Part shown: positions 1 to 52,494 of the stretch, piece by piece
How positions within the stretch are numbered: the stretch's first letter is position 1
Layout: every line of letters starts with the position of its first letter
Source: an uncultured Bacteroidia bacterium
GTDB taxonomy: Bacteria > Bacteroidota > Bacteroidia > Bacteroidales > Prolixibacteraceae
Reading direction: 5' to 3'
DNA: 52,494 nucleotides
Assembly: GCA_903905505.1 (NCBI GenBank)
Contig: CAIVGL010000102.1
Coordinates: 1-52,494, forward strand
Notes under the pieces: generated by a model
Database searches by the model: none
Told to the model about the DNA's origin: nothing
What the model saw: the letters and a program-made list of their open reading frames with translations, nothing else
Position numbers and translations under genes: made by a program

Positions 1-324
1 AATTACATACTGCGCGCGCATGGTTGCCGCTTTTTGTGCCAGATCTTCTGCATCAAAATTATCAGCTAGCTCATCCAAGCTTTGGATGGCTGATCCATCG
101 ATCCAGTCGGTCGATCCCCATTGGTATTTCTTCCCTGGAAATGAATAGTGGGCAAAGAACCCATAATGCATATTTAGGAAGTCGGCATTAGCAGTTAAGG
201 AATCTTTCGCCATCGAAATGACTGGTTTAGAGCCAATCTCTTTGACTGTGACTGCTTGTGTTGCGATACTCCAACAAAGAAGCATAAGAATAAGACTCGC
301 CTGTATACTGAACTTGATCTTCAT
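1..324 (-). CDS. GH29-like alpha-L-fucosidase, N-terminal part (cut by window edge)
   Basis: This is the first 108 codons of a gene that runs off the left edge. The ATG at 322-324 opens a Sec signal peptide: residues 1-24 have a KIK start, a hydrophobic core and a cleavage region near TQA. The mature part contains MHYGFFAHYSF (about residues 52-62), FDAEDLAQKA and, at the edge, AQYVI. These resemble the start of the GH29 fucosidase barrel, where a FGxFxHW-like strand is followed by a helix with FDA..WA..A and then KYVV.T. The catalytic nucleophile and acid/base lie outside the window, so activity cannot be judged. It is the last visible gene of the glycosidase run, 56 bp behind the oxidoreductase gene. 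The family call is moderate; a related GH29-fold hydrolase is possible. Confidence 0.6.
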   Translation of the reverse strand, partial: MKIKFSIQASLILMLLCWSIATQAVTVKEIGSKPVISMAKDSLTANADFLNMHYGFFAHYSFPGKKYQWGSTDWIDGSAIQSLDELADNFDAEDLAQKAATMRAQYVI

Positions 325-380
325 ATTGAATAAATTAATTTTAGGTTTCTATAAAATTGATAGGTATTTATATTTAAGAA

Positions 381-1733
381 CTACCATAAGTTCTCACCAT
401 ACGACCATCCCTTGCGGGCCGGTTCTTTGATGTAAATATCAAGCTCTGGACGACCCACAGCCTTCATGGTTTTTGCATCGTAATTGATCTCGCCACCAAA
501 ACGTTGTGCAAGTATACCCACTTGTGCCATCTCAACTAAACTTGCCGAATAGTCAAAGTTTGATCCCGGTAAGGTGTGGCTCTTAATCGCTGCAATCCAT
601 TCCTGTACCGGTTTCTCTTCCAATATTCTTGGAATTGTTTTGGCTGGAGGGTTCTTCTTAAATTCTTCCCACTCCTCTTTTGGAACAAGAAGTCTGGCAT
701 CGTTAGGTCGCATTCCGGTGATCAATGTTTTCTTCTCCCCAATCATAATCATCCCTTCAACAGGCAATTCACTAATTCCCCATTCAGGTCTTACCTCAGG
801 TTTGCCAAATCCTTCATACCATTTCATGGTCACTGGAGCTTTTTCACCACGGGCAGCAAACTTCCAGGTAACCAGAGACTGTTCCGAAACGAATGTGTGA
901 TCAGCTATTGGATTGATTTGTTTTCCCTCTGCATGGTAAGGCATCCCAAGATCAAGGGCCCAGAAAGGGGCATCAAGGGTATGGCAACACCAATCGCCTA
1001 ATTTTCCATTCCCGTAATAATAAAAACCTCTCCAGTCGCCTGGTGCATAAACCTTGTTAAAAGGGCGTTCGCTGGCTTGTCCTTGCCATAAATTCCAATC
1101 CAGTTCTTTGGGCACTTGCTGGGCTTCAGGTGGAAAACTTGTAGATGGGTAAAAAGCGCCCGATTTGTTATTATTAAGAGGTGGTTGCCAAGCGTGCACC
1201 TCTTTAACCTGTCCGAGTAGTCCCATATCATACCACTCTTTGACCAATCTGATTCCATTGGTGGTGTGTCCTTGATTTCCCATTTGAGAAACAACGCCAT
1301 AGTGTTTTGCCGCTTTTTTCAGCGTCCGTGATTGCCAGATGTTATGGCACAACGGTTTCTCAACAAATACATGCATGCCTAGTTCCATACAAGCCATTGC
1401 CGCTGCAAAATGAGTGTGGTCAGGTGTCGCAATGATTACCGCGTCAATATCTCGGTGCATCTCATCCAGCATGACCCTAAAATCTTTATATCTCTTCGCA
1501 TTTGGGCACGCTTTAAACCCTTGGGCAGTTTGCCGGTCATCCACATCACACATGGCCACGATACTCTCTTTTGGAACTTGTGTCCAGCTTGCCGAGCCCC
1601 TACCACCAACACCAATAACCGCAATGTTTAGTCGATTGCTGGGTTTACAGCTAATGAGGTTCGGAAGAAAAACTGTCCCTGCCACAGCAGCTGAGGCAGA
1701 GGTAAGAAATGATCTACGTGATAAATTTTCCAT
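381..1733 (-). CDS. Exported Gfo/Idh/MocA-family oxidoreductase (Tat signal, probable lipoprotein)
   Basis: The 450-residue protein opens with a twin-arginine motif SRRSFL (residues 5-10), a hydrophobic stretch and a lipobox LISC ending at Cys29. It is therefore probably exported folded and lipid-anchored. A Rossmann dinucleotide motif GVGGRG follows (41-46), then the family EKP motif (125-127) with the catalytic-type lysine. The C-terminal half carries the WxGWW-like segment found in many Bacteroidota and Planctomycetota members. Tat export with the cofactor bound is usual for this subgroup. Its place among glycosidases, 7 bp after the GH95-like gene, suggests it oxidises or cleaves a sugar, either as a 3-keto-forming glycoside oxidoreductase or by the NAD-dependent mechanism of GH109. 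The sequence alone does not say which. ATG start at 1731-1733. Confidence 0.88.
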   Translation of the reverse strand: MENLSRRSFLTSASAAVAGTVFLPNLISCKPSNRLNIAVIGVGGRGSASWTQVPKESIVAMCDVDDRQTAQGFKACPNAKRYKDFRVMLDEMHRDIDAVIIATPDHTHFAAAMACMELGMHVFVEKPLCHNIWQSRTLKKAAKHYGVVSQMGNQGHTTNGIRLVKEWYDMGLLGQVKEVHAWQPPLNNNKSGAFYPSTSFPPEAQQVPKELDWNLWQGQASERPFNKVYAPGDWRGFYYYGNGKLGDWCCHTLDAPFWALDLGMPYHAEGKQINPIADHTFVSEQSLVTWKFAARGEKAPVTMKWYEGFGKPEVRPEWGISELPVEGMIMIGEKKTLITGMRPNDARLLVPKEEWEEFKKNPPAKTIPRILEEKPVQEWIAAIKSHTLPGSNFDYSASLVEMAQVGILAQRFGGEINYDAKTMKAVGRPELDIYIKEPARKGWSYGENLW

Positions 1734-1740
1734 ATTATAT

Positions 1741-4236
1741 TTAGTTCTGAATGGCTACCCCTTTTTTTACTAGGATATACTGTTCGTTAAGTTTTGTTTT
1801 GAAATTAATGATTTCGCCCGCTGCTGATTTTATTTTTTTTGAGCCAGCATAAAGATCTATAGGTTCAACACCCCATGGGTTGCGGATACTGCAAGCAGCT
1901 CCAGCCTGTGATTTGATTTTAACATACGCAATCTCTCCATGTTCGTGTGATGACGAGACCATAAAGTTGCCTCGGCATAATAAGTTAAACTGTACATCCC
2001 ACTCTTTAGGCCATGCCGGGAAAACACGAATTATTGTTTGCTCTCCTGGCTTTGAGGGGATACTCTGACAAAGTGCATTCTGCAACGCATCTGATGATCT
2101 TCCTAAACGCTCGGCAGTAACTGCCTGAGTACCTTCTAGGATATCCATCCTATTTTCGAAGGTTAGCTTTGTTAAGGCCTTCATCTGATTTGGAATAAGA
2201 TATTTAACCGCATCCGAACGACCCAACATCGCCCCTACAATGGGTAACATTGTTAATGAGCCAGCAAGTGTATTTTGATTAATGCCATTTGGAAAGTAGC
2301 CATCGAAGGTATTATTCGCAATTTTCAGCATCTCTGCATTCTTCGATTCTAACGTAAACAAATCGAAACACCAGATTGGCATCGTATTTAGGTCTGGTAA
2401 TGTCCATGGTTCGCCATCAACAACTGGAAGAAGTCCTTTGACAAAAGTCACCGGTTTATCTTTTAATGCAGGATATTCTGAACTCATCGGAAGAGGGGAG
2501 AGGTTGGCTAAAAACTCTTTCCATAATGGACGTAAATCAGCATCTACTTGAAGAATCTCCGATGCTTTGATAGCCACAGGCAAGATCCCCATCATCGAAG
2601 AGATCTCTTCTACAGTATTTTGGGCATCCCATACAGGCTCATTATCGTTCACATGGTAAATGTGGTATTTCCCATCTGCGGCTTTTTTGACATTTGGGAA
2701 GTTGCGATAAAACTCGGCAATCCCTTTAACCATCGGATAGGCTGATTCGGCTAGCCACTTTTTGTCTTGGGTGTATTCGTAATTCATCCAATAGGTATAG
2801 GCTATCTTAGCCCCCCTTGAAAAGATATGGGTAACGGGTCCAAAGGCGCCATTGCCAATGCCATTGTTCCAACGACTAAGCCATCTGTTGTGATTTGCTG
2901 CGAAGTTTTTAAACGACTCAGACCTCTTATCCCAAGGTTTTTTTAGTAGATATAACTCGCTCATCTCAGCTGCAATGGAATCTGGCAAGGCAGGATCGCC
3001 TTCAAAACCAATGGTTTCAGCAATGTAAATACCTTGGCTTCCCCATTGCTGCTTAGCCGATAGGGCGCAGGCATCAATCATGCGAGAATACATTTTGAAC
3101 ATCGGATTGATCAGCTCAAACTTATTCGCGGCAAGCAACGCATTGTACAAGCAGCTTTGATTGGCTCCCCAATATGAACCACCCCACGCACGTGTGTCGC
3201 CATCGGTAGTCCATAACATACCATTGAACTTGGTCATATATTCGCCTCGCGATGTTGAGGCCATCAAATAGAGGTAATAGGCGTAGTTTTTTCCAACATA
3301 GTCGGCTTCTCCATCTTGGCTATGCAGTTGTATATACGACTGCTCCCAGAACGAATGCCACCAATCTTTATTTGAGGCTAGCATCTTTTCAGCCCCTTGC
3401 TTTGCTGCTGCTTCAAGCTGATTGATCGCTTTGCCTACCACATCAAATTTTGGATCAAACGTGGCTGCGCTGGCGATAAGGATCGTATAATCCCTCTGAC
3501 CCGCTAAGGTCGAGAGTTTTAATTCGGTGTCTTTAGCAATCCAAGCCCTCGTTTGAGCATCTGGTATTGTGATGGCAACGGCCGATTTGCAATAATAGTC
3601 GCGCTCTGATGACTCCTGTGTCAAGATTAGCTTATCTCCAATGATTGATATTTTTGAGATGGACTTATGCTTTGCTCGCTGAACAATAGGGGCTCTTAAG
3701 GTACGAAGATTGACCACTGATGGCGTTTGAAAAGCTCTTGTGTCATGAACTTTAAGCACCATGACGTCGTGATCGTTCCAGACAAAAGCATTGGTTTTAA
3801 TCCCTTTCCCGTCTGTTTGTACGGTCCCATCGTAGCACGATAGATGCTGATTAAAATTAGGGGCTGTAAAAAGAGGTTCATTGCTTTGAAAATCGATATC
3901 CACAAAGCCAACACCACCGCAATAATCTCGCGGAGTGCCATCGAAGGTGGTCGAGCTCGCATTGACATTGAAGTAGTCAACCCGATTAATTTGCAAGTTA
4001 ATCGCTTGTTGGTTCGTCCAAATTAAGCTTCCCATACGGCCATTTCCAATAGGCTGACCTGCTTCTGTCCGTTTTACTGGCTGGGTATAGTTTAAGTCTG
4101 CTTTTGAGATTAAATTTTTATAATCGATGTTTGGAATAGTTACGACCTTTGGGCTGACACTTTGCGCCAAAACGATAGAGGCATTAAATCCCATGAATGC
4201 AATTAAAATAATTTTCAGTCTAGTCGTAATCTTCAT
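1741..4236 (-). CDS. GH95-like / DUF5703-type six-hairpin glycosidase
   Basis: This 831-residue protein has a Sec signal peptide (residues 1-24, cleavage after VLA or LAQ). Near residue 64 the segment GQPIGNGRMGSLIW matches the N-terminal beta-domain signature of GH95 and DUF5703 proteins, followed by an INRVD motif. The middle is rich in aromatic helices (around WWHSFW, GMLWTTDGDTRAWGGSYW and NEPVWDAQNTVEEIS), typical of an (alpha/alpha)6 barrel as in clan GH-L and GH95. A small beta-domain closes the C-terminus. GH95 members act on alpha-L-fucosides or alpha-L-galactosides, but this subgroup is usually only labelled GH95-like, so the substrate is open. It lies 21 bp after the GH92 gene and 7 bp before the oxidoreductase gene, so it is very likely co-transcribed with both. 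Confidence 0.75.
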   Translation of the reverse strand: MKITTRLKIILIAFMGFNASIVLAQSVSPKVVTIPNIDYKNLISKADLNYTQPVKRTEAGQPIGNGRMGSLIWTNQQAINLQINRVDYFNVNASSTTFDGTPRDYCGGVGFVDIDFQSNEPLFTAPNFNQHLSCYDGTVQTDGKGIKTNAFVWNDHDVMVLKVHDTRAFQTPSVVNLRTLRAPIVQRAKHKSISKISIIGDKLILTQESSERDYYCKSAVAITIPDAQTRAWIAKDTELKLSTLAGQRDYTILIASAATFDPKFDVVGKAINQLEAAAKQGAEKMLASNKDWWHSFWEQSYIQLHSQDGEADYVGKNYAYYLYLMASTSRGEYMTKFNGMLWTTDGDTRAWGGSYWGANQSCLYNALLAANKFELINPMFKMYSRMIDACALSAKQQWGSQGIYIAETIGFEGDPALPDSIAAEMSELYLLKKPWDKRSESFKNFAANHNRWLSRWNNGIGNGAFGPVTHIFSRGAKIAYTYWMNYEYTQDKKWLAESAYPMVKGIAEFYRNFPNVKKAADGKYHIYHVNDNEPVWDAQNTVEEISSMMGILPVAIKASEILQVDADLRPLWKEFLANLSPLPMSSEYPALKDKPVTFVKGLLPVVDGEPWTLPDLNTMPIWCFDLFTLESKNAEMLKIANNTFDGYFPNGINQNTLAGSLTMLPIVGAMLGRSDAVKYLIPNQMKALTKLTFENRMDILEGTQAVTAERLGRSSDALQNALCQSIPSKPGEQTIIRVFPAWPKEWDVQFNLLCRGNFMVSSSHEHGEIAYVKIKSQAGAACSIRNPWGVEPIDLYAGSKKIKSAAGEIINFKTKLNEQYILVKKGVAIQN

Positions 4237-4257
4237 TAGTTTCTATTAGGCTAGTTA

Positions 4258-6552
4258 TTATTCTTTAATGTTTGGTTTCGATCCCATCTCCATCTCAAGG
4301 ATCCCCCCAGCGATAATCTCCTGATGGGTGATCCAAAAGCGGTCTAAGGGTTGGTCATTTAATTTCATCGACTGAATGTAAATGTTTTCAGCTGAGTTAT
4401 TTTTTGCCACAATGGCAAAGGTTCTTCCAGTGGCGTATCGTTGATCTAAGAATATTGTGGCTTTCTCGAATACTGGACTTGTAATCTGGTATTTATTGTC
4501 TCCTGGACAGATGGGGTGAATACCCATGGCTGACAACACATACCAAGCCGACATCTGTCCAACATCGTCGTTTCCACTTAATCCAAAGACATCAGTTCCA
4601 TAAGCATTCGAACAAATCTTACGGGTCCATTTTTGTGTAAGCCAAGGTTTACCCGCTTCATTGAATAGGTATGGTACATGGTGCACAGGTTCGTTGGGAT
4701 GATTGTAGTAATCGTTCCATTTGAAATTATCAGGCGATTTATCGAAGAAGGCCGTTAGTTCATCGATGAAAAACTGTTTCCCCATAAGTTGCATCATCCC
4801 CGGTACATCATGAGGAACAAACCACCCTTGTTGGTATGGATTAGATTCGGCACACCCTTGACCGTGAACGGTCTTTCCTTTCCAAGGAAGCCATTCGGTA
4901 TCACTTAATCTGCCACGAAACCAGCTAACCTCCTTGTTCCAGATGTTTTTATAGGCGTGGCTTTTTTGATCATAAAATTTGGCCTCCTCTAATCGTCCGA
5001 ATGATTTTGCCATTTGACCAACACACCATTCTGAGTAGGCATTTTCTAGGGTGCCAGATATTGACCCTTTTAGGTATCCTTCTCTCCCACTGCTATTCCC
5101 ATCTACAGTCGCCTTGCAATTCTGATATGCTTTTTCGACATCATAATTACGAATCCCTTTCATATAGGCATCTGCCATCACCACAACACCAGGATTCCCA
5201 AGCATAACCCCTGTATTGTAATTCATGATTTCCCATTTTGGGGTGCTATGATCTCCTCTGAAATCAGCTGTTTCAATCCACGTATTGATCGCGTCGTTGA
5301 CCACCTCGGGATTAATGATCGTTTGCAACGGAAACTGACTGCGAAAGACATCCCACCCACTGAAGATGGTGCGAGCGGTATAACCTACTGCCGGATGAAT
5401 TTTTTGATCGCTCCCCATGAAATTTCCATTGTAGTCGGTGAAATTCCGAGGGTCAACCATGGTGCGATACATCGCGGTATAGAACTTTATTTTGTCTGCA
5501 TCATTCGTTCCTGTTACCATCACTTTGCTAAGCGCCTTGGTCCAGGCAGACTTGCTCTCGTGCACAACTTGATCGAAATTCCAATGTGAAATGTCATTCG
5601 CTAGGTTTCCCTTTGCCCCTTCAACATTGACAAAGGAAATACCACTCTTCATCGATACCTGCTCTCCCTCTTCTGTGGCAAATTCGGTAAAGAATCCCAA
5701 GTGTTTACCTTGCTGCTCTTTAATGTTGTAGCTAACTTTCGCATTTGCGACCAATTGCTGATATTCTGGCGTATTTACTTCACCGTTTTTTCTTTTCCAA
5801 TCGGCCGGAAACTCAGCACTCCAAACACCATAATGGGTGAGTGGTTTACTAAACTCGCAATAGAAATAAACCGTATACCAGACCCTCGCGCCATTGCCCC
5901 AGCCACCTCCATCGGGGGTGCATTTCATCCAGCCACTGATGGTATGGTCATTTTCTACCTTCACATATTGCTCTACCGAAGTTCCTCCCACACGACGTGA
6001 GAGATCAATCTGTATGCGTGAAAGTTCGTTCTTTGGAAAGGTAAATCGTAATATTCCTGATCGCGGTGCGGCCGTTAACTCAGCTTTTACGTTGTATTTA
6101 TCAAGCACTACCGAATAATAGCCAGCTTTAGCCACCTCATTGTCGTGCGAGAATCGAGATCGATACCCCTCGTCAACATTAGCTTCACTGCCTTTGAAGG
6201 TCTTCAAGGGGCCTGTTGTTGGCATAACGAGGAAATTCCCAAGATCGCCACCCCATCCAACTCCGCTTAGGTGGGTGAAACTAAAACCTTCAATGGTTTT
6301 GTTAAACCACGAATAACCATTGCCGTTGTCACCACCCGTATTGGTGTCTGGACTTAGTTGAACTAATCCAAAGGGTGTCGTAGCTCCGGGTAAGGTTCTT
6401 CCACAATCTTTACCGGCTAATTTTGACCCCGACGGACTAAAGGCTCCAATCATCGGATTGACAAAGTCAGCAATCGTAGATTTTTGAGCTAACGTCGAAA
6501 ATGAAGCTAGGATGACACTAAGAAACAGGATGATGCTTAAGTAGTTGCGCAT
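4258..6552 (-). CDS. GH92 alpha-1,2-mannosidase-type glycosidase
   Basis: The 764-residue enzyme begins at the ATG 6550-6552, giving a clean signal peptide ending FSTLAQ. An in-frame TTG at 6570 only adds six residues. The mature N-terminus has the GH92 signature VNPMIG, then LPGATTPFGLVQLSPDT and FTHLSGVG. The (alpha/alpha)6 catalytic domain carries a YNHPNEPVHHVPYLFN stretch. The conserved GNDDVGQMSAW segment (about residues 660-670) matches the family's acidic catalytic loop (normally GN/DEDxGQMSxW). GH92 enzymes are calcium-dependent inverting exo-alpha-mannosidases acting on N-glycans or mannans. The protein is probably periplasmic. It is third in the glycosidase run, 36 bp after the first GH2 gene. 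The family call is firm; linkage specificity is not determined. Confidence 0.93.
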   Translation of the reverse strand: MRNYLSIILFLSVILASFSTLAQKSTIADFVNPMIGAFSPSGSKLAGKDCGRTLPGATTPFGLVQLSPDTNTGGDNGNGYSWFNKTIEGFSFTHLSGVGWGGDLGNFLVMPTTGPLKTFKGSEANVDEGYRSRFSHDNEVAKAGYYSVVLDKYNVKAELTAAPRSGILRFTFPKNELSRIQIDLSRRVGGTSVEQYVKVENDHTISGWMKCTPDGGGWGNGARVWYTVYFYCEFSKPLTHYGVWSAEFPADWKRKNGEVNTPEYQQLVANAKVSYNIKEQQGKHLGFFTEFATEEGEQVSMKSGISFVNVEGAKGNLANDISHWNFDQVVHESKSAWTKALSKVMVTGTNDADKIKFYTAMYRTMVDPRNFTDYNGNFMGSDQKIHPAVGYTARTIFSGWDVFRSQFPLQTIINPEVVNDAINTWIETADFRGDHSTPKWEIMNYNTGVMLGNPGVVVMADAYMKGIRNYDVEKAYQNCKATVDGNSSGREGYLKGSISGTLENAYSEWCVGQMAKSFGRLEEAKFYDQKSHAYKNIWNKEVSWFRGRLSDTEWLPWKGKTVHGQGCAESNPYQQGWFVPHDVPGMMQLMGKQFFIDELTAFFDKSPDNFKWNDYYNHPNEPVHHVPYLFNEAGKPWLTQKWTRKICSNAYGTDVFGLSGNDDVGQMSAWYVLSAMGIHPICPGDNKYQITSPVFEKATIFLDQRYATGRTFAIVAKNNSAENIYIQSMKLNDQPLDRFWITHQEIIAGGILEMEMGSKPNIKE

Positions 6553-6588
6553 TCGTTTTTGTATATTCAAGGTTGTTTTTATATTTTT

Positions 6589-8388
6589 CTATTTCTGATA
6601 GGCTGCAGGTACTTTGCTAAAGATGGCCTTGATCTTGGTCATATCAAATTTCAGGCTTCTATCGTAATTATAGATTCCATTTTGTTCTTGCTCAACATCC
6701 GTAAGCTGCGTATAGCAATAGCCTGAGATGTATTTTGTCGTTAGGATAGCATCGGTAAGTTTACCCAATCTATCGTACAATTCTTCTAACGATTTAGGTT
6801 GACTATAACCCCACGATGATTCGCTGAGTGATTTAGAAACCCAACCAATGCCGCCATACTCATCAAGCACATAAGGCTGATTTTTGAATTTTTGCACCGC
6901 ATAATTGGTGAATATCTTCCCCTTCTCTTTTGGATCGAGGTAGTTCTTAAACTCCTCAGGATTCTGAACGTAACAATGAGCCGTCCAGATGTCTGTTTTG
7001 TGATGAGTCCAGCCACTGGCATCGTTGATAGGTCGCGTTGGGTCTAAATTCTTGGTGTTGTTGACGATATCATTAACCAATCGACCAAACTGAATATTCT
7101 TTGATGACCCTGTTTCATTAAATGGCGTCCAAGCAATGATAGATGGGTGATTTCTATCGCGCACAACGATCTCATACCATTCACTCATGAAATTACGACT
7201 ACCTTCTGGATCATTCGCTCCAAAGCCACCACTTGATGATTCAGCCCAGGTTAGATAGCCTAACTTGTCGGCCCAATAGTGAAAACGCTCGTCAAAAATC
7301 TTTTGGTGCAGACGAGCTCCATTAAAGCCAGCATTTTGCGATAGTTGAATGTCGTTTTTTAACGCTTCATCCGTTGGAGCAGTCCAAATGCCGGTAGGAT
7401 AAAATCCTTGATCCAACACAAACCGAAGATAAAGTAGCTTATTATTTAAAAAGATTCGATCTCCCTCAATGTGAATCTTACGCATTCCAGCGTAGCTTTT
7501 TACTTCGTCAATTAAGGTTTTTTTGCCGTCAAAGACTTGGTATTTAATTGTATATAGGAATGGTGATTCTGGCGACCAGGTTTTTACCTTCTTGATTGGA
7601 AGTTCAACCGCATTGTTATTGCCGGCAAAAAGCTCTTTTTGCGATACGACCTTTTCTCCATCAAGAATCTGTACTTTCAACTTCATTCCTCGTTCAAGGG
7701 TATAGAACTGAGGCTCAATAATAAATCGACTATTGTCAAGATCTGCCGTAACATGGCAATCTTTCAACCCGTTTTTTGCAACTGGTTCAAGCCAAACCGT
7801 TCTCCAGATTCCCGTGGTACGCGAATAATCGCACCCTGCAGACTTTAAATCAAAGGATTGTTTTCCACCTGGTTGCTTTCCTCCACGACGGTTGTCGATA
7901 ACCCTTAACACGACGTTATTGGTGCCTCCTGGTTTCACGAAATCAGAAATGTCAAAGTTAAACGAAGATGTGCCACCCCAATGATCGCCTACTAATTTAC
8001 CATCAATGTAAAGTTCACTCTGATAGTCGACACCACCAAAATGGATTAGAATTTGTTGTCCACTCCACGCTGCTGGTATCTCAATCTTACGTTGATACCA
8101 CATCTCCTCAATAAAATCTTTGTATTCGATACCTGAAAGTTTGCTCTCTGGACAAAATGGGACGTTTATCACACTATTAAAGCCTGCTGAATTGCTGTTT
8201 CCATCTTTTAATCCGGTTTTTTCAAAATCAAATGTATAGCTCCAAGCACCATTCAGATTTCTCCATTCTGAACGCTCAAATTGAGGCCGTGGGTATTCTG
8301 GACGGGGAATAGTCTGGGCGTAAATAGCTTGACTAATTAATGTTATGATTGAAAGTGCAAAGGCAATTTTTAATAGATTTTTATTCAT
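6589..8388 (-). CDS. GH2 family glycoside hydrolase (short three-domain form), paralogue A
   Basis: The 599-residue protein has a Sec signal peptide cleaved near AIYAQ (about residue 25). Next come a galactose-binding-like sugar-binding domain (about 30-200, with LNGAWSY and the GIWRTVWLEP motif), an immunoglobulin-like domain (205-305) and a TIM barrel (310-599). The acid/base Glu425 sits in WTPFNETG and the nucleophile Glu510 in LDEYGG, so the active site is intact. It lacks the C-terminal domains of LacZ and is about as long as beta-glucuronidases. I do not see the NxK motif that marks glucuronidases. Beta-galactosidase, beta-mannosidase or another specificity remains possible. It is a tandem duplicate of the next gene upstream, 40 bp away, and presumably periplasmic. 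Confidence 0.9.
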   Translation of the reverse strand: MNKNLLKIAFALSIITLISQAIYAQTIPRPEYPRPQFERSEWRNLNGAWSYTFDFEKTGLKDGNSNSAGFNSVINVPFCPESKLSGIEYKDFIEEMWYQRKIEIPAAWSGQQILIHFGGVDYQSELYIDGKLVGDHWGGTSSFNFDISDFVKPGGTNNVVLRVIDNRRGGKQPGGKQSFDLKSAGCDYSRTTGIWRTVWLEPVAKNGLKDCHVTADLDNSRFIIEPQFYTLERGMKLKVQILDGEKVVSQKELFAGNNNAVELPIKKVKTWSPESPFLYTIKYQVFDGKKTLIDEVKSYAGMRKIHIEGDRIFLNNKLLYLRFVLDQGFYPTGIWTAPTDEALKNDIQLSQNAGFNGARLHQKIFDERFHYWADKLGYLTWAESSSGGFGANDPEGSRNFMSEWYEIVVRDRNHPSIIAWTPFNETGSSKNIQFGRLVNDIVNNTKNLDPTRPINDASGWTHHKTDIWTAHCYVQNPEEFKNYLDPKEKGKIFTNYAVQKFKNQPYVLDEYGGIGWVSKSLSESSWGYSQPKSLEELYDRLGKLTDAILTTKYISGYCYTQLTDVEQEQNGIYNYDRSLKFDMTKIKAIFSKVPAAYQK

Positions 8389-8428
8389 GATTTATTTTGG
8401 ACTTTTGTATGCTGGATTTAATTTTTAA

Positions 8429-10276
8429 TTATTGTTTTTTAATTGGCTGAAAGGCTTCCGGAGTTCGATTGAAGATCCCTCTGATTTTTGAAATTGTAAA
8501 TTTCGGAGTCCTGTCGTACCGGTAAATGCCATTTTGTTCTTGCTCAACATCGAAGAGTTGAGTATAGCAATAACCCGATATGGAAGGATAGAATAAAATC
8601 GCATCTGTTAGTTTTGTTAAATGAGCCACAAACTCATCTTCTGTCGATGGAGCATCCTTGTAAAACCAATAGCCGTCTTCAGGAACTGATTTTGATATCA
8701 TCCGTACTCCACCATATTCATCGAGGATAAAGGGCTGGCCTTCATAGGGTACTTGGTCAGTGTTGTTGACGTAGACTGCCGAATTAGCAGTTGGAGCCAT
8801 CATCTCCTTGAGTTTGGCAGGGTCTTGCTCATAGACATGAGACGAGTAAATATCTGTTTTGATGTGGTAATATCCGCTGGCATCGTTGATCGGCCGAGTC
8901 GGGTCAATCCGTTTTGTTGCATTGTAGACATCATTAACTAGTCGATCGTAGTGAATCGGGTGAGCTTTTTTCAAGCCAGTCTCATTAAACGGCGTCCAGA
9001 TGATGATGGAAGGGTGATTGCGATCTCGTTCTACGATATCTTCCCATTCACTAAGGAAATTACGACCTGCTTCGACATCTGCGGTGTTGCATCCCCAGCT
9101 CGATGATTCGCCCCAAGTGAGGTAGCCTAGTTTATCGGCCCAGTAATGAAACCGTTCTTCAAAGACTTTTTGATGCAGACGAGCTCCATTGAAGCCAGCA
9201 TCTAAAGAGAGCTGAATGTCATTTTTTAGTGCCGCATCTGTAGGAGCTGTCCAGATACCATCTGGGTAAAACCCTTGGTCTAGCACTAGTCTTAAATAGA
9301 GCGGTTGGTTATTTAGGTAAAGTCGGTTTCCTTCAATGTGGATCTTCCGTAGTCCACCGTAGCTTTTTACCTCGTCAAGGAGGTGGTTATTTTTGTCGGT
9401 TATTTGGTAGTCGAATTCATATAAGAACGGAGATTCTGGCGACCACACCTTTGGATTTTTCAAAGTCAGCTCAGCGCTTGTTGAGTTGCTGGCAATAAGT
9501 GTTTTCTCGTTTACGACTTTCCCTTTTTCAAGAATACGGATCTTAAGCTTCATGCCACGCTCAAGTCCATAAAACTGTGGTTCGAAGATAAATTTGTTGT
9601 GATCAAAATCTGCCGTAACGCGACAGTCTTTTAATCCATTGGGTGATACTGGTTCCATCCATACGGTTTGCCAGATGCCAGTGGTTCGCGTGTAAACGCC
9701 ACCATAAGATTTTAGGGCTCCACTCTGTTTGCCAACGGGTTGTTTGCCTGAACGGGTGATGTCAATGATGTGTAAGACTAGCTGATGATTCGCTCCAAAT
9801 TTTATAAATCGGGTGATGTCGTAGGTAAACGAAGCTGTTCCTCCAAAATGTGTTCCGACTGGTTGTCCGTCGATGAGTAGCTCACTTTGATAATCGACGG
9901 CACCAAAATGGAGCAAGACTTTTTTTCCTTGCCAGGCGGCAGGAATTTCAAGTGTGCGGTGGTACCACATGTTTTCGATGAAGTCGGTATAACCGACTCC
10001 AGAAAGTTTGCTTTCAGGGCAAAATGGGACCGTAATTTTTTGATTGAAACCGGTGGAGGTTTGGTAACCTCTTTGGGCTCCAGTATTGCTGAAATCGAAG
10101 GTGTACGACCAGGTACCATTTAGGTTCACCCAGGTTGAACGCTCAAACTGTGGTTTTGGATATTCTGGTCGCGGTATGACTTGTGCTTTTAATCCAAATG
10201 CAGATATAAGGAGTGCGATTAGGGCCAAGGTTAAATAACTGCTTTTTATTCTCATCTTTTGATTTTTATTGGACAT
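8429..10276 (-). CDS. GH2 family glycoside hydrolase, paralogue B
   Basis: This 615-residue protein is closely related to the neighbouring GH2 enzyme along its whole length, for example in WTAPTD, NGARLHQK and FHYWADKLGYLTW. It has the same three domains: sugar-binding, immunoglobulin-like and TIM barrel. Glu432 in PFNETG is the predicted acid/base and Glu520 in LDEYGG the nucleophile. I chose the ATG at 10276; in-frame starts exist at 10306 (GTG) and 10291, and also at 10255, the last giving the shortest signal peptide (ending GLKAQ). It is the first gene after the terminator that closes the SusC/D operon, so it probably has its own promoter in 10277-10372, where I could not identify a convincing consensus. 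Substrate is unknown, and divergence from paralogue A may reflect different linkages. Confidence 0.9.
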   Translation of the reverse strand: MSNKNQKMRIKSSYLTLALIALLISAFGLKAQVIPRPEYPKPQFERSTWVNLNGTWSYTFDFSNTGAQRGYQTSTGFNQKITVPFCPESKLSGVGYTDFIENMWYHRTLEIPAAWQGKKVLLHFGAVDYQSELLIDGQPVGTHFGGTASFTYDITRFIKFGANHQLVLHIIDITRSGKQPVGKQSGALKSYGGVYTRTTGIWQTVWMEPVSPNGLKDCRVTADFDHNKFIFEPQFYGLERGMKLKIRILEKGKVVNEKTLIASNSTSAELTLKNPKVWSPESPFLYEFDYQITDKNNHLLDEVKSYGGLRKIHIEGNRLYLNNQPLYLRLVLDQGFYPDGIWTAPTDAALKNDIQLSLDAGFNGARLHQKVFEERFHYWADKLGYLTWGESSSWGCNTADVEAGRNFLSEWEDIVERDRNHPSIIIWTPFNETGLKKAHPIHYDRLVNDVYNATKRIDPTRPINDASGYYHIKTDIYSSHVYEQDPAKLKEMMAPTANSAVYVNNTDQVPYEGQPFILDEYGGVRMISKSVPEDGYWFYKDAPSTEDEFVAHLTKLTDAILFYPSISGYCYTQLFDVEQEQNGIYRYDRTPKFTISKIRGIFNRTPEAFQPIKKQ

Positions 10277-10372
10277 AGTTCGCACAGGCATCACTTCTAT
10301 AGACACTAAAAAGGTGGTGTTGTAGACACTTATTTTAAAGCTATAAATATTGAGCGTATAGCTTAGAGAGAT

Positions 10373-10410
10373 AAAAACTCCCGAACCTCTAAATAGAAAT
10401 TCGGGAGTTT
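10373..10410 (-). terminator. Intrinsic terminator ending the SusC/SusD operon
   Basis: An 11-bp perfect inverted repeat (375-385 with 400-410, core CTCCCGAA/TTCGGGAG) has a 14-nt loop and, read on the minus strand, is followed by a T-rich run. It lies 22 bp beyond the stop of the surface lipoprotein gene and ahead of the GH2 genes, so it separates the uptake genes from the enzyme genes. Confidence 0.8.
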
Positions 10411-10431
10411 AGAGAATTTATTAAATCTGAA

Positions 10432-11283
10432 TTATTTAACTTCTTTCAAGCGGAATACACCTTTCCAGTAAGATGTTGAACCTCCAGTTGCTGGATAAGC
10501 TGTTCCAACAACGTTGGCCGCTGGTACAGCAGTTGTATTGTACACAATTGAATCATTAGCTGGAGTATAAATTCCACTATGATTTGCGTAATTAATCGGT
10601 ATCGCAGAACTTGCTACACCACCAAAGTAATCAACGTGCAATACATTGCCAGTTTCGATGTTCCATTTTGACAATGGCCATACAGTCACTGGGAAACCAG
10701 GGACAATCATTTGCCATCCTTTGTCAGATATGAAAATCCAAACGCAATCTATTGCCACTGTTGCTCCAGCTTTTAGAAAGGTTCCTCTGAAAACTTTAGA
10801 TGCAAGTGGTGAATTACCTATTCTTACCCGATCAAAGGCAAGGTAAGTCGTATCTCCATAAGCAAAGTTGATGTTTTCATTTTCATAACTTAATGTACCT
10901 CTCAAGACTACTGGAGATGCTGCCACTATTTCTGACTTTTTTCCAGAACTTCCTAGAGCGGTAGTTGTCAAGTCGAATTTAGTTCCGTCGGCAGTCCATG
11001 TTGCCGCTTTATTTGCGACAACGTTTATAGTCGTACGTAAGGTATGGTTGTCGACCGTAAGAATCTTTGCCGTACCTCCACTTGTAAGGGTCATAACATG
11101 CGTTACGTCACCATTGTAATAACGATTTGTCATTAAATCATACAATGGATTTCCGATCCAGACCGTTCCAGGAAGGGGGAAAGTGACATCTGGCTCAGAC
11201 TTCTTACAAGAAGTAAAGGCTAGTACACTCATAAGTCCTGCGACCATTGTGTATAATAAGTATTTTCTCATAATTTTTTTCAT
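10432..11283 (-). CDS. Unrecognised surface lipoprotein in the SusE/SusF position
   Basis: The 283-residue protein has a type II signal peptide with the lipidated cysteine at residue 26 (AFTSCKK). The rest is beta-rich with many Thr, Ser, Gly and aromatic residues and no predicted membrane segment. I do not recognise a family. In Sus-type operons the gene directly after susD is often an accessory glycan-binding lipoprotein (SusE/SusF-like) or a surface endo-enzyme. No catalytic motif is evident, so a binding role is the more likely inference. It starts with ATG at 11281-11283, 40 bp after the susD stop, and is followed by a strong terminator, making it the last gene of the uptake operon. Confidence 0.7.
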   Translation of the reverse strand: MKKIMRKYLLYTMVAGLMSVLAFTSCKKSEPDVTFPLPGTVWIGNPLYDLMTNRYYNGDVTHVMTLTSGGTAKILTVDNHTLRTTINVVANKAATWTADGTKFDLTTTALGSSGKKSEIVAASPVVLRGTLSYENENINFAYGDTTYLAFDRVRIGNSPLASKVFRGTFLKAGATVAIDCVWIFISDKGWQMIVPGFPVTVWPLSKWNIETGNVLHVDYFGGVASSAIPINYANHSGIYTPANDSIVYNTTAVPAANVVGTAYPATGGSTSYWKGVFRLKEVK

Positions 11284-11323
11284 TTTAACTTGTTAATGCT
11301 TTTATAATAGCTACTTATCCCAA

Positions 11324-13246
11324 TTAATTAAATTTAGGATCGAATGTACCGCCATAATTTTTGCTTTGTACAACCTTTGGATCAGTTAATAGGATACCAG
11401 AAGGTATTGGCTCAAGAGCATTGTTGTCATGAGGATTCAGTACACTGGCGCTCGCGTCAGCAATGATCACTTTATCCGTAAACATTTCCAGGTAAAGTGC
11501 ATCTGGATTTGTAGATTTTGCCAAGGTATCACCCATTGCTCTCATTACATCAGAAGCTGATAATGAATTTGATGATAGCGTTGCAATGACAATGGTTTTA
11601 CCATTGATTGAAGCTTTCATTTTGAGGTTGTTTACCCCTGCATCATTCAGCTTCGACTGCCTACCATACCAGTATCTGTAGTTGCGGAAGTCTCCAAACA
11701 ACACACGACGTTTGATATCCCAAACACGTTTGCCTTCGTATACTAACTCAATCAAACGCTCGTTCAAGATTAACTTAGTCCAAGCTGCTTTGTCGGTTAC
11801 ACCAGCAAAACCATAGCTACCATCTTTATTCTCGATTCCGGCTCTTGCTCTGATTGGAGTCAATAAACCTACAACTTGTGAACGGTTAGCATCTAACTCA
11901 TTGGCACATTCAGCTAAGCTTAATAAAACCTCAGCATAACGGTAGATTGGCCAGTTTGTAGCAATCTGATCTAACTGTTGGTTGTGAAGTGTGGTGTCAC
12001 ACCCTTTTCTCTGGCGAACTCCTGTTCCTCCTCCACGTGTTACATCAAAAGGATGATTTCCTTTGATTGTTCCGGTAAAGGTCCACTCACGACGATTTGG
12101 ATTGGCAATTGCAGTTGGATTTGGAGGGAATACAAATTTCGCTCCATTGTATGCAAATGTTTGTTTGAAACGAGGATCTCTGTTATTCCAGAAAAGTTTA
12201 TCGTTATAGGCATAGGTAGAGGTAAGGGTATCTTTACCGTCTAACATCGGGTAACGTTGAAGTAATTGCCATGTTGGAACGGCATCTTCATTACCACCAC
12301 CTTGATCTGTTGGACGACTACTTCCTTTATAAAGACCAGCCGAGTTTGAGGTTGGATAGGTAAATTCTTGTGCCCAGATCCACTCTTTTTTCGCTCCTGC
12401 TTTATCATAGAACATCGCAGTATAAGGTTTTGTTAAACCTCTTGAAGTGGTGTATAAACCATATCCTTTGCTATCTAACCAAGTTTTAACTGTTGACCAT
12501 GCAGTATATGCATCTTGCCAGTAAGCTTGGCTTGGTGTAGTATTAAAGATTGGACTTGCTTTCCACATCAATACATCAGCTTTGTAGATCAACGCAATTG
12601 GTTTAGTCACCCTAAACTTATCGTAACCTGTTATGGCTACCCCAGGTCCTGATGGCTCTGGTAGATAAGCAATCGCACTATCTAAACATTGTGTGATGTA
12701 GTTAAAACACTCTAAGGTCGTATTTCTTGCTTGACCTAGCTCTTGAGGGTTTGGACTACTTGCACTGATCACTGATTTTACAAGTGGTACACCACCGTAA
12801 GTCTTAACCAACTTGAAGTATTGATGCGCCATCATAAAGAAAGCTTGTCCTTTAAGTTTGTTTTTACTTGCGTAAGTTGCTACACCAATATTTTCAAAGA
12901 ATCTGTTTAGATCACGAATATTTGAATAGGCACTTGAAAATGTAGTATAGGCTTGAATACCTGATCCACTACCAGTTGCAATTTGATCGGTGTTAAACTG
13001 AGTCCAGGCATTTTGTTGCCAAAGGCCAAACTCTTCCGTTGCTGGAGCATCCATCTTCGTGAAGTCACTATATAACCCGCTGTAAAATTTATTCACATAT
13101 TGGGTTGTAAAAGCTTCGTCAGTCCAAACCATCGAAGGGTCAAGACTCTTGTACTGCTTGATATCATCAAATACTCTATTGCAAGATGATAAAAGCACCA
13201 TCGTAAATCCCAAAAGGACAACGTATCTCTTTATATATAAATTCAT
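11324..13246 (-). CDS. susD: SusD/RagB-family nutrient-binding lipoprotein
   Basis: This 640-residue protein has a lipoprotein signal with the acylated cysteine at residue 22 (LLSSCNR). The SusD N-terminal region follows, including FDDIKQY and a TPR-like helical region with LKGQAFFMMAHQYFKLVKTYGGVPLV, read here as two short motifs (AFFMMAHQYF and YGGVPLV), both typical of the family. The C-terminal RagB/SusD domain includes RYAEVLLSLAECANE and ERLIELVYEGKRVWDIKR-type segments. SusD proteins cap the SusC barrel at the cell surface and capture oligosaccharides. It lies 35 bp behind susC and is surely co-transcribed. At 640 residues it is somewhat longer than the commonest members (500-600). Confidence 0.97.
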   Translation of the reverse strand: MNLYIKRYVVLLGFTMVLLSSCNRVFDDIKQYKSLDPSMVWTDEAFTTQYVNKFYSGLYSDFTKMDAPATEEFGLWQQNAWTQFNTDQIATGSGSGIQAYTTFSSAYSNIRDLNRFFENIGVATYASKNKLKGQAFFMMAHQYFKLVKTYGGVPLVKSVISASSPNPQELGQARNTTLECFNYITQCLDSAIAYLPEPSGPGVAITGYDKFRVTKPIALIYKADVLMWKASPIFNTTPSQAYWQDAYTAWSTVKTWLDSKGYGLYTTSRGLTKPYTAMFYDKAGAKKEWIWAQEFTYPTSNSAGLYKGSSRPTDQGGGNEDAVPTWQLLQRYPMLDGKDTLTSTYAYNDKLFWNNRDPRFKQTFAYNGAKFVFPPNPTAIANPNRREWTFTGTIKGNHPFDVTRGGGTGVRQRKGCDTTLHNQQLDQIATNWPIYRYAEVLLSLAECANELDANRSQVVGLLTPIRARAGIENKDGSYGFAGVTDKAAWTKLILNERLIELVYEGKRVWDIKRRVLFGDFRNYRYWYGRQSKLNDAGVNNLKMKASINGKTIVIATLSSNSLSASDVMRAMGDTLAKSTNPDALYLEMFTDKVIIADASASVLNPHDNNALEPIPSGILLTDPKVVQSKNYGGTFDPKFN

Positions 13247-13281
13247 AATAGTATAATTTTAAAGGTTTTATAAAAAGATTA

Positions 13282-16200
13282 TTACAGAGTAATGTTAACT
13301 CCTAATGAATAACTCTTTAAGATCGGGTAGGCGCCGCCTTCCGTTGCTTCAGGCTCCATGATCTTTGGACAAAGTTTATAGATCATAAATGGATTCTCTA
13401 GGTTGACAAATAGTTTCACCCCTTGAATACCAACTTTTTGGCTTAAATTAGCTGGGATGGTATAGCTTAACGACATGTTTTTCATACGTAAGAATTGCAT
13501 GTTGTAAAGGTTTAGAGTACTTGCCTTATCAGTTCCGCCACCTGGCCATCCTCCACCTAATGCATAGATTGGGCTCGGCATACCATTGATGTTAGATGGA
13601 GTCCACTCATTTCCCCAGAATGCACTATACATTGAGAAGTTTGCAGTGTATCCTCTATCCCAACTTCTCCAGTACGATCCAACACCGGCTGCGATCATAT
13701 TTAAATTCCAACCTTTGTAGCTGATGTTTGCATTTAAACCAAACACCATACGTGGTGAACTATATTTACCAGGGAACCAAACTTTATCATCGTTACCATT
13801 CTGATTTACGTTACCATCAGGAGAGTTTGCAAAAAGCGTGTTGTTTGATCCACGAAAATCCTGCGCGAAAACCTGTCCTGGTTGAACTTGTCCACCAGTA
13901 GTCGTATAACGAGTTGCACCAACTGCATTTTCAGCCCCAATTCTTAACGCCTCAGCAACGGTACGGATAACACCATTACCAGTTCTGTTTTGTAGGATCA
14001 TCCAGTTACGAAGACGGTAAGTTGGTTGTCCAACCTCGATATCATACGCACGTGTGCCAGCTGCTAAATCCCTCACAAGAACTTTATTCTTGTTGTAAGA
14101 TGCATTCGCGCCAACTGAGAAGTTTACCTCGCCAATTTTATTTGCGTAGTTCACTGTTAACTCAGTTCCCCATGATTTCATAATACCGTAGTTTACATCA
14201 GGAAGATTTGCACCAATGATTGAAGGTGTAGACAAAAGTCTGTTTGATAAGATATCAGTCGTTCTTTTGTTATATCCTTCAATAGCAAATGTTAAGGTAT
14301 TATTTAGTACTCCAAATTCAACACCTAAGTTGGTGTTTGCATTTTTCTCCCAAGTGATAAATGGGTTAGGTACAACTGAAGTTGCTAAAGTTGAATATAC
14401 GTCCGTGTTGTTTGTAACTTGTGAACCTCCTGAGAACATATCCATCCACTGCCAAGGGTTGGTAGTGTCGGTACCAGTTAAGCCATATGATCCTCTTAAT
14501 TTAAATGAGTTGATCACATTTTTTACAGGCTCAAAGAATGACTCTTTAGATACGATCCATGCTGCAGATGCGGCAGGGAAATTACCCCACTTCTGACTTG
14601 GTGCAAATTTGTAAGATCCATCACGACGCATCGTAGCACCTAAGATATACTTACCTGAAAAGTCATAATCTAAACGGCCGATATACGAAGCCATACCGTC
14701 TTGACCGGTGATATCACCAGAAGTTAATTGGTTCGCTACATCGGTACTGCCACCGCTAATCTGGTTGTATGATTCTAACGCAAAACCACGACGATAAGCC
14801 GAGATTGCATCACCTTGAGATCCACGGAACTCATAACCCGCAAATGCTGCGATGTTGTGTTGACCAAAGCTACGCGCATAGTTTAATTGTAAGTTTCCTT
14901 GGTAACCAGTTGATGAACCGTAGTTCTGAGTTAAACTGTTGTAAGTGTTATTACCTTGTGCATTTCTAGTTCTCCATCCGTTTGCACCTGAAAAGTTGAA
15001 TGCAGCTGTTGGGATATGTCGATCGTAGATAATGTTATAGTAATAAGGAGAAGTACTCCACTGTCTGTCTTTAGACCATCTGTTGTTGTAGGTTAAAGTT
15101 GAACTAGCAGACAATCCTTCAATTCCAGGGATACGGTATTTTAATGATCCTTGAGTACTTAAGGCTGTGTTGAAATACTGACTATTACCACTCTTACCAA
15201 ACATGACCGAAGCAATGCTTGGATCTAATGGATAATTAACCCCATCAATTGCCATCGAATAAGGCTGTACTGCTGGACGAAGGTATAGGTTACCATAGTT
15301 TAGGTCGTTACCATTGATACTTCCACTGATGTCACTATTAGCTCCTGGTGCTCCACCTGCAGAAGTTGGTCGTACGTTCTTGTCCCATGATGCAGACATT
15401 CTAAAGTTGAATGTTAAGCGATCTGTAATTTTAGACTCAATTTTCGTTAGAACGGTGTATTTCTCGTAGTTTACACTTAGTTTTGGTTGGTCGGTTGTGT
15501 TCCAGCTACCAGAGACAAAATATTTTGTCTTATCTGAACCGCCACTCGCCGAGATGTTATGATTCTTAGAAACTGGATTCGACCAGAATTCATCGAACGC
15601 GCTATAATTGTGCGTTTTGAAAAAATCTAACTCGTAAGGTAAATACCAATCGCCTGCTGTAGCTGATCTGCCAACCATTTTACTCCAACGGTTTTGTTGA
15701 AGCGCATAGTCGTAGGCATTAAGTTTAGGAACAAGCTGAATTGGATCACTTGAAGCATACTGGAAGCCATAATTGATTTTAGCTTTACCAGTATCTCCAA
15801 CTTTAGTTGTTACCAAGATAACACCTTCTCCCGCTTTCATACCATAAATAGCAGCAGAGGCCGCATCTTTAAGAATACTCATCGAGGCAATGTCATTTGG
15901 ATTCAACGCCTGAAAAGCCTGAACATCCATTACCACACCATCAATAACATAGAGTGCTCCAGCTCCTTGTTTCCAAGAAGATACTTCACGGATCTGTACA
16001 GTTGGCGTCGTACCAGTAAGTGAGGTTGATGCCGTTACACGTACACCAGTTGCAAGACCAGTGATCAAGTTTAACGGAGAGGTAACTGCACCACGATCTG
16101 CCAATAGTTTTGGAGAGATAGTCGATACAGAACCACTGATTTTTTCACGAGTGGTTGTTACACCATAACCCATGGTTACAATCTCACCTAATTGAACAGC

Positions 16201-16821
16201 TTGTTCTTTTAGCGAAACAGTAAAGGATGTTTTCCCTGCAATGGCTAACTCTTGTGAGTTCATACCAATAAAGGAAACAACCAATGTTTTTGCATCAGAA
16301 GCTACAGATAGACTGAACTTGCCATCCATGTCTGTTGTAACACCAATTGTCGTTCCTTTAACAGAAACGGTGGCTCCAGGAATTGGAAGCCCTTTGGTGT
16401 CGACAACACTACCTGTAATCGCATTCTTCTGCTGTTCTGCTGGATTGTTCGCGTCTGAAGCTTCAGCGCGTTTGATCACAACAGTGCGATCATCAACCTC
16501 ATAGGTAAACCCATAAGGAGTGATCACTTTGTCAAGTACATCTTCCAATTTGGCGTCGTGCATGTCGACAGACACCTCAGGAACATTCGTTAAATTATCA
16601 GAACGGTAAAGGAACTGAAAATCACTCTGATCCTCAATTAACCTTAATACTTCTGATACATTCGCTTTCTCGACCTTCAGGTTAAGGACGGTCTGTTGAG
16701 AATAGACACTTGCCGATAACTGCAAGAGTCCTGCGAAAATGAAAAACATAGTAATCCTCATCATAAAGAAGATTTTTGTCCACCCGCTGTTGCAGATGGA
16801 ATTCCATCGTTTTTTTTTCAT
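13282..16821 (-). CDS. susC: SusC/RagA-type TonB-dependent receptor with STN signalling domain
   Basis: The 1179-residue outer-membrane receptor starts with a long signal peptide (cleaved near ASVYS, about residue 41). Then come an STN (secretin/TonB short N-terminal) domain at about 47-117, a carboxypeptidase-regulatory-like beta-sandwich (about 135-205, ITGSVVDTKGLPIPGA), a TonB-box-like stretch near 213-225 and a plug domain with LYVIDGV (290-296) and AAIYGMKAGEGVILVTTK (323-340). A 22-strand-type barrel fills the rest. It imports glycan fragments delivered by SusD, using TonB energy. The STN domain is the part that contacts a FecR partner, and a FecR gene lies directly upstream, so this receptor should both transport and signal. 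ATG start at 16819-16821. Confidence 0.97.
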   Translation of the reverse strand: MKKKRWNSICNSGWTKIFFMMRITMFFIFAGLLQLSASVYSQQTVLNLKVEKANVSEVLRLIEDQSDFQFLYRSDNLTNVPEVSVDMHDAKLEDVLDKVITPYGFTYEVDDRTVVIKRAEASDANNPAEQQKNAITGSVVDTKGLPIPGATVSVKGTTIGVTTDMDGKFSLSVASDAKTLVVSFIGMNSQELAIAGKTSFTVSLKEQAVQLGEIVTMGYGVTTTREKISGSVSTISPKLLADRGAVTSPLNLITGLATGVRVTASTSLTGTTPTVQIREVSSWKQGAGALYVIDGVVMDVQAFQALNPNDIASMSILKDAASAAIYGMKAGEGVILVTTKVGDTGKAKINYGFQYASSDPIQLVPKLNAYDYALQQNRWSKMVGRSATAGDWYLPYELDFFKTHNYSAFDEFWSNPVSKNHNISASGGSDKTKYFVSGSWNTTDQPKLSVNYEKYTVLTKIESKITDRLTFNFRMSASWDKNVRPTSAGGAPGANSDISGSINGNDLNYGNLYLRPAVQPYSMAIDGVNYPLDPSIASVMFGKSGNSQYFNTALSTQGSLKYRIPGIEGLSASSTLTYNNRWSKDRQWSTSPYYYNIIYDRHIPTAAFNFSGANGWRTRNAQGNNTYNSLTQNYGSSTGYQGNLQLNYARSFGQHNIAAFAGYEFRGSQGDAISAYRRGFALESYNQISGGSTDVANQLTSGDITGQDGMASYIGRLDYDFSGKYILGATMRRDGSYKFAPSQKWGNFPAASAAWIVSKESFFEPVKNVINSFKLRGSYGLTGTDTTNPWQWMDMFSGGSQVTNNTDVYSTLATSVVPNPFITWEKNANTNLGVEFGVLNNTLTFAIEGYNKRTTDILSNRLLSTPSIIGANLPDVNYGIMKSWGTELTVNYANKIGEVNFSVGANASYNKNKVLVRDLAAGTRAYDIEVGQPTYRLRNWMILQNRTGNGVIRTVAEALRIGAENAVGATRYTTTGGQVQPGQVFAQDFRGSNNTLFANSPDGNVNQNGNDDKVWFPGKYSSPRMVFGLNANISYKGWNLNMIAAGVGSYWRSWDRGYTANFSMYSAFWGNEWTPSNINGMPSPIYALGGGWPGGGTDKASTLNLYNMQFLRMKNMSLSYTIPANLSQKVGIQGVKLFVNLENPFMIYKLCPKIMEPEATEGGAYPILKSYSLGVNITL

Positions 16822-16872
16822 ACTTTTGAACTGGTTTTTGTTTAAAACATTTAGTTATTATTGCTGAATGTG

Positions 16873-16903
16873 ATCCGGGGAATGGTGCAAACATTCTCCG
16901 GAT
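16873..16903. other. Hairpin between fecR and susC
   Basis: Arms 873-884 and 892-903 (ATCCGGGGAATG / CATTCTCCGGAT) form a 12-bp stem with a 7-nt loop. Read on the minus strand, the direction of the genes, it has one A/C mismatch and no T run after it; on the plus strand the mismatch becomes G-U and a T5 run follows. It could be an attenuator, a processing site or a transcript-end stabiliser separating regulator from transporter expression. Confidence 0.55.
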
Positions 16904-16922
16904 TTTTGTAAAGCCTCTTTAG

Positions 16923-18089
16923 TTATCTAATCGTGATTTTTTTCTCCTCGACTAGAAAATTTACTTCGTTTGTTTTTCCGATTAATTTGATCACTTCGCT
17001 AAAATCGGTATAGCGCTTTAAATCCCCAGTAAAACGGAAGTTTTTCAACTCTTCTTGCGAAAACACAACTTCTACATTGTACCATCTTGCTAAGGTTTCC
17101 ATAATCTGAGCCAATGGTTGATTAGTAAACACAAATCGACCACTCTTCCAAGCAATATATTGGTACGTGCCAACGATACGCTTTGAAATTTTTCCATTTT
17201 CTCTATTTACAGCCCCTTGCTCATTAACCTCTAAGGTCTGAACTTTGTCAGGACTTGTATTTGCAAACATGGCAACAGACCCTTTTACAAGGGTTGTTGT
17301 CACAATAGGATTCTCGGTATAAGCCGATATGTTGAACTCGGTACCAATATCTTTTACTGTCTGACCTCTTGATTCTACAATAAAAGGTGAATTTTCGTTG
17401 TGCGCCACCTCAAAATAAGCCTCGCCAGTTAATTCTACTCGACGTTCGTTAGCCCCAAATTGCGCTGGGTAACGTAAGCTGGTTTCAGAATTTAGCCATA
17501 CCTTAGTCCCATCTGCAAGTTCAAGAAAAAACTCTCCTCCTCTTGGAATCGTTAAGGTGTTGTATTTGATCTCCGCTGGAATCTGATTTTGTGCAGCGTA
17601 TTGTAGTTTTGCCCCTTCGCTTTTGATCACTGCAGCCCCTTCTTTTAAAACAATATGTTGCGATGGAGTTAAATCGTGAACCGTGCCATCCGCTAATTTT
17701 AAGGTCGCTTGATTGCTTCCTGGATGAATGGCTTCAGCTTTTATAAGGGCAATCGCATTGTCACTCTCTTTCTTCGTAACATGGAAATAGGTAAAATAGA
17801 CAAAAACTGCAATGGCCGCGGCTGCTGTTGAAATGATCCAGCTCGCTTGACGGTTATTCTTCTTTAATGTGGAATGCTTGAAATTATTCCATGCTTTGGT
17901 ACATTCAATTTTGCACGCTTCAAAACTGGCGCCTTGTGAATAATAGGTTGTTGCATTATTTAGAAATTCTTGGTGGCTAGCATCCTCTTTAAGCCATTTC
18001 GAAAGCGCAAGCTCTTCTTTGGCCGTCAAGGATAGATTTGCCTTTTTCCAGATAATTTCAAAATCAATCATAATGCGATTCTTGATCAT
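16923..18089 (-). CDS. FecR-family anti-sigma factor
   Basis: The 388-residue protein has a cytoplasmic N-terminal region (1-82) with a WL-rich helix that would bind the sigma factor, one membrane segment (about 84-103), a periplasmic FecR domain (about 180-275, including GEAYFEVAHN and GTEFNISAY) and a C-terminal DUF4974 domain (about 315-385, ending in a beta-strand that can pair with an STN domain). It keeps the ECF sigma factor inactive until the receptor signals substrate. ATG at 18087-18089; a second ATG at 18071 would remove six residues. The gene lies between the sigma gene and susC on the same strand, the standard Bacteroidota order. Confidence 0.95.
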   Translation of the reverse strand: MIKNRIMIDFEIIWKKANLSLTAKEELALSKWLKEDASHQEFLNNATTYYSQGASFEACKIECTKAWNNFKHSTLKKNNRQASWIISTAAAAIAVFVYFTYFHVTKKESDNAIALIKAEAIHPGSNQATLKLADGTVHDLTPSQHIVLKEGAAVIKSEGAKLQYAAQNQIPAEIKYNTLTIPRGGEFFLELADGTKVWLNSETSLRYPAQFGANERRVELTGEAYFEVAHNENSPFIVESRGQTVKDIGTEFNISAYTENPIVTTTLVKGSVAMFANTSPDKVQTLEVNEQGAVNRENGKISKRIVGTYQYIAWKSGRFVFTNQPLAQIMETLARWYNVEVVFSQEELKNFRFTGDLKRYTDFSEVIKLIGKTNEVNFLVEEKKITIR

Positions 18090-18303
18090 AGTCTATTATA
18101 TTATAGTTTAGGTATGACACACGAAAATACAAAAAGGGTGACAAAAGTTAAATAAATGTTAAAATAAAGTTTGTTTTCTTTTTGTTGGATTTTATAATTT
18201 AGGAATATACCACCCTCTTAAACGTGAAAAACTGGCTTGGAACACATTGGTTGTCATCATGTTTGGTGGTTTGATGTGCTTTGTGAGATAGGTGAGCTCT
18301 AGA

Positions 18304-18882
18304 TTAATAAATTATTATCAAAGCCAGTGCTAACATTAATTTAATCGCGTTGCGATTACCAAGGATTTTTCTTATTTTATCTTTGGCTCGTTGTAGTTGC
18401 GTTTTTATGGTATTTTCACTAACCTGGCTTAGATTTGCGATCTCTTTTAATTTTTTCCCCTCCAGATATTTAAGTCTGAATATTTCACTCATCTGTGGAG
18501 GTAATTGAGCTATGGCAGCGTTTATTTTAAGAATAACCTCAGGATCTGGAGTGTCTGAATGGTTTTCGTAATTCAGCTGCGTTTCTAGGTAGAGTAAGTT
18601 GTGTTTGTCGTGGATGTTTAAATCACGTAGATGATTGATGCACCGATTTCTGACCGACTCAAATAGGTAGGCTTTTATAGACAAGGTGAGATTGATCCTT
18701 TCGGCATTTTCCCAGAAATAGATAAACAAGTTCTGGACGATGTCTTCGCACTCTTGTTTATCGTATATGTAGTTTTCTGAAAATTTTACTAGCTGCGGGT
18801 AGTATTCGCGAAACAAAGCTTCGTAAACTTTTAGGTTACGATTCTTGATCTCTCCAAATAATATTTTATCTGTCGTTAACAT
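18304..18882 (-). CDS. ECF sigma factor (Bacteroidota RNA polymerase sigma-70 family)
   Basis: The 192-residue protein contains sigma region 2 (about 20-85, with DIVQNLFIYFWEN for core binding and -10 recognition) and region 4 (about 118-172, LPPQMSEIFRLKYLEG followed by a helix-turn-helix). The last 14 residues (179-192) are strongly hydrophobic, a tail seen in many Bacteroidota sigma factors paired with FecR. I chose the ATG at 18880-18882; a TTG at 18903 would add seven residues and is less likely. It should direct transcription of the SusC/D operon after a signal from the receptor through FecR. It is separated from fecR by 214 bp, so the two may have separate promoters. Confidence 0.94.
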   Translation of the reverse strand: MLTTDKILFGEIKNRNLKVYEALFREYYPQLVKFSENYIYDKQECEDIVQNLFIYFWENAERINLTLSIKAYLFESVRNRCINHLRDLNIHDKHNLLYLETQLNYENHSDTPDPEVILKINAAIAQLPPQMSEIFRLKYLEGKKLKEIANLSQVSENTIKTQLQRAKDKIRKILGNRNAIKLMLALALIIIY

Positions 18883-19561
18883 TTTAGGTAAATGGGAATT
18901 CAATTAGGTGATGTAAAAATAATTTTATTTACAACATCTTTTAACTTTTCAGTTCTTTTTTGTTTCGACAATGTCTATTCGATAATTAGACTCCAAAGAT
19001 CTGTTTCTCTTTCCGTTTCACCTATACCCTTTAATATGTATTTTTCTCATCCCTATTTATAGGTATCTCTTCGGGTGAAGTTTTTGTTGATTCTTGTTAT
19101 GTTATCATTAGGTTAAGAACAGTGTAAATGAAAACTCTTTGTTTGTTAATTTGTTCTTAATTTAAACCTTAATATCACAGCGATTCGATCAGGTATGATG
19201 AAAATCATTTTTCATTAAGTTTTAAATTCGAGTTGGTATAAGTTTTAAAAAAGAGTGCGAAAATTCCCATTGAATAGGGATGAATATTAAAATATAATTG
19301 TAATTTCGACCCCGTAATTAAAGGAGTTTTAGAGTGGAGTTCTCCTTGTCTAAGGCGCTGTTGGTTAGGTATCTATCGATAATTCTGAAAATATTTTCCT
19401 GGAATATCTAGGGGTATCATACTCCAATTTAGAGGGTTGAGAAATGGTTTTTAGCATAAAATTGGAACTAGATTTCAGCGTAATTTTTGATTTAAATAAA
19501 ATATTCGCTGCTTAAGAATAGTATTCACAAGTGGTGTAAACAGATAAATAGCACGTAATTT
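18883..19561. other. 679-bp divergent intergenic region (sigma gene / respiratory operon)
   Basis: This AT-rich stretch separates the leftward sigma gene from the rightward respiratory operon. I see no credible open reading frame and no tRNA. It contains a palindrome (19198-19215), a short hairpin (AAGGAG at 19321-19326 with CTCCTT at 19342-19347) and a TAATTTCG box (19301-19308) that differs by one base from the Bacteroidota -7 consensus but has no clear -33 partner. A long 5' leader for the respiratory operon is plausible. Confidence 0.6.
19198..19215. promoter_or_regulatory. Candidate regulator palindrome upstream of the respiratory operon
   Basis: ATGAAAA (19198-19204) and TTTTCAT (19209-19215) form perfect 7-bp arms with a 4-bp spacer. 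This is the size and symmetry of a dimeric repressor or activator site. It is 346 bp before the first gene. No specific regulator family can be assigned. Confidence 0.3.
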
Positions 19562-20530
19562 ATGAGTCAAAACAGTAAAGACGCAAGTCATGATCACGAC
19601 CATCCTGGGCATGATAGCACCAATTCTAGGCGTGATTTCTTTAAGAATTTTGGTTTATTCGGCGCAGTAGCTGCGGCAGGCGGTGCTGCTGTTTACACCG
19701 GTTATAAATATGAAGAGACAAAGCCGGGTGCTAATTTCGTAAGAGTTCTTACAGCCGATAACCGTATCATAGAAGTTCCGAAAGAGGGATTCAAAGATAT
19801 TAAGGTAGATCTTAATCAACTTCAAAAACAAGGTCGCGAAGGTCTAAAAGGGCACCGTTTTGTGATGGTTATCGACCTGGCCAAATGCCGTAATGCCCGT
19901 AAATGTATTACCGCTTGTCAAGGAGCTCACCACCTTCGTCCACACGAATACCATATTAATACCTTGGTTATGCAGGAGTCTGAGAATACAGCTCCCTATT
20001 TTATGCCAAAACCTTGTCAGCACTGCGATAACCCACCTTGTGTGGCCGTTTGTCCTGTTGATGCGACCTTTAAACGTCAAGACGGTATCGTGCTAATCGA
20101 TAATGAGCGTTGTATTGGTTGTCGTTTTTGCATTGCAGCTTGTCCATATTCCGCTCGTTTATTCCATTGGGAAGAGCCACTTGTGGTTGAAGCCGATAAA
20201 GGTACGCCATATAATATTGAACTAAATGTTCCTCAGCGCAAGGGAACAATCTCGAAATGTTTGTTTAGCTCTGACCGTCTTCGCGAAGGTAAGCTTCCTT
20301 ATTGTGTCTCTGCCTGTCCAAATGGGGTATACTATTTTGGAGATGAAAATCAAGATTCAGTAACCAATGGAACAACCAAAGAGACCTTCCGCTTAAGTGA
20401 ATTACTTAAGGTTAATGCGGGTTATCAATTGATGCCTGAGTTAGGGACGAAGCCACGTGTTTACTACCTGCCAGCAAAAAATAGATTGTTTGAATTTAAG
20501 GAGGATAAAGATCCCGTGCAGTCAATCTAA
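19562..20530 (+). CDS. Tat-exported four-cluster iron-sulfur protein (DmsB/PsrB/ActB2-like) with two altered cluster motifs
   Basis: The 322-residue protein starts with a His/Asp-rich segment (HDHDHPGHD, 10-18), then a twin-arginine motif SRRDFFK (22-28) and an alanine-rich hydrophobic stretch (31-49). It should face the periplasm. The four motifs of the family follow. Motif II is C152-C155-C160-C164 and motif III is C184-C187-C190-C194, both complete. Motif I has C109, C115 and C119 but Ala112 where the second cysteine belongs. Motif IV has C233, C248 and C252 but Ser236 in that place. In this family motifs I and IV jointly hold two clusters, so these may be [3Fe-4S], Ser-ligated or absent. 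It should carry electrons from the NrfD-like partner to cytochrome c. No catalytic molybdopterin subunit is encoded nearby. Confidence 0.9.
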   Translation: MSQNSKDASHDHDHPGHDSTNSRRDFFKNFGLFGAVAAAGGAAVYTGYKYEETKPGANFVRVLTADNRIIEVPKEGFKDIKVDLNQLQKQGREGLKGHRFVMVIDLAKCRNARKCITACQGAHHLRPHEYHINTLVMQESENTAPYFMPKPCQHCDNPPCVAVCPVDATFKRQDGIVLIDNERCIGCRFCIAACPYSARLFHWEEPLVVEADKGTPYNIELNVPQRKGTISKCLFSSDRLREGKLPYCVSACPNGVYYFGDENQDSVTNGTTKETFRLSELLKVNAGYQLMPELGTKPRVYYLPAKNRLFEFKEDKDPVQSI

Positions 20531-20609
20531 ACTTTGCAAGCAGTGCTCGTCGATATTTCGGTGTCGCTTGAAAATGAAATTATAGAAATTTAAATAAATA
20601 GAAAAAATT

Positions 20610-21956
20610 ATGGCGTCAGAAGTAAATACCGATTTTTTGCAGGACAAAAAACTCGATTCTATTGCAGCTGATATTTTAAGACCTGTTGGAATTACACAAG
20701 GATTTGTGGTGTGGATGGGATTCTTAGGGGTCTCCTTAATGGGTTGTATTTATGCCTATTATATTCAGTGGGATAAAGGTTTAATTGTTACCGGCTTGCG
20801 TGACTATATTAGTTGGGGGATGTATATTGCCAACTTTGTGTTTTTTGTCGCAACAAGTTTGGTCGGAATGCTTATTAGTTCGGTCCTCGGTCTGATCGGG
20901 TTTAAATGGGTGAAGCCTATCGCTCGAATTGCAGAAATCATCGCGGTAGCATTTGCAGCAGTTGCGGGACTGGTTATTGTTTCAGATATGGGACGTCCAG
21001 AGCGACTGGCAAATGTTATTCTCCATGGACGTATTCAATCCCCAATTATCTGGGATGTGACTGTTGTGACCACCTATCTTACAATCAGTATTTTACTTTA
21101 CTTTTTGCCTTTAATACCAGATCTTGCAATCAGTAAGGGGCGGATGAATCATACGCCCAAGTGGCTTCAGAATATGTATGAGGTGCTATCCGTAAAATGG
21201 CAACATACCCCTGAGCAATATCGCCTTCTACTTAAGGCAATTCGTATTTTATTAATCTTGATCATCCCAACAGCTTTTGCCATTCATACGGTCACATCTT
21301 GGCTTTTTGCCGTTACCCTTAGACCGGGATGGGATAGTACTATTTTCGGCCCTTACTTCCTTGCTGGAGCTTTTGTGGCTGGATCCGCAGCGGTGGTTAT
21401 TGTGATGTATTTTATCCGTTCAAACTATAAACTAGATAAATATCTTACCAATCATCATTTCGATATGATGGGTAAACTGTTAGTCTTAGTGTCAATCGTA
21501 TACTTGTATTTTAATATCAACGAATACCTCGTGCCATCTTACAAAATGAAAACGGCTGAGGCGATACATCTTCATGATCTGTTTGTCGGTGAATACGCCC
21601 TTATGTTCTGGAGTGTTCAACTACTTGGATTAGTTCTTCCAATTATCTTGCTGTTGTTTAGCTTCTTTCGGAAACCATTCTCGATGCTGGTTATCTCTAT
21701 CGTGGTGTTGATCGCAGCTTGGTTTAAACGATTTTTAATTGTAGTTCCAACACAAGATCATCCATTCTTGCCAATGCAATATGTACCGAAGGCTTGGATG
21801 GTTTATCAGCCAACGATTATAGAGACAGCTATTACCGTTGGAACATTGTTGCTAGTTATAATCATTATTACAATTCTTGTAAAGTTCTTTCCTGTGATTC
21901 CAATTTGGGAGATGGCAGAAGAGCAACATGAGTTAGACCATAAATCACAAAAATAA
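20610..21956 (+). CDS. NrfD/PsrC family membrane subunit, ActC-like quinol-oxidising protein
   Basis: The 448-residue integral membrane protein has about ten hydrophobic segments (roughly 30-52, 64-94, 104-127, 145-168, 212-236, 248-270, 287-310, 328-355, 358-380 and 401-426). Ten segments match ActC/ActF of alternative complex III better than the eight of PsrC. Segments such as DMGRPERLANVI and a KRFLIVVPTQDHPFLPM stretch near 379-395 are also typical of NrfD-like proteins of respiratory chains. These proteins bind the quinone at the membrane and pass electrons to the iron-sulfur partner. It follows the iron-sulfur gene by 79 bp and precedes the cytochrome c gene by 13 bp. A role in menaquinol oxidation is inferred from the operon. 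Confidence 0.9.
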   Translation: MASEVNTDFLQDKKLDSIAADILRPVGITQGFVVWMGFLGVSLMGCIYAYYIQWDKGLIVTGLRDYISWGMYIANFVFFVATSLVGMLISSVLGLIGFKWVKPIARIAEIIAVAFAAVAGLVIVSDMGRPERLANVILHGRIQSPIIWDVTVVTTYLTISILLYFLPLIPDLAISKGRMNHTPKWLQNMYEVLSVKWQHTPEQYRLLLKAIRILLILIIPTAFAIHTVTSWLFAVTLRPGWDSTIFGPYFLAGAFVAGSAAVVIVMYFIRSNYKLDKYLTNHHFDMMGKLLVLVSIVYLYFNINEYLVPSYKMKTAEAIHLHDLFVGEYALMFWSVQLLGLVLPIILLLFSFFRKPFSMLVISIVVLIAAWFKRFLIVVPTQDHPFLPMQYVPKAWMVYQPTIIETAITVGTLLLVIIIITILVKFFPVIPIWEMAEEQHELDHKSQK

Positions 21957-21969
21957 GCGCGAAATACCT

Positions 21970-22863
21970 ATGAAAAGATATTTTATCCTACTTATAATTG
22001 TCCTTTTTTCAATGCAGTTGTCGGCTCAAGAATGGGTTGTAGCTCCAGCTGAGGCAGCACTGAAGAGTCCCTTTGCGTTTACTGATTCAACACGTAAGGC
22101 TGGGGAAGTAATTTACGTGGCTAATTGTAAATCGTGCCATGGTGATCCGGGAAAAAATAACGTCATTCAATTAGTCCCAATACCTCCGGATGCTGCTTCT
22201 GTAAAAATGCAAGCAAATACAGATGGTGCCTTACATTCTAAGTTAATTCAAGGTCGTGGGGCAATGCCATCCTTTAAGAATACACTCTCTTCAACTGATC
22301 TTTGGCGTGTTATCTCATTTATGAGAGGCTTTAATCCTAAATATGTGCAGGAGGTTGCGGTCCCAACGATTGGGAGTGCTTCTGCTCAAAATGTATCCAT
22401 TAAATTAAATTGGAATAAAACAAGCGGGCAAGTTGAAGCTTTACTTACCTCACTTAAAGAGAATATTGCTCAGCCAGTGGCTGGTGCAGAAGTAAAACTT
22501 TTTGCCAAACGTTTTTTCGGCAATCTTCCTATCGATGAGGCACGTAAGTCTGATGCGTTAGGTAAAGTTTCTTTTAATTTCCCGAAGGATCTTCCTGGAG
22601 ATTCAATAGGAAATGTTCAACTTGTTGTTAAGTTAACCGATGAAGTTGCATTTGGAGAGGCCTCAGCTGAAGCAAATCTAACTGTTGGTGTACCAACAAA
22701 TCGTCCAGCCTTGACTGATCAGCGTTCCATGTGGGGTGTGCTAGAAAAGTCGCCAGTCTGGCTTATCTTTGCGTATGTTTTGGCTGTCTTAACTGCCTGG
22801 GGCTTTATTGCTTATGTAGTTCTTCAGATCAGAGCGATCTACCGTGCTGGTAGTAAAGAATAG
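21970..22863 (+). CDS. Membrane-anchored monohaem cytochrome c
   Basis: The 297-residue protein has a Sec signal peptide (cleaved after LSAQ, residue 20) and a class I cytochrome c domain (about 40-125) with the haem motif CKSCH (53-57) and probable axial Met99 in RGAMPSF. A beta-sandwich domain follows (about 138-245, with PVAGAEVKLFAKRFFG and a DLPGDSIGN turn), then one C-terminal membrane anchor (about 262-285). The haem domain faces the periplasm and is in position to carry electrons from the iron-sulfur/NrfD pair to the CuA-cytochrome c subunit of the oxidase encoded downstream. The role resembles ActE of alternative complex III, though ActE is a lipoprotein and lacks this architecture. 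Confidence 0.9.
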   Translation: MKRYFILLIIVLFSMQLSAQEWVVAPAEAALKSPFAFTDSTRKAGEVIYVANCKSCHGDPGKNNVIQLVPIPPDAASVKMQANTDGALHSKLIQGRGAMPSFKNTLSSTDLWRVISFMRGFNPKYVQEVAVPTIGSASAQNVSIKLNWNKTSGQVEALLTSLKENIAQPVAGAEVKLFAKRFFGNLPIDEARKSDALGKVSFNFPKDLPGDSIGNVQLVVKLTDEVAFGEASAEANLTVGVPTNRPALTDQRSMWGVLEKSPVWLIFAYVLAVLTAWGFIAYVVLQIRAIYRAGSKE

Positions 22864-22892
22864 AAGTGGATGCAATCTTAATTTTCAGAGAG

Positions 22893-23672
22893 ATGAAAAA
22901 GTTAGTGTTAATCATTTTACTTGGTATCTTAGGTCTTTCGACCTATGCTCAAACGCCGGTTCAACGCGACGTTGAGATTGGAATTATGGAGCGACTAGGC
23001 GAGACGATTCCGCTAGATCTTAAATTTCTAAATGAAAACAATGACACGGTTACCCTGGGTAGCCTAATCAAAAAACCGACTATTCTCTCCTTTGTTTATT
23101 TTGATTGCCCTAGTATTTGCAGCCCTCTTTTAGATGGTGTGTCAGAAGTGGTCCGCTTGATGGATCTCTCTCTAGGAAAAGATTATGATATTATTACGAT
23201 AAGCTTTAATACCAAAGATACGCCGGAGAAAGCTCGGGAGAAAAAGCAGAACTTTGTTCAGAAGATCAAAGAAGCTGATCGCTCTAGTTGGTATTATCTT
23301 ACAGGTGAATTGCCAAATATACAGGCAATTACAGAGGCTGCTGGATTTCGTTTTAAGCCACAAGGAGTTGACTTCGCACATCCCGCAACCATTATCATGT
23401 TAAGTCCAACGGGTAAGATTACCCGTTATCTATATGGTACTAACTTCCTTCCATTTGATGTGAAGATGGCCGTAGTCGAAGCTCGGAAAGGATTGGCAAG
23501 CCCAACAAGTTCTAAAATCCTCGACTACTGCTTTGCTTATGATCCACGTGGCCGAAGTTATACTTTGCAAGTTACCCGATTAATGGGCACTTTTTCCTTA
23601 ATCGTAGGGTTCTTTTTTGTCGTCTATTTATTCATCTCATCCAGAAGAAAATCATCTAAAGAAGTAAAATAA
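22893..23672 (+). CDS. sco: SCO1/SenC-family copper chaperone
   Basis: Starting at the ATG 22893 gives 259 residues with a signal peptide (1-20, ending STYAQ). An upstream GTG at 22866 would place nine residues ahead of it and is unlikely. The thioredoxin-fold domain has the copper-binding DCPSICSP motif (Cys72, Cys76) and the distal His163 in DFAHPAT. A C-terminal membrane segment lies near residues 228-248. SCO proteins metallate or reduce the CuA site of cytochrome oxidase subunit II, and that subunit is encoded four genes later. The stop codon overlaps the start of the subunit I gene (TAATG at 23670-23674), indicating translational coupling. Confidence 0.94.
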   Translation: MKKLVLIILLGILGLSTYAQTPVQRDVEIGIMERLGETIPLDLKFLNENNDTVTLGSLIKKPTILSFVYFDCPSICSPLLDGVSEVVRLMDLSLGKDYDIITISFNTKDTPEKAREKKQNFVQKIKEADRSSWYYLTGELPNIQAITEAAGFRFKPQGVDFAHPATIIMLSPTGKITRYLYGTNFLPFDVKMAVVEARKGLASPTSSKILDYCFAYDPRGRSYTLQVTRLMGTFSLIVGFFFVVYLFISSRRKSSKEVK

Positions 23673-25291
23673 TGAATAATCAAGTATCTGCCGAACCGTT
23701 AAATTACCTCAATCATAAGACCGGGCTCTGGTCGTGGTTGACGGCTACCGATCATAAGCGTATCGGACTGCTGTATCTGTATGCTATTACCATATTCTTC
23801 TTGACCGCCGCTGTCTTAGGAGTGCTTATGAAGATTGAAAAATCTACCATAGGTCCAACTATTATGACGGCTCAGACCTATAATGCATTGTTCACCTTGC
23901 ATGGTATTATTATGATTTTTATCGTCGTGATTCCTGGTCTAGCTGCTGTTTTCGGGAATATCTGCCTTCCGATCATGATTGGAGCAAAGGATGTGGCCTT
24001 TCCAAAACTGAACCTATTCTCGTTCTATGTTTATATCACAGGTGCTTGTCTAGGTTTATATAGCCAATTTGCGAACGGTCACTCTCCAGATGCCGGTTGG
24101 ACCTTCTATGTCCCCTATAGCGCCGAGGTCAATTCGAATATTATTTTAGCCTTATTGGCCGCCTTTACGCTGGGATTTGCCTCTATCCTGACTGGATTAA
24201 ATTTCATTGTAACGATTCATCGTATGCGTGCACCAGGGATGACCTGGTTTAGAATGCCGCTATTCCCTTGGTCGTTATATGCAACGGCTTGGATTCAACT
24301 TTTGGCCACTCCAGTGGTCGGAATTACCCTGTTGATGGTCATTGCCGAACGGACTTTGCATGTGGGATTCTTCGATCCGAAACTTGGTGGAGACCCAGTA
24401 TTGTACCAACATCTATTCTGGATCTATTCCCATCCAGCTGTTTATGTCATGATCTTGCCTGCAATGGGTGTGGTAACAGAGATCTTCCCTACCTTTAGTC
24501 AGAAACCGGTCTTTGGATATCTTCCAATCGTATTCTCAAGTTTGGCTATTGCCCTAGTGGGGTACTTTGTTTGGGGTCATCATATGTTTACTTCAGGAAT
24601 GAGCTATGAATCACGTTGGTTCTTCTCGTTTATAACCTTCTTAGTGGCTATTCCTAGTGCGATAAAAGTCTTCAACTGGCTCTCTACCATGTATGGTGGA
24701 TCAGTGGATCTTCAACCTCCGCTTTTATATGCGATCTCATTTATCTTCTTATTTACGATTGGTGGATTTACGGGTCTTACCCTTGGAGCTGTCGCTACTG
24801 ATATCCATGTACATAATACTGATTTTGTGGTCGCTCACTTCCACTACATTATCTTCGGCGGTATGGGCTTTGGATTCTTTGCCGCCATGCATTATTGGTA
24901 CCCCAAAATTTATGGTCGGATGTATCACATTAAATGGGCTAACATAGCATGGGGTTTCCTATTTACAGGCTTTAATATTCTTTACTTCCCAATGTTTGTT
25001 ATGGGGATCCAAGGTATGCCTCGTCGTTATTACGATTATGATCCTAAATTTCAATTGGGTCAAACGATCTCCTCAGTGGGAGCAGTGATCTTATTTATTG
25101 GTTTGATAGCCATGATTACAAACCTAGTTTATCATGTGCGCAGAGGTGCTAAAGCCTCTGCAAATCCTTGGCATGGCGTAACGCTGGAATGGCAAGTTCC
25201 ATCACCTCCACCTCATGAAAATTTTGATGAGATTCCAGTTATTACGCGTGAACCTTATGTCTTTGACAACCCATATACTAAAGAAAAATAA
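23672..25291 (+). CDS. ctaD: Cytochrome c oxidase subunit I, A2-type
   Basis: The 539-residue protein has twelve or more membrane segments and all metal ligands: His77 and His391 for the low-spin haem, His389 for the active-site haem, and His254, His303 and His304 for CuB, with Tyr258 for the His-Tyr cross-link. Residues 252-258 read YSHPAVY. The Glu of A1-type oxidases is replaced and a Tyr-Ser pair precedes the His, the hallmark of A2-type enzymes such as caa3 of Thermus and Rhodothermus. It reduces oxygen and pumps protons. The start codon overlaps the SCO stop by one base. The haem O synthase at the operon end supports haem a or o at the active site. Confidence 0.98.
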   Translation: MNNQVSAEPLNYLNHKTGLWSWLTATDHKRIGLLYLYAITIFFLTAAVLGVLMKIEKSTIGPTIMTAQTYNALFTLHGIIMIFIVVIPGLAAVFGNICLPIMIGAKDVAFPKLNLFSFYVYITGACLGLYSQFANGHSPDAGWTFYVPYSAEVNSNIILALLAAFTLGFASILTGLNFIVTIHRMRAPGMTWFRMPLFPWSLYATAWIQLLATPVVGITLLMVIAERTLHVGFFDPKLGGDPVLYQHLFWIYSHPAVYVMILPAMGVVTEIFPTFSQKPVFGYLPIVFSSLAIALVGYFVWGHHMFTSGMSYESRWFFSFITFLVAIPSAIKVFNWLSTMYGGSVDLQPPLLYAISFIFLFTIGGFTGLTLGAVATDIHVHNTDFVVAHFHYIIFGGMGFGFFAAMHYWYPKIYGRMYHIKWANIAWGFLFTGFNILYFPMFVMGIQGMPRRYYDYDPKFQLGQTISSVGAVILFIGLIAMITNLVYHVRRGAKASANPWHGVTLEWQVPSPPPHENFDEIPVITREPYVFDNPYTKEK

Positions 25292-25298
25292 TAGATTT

Positions 25299-25928
25299 AT
25301 GTCAACAACCGAACATTCTGAGCATTCTGAACATAGCGAATATATAGATGTCGAAACCGGCAAAATGGGGATGTGGTTATTCCTATTTACGGAGTTATTT
25401 TTATTTGGCGGACTATTTATCGTTTACGCAGTTATGCGTGCTAAATATGGTGAGGACTTTCACCATGCTGCTCTTGAACTTAATGCATTTATTGGTGCAA
25501 CAAATACAGTCGTTTTACTCGTTAGTAGTATGACCGTGGCGATGTCCTTAACTGCGATTCAAAAGAGTCAAAAGAACTTAGCTGTAGGTCTAATCTTTGT
25601 GACTCTGATCTTAGCTGGTGTCTTTATGATCAATAAATATTTTGAATACGGCCATAAATTTGAATTGCACCTCTATCCAGGATCTGATGTGATGCGTAAT
25701 TTGCCTCCCGGAGAGATTATGTTTTTCGGTCTCTATTTCTTAATGACTGGACTCCATTTATTTCACGTGGTGGTAGGAGGAATATTGCTTACTATCATTA
25801 TGCTTCGGGTGAAATCTGGCAAGATCAATAAAGAGCATTTCTTATTACACGAGAATGGTGCGCTTTACTGGCATTTGGTCGATTTAATTTGGATCTTCCT
25901 CTTTCCTTTATTGTATTTAATAACCTAG
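25299..25928 (+). CDS. ctaE: Cytochrome c oxidase subunit III
   Basis: I chose the ATG at 25299, seven bases after the subunit I stop, giving 209 residues; an earlier in-frame start would overlap subunit I by about 77 bp. The N-terminus carries a short repeat EHSEHSEHSE, then the conserved GMWLFLFTELFLFGG motif and five membrane segments. It ends with ALYWHLVDLIWIFLFPLLYL, where the WHxVDxxW signature of subunit III is clear. The five-helix length fits a short subunit III in which the first two helices of the mitochondrial form are absent. It stabilises the proton-pumping core. Confidence 0.96.
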   Translation: MSTTEHSEHSEHSEYIDVETGKMGMWLFLFTELFLFGGLFIVYAVMRAKYGEDFHHAALELNAFIGATNTVVLLVSSMTVAMSLTAIQKSQKNLAVGLIFVTLILAGVFMINKYFEYGHKFELHLYPGSDVMRNLPPGEIMFFGLYFLMTGLHLFHVVVGGILLTIIMLRVKSGKINKEHFLLHENGALYWHLVDLIWIFLFPLLYLIT

Positions 25929-25945
25929 CATTCAGTTTGGAATGC
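25928..25945 (+). other. Small hairpin overlapping the subunit III stop codon
   Basis: GCATTC (25928-25933) and GAATGC (25940-25945) pair perfectly around a 6-nt loop, starting at the last base of the stop codon. There is no T run, so this is not a terminator. An mRNA-stability or processing role inside the operon is possible. Confidence 0.35.
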
Positions 25946-25989
25946 CTGAAGAGATAACGCTATACTTATAGAATTAAAGCATTAATAAA

Positions 25990-26277
25990 ATGGAAGATCA
26001 TCACGACAATCATATAACGAGTTACGCGCAAAACTTTAAAGTTTTGTTTGTTTTGCTCTTGTTAACCATCTCGACGATTTTGGTAGTTAAATTAGACCTT
26101 GGTATATATACATTGGCCATGGCCCTATTTTTAGCTTCGGTTAAAACTACAATCGTACTAACCTATTTTATGCACCTAAAGGGTGAAAAACTTATTTTGC
26201 GTTTGATGGTAGGCGGCGTATTTTTACTATTCGCTATTATCGTCATCATAACATTTATTGATTATTACTTCAGATAA
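25990..26277 (+). CDS. Cytochrome c oxidase subunit IV (caa3-type small subunit)
   Basis: The 95-residue protein has three membrane segments (about 16-34, 37-58 and 68-92) and the TYFMHLKGE motif of the prokaryotic subunit IV family. The N-terminus is His-rich (MEDHHDNHI). It is a small non-catalytic subunit of caa3/aa3 oxidases. It lies between the subunit III and subunit II genes, with 61 bp before it and 11 bp after, so it is part of the same transcript. Confidence 0.9.
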   Translation: MEDHHDNHITSYAQNFKVLFVLLLLTISTILVVKLDLGIYTLAMALFLASVKTTIVLTYFMHLKGEKLILRLMVGGVFLLFAIIVIITFIDYYFR

Positions 26278-26288
26278 TTTAAAAAACT

Positions 26289-27218
26289 ATGACAACAATG
26301 TTCTCTGGAGCATCCAATTTTGCAGAAAGTGTCGATCGCGCATTTATATTTATTTTCGCGATATCTTTCATTTTTACGATAGGTATTACTGTGGCAATGA
26401 TCTATATTGTTATTCATTTTTCGAGAAAAAGGAATAAGAATCCACAGCAATTTAGTGGGAACGTACCATTAGAGATTATATGGACCGTTGTTCCATTGAT
26501 CTTGGTATTGTTTATGTTTTACTATGGCTGGGTGGCCTTCGCTCCTATGCGTAAGGTTCCTCAGAATTCCATGCAGGTGAAAGTGATTGGCCGGATGTGG
26601 TCGTGGAGTTTTGATTACGGCAATGGGAAAATTTCACCCGATTTAGTGGTTCCATTGGATCGAAATGTAAAGCTTAATCTTTTCTCTGAAGATGTAAATC
26701 ATGGCTTGTTTATTCCAGCTTTTAGAGTTAAAGAGGATGTGATCCCTGGTTATAATAACTATTTATGGTTTCAGCCTATAGCGAAAGGGAAATACGATAT
26801 CTATTGTACTGAATATTGTGGTTTGGCTCACTCCGCGATGGTTGCTAAAGCTATCGTAGTGGATAGTCTTGAATTTAAGACTTGGTTAGCAGATCTTAAG
26901 GTAGTAAGCAATGACCATCCTGGTATGGCTGTCTTAAAAGCGAATGCCTGTATAACCTGTCACTCACTTGATGGCACAAAAGTTATTGGGCCTTCATTTA
27001 AAGATATGTTTGGGGCTAAACGCACTGTGCTAACAGACCAGGGTGAAAAGGAGGTTGAAGTAAATGCTGACTATATAAAAAGAGCTATAGTTGATCCGAA
27101 TGGCGAAATTGTAAAAGGCTATAATAAAGGGCTGATGCAATCGTATAAAGATGTCCTTAAGGCAGAAGATATTGATAAAATCGTAGATTATTTCAAGAAA
27201 TCTAGTGAGCAAAAATAA
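26289..27218 (+). CDS. ctaC: Cytochrome c oxidase subunit II with fused cytochrome c domain (caa3-type)
   Basis: The 309-residue protein has two membrane segments (about 18-42 and 64-84) and a cupredoxin domain with all CuA ligands (His138, Cys173, Glu175, Cys177, His181, Met184) and the aromatic WSWSFDY patch (104-110). A C-terminal cytochrome c domain carries CITCH (221-225) and probable axial Met283. The fused haem defines a caa3-type enzyme. Electrons probably arrive from the membrane-anchored cytochrome c encoded upstream. No cleavable signal peptide is obvious; the first helix is probably kept as an anchor. The gene overlaps the next one by 14 bp. Confidence 0.97.
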   Translation: MTTMFSGASNFAESVDRAFIFIFAISFIFTIGITVAMIYIVIHFSRKRNKNPQQFSGNVPLEIIWTVVPLILVLFMFYYGWVAFAPMRKVPQNSMQVKVIGRMWSWSFDYGNGKISPDLVVPLDRNVKLNLFSEDVNHGLFIPAFRVKEDVIPGYNNYLWFQPIAKGKYDIYCTEYCGLAHSAMVAKAIVVDSLEFKTWLADLKVVSNDHPGMAVLKANACITCHSLDGTKVIGPSFKDMFGAKRTVLTDQGEKEVEVNADYIKRAIVDPNGEIVKGYNKGLMQSYKDVLKAEDIDKIVDYFKKSSEQK

Positions 27219-28080
27219 CCGTATTCCAAATTTTGATGTCCTAATCCGGTTGACCAGACTGCGACTTTCGCTGATGGTCACCATCTCTGCGACCACAGGT
27301 TATTTTCTGACCGGTAGCGCACCTAGTTGGGCTGTGCTTTATCTTTTTGGAGGGGTCTTCTTCTTAGCTGCGGGTACAACAGTCCTCAACCAAGTTCAAG
27401 AAAGCAGGCGCGACGGCCTTATGCCTCGTACCAATCATAGACCCATTCCTTCAGGCGAAATTTCTAGCTCGTCAGCTTTAATCATTTCTCTGGTTCTTCT
27501 GGCTTTTGGTACATTGCTGCTAGGGTTAAATGGTTGGCTTCCGATGGTCTTGGGATTGTCAAATATCGTATTCTATAACCTGATCTATACTCCACTAAAA
27601 ACACGTAGCTGGCTTGCTATTATTCCAGGAGCCGTCGTTGGTGGCGTTCCTCCATTGATCGGATGGACCTCTGCTGGATTTTATATCTTTCATCCACATG
27701 CCATGTTTGTGGCCATCTTTGTATTTCTTTGGCAAATACCCCATTTCTGGCTGTTGATGATTAAATATGGGAAAGAGTATGAGATGGCTGGCTTCTCTTC
27801 AATCTCAAAGACGCTAAACGAAGGGCAAATCAAACAAGTCGTGTTCTATTGGGGCGTTATAACCTCTGTTTTCTTAATGCTATTCCCATTCTTTGATTTT
27901 AATTTCAAGCCACTTTTATTGGTGTTTCTGGTGGGTATGAACTTCGGGTTTATCTTGCTGTTTCATCGCTTCCTTTTCGGAGAGAAGAGTGGTAAAACTA
28001 TTCATAAAGCATTTATCCTGATTAACTCTTACGCGTTAATGGTATTCTTGCTGTTGGTTTTTAATGCGTTGATCTCGTAG
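27205..28080 (+). CDS. cyoE: Protohaem IX farnesyltransferase (haem O synthase)
   Basis: The 291-residue UbiA-superfamily protein has about eight or nine membrane segments. The first polyprenyl-diphosphate site reads NQVQESRRD (N-x3-E-x3-D), followed by a RTNHRPIPSG stretch; Glu in place of the first Asp is common in this phylum's members. It converts haem B to haem O for the oxidase encoded upstream. The start is GTG at 27205, inside the 3' end of the subunit II gene (14-bp overlap). The next Met is too far inside the first helix. A haem A synthase is not in this window, so whether the enzyme is caa3 or cao3 cannot be told here. Confidence 0.95.
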   Translation: MSKNNRIPNFDVLIRLTRLRLSLMVTISATTGYFLTGSAPSWAVLYLFGGVFFLAAGTTVLNQVQESRRDGLMPRTNHRPIPSGEISSSSALIISLVLLAFGTLLLGLNGWLPMVLGLSNIVFYNLIYTPLKTRSWLAIIPGAVVGGVPPLIGWTSAGFYIFHPHAMFVAIFVFLWQIPHFWLLMIKYGKEYEMAGFSSISKTLNEGQIKQVVFYWGVITSVFLMLFPFFDFNFKPLLLVFLVGMNFGFILLFHRFLFGEKSGKTIHKAFILINSYALMVFLLLVFNALIS

Positions 28081-28093
28081 TCTGATTTTAATT

Positions 28094-28116
28094 GAGTTGA
28101 TTTATTCAACTCTTTT
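28094..28116 (+). terminator. Terminator of the respiratory operon
   Basis: GAGTTGA (28094-28100) and TCAACTC (28106-28112) form a 7-bp stem with a 5-nt loop, followed by TTTT on the plus strand. It sits 13 bp after the haem O synthase stop, in the gap between two convergent genes. The opposite strand has no T run directly after the stem. Confidence 0.75.
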
Positions 28117-28123
28117 CTCACCT

Positions 28124-29239
28124 CTATTTCTTGGAACTCTCTTTTGGCGTAAGCTGTTGCACGATTTTGAATTCAGATAAAAACTCCCCTGCAATAACTC
28201 GAATAACCGTATAGGCTGGGATCGCCAAGATCATCCCCGGTATTCCTGCAATCCCACCGGCCATTAAGATTACAAAGAAGATTTCCAACGCATGAGCTTT
28301 GACGCTGTGGGCATAGATAATCGTTTGAAATACCATGCTGTCAATAAATTGCACCACCATCACCACCACCACAACCCAGCACATCAAGGGGAAAGTTACT
28401 GCTGTAAAGTTTGAATTTAGATTATTGGCAATCACGACAATCAGTCCAAATGTGGCTGCGATCCAAGGGCCAATATAAGGGATAACATTTAGTATTCCAG
28501 CAAATACTCCGATCACGACTGCATGTCCGAAGCCCACTCCTACAAGGGTGAATCCAGCTATGGATAGGATCATTACGCCAAGTATCTGAAGAAGGATGCC
28601 GACAAGATAACGCTTTAATAGTTCTCCAATTTTATCCATCACTTTGGAAACACGTGACTCGGTTTTTACAGGAGCAAATACAAGTACCCAATTGCGAAAT
28701 AATTTCTCCTCTTTCAAAAAGAAATATAAAATAAAAGAGACGGAAAAGATCATTAAAAATAGATTCCCCAATACGCTGGCAAACGAGCCAAATACCTTGC
28801 TCGCTTCCTCAATGTTTAAAAATCCTTTCGCTTGTGTCTCTAGATAGTTCTCCAAGAAATCATTGGACGGGATATTCCCCGCAATTTTGGGGAAATTCAT
28901 TTTAAATTCACTAAAAGCGGTATGGAGGTAATTGACCACCTCTTGTATGTTGATGTTCGATAACTGATCGACTTCAGAAAACATCATGGGGATTAAGAGG
29001 ACAAAAAATCCAATTAATCCGATCCATAAGATCGAAAGGGTTAAGATTGCGGCTCCTGAATCACCTACCTGATAGCTGCGTACTTTAATTTGTTGAAACC
29101 TTCGAACTAGCGGACGGCCAATTAAGGACAATACAGCGGCTATTAAGATGTAAGTGAGGATGTAGCTGAAATAGTAGACCAAAAGTCCAAATAACACGAC
29201 GGCAAGCGTAATAATGATGTTTTTAACGCGTTGGTTCAT
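28124..29239 (-). CDS. AI-2E transporter / PerM family permease
   Basis: The 371-residue membrane protein has paired N-terminal helices (about 8-40), a helix near 60-85, a soluble segment (about 90-150) and a C-terminal bundle with the GILNVIPYIGPWIAA-type motif and GIPGMILAIPAYTVIRV typical of PF01594. Members range from the AI-2 exporter TqsA to sodium/proton antiporters and uncharacterised permeases, so the substrate is not predictable. It is convergent with the respiratory operon and divergent from the tex gene, 85 bp apart. ATG start at 29237-29239. Confidence 0.9.
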   Translation of the reverse strand: MNQRVKNIIITLAVVLFGLLVYYFSYILTYILIAAVLSLIGRPLVRRFQQIKVRSYQVGDSGAAILTLSILWIGLIGFFVLLIPMMFSEVDQLSNINIQEVVNYLHTAFSEFKMNFPKIAGNIPSNDFLENYLETQAKGFLNIEEASKVFGSFASVLGNLFLMIFSVSFILYFFLKEEKLFRNWVLVFAPVKTESRVSKVMDKIGELLKRYLVGILLQILGVMILSIAGFTLVGVGFGHAVVIGVFAGILNVIPYIGPWIAATFGLIVVIANNLNSNFTAVTFPLMCWVVVVVMVVQFIDSMVFQTIIYAHSVKAHALEIFFVILMAGGIAGIPGMILAIPAYTVIRVIAGEFLSEFKIVQQLTPKESSKK

Positions 29240-29324
29240 AGGGGAGAAGTTTATATTCTATCAAACATACACTTTTTTATCCAAAAATTTAACTGCTATC
29301 CTTGATCTTGTTAATTTTGTGGGT

Positions 29325-31460
29325 ATGACAACAGCAACAATGATACAGTTAATAGCCCAAAAACTTGGGATAAGCACGAAGCAGATCTCCAACACGATAG
29401 TCTTACTTGAACAGGGTGGAACCGTCCCGTTTATCTCCCGTTATCGGAAAGAGATGACCGGTAGTTTAGATGAAGTGGCTATTGGGGACATCAAAGATGC
29501 AAAAGAGCGTTTTGAGGAGATCGAGAAGCGAAAAACTGCCATTCTAAAGAGTATTGAAGAACAAGATCTGTTATCCCCTGAGTTGAAATCTAAACTTCAA
29601 CAATGTTACGATCTCAATGAACTAGAAGATATCTATCTGCCCTATAAACCGAAGCGACGCACTCGAGCCACGGTGGCCCGTGAAAATGGGTTGGAACCTT
29701 TGGCAAAGTTGATCTATAAACAATTTGAAGCGGATCTTGAGCATAAGGCATTTCCGTTTTTAACGGATGTTGTTTTAGATGTGGACTCTGCGCTTGCTGG
29801 TGCTCGGGATATTATAGCCGAATGGATCAATGAAGATCCAAATGCTCGAACGATGATCCGTAATTTATTTGATCGGGAGGCCATCATCACCTCCAAAGTG
29901 GTGAAAGGTAAAGAGGAGGCTGGGATTAAGTTTAGTAATTATTTTAACTCTTCCGAAGGGTTAAAGCGGTGCCCGTCGCATCGTTTATTAGCCATGCGAA
30001 GAGGTGAGAAGGAGGGATTTTTAAAACTTTCTATTGATGCAGATGAGGTCAAAGCTATTGGTCTTTTGGAACGATTTTTTATCAAAAGCAGGAATGCCTG
30101 TTCTGTACAAATGGAATTGGCCATTCGTGATTGTTATAAACGCTTGCTCTCATCGGCCATCGAGACCGAATTTTTCACTTCGTCAAAAGAGAAGGCAGAT
30201 CTTGAGGCTATTCGGGTTTTTGCAGAAAATTTACGTCAGCTCCTGCTCGCTGCTCCACTTGGTCAGAAACGGGTATTAGCTCTCGATCCTGGCTATAAAA
30301 GTGGATGTAAGCTTGTTTGTCTAGATGCCGAAGGAAATCTTTTGCATAATGAAACCATCTACCCACATCAGCCGCAAGGAGAAGTCAGTCAGTCGATTCG
30401 AAAAGTCTCGGCGTTGGTCAGCACCTATAAAATAGAGGCTATTGCCATTGGTGATGGAACGGCTAGTCGTGAAACGGAAGCCTTTATTAAAAAGATCACC
30501 TTCGATCGCCCCATCCAGGTTTTTGTGGTCAGCGAGGATGGCGCATCTATCTATTCGGCCTCAAAAATTGCACGGGATGAATTTCCACAATATGATGTTA
30601 CCGTCCGAGGCTCCGTATCTATTGGACGCAGATTAATGGATCCATTGGCTGAACTGGTGAAGATTGAAGCCAAGTCAATTGGTGTCGGTCAATATCAACA
30701 CGATGTAGATCAGAAAATGCTTCAGAAAGGTCTAGATTCTGTTGTGGAGTCAGCCGTAAACCTTGTGGGGGTGAACGTGAATACAGCCAGCAGTCATTTG
30801 CTCAACTTTGTCTCCGGATTAGGACCATTGTTAGCTCAGAATATTGTAGAATATCGAAAAGAGAATGGACCATTTCTCAATAGAACAACCTTGAAAAAAG
30901 TCCCACGGATGGGTGCCAAAGCATACGAACAATGTGGCGGATTTTTGCGAATTACGGGAGGAGAACATCCCCTTGATAATTCGGCCGTTCATCCCGAACG
31001 CTACGCATTAGTGAACAAAATTGCTACTGATCGGAAATGCAAAGTGGCGGATTTAATTGGGCGTGAAGATCTACGCAAAGAGTTGGAATTAGATCGTTAT
31101 CTCAGTGAAGAGGTGGGATTGCCCACGCTTACCGATATTTTGACTGAATTAGCGAAGCCCGGACTTGATCCACGGACAGGTATTAAAGTCTTCGAATTTG
31201 CCGAGGGGATCTTTTCAATGTCTGATCTGCATGTGGGAATGGTCTTGCCTGGGATTGTGACTAATATTACACGATTTGGCGCTTTTGTCGATGTGGGTGT
31301 TAAACAGGATGGCCTCGTGCACATTAGTGAGTTAGCGAATAAATATATCAGTGATCCAGCTGAAGTGGTTAAGCTTCACCAACACGTCAAGGTGAAAGTT
31401 TTGGAAGTCGACGTTCCTAGGAAAAGAATTGCCTTCTCGATGAAGCAGGCTGAATCATAA
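29325..31460 (+). CDS. tex: Tex-family RNA-binding transcription accessory protein
   Basis: I chose the ATG at 29325, giving 711 residues that start MTTATMIQLIAQ. A longer frame reaching 29214 would overlap the divergent permease gene. The domains follow the Tex order: N-terminal helical domain (1-190), a YqgF/RNase H-like domain starting near residue 317 with LALDPGYKSG, tandem helix-hairpin-helix motifs (about 485-560, NIVEYRKENGPF and VPRMGAKAYEQCGGFL) and a C-terminal S1 RNA-binding domain (about 635-705, GIVTNITRFGAFVDVG). Tex binds nucleic acid and affects transcription and stress tolerance. The length is normal for the family. Confidence 0.95.
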   Translation: MTTATMIQLIAQKLGISTKQISNTIVLLEQGGTVPFISRYRKEMTGSLDEVAIGDIKDAKERFEEIEKRKTAILKSIEEQDLLSPELKSKLQQCYDLNELEDIYLPYKPKRRTRATVARENGLEPLAKLIYKQFEADLEHKAFPFLTDVVLDVDSALAGARDIIAEWINEDPNARTMIRNLFDREAIITSKVVKGKEEAGIKFSNYFNSSEGLKRCPSHRLLAMRRGEKEGFLKLSIDADEVKAIGLLERFFIKSRNACSVQMELAIRDCYKRLLSSAIETEFFTSSKEKADLEAIRVFAENLRQLLLAAPLGQKRVLALDPGYKSGCKLVCLDAEGNLLHNETIYPHQPQGEVSQSIRKVSALVSTYKIEAIAIGDGTASRETEAFIKKITFDRPIQVFVVSEDGASIYSASKIARDEFPQYDVTVRGSVSIGRRLMDPLAELVKIEAKSIGVGQYQHDVDQKMLQKGLDSVVESAVNLVGVNVNTASSHLLNFVSGLGPLLAQNIVEYRKENGPFLNRTTLKKVPRMGAKAYEQCGGFLRITGGEHPLDNSAVHPERYALVNKIATDRKCKVADLIGREDLRKELELDRYLSEEVGLPTLTDILTELAKPGLDPRTGIKVFEFAEGIFSMSDLHVGMVLPGIVTNITRFGAFVDVGVKQDGLVHISELANKYISDPAEVVKLHQHVKVKVLEVDVPRKRIAFSMKQAES

Positions 31461-31576
31461 CTGCAACCTGTAGATTCTAGGTTTTAGTCGACACATTCAA
31501 TCAATTAGAATAGCAGGAACCTTGAGCCCATGCGATCCTAATTGACTCAGCTCAAATCTTGAAATGGTTGAATTTC

Positions 31577-31921
31577 TTAATTGGCCGCTTTCTTGTCGAG
31601 GATAAGGATGTCGTTGATTACAATCTCGGTGACAAGATGTGTTTCGCCATTTTTGTCTTCATACGAGTGATTGGTTAACTTACCCTCAATGGCAATTTCG
31701 CTCCCTTTTTTAAGATATTTCTCAGTAAACTCGGCTTGTCGACCCCAGGCAACCAATTTGTGCCATGTCGTCTCCGTTTTTTTGTTCCCTTCTTGATCTT
31801 TGAAATTCTCATTGGTGGCAAGGGAGAAATTTGCGACCGATTTTTCACTGTCCAATTTTTTGAATTTAGGATTGTCACCTAAATGGCCAATTAGCCTTAC
31901 GCTGTTTCTTAAAGCATTCAT
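31577..31921 (-). CDS. ssb: Short single-stranded DNA-binding protein
   Basis: Starting at the ATG 31919-31921 gives 114 residues beginning MNALRNSVRLIGHLG, the usual Ssb start. An upstream frame beginning at 31945 only adds eight residues. The OB-fold signature is complete: NSVRLIGHLGDNP, a VANFSLATNE strand, TTWHKLVAWG and a GSEIAIEGKL strand. It ends ILDKKAAN, without the glycine-rich linker and acidic DDDLPF-like tail by which a primary Ssb recruits repair proteins. It is therefore probably a secondary Ssb. It is transcribed towards tex, with an unusual tandem repeat in its upstream region. Confidence 0.92.
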   Translation of the reverse strand: MNALRNSVRLIGHLGDNPKFKKLDSEKSVANFSLATNENFKDQEGNKKTETTWHKLVAWGRQAEFTEKYLKKGSEIAIEGKLTNHSYEDKNGETHLVTEIVINDILILDKKAAN

Positions 31922-31995
31922 CGTAGATGTTTTAATAGTGAACAAAATAGTTATCAGGTAAATCTAATCGAGACTAGTCCCCTTATTCGGATGAA

Positions 31996-32090
31996 AACCG
32001 GTTATATCCGTTTATACTATACCGCAGTCGAATTTAACCGGTTATTAAACGGTTAATAACGGATAATAACCGGTTGTAAACGGATAGTAA
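31996..32090. repeat. Tandem 10-11 bp repeat related to ACGGWTAATA, with inverted copies
   Basis: Between the ssb start and the zinc-ribbon gene lies a cluster of short repeats. From about 32036 four to five units follow one another at a 10-11 bp step (ACCGGTTATTA, ACGGTTAATA, ACGGATAATA, ACCGGTTGTAA, ACGGATAGTAA). A related pair, partly in the opposite sense, lies at 31997-32015. AACCGGTTATT (32036-32046) and AATAACCGGTT (32065-32075) are a perfect 11-bp inverted repeat. The step equals one DNA turn, so a protein could bind all units on one helix face. The location suits a regulator of ssb. Confidence 0.7.
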
Positions 32091-32134
32091 TTTGAAATTC
32101 AATCACTTAATGTTAGGAAGCAAGTGTTTTAGAC

Positions 32135-32163
32135 AAAAAAAAACCTACTCGTTGTGAGTAGGT
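32135..32163 (-). terminator. Intrinsic terminator of the zinc-ribbon/Nif3 operon
   Basis: ACCTACTC (32143-32150) and GAGTAGGT (32156-32163) form a perfect 8-bp stem with a 5-nt loop. Read on the minus strand the stem is followed by nine T residues. It lies 24 bp past the stop of the zinc-ribbon gene. Confidence 0.9.
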
Positions 32164-32187
32164 CTTTATCTTTTTAAAAAGAATTTA

Positions 32188-32976
32188 TTAGATCGGTTGA
32201 TCAGATTCTTCAATTGGAGTTGCGATATCTTTATCCACTAAGATACGTCCGCAATATTCGCAAACAATAATTTTCTTTCTAGAGGCAATATCCATTTGAC
32301 GTTGTGGTGGAATTTTGTTGAAGCAACCACCGCAAGCATCACGCTGTACAGTAACAACAGATAGTCCGTTACGAGCATTCTTCCGAATACGGTTAAAGGC
32401 CATAACTAAACGCTCTTCGATCATCCCTTCAATTTTGATCACTTTGTTCTTCAACTTCTCCTCTTCTACAGCAGTCTCAGCAGTAATCTCTTCAAGCTCC
32501 TTTTGTTTTCTGATCAAATCTTCTTCCCTTTCGACAAATAATTTCTCAGAAGTCTCTGCTAGTTCAGACTTACTTTTGATGTCGATTGTAAATTCACGAA
32601 TCTTCTTTTCCGCCAGTTCGATTTCTAAGGTTTGGAACTCAATTTCTTTCGAGAGCGAGTCGAATTCACGGTTGTTACGCACGTTATCTTGTTGCTCTTT
32701 GTATTTATCAATTTTGCTTTTAGAATCTTTTATTTCAGTCTTCTTAATCCCGATGGTTAGATTAAGACTTTTTAGCTCTTCGGTAAGATTTGCAATACGG
32801 GTCTTTAATCCAACGATCTCATCTTCTAGATCTTGAACCTCCAATGGAAGTTCTCCACGCAAGGTGTTGATCTTGTCGATTTCTGATGCTACGGTTTGAA
32901 GTTCATAGAGCATTTTTAGTTTCTCCTGAATAGAAACCTCTTTTCCTTCTGTTGATTTAATCGTATTTACTGACAT
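32188..32976 (-). CDS. Coiled-coil C4 zinc-ribbon protein (CdsZ/DUF164-like)
   Basis: The 262-residue protein is a long charged coiled coil (about 25-185) followed by a C4 zinc ribbon with Cys215, Cys218, Cys239 and Cys242 (CGGC...CEYC). There is no signal peptide or membrane segment, so it is cytoplasmic. The family includes chlamydial CdsZ and related zinc-ribbon proteins. A role in RNA or DNA binding has been proposed for relatives, but function is not established. It is 21 bp downstream of the Nif3 gene, an association widely conserved in Bacteroidota, and ends at a strong terminator. Confidence 0.9.
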   Translation of the reverse strand: MSVNTIKSTEGKEVSIQEKLKMLYELQTVASEIDKINTLRGELPLEVQDLEDEIVGLKTRIANLTEELKSLNLTIGIKKTEIKDSKSKIDKYKEQQDNVRNNREFDSLSKEIEFQTLEIELAEKKIREFTIDIKSKSELAETSEKLFVEREEDLIRKQKELEEITAETAVEEEKLKNKVIKIEGMIEERLVMAFNRIRKNARNGLSVVTVQRDACGGCFNKIPPQRQMDIASRKKIIVCEYCGRILVDKDIATPIEESDQPI

Positions 32977-32997
32977 AATCTGAAATTTACAATTTTA

Positions 32998-34101
32998 TTA
33001 TTGCTCACAAAGGTACAATACAGGGTTTGTTTTTACTTCCGATAAACGGAGTGCAAAGTTAGGAAATTTTTTTATAAGAATCTCATAAAAAAGCTCCTTG
33101 GTAAATTGTTCACTTTCATAGTGTCCAATATCTGCTAAGATGATTTTTTCTTCTGCATCGAAAAACTCATGATACTTCAGATCTGCAGTGATAAATATGT
33201 CGGCTCCTGCACCAATGGCGTCCTGAATTAAAAAGCTTCCAGAGCCTCCGCAGACCGCCACTTTTTTGATTTGTTTTCCGGTTAAAGCACTATGCCTGAT
33301 GGTTTTGCATCCAAATATTTGAGCAAGTCGAGACAAGAAGTCCCCTTCATTCTCTGCTCCTGGAAGCCATCCGATCATTCCTGAGCCTACGTCTGATAGA
33401 TTATTTTCGAGTAGGACTAAATCGTAGGCGACCTCCTCATACGGATGTGCCAAAACCAACGCATTTACAACTTTATCTTTTAAATAGCGTGGCAGAATAG
33501 TCTCAAACCGCACCTCTTTCTCTGAGTGAAACGCACCGATCTCACCGACATATGGATTCGCATCTTCTCCGGCTCGAAAGGTTCCAAGTCCATCTACACT
33601 AAAACTTGCTTTGTCGTATTTTCCAATCGCACCTGCTCCAGCCGAAAAGAGTGCTTCCCGAACAACTTCCAAGTGATCTGCAGGGATAAAGGTGCTTAAC
33701 TTCAGTAATTGCTCCTTGGCAGGAGCTAAGATTGCAAGGTTTGTCAATCCAATTTTTTCACAAATTTTGGTGTTAACTCCCCCTTTTATACTGTCCAAAT
33801 TCGTATGTGATGCAAAGATGGCAATGTCATTTTTGATCGCTTTAATGATACACCGCTCAACATATGTTTTGCCGGTGAGCTTTTTTACCCCTTTGAAGAT
33901 AATTGGATGATGTGCAATGATTAATTCACAGCCAGCCTCAATTGCTTCGTCGATCACCTCTTCGGTGATGTCGAGAGTCAATAATGCACTCGAAACAAGT
34001 CCGTTTGGGTCTCCAACTAGCAGACCAGTATTGTCGTATGACTCCTGGTAGACTGGTGGAGCAACTGATTCAAGGTATGAGATGATCTCTCTGATATGCA
34101 T
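32998..34101 (-). CDS. Nif3-like dinuclear metal centre protein (YqfO type)
   Basis: The 367-residue protein matches the NIF3/DUF34 family. It has the N-terminal HIREIISYLE segment, the metal-binding HHP motif (His64-His65), a SHTNLDS stretch near residue 97 and C-terminal GHYESEQF near 328 that completes the di-metal site. The length of about 367 rather than 250 shows the inserted PII-like domain of Bacillus YqfO between the two halves. Members form hexameric toroids. A GTP cyclohydrolase 1 type 2 label is common in databases but is not well supported biochemically. It is co-transcribed with the zinc-ribbon gene. Confidence 0.94.
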   Translation of the reverse strand: MHIREIISYLESVAPPVYQESYDNTGLLVGDPNGLVSSALLTLDITEEVIDEAIEAGCELIIAHHPIIFKGVKKLTGKTYVERCIIKAIKNDIAIFASHTNLDSIKGGVNTKICEKIGLTNLAILAPAKEQLLKLSTFIPADHLEVVREALFSAGAGAIGKYDKASFSVDGLGTFRAGEDANPYVGEIGAFHSEKEVRFETILPRYLKDKVVNALVLAHPYEEVAYDLVLLENNLSDVGSGMIGWLPGAENEGDFLSRLAQIFGCKTIRHSALTGKQIKKVAVCGGSGSFLIQDAIGAGADIFITADLKYHEFFDAEEKIILADIGHYESEQFTKELFYEILIKKFPNFALRLSEVKTNPVLYLCEQ

Positions 34102-34139
34102 CGTGCAAATAAGTTAATTTAATAGCGATGAAAAGTTGC

Positions 34140-34475
34140 TTAAAGCGACTCCTTAATTTCGAGTAGAAAAGTTTTTATCTGTTGTAATTTCTGCACGATC
34201 TCAAAGGTTGAATCGGTCTCCGACTTATTCTCTTTGATTTGTATTCTTGCTCCTTTTAAGGTCATGCCACGCTCTTTGACTAGGTGATGAATCAAAGACA
34301 AGTGATTGATGTCCTCTTGCGTATAGAATCGATCCCCTTTTTTATTCTTAAAAGGTTTGATCGTGTCGAACTCTTTTTCCCAAAAACGTAAGGTTGAAGG
34401 AGCAAGTCCAAACTTGGTAGAAACCTCCCCGATGGAGTAGTAATGTTTTTCTGCTTTTGGTTCTTTAAATGCCAC
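34140..34475 (-). CDS. MerR-family transcriptional regulator
   Basis: The 111-residue protein has the MerR winged helix-turn-helix at about 10-80: YYSIGEVSTKFGLAPSTLRFWE, quoted here by its ends YYSIGEV and LRFWE, then RFYTQEDI and MTLKGARIQI. It ends in a short helical dimerisation segment with no effector-binding domain. The start codon is GTG at 34475, with no better in-frame ATG upstream. It lies 11 bp after the M23 peptidase gene and 38 bp before the Nif3 gene on the same strand. The target and signal are unknown. Confidence 0.93.
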   Translation of the reverse strand: MAFKEPKAEKHYYSIGEVSTKFGLAPSTLRFWEKEFDTIKPFKNKKGDRFYTQEDINHLSLIHHLVKERGMTLKGARIQIKENKSETDSTFEIVQKLQQIKTFLLEIKESL

Positions 34476-34486
34476 GGTGTATAATT

Positions 34487-35455
34487 TTAGTCGAAACTTT
34501 GTCCCATATTGGTTGAAATTGCAATCATCTTTTCATATTCAAGCGGCGTGAGATCTTGGAAGTAATAATTCTGCGGATTTACTTTCTGTCCATTTTTGCT
34601 CACCTCATAGTGCAGATGCGGTGCTGTAGAAGCTCCAGTACTGCCCACAAATCCAATCACATCGCCTCGTTTTATTTGTTGTCCTACTTGTACATTAATA
34701 CGGCTAAGATGTGCATAATAGCTCTCATAGCCAAACCCATGATCGACCACAATGGTGTTCCCATATCCCGTTTCTCGATCGGTCGATTTTATCGTGCCAA
34801 TGCCAGTCGCTAAAACCTTTGTCCCTGTGGCTGCTGTGAAATCCATTCCATAATGAAAACGGAGAATTTTATAGATCGGATGGACACGCATTCCCCAACC
34901 TGAGGCTGTTTGCTTTAAATCTTTATTGGCTACAGGCATAATGGATGGCATGGAGGCAATCATCTTTTCTTTGCTCAGCGCCATCTTTGCCACTTCGTCG
35001 TACGACTTGGCCTGGACGAATACTTGCTTTGAAAGAATATCCAACCTTCGGGTTGTACTGACAATCAATCCAGAATTATCCATCTCCTCGAGTTTTGAAT
35101 ATCGATTAGTTCCCCCAAATCCAGCCATTCTAACCGTTGCCGGAATCGGTTCAGCTTCAAAAATTACTCGATAAATATTGTCGTCACGCTCTTGTATTTC
35201 CTCCAGAACTTTTGAGACTTTCTCAAAATCTTTGTTCATTAAAGCGTATTGTGAAAGCAATTGTTCGTTTTGTCGTTTGAGTCTTTTGGTCTGCGGAGAA
35301 TCGAAAAATTGAAGAAAAATAAAAAAGAAAAGTATCCCTGAAACAAGGCTAGTAGATAGATATCCAAGGATAAAACGGAACAAAGTCTTGATGTTCCGTT
35401 CGATTTTATCAAAGCTTAAAGTATCGGGATTAAATCTATAATTGGTTTTACCCAT
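34487..35455 (-). CDS. M23-family metallopeptidase, membrane-anchored
   Basis: The 322-residue protein has a cytoplasmic N-terminus, one membrane segment (about 26-50), a coiled coil (about 55-92) and a C-terminal M23 LytM-type domain. Zinc ligands are His201 and Asp205 (HYGMDF) and His282 (HLHYEV), with His249 and His280 as further active-site histidines, so the domain appears catalytically complete. It should cleave peptidoglycan cross-links in the periplasm, or regulate cell-wall hydrolases. It heads a small operon with merR and is divergent from alaS, a pairing common in Bacteroidota. ATG start at 35453-35455. Confidence 0.94.
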   Translation of the reverse strand: MGKTNYRFNPDTLSFDKIERNIKTLFRFILGYLSTSLVSGILFFFIFLQFFDSPQTKRLKRQNEQLLSQYALMNKDFEKVSKVLEEIQERDDNIYRVIFEAEPIPATVRMAGFGGTNRYSKLEEMDNSGLIVSTTRRLDILSKQVFVQAKSYDEVAKMALSKEKMIASMPSIMPVANKDLKQTASGWGMRVHPIYKILRFHYGMDFTAATGTKVLATGIGTIKSTDRETGYGNTIVVDHGFGYESYYAHLSRINVQVGQQIKRGDVIGFVGSTGASTAPHLHYEVSKNGQKVNPQNYYFQDLTPLEYEKMIAISTNMGQSFD

Positions 35456-35487
35456 TATCTTTACTCTTTATTTTTATTCATTAGGAT

Positions 35488-35518
35488 CAAAATTAGCGAA
35501 ATAATCTAATTTTGCAAG
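35488..35518 (-). promoter_or_regulatory. Palindromic divergent promoter region, M23 gene / alaS
   Basis: CAAAATTAG (35488-35496) and CTAATTTTG (35506-35514) are a perfect 9-bp inverted repeat with a 9-bp spacer. Each arm contains TAATTTTG, a full match to the Bacteroidota -7 box TAnnTTTG, one on each strand. On the minus strand a CTTG (35515-35518) lies 19 bp upstream of its box, close to the -33 TTTG consensus. On the plus strand no -33 box is obvious. Confidence 0.45.
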
Positions 35519-35625
35519 GTTTATAAGTCCGGCGTTTATTCGCCACAAATCTATCGAAATTATTTTTTTGAGTGGCTGAAGTCCCAACAAGAACTTAATT
35601 TTATCGATGTTAATTACAAATTAAT

Positions 35626-38241
35626 ATGAATTCGAAACAGATACGTCAGACATTTCTTGATTTTTTTGCATCCAAGGAGCATGCTATCGTTTCTTCTGCC
35701 CCAATGGTAGTGAAGAACGATCCAACATTGATGTTCACAAATGCGGGAATGAACCAGTTTAAAGATATCTTCTTGGGTAACTCACCTGCGAAAAATCCGA
35801 GAGTTGCTGACACTCAAAAATGCCTTAGAGTATCCGGAAAGCATAACGACCTTGAAGAGGTGGGCCACGATACGTACCATCATACCATGTTCGAAATGCT
35901 TGGCAACTGGTCTTTTGGCGATTATTTCAAAAAAGACGCAATCGATTGGGCCTGGGAATTACTGGTCGATGTGTATAAAATTCCGGTCGATAAACTCTAT
36001 GTAACTATTTTCGAAGGGGACGCTAAAGATGGCGTGCCGATGGATACTGAAGCGCATGGCTTATGGCTAAAATATCTTCCTGAAGATCGTATTCTTAAGG
36101 GGAATAAAAAGGATAACTTCTGGGAAATGGGCGACTCTGGTCCTTGTGGCCCTTGCTCTGAGATCCATGTGGATATTCGTAGCGAAGAAGAAAAAAAGAA
36201 AATTAATGGTCGTGATTTAGTTAATGAAGGACATCCTCAAGTGATCGAAATCTGGAACTTAGTTTTTATCCAGTTTAACCGTAAAGCTAGCGGTCAACTT
36301 GAAGAGTTGCCAGCAAAACACGTCGATACCGGAATGGGTTTTGAGCGTTTGTGTATGGTGATTCAAAATAAACAATCGAATTACGATACCGATGTCTTTC
36401 AAAATGTGATTAATCATATCGGTCAGCTCGCAGGGATTAAATATGGCACAAATGAGAAGGCTGATATTGCCATGCGTGTTATTGCAGATCACCTCCGGGC
36501 TATCTCTTTTGCGATCACCGACGGTCAGTTACCCTCAAATAATAAAGCAGGATATGTGATTCGACGTATTTTGCGTCGTGCAGTAAGGTACGGATATACC
36601 TTCTTGGAATTCAGAAAACCATTTATCCATCAGCTTGTTAACGTGCTGGCGGAGAATATGGGCGAGGCATTCCCTGAATTAGTTAAACAAAAAGATTTAG
36701 TCGTTAACGTGATTCGCGAGGAGGAAGACTCTTTTCTTCGCACACTTGAGACGGGAATCAAAATGCTCGATGCCATTATTGATGACACGAAGAAGGAAAA
36801 AGGGTTAGAGGTGAGTGGGACAGTGGCATTTGAACTATACGATACGTTTGGTTTCCCACTGGATCTAACCGAACTAATCCTTCGAGAGCAGGGGCTTTCT
36901 GTGAATCAGGCCGACTTTGAATCCGCCATGGAGGCCCAGAAAAATCGCTCGCGAAGCGCAACACAAACAGAGACCAGTGATTGGGTTGAAGTTCAACAGT
37001 CAAAAGGGGAGGGCTTTGTCGGCTATGATGTTCTTGAGGCTAAGCTAAAAATTAATCGTTACCGAAAAGTTAAAGGTAAAAAGGGGGAATATTACCAGTT
37101 GGTATTTAATACCACTCCATTCTATGCAGAATCAGGTGGCCAGGTTGGGGATTCCGGTTACCTTGAGTCTGATGGGAAGAAGATCGAAATTTTCGACACG
37201 GTAAAGGAGAATAACCTGACCGTCCATCTTGCCAAGGAATTGCCTGCCAATCCAGACCAAGTGTTTAATGCAACGGTAAATTCAACGAATCGCCGATTAA
37301 CCGAAAACAACCATACCGCAACCCATCTTCTCGACCATGCCTTACGCGAAATTCTAGGTAAACATATTGAGCAAAAAGGGTCGTTGGTAACTCCCGATTC
37401 ACTTCGGTTTGATTTTAGTCATTTCCAAAAAGTTTCTGATGAGGAGTTGTTACAGATTCAACAACGCGTAAATGAGCTTATTCGACTCAATGACCCAAGA
37501 GATGAGCAGCGTGAAGTACCCATGGCAGAGGCCGGTAAAATGGGGGCAATCGCTCTTTTTGGAGAGAAATATGGCGATCATGTTCGCGTAATTAAATTTG
37601 GAGATTCGGTCGAATTGTGTGGAGGAACACATGTCGCTTCAACGGGAAATATTGGTCAGTTTATTATTCTCTCTGAAGGGTCAATCTCTGCTGGTGTGCG
37701 CCGAATTGAGGCTATCACAGGATCTAAAGCTGAAGCTTATGTGAATCAGAATCTTAGTGCACTAAAAGATATCGCCTCTTTGTTTAATAATCCTTCAGAT
37801 GTAAAAGGTGCAGTTGAAGATCTATTCTCAAAATTTCAAGTGCTGACCAAACAAGCTGAAGCGTTTGAAAAAGAGCAGGCAAGCAAAATTAAAAAGGAGC
37901 TATTGCCACTTATCGAATCGGTAAATGGGATTAATTTCTTGGCTAAACAGCTTAAGGTGGATTCTAGCGCGATACTAAAAGACATCGCTTTTCAGTTAAA
38001 AGGGGAGGTTTCGAATTTATTCTTAGTGCTTGCTGCAGAGATTGATGGAAAGGCGAATGTGCATGTTATGATATCGGACAATCTATTGAAAGAGAAAGGA
38101 TTGAATGCGGGATCTATTGTGCGTGATTTGGCTAAGTCCGTAAATGGTAGTGGCGGCGGTCAGCCATTTTACGCGACTGCAGGGGGTAAAGAGCCTGCAG
38201 GTATACCAACATTGTTGAGTGAAGCAAAAAAACTGATCTAG
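35626..38241 (+). CDS. alaS: Alanyl-tRNA synthetase
   Basis: The 871-residue enzyme charges tRNA-Ala. The class II catalytic core carries FTNAGMNQFKDIFLG and a HHTMFEMLGNWSFGDYF stretch near residue 86. The editing domain has HTATH (His563, His567) and the zinc-binding CGGTH near residue 665, so it can clear mischarged Ser and Gly. The C-terminal C-Ala domain ends with the GGGQPFYATAGG segment. Length and order are normal. It stands alone on the plus strand, divergent from the M23 gene, with a 170-bp promoter region. Confidence 0.98.
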   Translation: MNSKQIRQTFLDFFASKEHAIVSSAPMVVKNDPTLMFTNAGMNQFKDIFLGNSPAKNPRVADTQKCLRVSGKHNDLEEVGHDTYHHTMFEMLGNWSFGDYFKKDAIDWAWELLVDVYKIPVDKLYVTIFEGDAKDGVPMDTEAHGLWLKYLPEDRILKGNKKDNFWEMGDSGPCGPCSEIHVDIRSEEEKKKINGRDLVNEGHPQVIEIWNLVFIQFNRKASGQLEELPAKHVDTGMGFERLCMVIQNKQSNYDTDVFQNVINHIGQLAGIKYGTNEKADIAMRVIADHLRAISFAITDGQLPSNNKAGYVIRRILRRAVRYGYTFLEFRKPFIHQLVNVLAENMGEAFPELVKQKDLVVNVIREEEDSFLRTLETGIKMLDAIIDDTKKEKGLEVSGTVAFELYDTFGFPLDLTELILREQGLSVNQADFESAMEAQKNRSRSATQTETSDWVEVQQSKGEGFVGYDVLEAKLKINRYRKVKGKKGEYYQLVFNTTPFYAESGGQVGDSGYLESDGKKIEIFDTVKENNLTVHLAKELPANPDQVFNATVNSTNRRLTENNHTATHLLDHALREILGKHIEQKGSLVTPDSLRFDFSHFQKVSDEELLQIQQRVNELIRLNDPRDEQREVPMAEAGKMGAIALFGEKYGDHVRVIKFGDSVELCGGTHVASTGNIGQFIILSEGSISAGVRRIEAITGSKAEAYVNQNLSALKDIASLFNNPSDVKGAVEDLFSKFQVLTKQAEAFEKEQASKIKKELLPLIESVNGINFLAKQLKVDSSAILKDIAFQLKGEVSNLFLVLAAEIDGKANVHVMISDNLLKEKGLNAGSIVRDLAKSVNGSGGGQPFYATAGGKEPAGIPTLLSEAKKLI

Positions 38242-38333
38242 TTTCCAGTTTTAAATCACATGCTAATTCAGATTGGATCTAGGGGTAGGCTTTTGTTTTT
38301 TGACTACCTTTAGCCTATCTTAATTTTACTTCT

Positions 38334-41300
38334 ATGAAGAGTTTCTTTAATTTTCTGTTCTCTGCTGCAACAGCTGGATTTCTTTTGCTTCTATTTGCTA
38401 CGGCACTAGCTATTGGCACTTTTGTTGAAAATAGTTACGGCACCGAAGCCGCTCGGGCGTTGGTTTATAATACTTGGTGGCTCGAGTTGATCTTGGCCAT
38501 TCTGTGTGCAAACATGATCGCCAGCTTTCTGCGTCATAAGATGTATCTTAAGAAGAAACTTACGATGGGAATTTTCCATTTGTCTTTTATTCTAATCATT
38601 CTAGGTGCTGGAGTTACACGTTATTTTGGTAGCGAAGGGGTGATGCATATTCGCGAAGGAGAGACAACCAATGTATTGGTATCTTCTTCAACTAATTTTA
38701 ATTTTAATACAAGCTTTCAGGGAGAGCAAAAAGGTATTTCAAAGTCTGCAGGTCAATCTGCCTTAGCTAAAGGGAACCTTTCAGGGCATGTTAAGATAGG
38801 CGCTAAGGAGGTTGAAGTTAAGCTTGTAAATTATTTTGCAGATGCACAGAAAAGTCTGACTCCAGATCCCCAAGGAGAACCGCTAATTGATCTTGTCTAT
38901 GCACAGAGTGGAGGCCGTAAGGGCGAGTTGATGCATGTTGGCCAGCAGATCAATGCAAATGGTTTAACAATTGGATTTAATGCCGATGCTGACGTTCGAT
39001 TTATATTAAAAGGGGATAGCTTAGTGCTATTGGCAAATGATACCCTTCGAGCTACGAATATGGGAGCACAACTAACTTCGGTTTGCCCTCCAGGAAAACC
39101 TCTTGTATGTACGGAAAAAATGATCTATCAGGTTAGTGGAACCTCACTAGTGATTAAGAAATTTATTCCATCTGGACGTGCTGAAGCTGCAGCTGGTACC
39201 GGTATGCCTTCAGGTGAAAACGCCTTGGTGTTTCAAGTGGGCTGTGATAATGAGCGACAAAAAGTGACCTTGTGGACATCTAACACAAATGAGTCGGCTA
39301 AATTCTCTAGCTCTATTGGTGGAATAAATTACCAGATGTGGATTGGTCCAGAAGAGCGAATCTTGCCATTTTCTATAAAATTAAACGATTTCGTTTTAGA
39401 ACGTTACCCTGGTTCTAATAGCCCAGCCTCTTATGAAAGTATGGTTACATTAACCGACAAAGAACAGGGTATAACCAAGGATTATAAAATATTTATGAAT
39501 AACATTCTGAATCATCGAGGATTTCGATTCTATCAGTCTTCATATGATATGGATGAGAGGGGTACAATTCTTTCTGTGAATGATGACCTCGCTGGCACAT
39601 TAATTACGTATATGGGCTATTTCTCGTTGTTCTTGTTTATCCTCCTCTCTATTTTTAATCCAAATAGTTATTTCGTTGGATTATTGAAGCGTGCGTCATC
39701 TGTGTCAAAACTCGTTATTGCAGTATTGCTTTTCGGTTCTTTAAGTGCAAATGCTGCTGAGCCGAAGCCAGTGTCTCCCTTGCTAGCAAAAGAGTTTGCA
39801 AAAGTTTGGGTGCAGGGTCATGATGGAAGAATTAAACCATTCAGTACTCTGGCCTATGAGATGGTGATGAAGGTTTCTCGTGCCGAAGAGATCGCGGGTC
39901 AAACACCTGAGCAAGTCGTCCTTGGGATGCTTGCATTTCCTCAAGAATGGCAACAAACACCTATGATTTCGCTCTCTGATGAGCAAGTCGGAATAAAGTT
40001 AGGCGTTCCAAAAGGGAAGGCCTCTTTCAATGATTTTTTTGATAATCAGGGTGCTTATAAGTTAATCAACGAAGTACAGGCGGCTTTTGCTAAAAAACCA
40101 GGTGATCGCATGCTATTTGATAATAATGTTATAAAGATTGATGATCGGTTAAATGTGGTATACCAGATTTATCACGGTGATATGTATCAGTTTTTTCCTT
40201 CACCCGATAAGTCAGATCTTAAATGGTACACACCAATTGCCCATTTTCCAAAAAGCTTTGGGTCTGATTCGACACTGATTGCTCGGGTTTTTCCTGAATT
40301 TGTGATGTCGATGCGCAATGGCAATCAAGAGTTGGCGAGCAAAACCATTGCGATGATCATCGGTTATCAAGAACAATTTGGATCCGCACTTATCCCGGGT
40401 GAGATGAAGCAAAATCTTGAAATTATTTACAATCACGTTAATATATTTAAAGACCTTTCGGCTTGGTATTCGCTTTTAGGCTTTATCCTATTTGGACTAT
40501 TTTTCTACTCCTTATTTACGGGAAAACCACTTCGTCAAAAGGCGGTTAATTATGTTGTTGTTGGTTTGTCAATTGGTTTTGTCGCTCAAGTGGCAGGTCT
40601 AATCATTCGCGGCTATGTTTCTGGCCATCTTCCTTGGAGTAATGGTTATGAATCAATGATTTATATCGCTTGGGCAGTTATGCTTGCTGGACTTATTTTT
40701 GCACGACGCAATCCAATGGTATTGGCTGTTTCGGCAATACTCTCAGGTTTAACTTTGTTTGTGGCTCAGATGAGTTGGTTAAATCCCGAGATTACGAATC
40801 TAGTCCCTGTCCTTCGCTCGTATTGGTTGGCCATTCACGTGGCAGTTATTACGGCAAGTTATGGCTTTATGGGCGTTAGTGCTATCATCGGATTTGTAAA
40901 CCTTCTGATGGCTGCATTTCAAAACGAATCCAATACCGATCGTATCAAAAAAACCATACTTCAGTTGACCAGCATCAATGAAGCATCTATGATTTTAGGA
41001 CTTTATTTTCTCACCATCGGAACTTTCTTGGGTGGCGTTTGGGCGAATGAATCATGGGGTAGATATTGGGGATGGGATGCTAAAGAGACTTGGGCATTGA
41101 TCAGTGTGTTGTACTATGGATTTATCTCGCATATGAGACTTATTCCTGGCTTCCGCGGATGGCTCGCCTTTAACCTAGCCTCAGTAATTGGTTTGCTTTC
41201 GATCTTAATGACTTACCTTGGTGTGAACTATTATCTTTCAGGATTGCACTCCTATGGCAGTGGCGAAGGATTAACGTTTCCGTACCAATTAGTCGTATTT

Positions 41301-41360
41301 TATGGTCTGGTTGGGATATTAGCCTATCTTGCATCTAAAAAGGAGCAAAAACCTCTTTAA
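38334..41360 (+). CDS. ccsBA: Fused cytochrome c biogenesis protein CcsBA (ResB-CcsA)
   Basis: The 1008-residue membrane protein joins a ResB/CcsB half to a CcsA half. The N-terminal half has helices near 8-30, 45-65 and 77-97, a large periplasmic part (about 100-420) and a helix near 425-450. After a second periplasmic region (about 475-710) the C-terminal half has a helix bundle with the tryptophan-rich WGRYWGWDAKETW motif (about 909-921) that presents haem. System II proteins of this kind export haem and attach it to CxxCH motifs. It would mature the two c-type cytochromes of the respiratory operon about 10 kb away. Confidence 0.94.
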   Translation: MKSFFNFLFSAATAGFLLLLFATALAIGTFVENSYGTEAARALVYNTWWLELILAILCANMIASFLRHKMYLKKKLTMGIFHLSFILIILGAGVTRYFGSEGVMHIREGETTNVLVSSSTNFNFNTSFQGEQKGISKSAGQSALAKGNLSGHVKIGAKEVEVKLVNYFADAQKSLTPDPQGEPLIDLVYAQSGGRKGELMHVGQQINANGLTIGFNADADVRFILKGDSLVLLANDTLRATNMGAQLTSVCPPGKPLVCTEKMIYQVSGTSLVIKKFIPSGRAEAAAGTGMPSGENALVFQVGCDNERQKVTLWTSNTNESAKFSSSIGGINYQMWIGPEERILPFSIKLNDFVLERYPGSNSPASYESMVTLTDKEQGITKDYKIFMNNILNHRGFRFYQSSYDMDERGTILSVNDDLAGTLITYMGYFSLFLFILLSIFNPNSYFVGLLKRASSVSKLVIAVLLFGSLSANAAEPKPVSPLLAKEFAKVWVQGHDGRIKPFSTLAYEMVMKVSRAEEIAGQTPEQVVLGMLAFPQEWQQTPMISLSDEQVGIKLGVPKGKASFNDFFDNQGAYKLINEVQAAFAKKPGDRMLFDNNVIKIDDRLNVVYQIYHGDMYQFFPSPDKSDLKWYTPIAHFPKSFGSDSTLIARVFPEFVMSMRNGNQELASKTIAMIIGYQEQFGSALIPGEMKQNLEIIYNHVNIFKDLSAWYSLLGFILFGLFFYSLFTGKPLRQKAVNYVVVGLSIGFVAQVAGLIIRGYVSGHLPWSNGYESMIYIAWAVMLAGLIFARRNPMVLAVSAILSGLTLFVAQMSWLNPEITNLVPVLRSYWLAIHVAVITASYGFMGVSAIIGFVNLLMAAFQNESNTDRIKKTILQLTSINEASMILGLYFLTIGTFLGGVWANESWGRYWGWDAKETWALISVLYYGFISHMRLIPGFRGWLAFNLASVIGLLSILMTYLGVNYYLSGLHSYGSGEGLTFPYQLVVFYGLVGILAYLASKKEQKPL

Positions 41361-41400
41361 TTTTGCTATTATTGTGCTGTTAATCGTTTAATAAGACAGC

Positions 41401-43188
41401 ATGCAGATCAAACGGACCTTTGACCTACTCGAACATTGCTCGGCCGAATTCGCTCGTCCAGATGCTGTTTGTGGTAAATATGGCAATAATTGGATAACTT
41501 TTAGTACCGAGCAATTAGCTCGTCAATCGACCCTGCTCGCCATTGGATTACTCTCCTTGGATATTCAAAAAGGGGATCGGATCGCAACCGTTTCTGGTAA
41601 TCGTCCAGAATGGACTTTCGTGGATATGGCTATTGCTATGATTGGAGCCGTTCATGTCCCGGTCTACCCTACAATTAGCGAGGATGAATATCGCTATATA
41701 TTCTCCCATGCCGCCGTACGTTTAATCTTTGTTTCTGATGATAAGCTTTATCAGAAGATTAGTCCGATGGTTGGAGAGATTTCCAGTATTGAGAAGGTAT
41801 TTACGTTCAATCAAGTTGATGATGCGTTAAATATTGAGTCGCTTTATCAACTTGGACTGAGTCACGAAGAACGATTAACTCCTAAGTTAGCTCAGCTAAA
41901 GGAATCTATCGAGGAGTCGGAAATGGTCACCATGATTTATACCTCTGGGACTACAGGAATCCCTAAAGGCGTTATGTTGTCGCATACAAATCTGGTCTCA
42001 AATTTTACGGGTCATGCAAAAAATTATGAGCTTGGACTTGGGCATAAAGCATTGTCGTTTCTCCCTTTGTGCCATATCTTAGAGCGGATAGCGGTATATA
42101 ATTTTCTCTCTAAAGGTGTTGGTGTCTACTATGTTGAAACCTTAGCTCAGATCATGCCAGCCATAAAAGAGGTAAGGCCACATATATTTAGCTGTGTTCC
42201 TCGATTGCTTGAACGCATCTATAATGGCATTCTGGCTAAAGGAAGGCTTTTGAAAGGGGTTAAGAAACGATTGTTTTTCTGGGCTGTTGACTTAGGGAAA
42301 GAATTTGAATATAATAAGTCGCAATCCCTTTGGTATCGACTGCAGCTATCTATCGCCGACAAGCTTATTTATTCAAAATGGAGAGAGGCCCTTGGAGGGA
42401 ATCTTCAGCTGGTTATCTGCGGTGGGGCTGCCTTACAACCTCGAATTGCACGCGGATTAAGTGTCGCCAAAATATATATCATGGAAGGTTATGGCCTTAC
42501 GGAGACCTCCCCTGTCGTGGCTGTAGGAAACTTGGTTACCAAAGAGATGAAAATTGGAACCAATGGCCCAGTTCTTCCAGGTGTGCAAGTGAAGATTGCT
42601 AAAGATGGAGAAATACTCACCAAAGGTCCAAATCTAATGATCGGATATTATCTGCAGCCTGAACTTACGGCCGAAGTGATCGATAAAGATGGTTGGTTTC
42701 ATACCGGTGATATTGGAAGATTCGAAGATGGGAAATACCTGAAGATTACGGACCGGAAAAAGGAGATTTTCAAACTTACTGGAGGTAAATATATTGCGCC
42801 ACAGATGATTGAGAATAAGCTTAAGGAGTGTGTTTTAGTCGACCAGGTCATAGTTATTGGAGACCACGAGAAATTCGCGAGCGCATTAATCTCTCCGAAC
42901 TTCGAGATTTTAAATGAGTGGTGCTCTGAACAGGATATTAAGACGGAGAATAACCAAGAGACGATCAGTCATCCACTGGTTCAGCGTAAGTTTCTTCAAG
43001 AAGTTAAGGAGATAAATAAAACATTAGGACAGCATGAAGAGATAAAACGATTCCGTTTGATTGCCGATTCTTGGAGCCCACAGAGTGGCGAATTATCACA
43101 AACACTAAAACTTAAACGGAAAGTTATTGAGGCAAAATACAAGGAGTTGATTGAAGAGATATTTGGCCCCTCAAGAGAGGAGGAATAA
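41401..43188 (+). CDS. Long-chain fatty acid-CoA ligase / AMP-dependent synthetase
   Basis: The 595-residue enzyme belongs to the adenylate-forming superfamily. The P-loop-like motif YTSGTTGIPKG lies near residues 180-190, GYGLTETSP near 364-372, and DGWFHTGDIG plus ITDRKKEIFKLTGGKY near 430-465 bring the catalytic aspartate and the hinge. The FACL-type variant (TDRKKEIFKLTGGKYIAP) and the length near 600 favour a long-chain acyl-CoA ligase over an acetyl-CoA synthetase. It is cytoplasmic or peripheral. It follows ccsBA by 40 bp on the same strand and is convergent with the next gene. Confidence 0.93.
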   Translation: MQIKRTFDLLEHCSAEFARPDAVCGKYGNNWITFSTEQLARQSTLLAIGLLSLDIQKGDRIATVSGNRPEWTFVDMAIAMIGAVHVPVYPTISEDEYRYIFSHAAVRLIFVSDDKLYQKISPMVGEISSIEKVFTFNQVDDALNIESLYQLGLSHEERLTPKLAQLKESIEESEMVTMIYTSGTTGIPKGVMLSHTNLVSNFTGHAKNYELGLGHKALSFLPLCHILERIAVYNFLSKGVGVYYVETLAQIMPAIKEVRPHIFSCVPRLLERIYNGILAKGRLLKGVKKRLFFWAVDLGKEFEYNKSQSLWYRLQLSIADKLIYSKWREALGGNLQLVICGGAALQPRIARGLSVAKIYIMEGYGLTETSPVVAVGNLVTKEMKIGTNGPVLPGVQVKIAKDGEILTKGPNLMIGYYLQPELTAEVIDKDGWFHTGDIGRFEDGKYLKITDRKKEIFKLTGGKYIAPQMIENKLKECVLVDQVIVIGDHEKFASALISPNFEILNEWCSEQDIKTENNQETISHPLVQRKFLQEVKEINKTLGQHEEIKRFRLIADSWSPQSGELSQTLKLKRKVIEAKYKELIEEIFGPSREEE

Positions 43189-43191
43189 ATC

Positions 43192-43794
43192 TTAGTGTTT
43201 AGGAAAAGTGAATTTCCCGAATTTTACGAAAAGAACAGCAGTAAATCGACTGATGTCACTGGACCCTAAGCCGCAATAGTCAACGTTAAAGGCATAACGA
43301 TACTTTGCTCCTATACCGAATTTCGCATATTTCCAAAAGTTTTTTTCTATCACTACGCCTGGTTCGAAAAAATTAAACCCTGGTTTTCCGGTAATCTTAC
43401 TCGTGGCAATACCCTTAATTCCCAAATTTCCCATCCCAATTTCCAATGGAAATGACAAGTGAATTTTTTGTTTTGGCCATAAGGTATACTCAAGATGCAG
43501 GGCGTTTTTTGTCATCTCAATTTGCCCATCTTGTTTCGATGAAGGAAGAAAGATATTCAGAAATGATTTGGTATAGTCATATCCAATCGAGAAGGTCTTG
43601 TTAATGAGTACTCCGGTTCCAATCTCTCCATTAAATGTTGGTGTAAACCAAAGTTGCGTAAGTTGCATGCCTACAGTTAGATAAGGGCTGTATTCGTTTT
43701 GTCTATCCTTGAATAGATGATCCATCGGTTTAATTTGGCCCGTTGAGCTGAGTGCAAATAGAATTACAAATAGGAGAGTTCCAAAACTTTTCAT
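43192..43794 (-). CDS. Small outer-membrane beta-barrel-like protein, function unknown
   Basis: The 200-residue protein has a signal peptide (about 1-19, ending ALSSTG). Beyond it lie alternating amphipathic strands rich in Gly, Tyr and Phe (for example GIGAKYRYAFNVDY) and a C-terminus ending VLFVKFGKFTFPKH, as in small outer-membrane barrels. I do not recognise a named family and no catalytic motif is visible. It is convergent with the acyl-CoA ligase gene, with only 3 bp between the stops, and divergent from the NmrA-like gene. Confidence 0.7.
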   Translation of the reverse strand: MKSFGTLLFVILFALSSTGQIKPMDHLFKDRQNEYSPYLTVGMQLTQLWFTPTFNGEIGTGVLINKTFSIGYDYTKSFLNIFLPSSKQDGQIEMTKNALHLEYTLWPKQKIHLSFPLEIGMGNLGIKGIATSKITGKPGFNFFEPGVVIEKNFWKYAKFGIGAKYRYAFNVDYCGLGSSDISRFTAVLFVKFGKFTFPKH

Positions 43795-44184
43795 GGATTA
43801 AGAGCTATAATTATATCGATGCTAAAGATAAAACTATTGCTCTTTATTTCACTTTAGACACCTAATTTTATAGGTGCGCTGAATGGCCGATGGTATTGTG
43901 TTAAGTTCTGTCATTAAATTGCTTTGGTTAAAAAAATGTAATTCCCAACTATTTTGATGGCCCAAAGGGGTGAGTATAGCTCTGATATAGAGCAAATAGA
44001 TATCTTTATGAATACTAAAGCTAATATAGCGACTAGTGAAGGGCGAAATGGTTTATGGGAAATGCTATTTTATTTCTTTAAATTAACGATATTCGCAGTT
44101 GTATAGGTTTGGTATGACTCGATGTTAGGCTATTTTAGTTCTAGTATTAATGAACTTATTTTAAATCTGATTTATTTTTCTTTT
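43795..44184. other. 390-bp divergent intergenic region
   Basis: No credible gene is seen. It holds two short inverted repeats: CACCTA (43859-43864) with TAGGTG (43871-43876), and a GCTCT/AGAGC pair near 43980. Nothing here reaches the strength of a terminator or a known RNA. Confidence 0.5.
44104..44111 (+). promoter_or_regulatory. Candidate -7 box for the NmrA-like gene
   Basis: TAGGTTTG is a full match to the Bacteroidota -7 consensus TAnnTTTG. A weak TTTA lies 23 bp upstream in place of the -33 TTTG. Predicted transcription would start near 44118, about 67 bases before the ATG. Confidence 0.3.
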
Positions 44185-45108
44185 ATGGAGAAGGTTTTAA
44201 TCACAGGAGCTACGGGAAACGTGGGGCTAAGTACGCTGAAACTATTGGCAAGTAAGGATTATGCTGATGTTGAGGTGGTAGCTGCTGTTCGGGACATCGA
44301 ACGTGCTAAGGGCATCGAAGGCATTTCGAACTGTACCTTCTGCCATTTTGAGTTTGACGAGCCATCAAGCTATGACAAGGCACTTCAGGGGGTGACTAAG
44401 TTGGTGCTTATTCGACCAAATCAAGTCTCAGACGTCTCCCGTTATATTTTCCCATTCCTCGCTCGAGCAGAACATTTGGGCGTTAAGCATATTGTATTTG
44501 TCTCTATTATTGGTGCTGAACGCAATCGAATTTTTGCCAACCATCGCACCGAGAATCATATTAAAAAGTTATCTGTTCCAACAACGATTCTGCGCCCTTC
44601 CCTATACATGCAGAATCTGTCAACCCTTCATCGTCAGGATATATTAGCACACGATAAAATCAATATCCCTGCTGGCCATGGTCTGGTAAACTATATTGAT
44701 GTCCGTGATGTGGCAGAGGCCATTGTAGCGGTTTTGATGAACCCAAGTCATGAGCATGATTCGTATGAGATCACTGGTCCTGAGCCGCTTGATTTTTACC
44801 AGATCGCGAAGTTATTCTCCGATGAGCTCGGTCGCGAAATAAAATATGCTAAGCCATCGACCATTCGATTTGTTAGGCAGAAACTACTCGAGAAGAAACA
44901 ATTGCTTTATGTCTTCACGTTGTCTTTGCTTTATGCCGCTGCAAGAAGTGGGAAGATGAATTATACCAATGATGTTTTCCGAACCTTGACTGGCCATGAT
45001 CCTCGTTCAATCGCCGATTTTATCAAAGAGAATCGAGAATGTTGGATTAGAACTGGCGATGAAGAGTTCAAAAAACCCCGTCGCCCACTTATTCGTCGTG
45101 GCAAATAG
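44185..45108 (+). CDS. NmrA-like / atypical SDR NAD(P)-binding protein
   Basis: Starting at the ATG 44185 gives 307 residues beginning MEKVLITGATGNVG, with the GATGNVG (8-14) dinucleotide motif directly after the first strand. A longer frame from 44122 would put 21 hydrophobic residues in front and spoil this. The next features are AAVRD (end of beta-2), HIVFVSIIGAE and an NYIDVRDVAEAIVAVL stretch typical of the NmrA / NAD(P)H:quinone oxidoreductase type 2 group. These are reductases or redox sensors acting on unknown small molecules. The tail carries a cluster of basic residues. It is convergent with the nucleotidyltransferase gene, 9 bp apart. Confidence 0.88.
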   Translation: MEKVLITGATGNVGLSTLKLLASKDYADVEVVAAVRDIERAKGIEGISNCTFCHFEFDEPSSYDKALQGVTKLVLIRPNQVSDVSRYIFPFLARAEHLGVKHIVFVSIIGAERNRIFANHRTENHIKKLSVPTTILRPSLYMQNLSTLHRQDILAHDKINIPAGHGLVNYIDVRDVAEAIVAVLMNPSHEHDSYEITGPEPLDFYQIAKLFSDELGREIKYAKPSTIRFVRQKLLEKKQLLYVFTLSLLYAAARSGKMNYTNDVFRTLTGHDPRSIADFIKENRECWIRTGDEEFKKPRRPLIRRGK

Positions 45109-45117
45109 ATTGAGGGC

Positions 45118-46554
45118 TTACTCCTTTTTCGCAGTCTGATTGACAAGTCCAAGCTCTGCACCTTTGATGAGCATGTATTGGTATGCTTGCTCGTAATCAT
45201 TGTGAATTTCACCCTCTAAGATGGCCTCTTTTATCGCCGATTTCAAGAGTCCAATCTCTTTACAAGGCTTAAGATTAAAGGTCTCCATGATTAATTCTCC
45301 GCTAACAGGTGGCTGAAAATTACGTAATGCATCACGAGCTTCAATATCTTTTAGTTTCTCCCTGACCAATTGAAAGTTAGCCATATACTTAACAACCTTC
45401 TCTGGATTTTTTGAGGTAATATCTGCTTCGCAAAGGGTCATCAAATCGTCGATGTCGTCACCCGCATCAAATAAAAGTCGGCGAACAGCCGAATCGGTAA
45501 CCTCTTCTTCGGAAAGTACGATTGGTCGCATATGAAGTGAGACCATTTTCTGGACAAACTTACATTTTTCGTTTAATGGCAGTTTTAGTCGGTCAAACAT
45601 ACGAGGTACCATCTTCTCCCCTACAAAATTATGCGCATGAAAAGTCCACCCTAGTCGCGGGTCAAACCTTTTGGTTACTGGCTTTGCAATGTCATGCAAC
45701 AAGGCCGACCAACGAAGCCATAGGTTATCTGTGTTTTTACAGATGCGATCAAGAACCTCGAGCGTATGATAGAAATTGTCTTTGTGACTAATGCCATTGA
45801 TTGTTTCACGCCCTTTGAGCTTCTGTACCTCTGGAAGGATGAGTTGTAATAGGCCAGTTCTCTCTAATAACTTAAACCCTACAGAAGGTTTATGTGATAA
45901 CATAATTTTATTTAGCTCATCTGAAATGCGCTCTTTTGAGACGATCTCAATCCGTTTGAATTGTTTTTCAATGGCCAATAGCGTATTCTCTTCGATCACG
46001 AAATCAAGTTGTGCGGCAAAGCGAATCGCACGCATCATTCGAAGTGGATCATCAGAAAAGGTTATTTCTGGAGCCAATGGTGTTCTTAGGATTTTATCTT
46101 CTAAATCTTTTAATCCATTAAATGGATCTATCAATTCACCATATCGCTCATTGTTCAAACTTATCGCAAGTGCATTAATGGTGAAATCTCTCCGCTTTTG
46201 ATCGTCGTCTAGGGTGCCATCTTCAACGATTGGCTTGCGACTCTCCGAACGATACGACTCTTTTCGAGCTCCTACAAATTCAAAATCAATATCGTCATAG
46301 CGAAACATGGCTGTTCCAAAATTGTGAAATACACTGACTTTTAGATTTTTGTGAAGTGTTGAGGCGACCTTTGTTGCTAGCTCTATGCCACTGCCAACAG
46401 TTACAATGTCGATATCGGAGACCCCTTTATTTCGCTCCAGTAAGATATCGCGCACAAAACCTCCAACGACATAAGTCTCAACACCTTCTTGATCTGAAAT
46501 AATCCCTATCTGTTTAAAGACAGGGTTGGTAATATGTGATTTTAAATTTTGCAC
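45118..46554 (-). CDS. cca: CCA tRNA nucleotidyltransferase / poly(A) polymerase family protein with HD domain
   Basis: The 478-residue protein starts with the class II nucleotidyltransferase fold: VVGGFVRD (29-36) and the metal-binding SDIDIV (46-51). The RNA-binding neck follows, with [18 protein letters not shown]-terminal HD domain has LLHDIAK near residue 284, followed by [10 protein letters not shown]. It adds or repairs the 3' CCA end of tRNA. The HD domain can give phosphatase or phosphodiesterase activity. Some homologues make only part of the tail, so strict CCA addition is an inference. ATG start at 46552-46554. Confidence 0.93.
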
Positions 46555-46583
46555 AAACGAGATTTATTCATTGCTTAAGGCTG

Positions 46584-46617
46584 CAAAGTTAAGGGATTTA
46601 ATCGTTTATTTTTCAAC
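46584..46617 (-). promoter_or_regulatory. Candidate promoter of the nucleotidyltransferase gene
   Basis: On the minus strand TAACTTTG (46584-46591) fully matches the -7 box TAnnTTTG, and GTTG (46614-46617) lies 22 bp upstream as an imperfect -33 box. The predicted start is about 20 bases before the ATG at 46554. Confidence 0.4.
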
Positions 46618-47112
46618 TCTTTTTCCCAATATTAGCAGGCTTCTTTCTTCCCCATCAAGGGTCGCAATATTTGGAAGATTGGCCCAATCTTCAAATCCGA
46701 AATGTTTAAAAAGTTTTAAGCTCGGTTCGTTGTGCGCGAATATAAATCCAAGTAGGGTCTTGATCTTATATTTTGGCGCTTTTTCGATGCAATCGTGCAA
46801 GATCTTTTTACCAAACCCTTTTCCTCTTTGATCTGCGTCTAAATAGATGCTTATTTCAACAGTTGCATCATAAGCCGGTCTTCCATAAAAGGATTGAAAG
46901 CTTACCCATCCGATAGTTTGTTTTGCTGAATTTTCCACCATCCATAGCGGCCTTTTATTGGGGCTATGCTCCTCAAACCATTTTTGTTTACTCATTACAG
47001 AAACGGGCTCTAAGTCGGCCGTTACCACTCTGGATGCAACAGTGGAATTGTAAATCTCAACGATTTTTGGCAAGTCAGCAAGTGTTGCGTTTCTATAAAT
47101 CAATTGAGTCAT
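46606..47112 (-). CDS. GNAT-family N-acetyltransferase (phosphinothricin acetyltransferase-like)
   Basis: Starting at the ATG 47110-47112 gives 168 residues beginning MTQLIYRNATLADL; a longer frame from 47142 only adds ten residues. The protein has the GNAT fold with the acetyl-CoA loop DQRGKGFGKKIL near residues 93-104. The segments VEIYNSTVASR and VSFQSFYGRPAYDATVEISIYLD, quoted here by the ends VSFQSF and VEISIYLD, are typical of the PAT/YncA subgroup. Relatives acetylate amino acid analogues such as phosphinothricin or methionine sulfoximine. The native substrate is not predictable. It follows murF by 63 bp on the same strand. Confidence 0.9.
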   Translation of the reverse strand: MTQLIYRNATLADLPKIVEIYNSTVASRVVTADLEPVSVMSKQKWFEEHSPNKRPLWMVENSAKQTIGWVSFQSFYGRPAYDATVEISIYLDADQRGKGFGKKILHDCIEKAPKYKIKTLLGFIFAHNEPSLKLFKHFGFEDWANLPNIATLDGEERSLLILGKRVEK

Positions 47113-47175
47113 AGTTGTTTTTATCAACGTTAAAATTTTCAACTGAACGTGAGCTATATTCTGGATCCTCCTGAA

Positions 47176-48468
47176 TTATAAGGCGTCAATAACTTGTTCG
47201 AGTTTCATCCCTCTTGATCCTTTGATCAAGATTAGATAGCCTTGGGGATTTAAATCTTCTAAATAGGCTTTTAATGCACTGCCGTCTTCAAAAACGTGAA
47301 TATTATTGGCCACCTGACATTTCAAGAACTCTTTCCCTGCAAGAAGGATTAGCTGCAGTCTCATTTTAGCTACCTTGTCCGCAATTTTCTGATGTTCCTC
47401 ATGCGCTGCATCTCCTAACTCAAACATGTCGCCTAGAATAACTGCTTTTGAGGGCGATTCGTAGGACTCAAAACTTTCTAAAGCCGCATTCATACTCGTA
47501 GGATTCGCGTTGTAAGCGTCCATGAGTATTTCGTTGAATGCGCTCTTTGAATATTGAGACCGATTATTTGCCGGAATATACGCTTCAAGGGCACTGCAGA
47601 TATCTTGGGGATCAACCTCAAAGTATTGTCCAATGCAGACTGCTGCTAACGCATTTTCAAGGTTGTAGGCTCCCACTAAATTAGTTTTGATGTATAGCCA
47701 TCCTTTGGGGAATTTTACTTTAAAGATCAGCATCGGAGAGCAACTGATCTCCTCGGCCTCTATGCCTGATCCCTCTTTTTTTGTCCGATATCCAATTGCA
47801 CTGGTTCCATTTGCCATCTCAATCAGATGGTTGTTTGTCGTATTGAGAAATATTCTTCCTCCATGCTTGTCGATATACCGATAGAGCTCGGCCTTGGTCT
47901 TTTTAACCCCTTCGAAAGAGCCGAACCCTTCTAGGTGAGCTTTCCCAACATTGGTGATTAGTCCGAAATTAGGCTTTGCAATCTCACATAACGCAGCAAT
48001 CTCACCTTGGTGGTTTGCCCCCATCTCCACAATGCCCAGCTGAGTCGACTTATTCATCGACAGAAGGGTTAATGGGACTCCAATGTGGTTGTTTAGGTTT
48101 CCCTTGGTGGCTACAACAGCGTATCTCTTAGCCAAGACAGTTGTGAGCAATTCTTTCGTCGTTGTTTTACCGTTGGTCCCAGTTATAGCGACAATGGGAA
48201 TTCCCAATTTTACTCTGTGAAAACTTGCCAGTTCTTGCAGTGTTTCAAGTACATCCTGGACTAAAATGCATTGCTCATTGATTTTGTATTCGGCCTCATC
48301 AATTACGACAGATGAAGCTCCTTGAGCTAAGGCTTGAGCTGCAAATTTGTTCCCATTGAAATTGTCTCCCTTCAGGGCGAAAAATAGGCATCCTTTTTTT
48401 ATGTCTCTGGTGTCTGTTGACACAAAAGGATTGATCTCGAATAGTTTGTATAGCTCTTCTATCGACAT
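47176..48468 (-). CDS. murF: UDP-N-acetylmuramoyl-tripeptide-D-alanyl-D-alanine ligase
   Basis: Starting at the ATG 48466-48468 gives 430 residues; a TTG two codons earlier is unlikely. The Mur ligase order is complete: a substrate-binding N-terminal domain with TDTRDIKKGCLFFAL, the ATP-binding loop TGTNGKTTT (96-104), the central domain with EMGANHQGEI and a C-terminal domain with DAYNANPTSM and LGDMFELG. MurF adds D-Ala-D-Ala to the UDP-muramoyl tripeptide in the cytoplasm, the last soluble step of peptidoglycan precursor synthesis. It follows the gldJ gene on the same strand but is separated from it by a terminator. Confidence 0.96.
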   Translation of the reverse strand: MSIEELYKLFEINPFVSTDTRDIKKGCLFFALKGDNFNGNKFAAQALAQGASSVVIDEAEYKINEQCILVQDVLETLQELASFHRVKLGIPIVAITGTNGKTTTKELLTTVLAKRYAVVATKGNLNNHIGVPLTLLSMNKSTQLGIVEMGANHQGEIAALCEIAKPNFGLITNVGKAHLEGFGSFEGVKKTKAELYRYIDKHGGRIFLNTTNNHLIEMANGTSAIGYRTKKEGSGIEAEEISCSPMLIFKVKFPKGWLYIKTNLVGAYNLENALAAVCIGQYFEVDPQDICSALEAYIPANNRSQYSKSAFNEILMDAYNANPTSMNAALESFESYESPSKAVILGDMFELGDAAHEEHQKIADKVAKMRLQLILLAGKEFLKCQVANNIHVFEDGSALKAYLEDLNPQGYLILIKGSRGMKLEQVIDAL

Positions 48469-48484
48469 GTCCAAGATATGAATT

Positions 48485-48515
48485 AAAAAACCCCATTTTG
48501 CAGATGAGGTTTTTT
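48485..48515 (-). terminator. Terminator of the gldJ gene
   Basis: Arms 48485-48496 and 48504-48515 make a 12-bp stem on the minus strand (core CCTCAT with ATGGGG, one G-U pair) with a 7-nt loop and a T6 run. It lies 22 bp past the gldJ stop and just before the murF start. Confidence 0.75.
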
Positions 48516-48537
48516 AGGTTATTTTGAGTTGAATCTA

Positions 48538-49983
48538 TTAATTGACATTTGAATCACCAAGGTGAGTCATTGCGCATCTAAATCCGATGTCGTTGGTAGC
48601 TTTTCGTTCATCCAATTGTCTGCGAGTGCCAGGGCCTAACCAGTAGGTGCGATCCTTCCAGCTACCTCCTTTGAATACTCGACTATGGTCTGAGATTCTT
48701 GCAATGACATTGCCGGTTGCCGTTCCATACATTTGACTTGTTGTTGAAAGTTCTGTATTGGCTTTCCAATCGTCGCCTTCTGCAATAATCGATTGAGCAT
48801 CGCCATCTTTAAAGTTGGCATAATTTGCAACGGTATCCTTAACTAATTCGCCGTATTTGTTTTTTACCATTTTGCCGTCTGTGCCTCTTCTGAAATTCGA
48901 ATAGACACTACCTCTTAGCGGCTGAAATTCATTCACGACAGATGGTGATCCTGGACGATAAACATCCTGTACCCATTCGTTAACATTGCCGGCCATGCAA
49001 TATAATCCATAGTCATTCGGTTGAAAAGATTGTACTGGAGCTGTAATCTCATTGCCGTCATTTAAGAATCCAGCAACTCCCATGTAGTCACCCCTGCCTC
49101 TTACGCTATTTGCTAACATCTGACCTCTATTTTCTTTCTTCGCATCTCTGATCTGATTCCCGTTCCAAGGATAGATGCGTCGACCTAACACAACTTCTTC
49201 TTCCGTATTGCCGGATAATCCTAGTGCTGCATATTCCCATTCTGCTTCAGTCGGCAGTCTGTATCGCGGTCCAATAAGTCCATCTGAGATATTTACACGA
49301 CGAGTACCGCCGTCTTTGCCCATATTCTTCGCAGGTTTTTTCCCTTCAGCACCTTCGTACATTCCATTGAGATAGCCATCTGAAGTAAAGACTTTGTCCC
49401 CACTTTGAGTGAGATTAGCATCAAGTTTTTTGCTGTTGATAAGAACGACTTCATTTGCTCTGTCGGTCCTCCATTTGCAGTACTTGTCAACTTGCAGCCA
49501 GCTTACTCCCACGACAGGATATTCTGAATAGGCCGCATGACGAAGATAGTATTCAAGATAAGGTTCGTTGTAAGAAAGCTCACTGCGCCAAACTAGGGTA
49601 TCTGGCACAACCGATTTAGCGATCTCCCGATCATTCGGATATACACGCTGAATCCAATACATATATTCTCTCCAGTCGACGTTGCGAACTTCTGTTTCGT
49701 CCATGTAAAATGAGCCAATGGTTACGCGGCGTGGGGTGTTGTTGTTCTCAAACATCACATCTTGCTCTGTCCGTCCCATGGCAAAAGTGCCACCTTGAAT
49801 ATAAACTAAGCCGGGTCCGGCACTTTGATTGTAGCCTGAATGATATTCAAACCCTCCATTTTTAGGGTTGTTATATGCCCACCCTGTTGTGGTAGAAACA
49901 TTTCCTTTTTTCTTTTTGATTAGACTACATGATGATGTAATCCATAAAATCGCACCTATATAAAAAAGAATTTTAAGCTTCAT
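48538..49983 (-). CDS. gldJ: GldJ-type gliding / type IX secretion lipoprotein with FGE-sulfatase-like domain
   Basis: The 481-residue protein has a lipoprotein signal with the acylated cysteine at residue 19 (TSSCS). The mature N-terminus has TGWAYN..NGGF and GPGLVYIQGGTFAMG. The formylglycine-generating-enzyme-like fold follows: FYMDETEV, PDTLVWR, YPVVGVSW and YRLPTEAEWEYAA, ending in FKGGSWKDR and IGFRCAM. The PDTLVWR ... YLRHAAYSEYPVVGVSW pattern points to GldJ rather than its paralogue GldK. GldJ is needed for gliding and protein secretion in flavobacteria and supports GldK stability. Homologues also occur in non-gliding Bacteroidota with type IX secretion. Other gld genes are not in the window. 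Confidence 0.85.
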   Translation of the reverse strand: MKLKILFYIGAILWITSSCSLIKKKKGNVSTTTGWAYNNPKNGGFEYHSGYNQSAGPGLVYIQGGTFAMGRTEQDVMFENNNTPRRVTIGSFYMDETEVRNVDWREYMYWIQRVYPNDREIAKSVVPDTLVWRSELSYNEPYLEYYLRHAAYSEYPVVGVSWLQVDKYCKWRTDRANEVVLINSKKLDANLTQSGDKVFTSDGYLNGMYEGAEGKKPAKNMGKDGGTRRVNISDGLIGPRYRLPTEAEWEYAALGLSGNTEEEVVLGRRIYPWNGNQIRDAKKENRGQMLANSVRGRGDYMGVAGFLNDGNEITAPVQSFQPNDYGLYCMAGNVNEWVQDVYRPGSPSVVNEFQPLRGSVYSNFRRGTDGKMVKNKYGELVKDTVANYANFKDGDAQSIIAEGDDWKANTELSTTSQMYGTATGNVIARISDHSRVFKGGSWKDRTYWLGPGTRRQLDERKATNDIGFRCAMTHLGDSNVN

Positions 49984-50023
49984 GTTTTTAACGTCTTTTA
50001 AAATGACTTATGCTATAAGACTA

Positions 50024-50031
50024 CAAATATA
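50024..50031 (-). promoter_or_regulatory. Candidate -7 box of gldJ
   Basis: On the minus strand TATATTTG matches TAnnTTTG exactly. Transcription would start about 34 bases before the ATG. No -33 TTTG is visible at the expected distance. Confidence 0.35.
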
Positions 50032-50257
50032 AGTATAAATAATATGACTTCATTCTGGGATGATGACCCCATGAATTTGATTCACTTGTCTCAAGTAAAA
50101 CCTATACAAATATATCGGAAATTATTGAATTAGGTACTCCTTTGTTCAATAAGCTATGTCTCAATCTGATTTCGGGTAATTCATGCAGTAGATTTTTACT
50201 AAAACGGAATAAATTTATTCCAATTATTTATCCCATTACCCTTGAAAATTTAGTTAC

Positions 50258-50286
50258 TTTGTTGTGCTTAATCGTTCGTATTTTAG
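50258..50286 (+). promoter_or_regulatory. Candidate promoter of ispF
   Basis: TTTG (50258-50261) and TATTTTAG (50279-50286, one mismatch to TAnnTTTG) are 17 bp apart, near the usual Bacteroidota spacing. The predicted start is about 24 bases before the ATG. Confidence 0.4.
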
Positions 50287-50316
50287 GGATCTTAAGTCAC
50301 AATAAAATCTACCTCA

Positions 50317-50799
50317 ATGACAAATCGAATTGGTATTGGCTATGATGTACATCAACTACTAGAAGGCGAGCCGCTTTGGCTTGGAGGTATTCTGATTCCT
50401 CATGAAAAAGGGCTTTTAGCCCATTCCGACGGCGACGTTTTGTTGCATGCCATATGTGATGCACTGCTGGGTGCCGCTAAATTACGTGATCTGGGGACCC
50501 ATTTCCCTGATACTTCAGCCGAATTTAAAAATATTGACAGTAAAATTTTATTAACTAAAACTTACCAGCTGGTTACGCAAAAGGGTTATCGCCTAGTCAA
50601 TTTAGACTCAGTAATTGTTGCTCAACGGCCCCAATTAAAGAATTATATTCCGGCGATGGAATTAATTATCTCAGCTATTTTAAATGTTGATCTTGATCAG
50701 ATCAGCATAAAGGCAACGACCACCGAAAAATTGGGTTTCGAGGGTCGCGAAGAGGGTATCTCTGCTCAAGCCGCCGTGCTTCTGGAAAAGGTGGGGTAG
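50317..50799 (+). CDS. ispF: 2-C-methyl-D-erythritol 2,4-cyclodiphosphate synthase
   Basis: The 160-residue enzyme has the IspF signature in order: RIGIGYDVHQL with metal ligands Asp10 and His12, AHSDGDVLLHAICDALLGAA with His44, the FPDT loop and the C-terminal KATTTEKLGFEGR segment. It releases CMP from the diphosphocytidyl intermediate to make the cyclic diphosphate of the MEP isoprenoid pathway. It acts as a cytoplasmic trimer. The gene stands alone, convergent with lon, and ends at a long hairpin. Isoprenoids made by this route would feed the menaquinone and farnesyl groups used by the respiratory operon. Confidence 0.98.
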   Translation: MTNRIGIGYDVHQLLEGEPLWLGGILIPHEKGLLAHSDGDVLLHAICDALLGAAKLRDLGTHFPDTSAEFKNIDSKILLTKTYQLVTQKGYRLVNLDSVIVAQRPQLKNYIPAMELIISAILNVDLDQISIKATTTEKLGFEGREEGISAQAAVLLEKVG

Positions 50800-50817
50800 T
50801 GGCTTCGATGAATAAAG

Positions 50818-50858
50818 AGAATGGTGGTAAAATAGATCTTCTATTTTACCACCATTCT
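50818..50858. terminator. Perfect 19-bp hairpin, bidirectional terminator between ispF and lon
   Basis: Bases 50818-50836 and 50840-50858 are exact reverse complements with a 3-nt loop, starting AGAATGG and ending CCATTCT. It starts 18 bp after the ispF stop and ends 4 bp before the lon stop. It has no long T run on either side, but such a stem between convergent genes should stop or stabilise both transcripts. Confidence 0.7.
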
Positions 50859-50862
50859 TAAA

Positions 50863-52494
50863 TTATGCAATCGCTAAGGGATTTTTAACCTTGTCTTTTA
50901 ATAAGGCGATTTCGAGCACTTCTGCTACGTTCACAACATAATGAAACGTAAGCCCTTTGAGATAGATCTCCTTAATTTCAGTAATATCCTTTTTGTTCTC
51001 TTTTGAAAGTATAATCTCCTTAATGCCAGCACGTTTGGCTGCTAGGATTTTCTCTTTGATTCCGCCAACGGGCATGACGCGACCTCGAAGGGTGATCTCG
51101 CCCGTCATGGCTAGACCGCTTCTGATTTTTCGTTGTGTGAAAGCCGAAGCCAAAGCAGTAGTCATGGTGATCCCTGCCGATGGTCCGTCTTTCGGAATCG
51201 CCCCATCTGGAACATGCATGTGAACATCCCACTTTTCAAATACTTCTGCCGTTAGTCCTAATTGTTTGCTGTGCGCTTTTAGATATTCTAATGCAATGGT
51301 TGCAGACTCTTTCATCACTTCGCCGAGATTTCCAGTAATGGTAAATCTCCCCTTCCCTTGACTTAGACTTGTCTCAATATAGAGGATCTCACCACCAACC
51401 GAAGTCCAGGCTAACCCAGTCACAACACCAGCATATTCATTCCCTTCGTAGCTCTCTTTGCTATATTTCGGTTGACCTAAATATTCAAGAATCTCGGGAA
51501 CTCCAATTTTTTTCTCGTACGGTTCTCCAAATGCGACTTTTCGAGCCACTCGACGAGTAACTTTCGCCAGTTGCTTATCCATCTCACGAACACCCGATTC
51601 TCTCGTATAGTCTTCAATAAGTCTGGTTAGCGATTCTTTGCTGAATTTTAGGGCGTTCTTTTTTAGACCGTGATTTTCAAGTTGTCTGGCAATAAGATGT
51701 CGTTGAGCAATCTCAACTTTTTCTTCCATTAGATATCCACTTACATCAATCAGCTCAAGTCTGTCGCGTAATGCAGGATGGATCGTGTTTAAAGAGTTTG
51801 CTGTTGCGATAAACATCACACGCGAGAGATCAAAATCTTGATCGATATAATTGTCGTGAAACTCACTATTTTGTTCTGGATCTAATACTTCTAAAAGTGC
51901 AGATGCAGGATCTCCATGAAAATCGCTAGATACTTTATCGATCTCATCAAGGATGAAGACTGGATTAGCTGTTCCTGCTTTTTTTAAGTTCAGGATGATC
52001 CGTCCAGGCATCGCACCGATATAGGTCTTACGATGACCACGTATTTCAGATTCGTCGTGAAGGCCACCAAGGCTCATCCGTACAAATTTTCGTCCCAAGG
52101 CTGAGGCCACCGATTTACCTAAAGAGGTCTTGCCAACACCCGGCGGGCCGTAAAGACATAGGATCGGAGACTTCATGTCGCCTTTTAATTTTAATACGGC
52201 TAGATGCTCTAAGATTCGATCTTTGACTTTCTCTAACCCGTAATGATCTTCATCGAGAATTCGTTCTGCGTTGTGAAGATCGAAATTATCTTCTGAATAG
52301 ACGTTCCAAGGAAGGTCAAGAAGAGTCTCAAGATACCCCGATTGAACTGAATATTCTCCAGCAGCCGGGTTCATACGAACGAGTTTAGATAACTCTTTCT
52401 CGAAAACAGCCTTTATAGAGTTGCTCCATTTCTTATCTAAACTTCGCTTTTTAAGTTCTTCAATCTCTTGTTCGGAAGGCGATCCTCCTAACTC
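50863..52494 (-). CDS. lon: ATP-dependent Lon protease, C-terminal part (cut by window edge)
   Basis: The frame is open to the right edge (543 codons in the window, starting [10 protein letters not shown]), so the true start lies outside and the internal ATG at 52374 is not the start. The visible part ends the N-terminal helical region ([13 protein letters not shown]) and contains the AAA+ ATPase with Walker [10 protein letters not shown] and Walker [11 protein letters not shown]. The sensor and lid regions follow, then the protease domain with the catalytic Ser in DGPSAGITM (codon 51178-51180) and the catalytic Lys in [14 protein letters not shown]. Lon degrades misfolded and regulatory proteins in the cytoplasm. 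The active sites are complete. Confidence 0.97.

Follow-up and report, generated by a model that had tools for sequence, protein, structure and literature searches.

A caa3 oxidase whose subunit II carries both haem c and CuA depends on a cytochrome c reductase. This job, the transfer of electrons from quinol to cytochrome c, is done by cytochrome bc1/b6f and is also the proposed reaction of alternative complex III (ACIII; ActABCDEF), which works with caa3 or aa3 oxidases. The ACIII subunits include the pentahaem ActA, ActB with its molybdopterin-like domain, the ten-helix ActC, ActD, the monohaem ActE and ActF. According to PMC8552683, it is unresolved whether the ActB iron-sulfur chain carries current past its first cluster or dead-ends there. 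Dimeric redox modules of the NrfCD type, in which a quinol-reactive membrane protein and a four-cluster protein hand electrons to periplasmic proteins without a molybdopterin subunit, are already known, according to PMC3534657 and PMC6303296. Two larger complexes hold comparable pairs: QrcABCD, which reduces menaquinone and contains the hexahaem QrcA, and DsrMKJOP of sulfur metabolism, where DsrO and DsrP are accompanied by a trihaem cytochrome and by DsrMK. Here we describe a locus whose first three products, an iron-sulfur protein (FeS), an NrfD-family protein and a cytochrome c, are likely, judging from sequence, to make up a membrane-bound menaquinol:cytochrome c oxidoreductase, which would take the place of complex III in supplying the caa3 oxidase encoded in the same operon.

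The window, a 52,494-nucleotide stretch from an uncultured member of the Prolixibacteraceae (CAIVGL010000102.1), contains nine co-directional genes on the + strand between 19562 and 28080 (Table 1). They are separated, in order, by 79, 13, 2, −1, 7, 61, 11 and −14 bases and are flanked on either side by genes on the − strand. The order is that of the original prediction, and the coordinates agree except for two starts. CoxIII most likely starts at 25299, versus 25215, within CoxI, in the list of open reading frames, and the true start of SCO is probably an ATG a few codons downstream of the listed GTG. Chance or mis-annotation as the source of the run is ruled out by the conservation of its order in named genomes and by strong family scores. 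No multihaem gene and no DsrM, DsrK or DsrJ gene is present within the operon. A Bacteroidota-type promoter pattern has three matches in the window versus 3.6 expected, none of them upstream of the operon.

Table 1. The nine genes of the operon, with positions in the window
Product	Position	Strand	Remarks
FeS, Tat-exported four-motif iron-sulfur protein, DsrO-like	19562..20530	+	322 aa
NrfD-family quinol-binding membrane protein (predicted)	20610..21956	+	PF03916; aligns with ActC, also scores with DsrP
Monohaem cytochrome c	21970..22863	+	ActE-like haem domain, middle domain, C-terminal membrane anchor
SCO1/SenC copper-site assembly protein	22866..23672	+	Listed start GTG
Haem-copper oxidase subunit I (CoxI)	23672..25291	+	YSHPAVY motif
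Oxidase subunit III (CoxIII)	25299..25928	+	MSTTEH start adopted
Oxidase subunit IV, caa3 type	25990..26277	+	TIGR02229 score exceeds cut-off
Oxidase subunit II (CoxII)	26289..27218	+	CuA motif; haem c domain (CITCH) at the C terminus
Haem O synthase, CtaB/CyoE-like	27205..28080	+	179 bits versus NCBIfam equivalog cut-off of 210

The FeS protein has a Tat motif (SRRDFF) and four cysteine motifs, with no molybdopterin-like domain in its 322 residues. Its gene adjoins that of the NrfD-family membrane protein, and with up to four clusters the pair has the make-up of an NrfD/FeS dimeric module. In 101 of 107 distinct sequences the second cysteine is absent from motif I, where it is replaced by Ala, and from motif IV, where it is replaced by Ser. 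Motif III reads CIGC and thus retains a cysteine that is missing from ActB. In ActB, motif III has Thr and the [3Fe-4S] cluster lies near the quinol, whereas here it is motifs I and IV that have lost a cysteine. The nearest NCBIfam profile is DsrO (180.3 bits, below the equivalog cut-off of 200). We infer that each of the four clusters is assembled and in use, and the two cysteine-poor distal clusters would be of the [3Fe-4S] type. The FeS frames of two relatives (L158 and L169) are open. L145 and L159 each have a frame break and L179 has an in-frame stop; these three are MAG contigs, read frame by frame.

The NrfD protein matches PF03916 with 108.6 bits and aligns over ~400 residues with ActC, its best match among solved structures. 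It had been predicted to have ten helices, a count in keeping with this alignment with the ten-helix ActC. Against NCBIfam DsrP it scores 128.2 bits (equivalog cut-off 350), and one ActC scored in the same way reaches 58; the protein has both DsrP-type and ActC-type traits. Asp126, Ser144 and Asp149 align with the quinone-site residues His139, Ser164 and Asp169 of ActC (numbering as in PMC8076601) and are invariant in all 23 aligned rows. By position, therefore, the conserved quinone-site serine (Ser144) and the acidic or histidine residue of TMH2 (Asp126) are both present. A point against the model is that the position of ActC Asp253 is occupied by Leu232. Ser144 and Asp126 also fall at the positions of Ser138 and Asp120 in QrcD, which shares the ten-helix NrfD class in the grouping given in the relevant passages of PMC6303296, and the DsrP type likewise has Asp at the TMH2 site. 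The D120A variant of QrcD reportedly retains 68% activity, so the conserved Asp126 lends weak support to quinol oxidation. A further residue counts against the model: Tyr113 of QrcC is essential, the Phe variant being reportedly inactive, and by manual reading its position in the FeS protein is held by Phe189.

The third protein contains a single haem motif, CKSCH. Its haem domain matches Rhodothermus marinus ActE (6f0k_E; E = 1.7e-14), one of several matches, and its middle domain is conserved and has no Pfam name. The oxidase has the features of a type A2 caa3 enzyme, namely CuA and haem c in CoxII and, in CoxI, the motif YSHPxVY, which we take to mark type A2. Haem c and CuA occur in all 67 complete CoxII frames, in which some loci are counted twice.

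Taken as a set, the genes resemble an ACIII-caa3 operon in the proposed reaction, the ActC-aligning NrfD, the ActE-like monohaem cytochrome and the linkage to SCO and caa3 genes. They differ in the absence of ActA, ActD, ActF and the ActB molybdopterin-like domain, in having FeS as a separate Tat protein with other cysteines missing, and in also serving cbb3 oxidases and the periplasmic nitrate reductase Nap. The module could be a degenerate ACIII that has lost these four components, a reading that we consider unlikely. It would explain why ActC is the best structural alignment for NrfD and why ActE is among the matches of the haem domain, and canonical ACIII operons too precede SCO and caa3 genes, as on a Planctomyces plasmid. 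That plasmid was the one inspected among 35 plasmid records with relatives, all below 60% identity, and was set aside as a canonical ACIII-caa3 operon. Against this reading, FeS scores 180 bits with DsrO, NrfD scores 128 bits with DsrP where one ActC reaches 58, and FeS has the motif III cysteine absent from ActB and lacks two that ActB possesses. Furthermore, the NrfD tree sets all module NrfDs and two full-cysteine relatives apart from two ActC rows; it included those two rows and no DsrP sequence, and its deeper order is unsettled. Descent from ActB and ActC parts is thus not supported. Nor is the module simply a DsrOP(J) set. The closest NCBIfam profiles and the accompanying cytochrome c are shared, but both proteins score below the equivalog cut-offs, the cytochrome is monohaem rather than trihaem, DsrMK are missing, two cysteines are lost and the setting is respiration with oxygen or nitrate, not sulfur metabolism.

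In relatives the module is found with several partners. Among 80 named loci, it precedes caa3 genes in 60, cbb3 in five, both in three and Nap in two; it stands without a nearby oxidase in three (L135, L157 and L181), NrfD and cytochrome c occur without FeS in two, and five are contig ends. The complete nine-gene order is kept in 47 of the 60 caa3 loci, where NrfD can be as little as 59% identical to that of the window, and the other 13 are cut or have one gene undetected, three of them showing SCO only. The isolate Marinifilum flexuosum has one copy beside Nap (L162) and a second beside cbb3 (L164). Genera of the same GTDB family other than g1 and g3 provide nine further cbb3 loci and four further Nap loci, and the cbb3 genes of L093 and the Nap genes of L090 pass Pfam. 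FeS-NrfD-cytochrome c therefore behaves, as far as gene neighbourhoods indicate, as a portable module. The NrfD tree sorts by partner: a single branch separates off each of the Nap, the cbb3 plus caa3 and the stand-alone groups, while the caa3 rows share one set with four rows lacking FeS. Eight label changes suffice for eight partner labels, versus a mean of 27.3 after shuffling. In genus g3, NrfD is sited apart from FeS and the oxidase genes, and in one genome of that genus (G024, 94% complete) FeS-SCO-Cox is present and a module-type NrfD was not detected.

Across 128 relative loci (L069-L188 and L195-L202), the 1537 frames of at least 200 aa were probed by phmmer with NapA of L090 and with the molybdopterin-like part of one Planctomyces ActB, which returned only six NapA genes (L090, L091, L092, L098, L162 and L188), where Nap is the acceptor, and no ActB-like part. 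The probe may miss remoter molybdoenzymes. The co-occurrence of a molybdopterin partner in most relatives, named beforehand as a finding that would overturn the prediction, was thus not seen.

Profile searches of the organism's own genome (2.90 Mb, 97.3% complete) revealed a single PF03916 match, the NrfD of the window, so that the ActC and ActF pair of ACIII is not present. ActD (PF11821) has no match. PF00384, a profile that may miss ActB, gave no match at E ≤ 1, hence no catalytic subunit of the CISM (Psr/Dms) type by that profile, and Cytochrome_B (PF00033) likewise gave none at E ≤ 1; the bc1/b6f proteins are unrelated to those of the module. A hidden ACIII elsewhere was rejected on the basis of the single NrfD and the lack of ActD and PF00384 matches. 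The absences predicted at the outset (ActD, ActF, the ActB molybdopterin-like domain, a DMSO or polysulfide reductase-type catalytic subunit and bc1/b6f) therefore hold by profile search, as does that of a complete act operon elsewhere. Since the caa3 oxidase needs a cytochrome c reductase, a genome without ActD, cytochrome b or a molybdenum oxidoreductase counts in favour of the module in that role.

The mutual exclusion with ACIII is less strict among relatives. In 140 genomes of the same family, ActD is found in none of the 22 with a caa3-type module versus 76 of the 118 others; the 22 comprise 16 of genus g1, with the caa3 link visible in 15, and six of g3, assigned by FeS-SCO-Cox. This contrast rests on two related genera. 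In a survey of 50 of the 80 named genomes, ActD co-occurs in 2 of 41 caa3-linked ones (L148 and L149); within the family it does so in 5 of 9 cbb3-linked and 3 of 4 Nap-linked genomes.

The same genome has four PF14522 matches, of which two lie in a cluster on contig C126 and the others on contigs C123 and C31. The cluster, which is not an act operon, encodes a hexahaem protein of the NapC/NirT type and a heptahaem cytochrome, together with a b561 and a pair of monohaem cytochromes c. It could also oxidize quinol and so feed the caa3 oxidase in place of the module, leaving FeS-NrfD-cytochrome c as an accessory or assembly unit; the arrangement in genus g3, where NrfD is encoded away from FeS and the oxidase, would fit such a role. 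We regard this as very unlikely: the cluster is on a different contig with no oxidase gene among the reading frames in the surrounding 18 kb, the nine-gene linkage persists in 47 of 80 named loci, and the conserved quinone-site residues and cluster motifs favour a redox function for the module.

A menaquinol:cytochrome c reductase is thus the simplest reading of the module, based on gene order, domains, quinone-site residues, the lack of ActD, cytochrome b and molybdopterin oxidoreductase, and conservation as a unit with caa3, cbb3 and Nap. Menaquinol would bind NrfD near the periplasmic face and be oxidized by the nearest cluster of the exported FeS protein. Electrons would then travel along its clusters, be taken up by the anchored monohaem cytochrome c and reach oxygen by way of haem c and CuA in subunit II. 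We infer that the three proteins assemble into one complex, that electrons move in this direction and that the complex contacts the oxidase, perhaps as the supercomplex suggested originally. The opposite sense, in which FeS-NrfD reduces menaquinone from a periplasmic donor and the cytochrome is a separate oxidase donor, is highly improbable: the related QrcCD does run from cytochrome c3 to menaquinone (PMC6303296 and PMC13059093) and three of the 80 loci have no nearby oxidase, but among the neighbours identified oxidases are the most frequent, with Nap in two of 80 loci, and all of these take electrons from cytochromes c, the cytochrome gene sits between NrfD and the oxidase genes, and an unsystematic look at nine loci with listed reading frames noticed no recurrent periplasmic dehydrogenase. 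Comparative genomics supports well the molybdopterin-free three-subunit reductase feeding caa3 that had been predicted. The module is not private to caa3, as relatives use it with cbb3, with Nap or alone.

NrfCD modules that work without molybdenum are thus an established idea, from which FeS-NrfD-cytochrome c differs by an anchored monohaem cytochrome of its own, by its repeated association with caa3, cbb3 or Nap genes and by the A/C/S pattern of its cysteines. We found no description of it in the titles, abstracts and passages covered, which include few subscription journals. As the operon has no multihaem wire, electrons can only run through the iron-sulfur chain if the complex works, and the question about the ActB chain would become testable in a small natural system. 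More tentatively, at somewhat less than even confidence, the module may be a further, hitherto unrecognized class of complex III, an exchangeable three-protein menaquinol:cytochrome c reductase whose entire current passes along a four-cluster iron-sulfur wire. Its two far clusters, each retuned when a cysteine was lost, would be high-potential [3Fe-4S] exits to the monohaem cytochrome c, and partner-specific branches would serve caa3, cbb3 and Nap. If the menaquinol:cytochrome c reductase reading is true, a single donor module has been fitted to three acceptors, and it would supply the missing quinol-oxidizing step in those caa3-bearing Bacteroidota that show neither ACIII nor bc1.

The nine genes of the operon follow the predicted order, and Pfam and NCBIfam bear this out: a four-motif iron-sulfur protein (FeS), NrfD, a monohaem cytochrome c and SCO come first, followed by oxidase subunits I, III and IV, a subunit II that includes a haem c domain, and haem O synthase. 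All are plus-strand window ORFs spaced by -14 to 79 bases and flanked by minus-strand neighbours. Oxidase subunit IV passes caa3 model TIGR02229 and subunit II carries CuA and CITCH. FeS has a Tat motif, and a periplasmic location is therefore expected. Upstream, FecR-like and sigma-factor-like genes, seen by eye, are followed by large outer-membrane-like ORFs.

Positions of the features discussed (C, contig of the own genome unless a genome, G, is given)
Feature	Sequence	Positions	Strand
Nine-gene operon	window	19562-28080	+
Module cytochrome c (middle domain, residues ~130-250)	window	21970-22863	+
FecR-like and sigma-factor-like proteins	window	16923-18903	-
NapC/NirT cluster (L192)	C126	~58.7-66 kb	
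cbb3 CcoNO and CcoP-like gene (L193)	C125 (4.3 kb)		
NorB-like nitric oxide reductase (L194)	C113		
Two module-type NrfD genes	G292, C1	1165909-1171010	

The original prediction saw no further parts of alternative complex III (ACIII) and no molybdopterin subunit beside the module. Profile searches of the whole assembly (2.90 Mb, 97.3% complete) agree, with no ActD found, neither cytochrome b nor molybdopterin oxidoreductase at E<=1, and a single NrfD. Haem-copper subunit I genes number three: that of the window, a cbb3 CcoNO and a NorB-like gene. The CcoNO contig has no module alongside. Elsewhere, the NapC/NirT cluster comprises a hexahaem protein, two monohaem cytochromes c, b561, and heptahaem and five-haem cytochromes; it is a possible second quinol oxidiser, and possibly a second quinol-to-periplasm or extracellular electron route.

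The predicted kinship with ACIII holds in part. The only solved structures to which NrfD aligns at E<=1 are ActC and ActF (the best being 8k9e_C, at E 3.7e-48), and the haem domain of the cytochrome matches c552 proteins and ActE. FeS, with cysteines unlike those of ActB, is instead nearest DsrO (NCBIfam, 180 bits; cut-off 200) and PsrB, its best structural match. NrfD also scores 128 bits on the DsrP model, on which one ActC scores 58. The safest statement is that the NrfD module falls between DsrOP and ActC. The cytochrome middle domain matches no Pfam-named family; it is conserved, and its only matches are weak, Ig-like and confined to 3 of 43 members.

A species-wide scan (one genome per species, 84,980 species) yielded at least 588 pattern matches, at least 474 of them relatives. 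Among the best 80 of these relatives (the named loci), the nine-gene order is intact in 47, confirming its conservation, and a partial caa3 context accounts for 13 (in three, SCO is the sole oxidase-side gene visible ahead of the contig end, the contigs of L147 and L176 begin at NrfD, and the cytochrome of L177 was missed through parsing overlap). The predicted link to caa3 thus stands, but it is not exclusive: the same best 80 include cbb3 plus caa3 (3), cbb3 (5), Nap (2) and the module alone with ~10 kb downstream read (3), besides NrfD-cytochrome without FeS (2) and contig ends (5). The last ten contexts were assigned by reading. Bacteroidota, or a group within it, accounts for 77 of the best 80, the other three being labelled 'uncultured bacterium'. 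Eight are contigs already among the relatives' loci fetched separately, seven recognised by identical FeS DNA and the eighth, L115, by the length of its contig. In L150, L161 and L166, module, cbb3 genes, and SCO with caa3 genes form a single co-directional run.

In an even phylum sample, module-type NrfD (>500 bits) occurs in 10 of 395 genomes, own included; two further matches score 378-380 bits and one 279. All remaining listed matches are at <=267 bits, the range expected for ActC, which we infer them to be. The paired NrfD genes of G292 are only ~2.5 kb apart, possibly as tandem modules.

Within the window genus, 16 of 18 genomes carry window-type NrfD (79-100% identity); completeness is 64% and 68% in the remaining two. 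The nine genes are in order in 12 of 15 relatives fetched besides the own genome (with the last gene truncated in L081); contig ends interrupt the other three, L069 ending before SCO. Genus g3 has the module divided between two places (L084-L088, L195-L200): an oxidase operon that reads FeS-cytochrome-SCO-Cox in 5 of 6 loci fetched, G024 having no cytochrome there, and a separate site with NrfD and a second cytochrome c. Window-type NrfD was not found in the G024 genome. L084 has a divergent FAD/4Fe-4S oxidase beside the separated pair. In other genera of the family, the module precedes a cbb3 operon in nine loci fetched (L093-L097, L099, L100, L104, L105) and napA in four (L090-L092, L098); Pfam confirmed the identity of these partners in two loci, L093 (cbb3 genes) and L090 (NapA and NapB). 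The module-cbb3 run is divergent from SCO-caa3 genes in 5 of the nine and in named locus L187. No oxidase or Nap gene was identified near the module in L101-L103 (genus g2), where another FeS-like gene, a distant one at 34% identity, lies ~6.5-8 kb downstream. Across these contexts, FeS-NrfD-cytochrome c behaves like a portable module.

A quickly built NrfD tree (LG+G4, SH-aLRT support alone) has 92 rows: the window, 74 of the 80 named loci, 15 chosen other loci and two ActC, five contig-end loci and L177 (short frame) being excluded. The 64 caa3 rows and four rows without FeS form a single set (98), and Nap rows (99), cbb3+caa3 rows (100) and stand-alone rows (90) each form a further one; the branch that sets off the cbb3 rows is weak (44). 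Accounting for all partner labels on the tree takes 8 changes, compared with 27.3 on average after shuffling. Two full-cysteine relatives fall outside the module rows, and ActC still further out.

Readings of the four FeS cysteine motifs came from 114 places (the window, 71/80 named loci and 42/48 other loci), giving 107 distinct DNA sequences. Six g3-type loci (FeS elsewhere) gave no reading, nor did nine named loci: L115 and L133 (no FeS beside NrfD), L129, L147 and L176 (contig-cut), L145, L159 and L179 (FeS broken) and L120 (pattern did not match). The second cysteine position in motifs I/III/IV is A/C/S in 101/107 and V/C/S in 2/107, both stand-alone modules; C/C/C (3/107) and A/C/C (1/107) occur in relatives at ~44-52% identity. 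These four (L106, L107, L108, L201), in other surroundings, keep all cysteines or miss only that of motif I, and look like earlier stages of cysteine loss. By alignment, R. marinus ActB has C/T/C. Under the NarH scheme, motifs I and IV hold the two clusters far from quinol, and II and III the near two; on that basis each far cluster would be left with three cysteines and each near one with four, consistent with far [3Fe-4S] clusters. In ACIII, by contrast, the [3Fe-4S] cluster sits near quinol, according to PMC8552683.

NrfD D126, S144 and D149, unchanged in 23/23 NrfD rows, align with ActC His139, Ser164 and Asp169 (numbering of PMC8076601), whereas ActC Asp253 aligns with Leu232. A QrcD variant at the D126-equivalent position is described as retaining 68% of activity. 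By our reading, F189 in CIGCRFC of FeS occupies the place of QrcC Tyr113, whose Phe variant is described as inactive, because Tyr113 is described between two near-cluster ligands and Thermus PsrB has Ala there (structure alignment). Leu232, the mild D126-position variant and F189 all speak against this site being a simple replica of the quinol site already known.

In the best reading, electrons would pass from menaquinol through FeS and cytochrome c to CoxII. Passages in print describe NrfD/FeS pairs acting alone toward periplasmic proteins (PMC6303296) and NrfCD donating to cytochromes without molybdopterin (PMC3534657). In the literature searched, no account joins the three genes to these partners and this cysteine pattern, which makes the module a new variant, not a new concept.

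ActD occurs in 76/140 genomes of the family: 0/22 with the caa3-type module (16 of the window genus by NrfD, six of g3 by FeS-SCO-Cox) and 76/118 others, a contrast representing few independent events because the 22 belong to two related genera. Among fetched family members, ActD is present in 5/9 cbb3-linked and 3/4 Nap-linked genomes. In the first 50 of the best 80 named genomes (of at least 474), three exceed the cut-off, namely caa3-linked L148 and L149 (2/41) and cbb3-linked L158; L134 has a match below it. From these counts, the module beside caa3 usually takes the place of ACIII, with exceptions, and a module serving cbb3 or Nap often coexists with ACIII.
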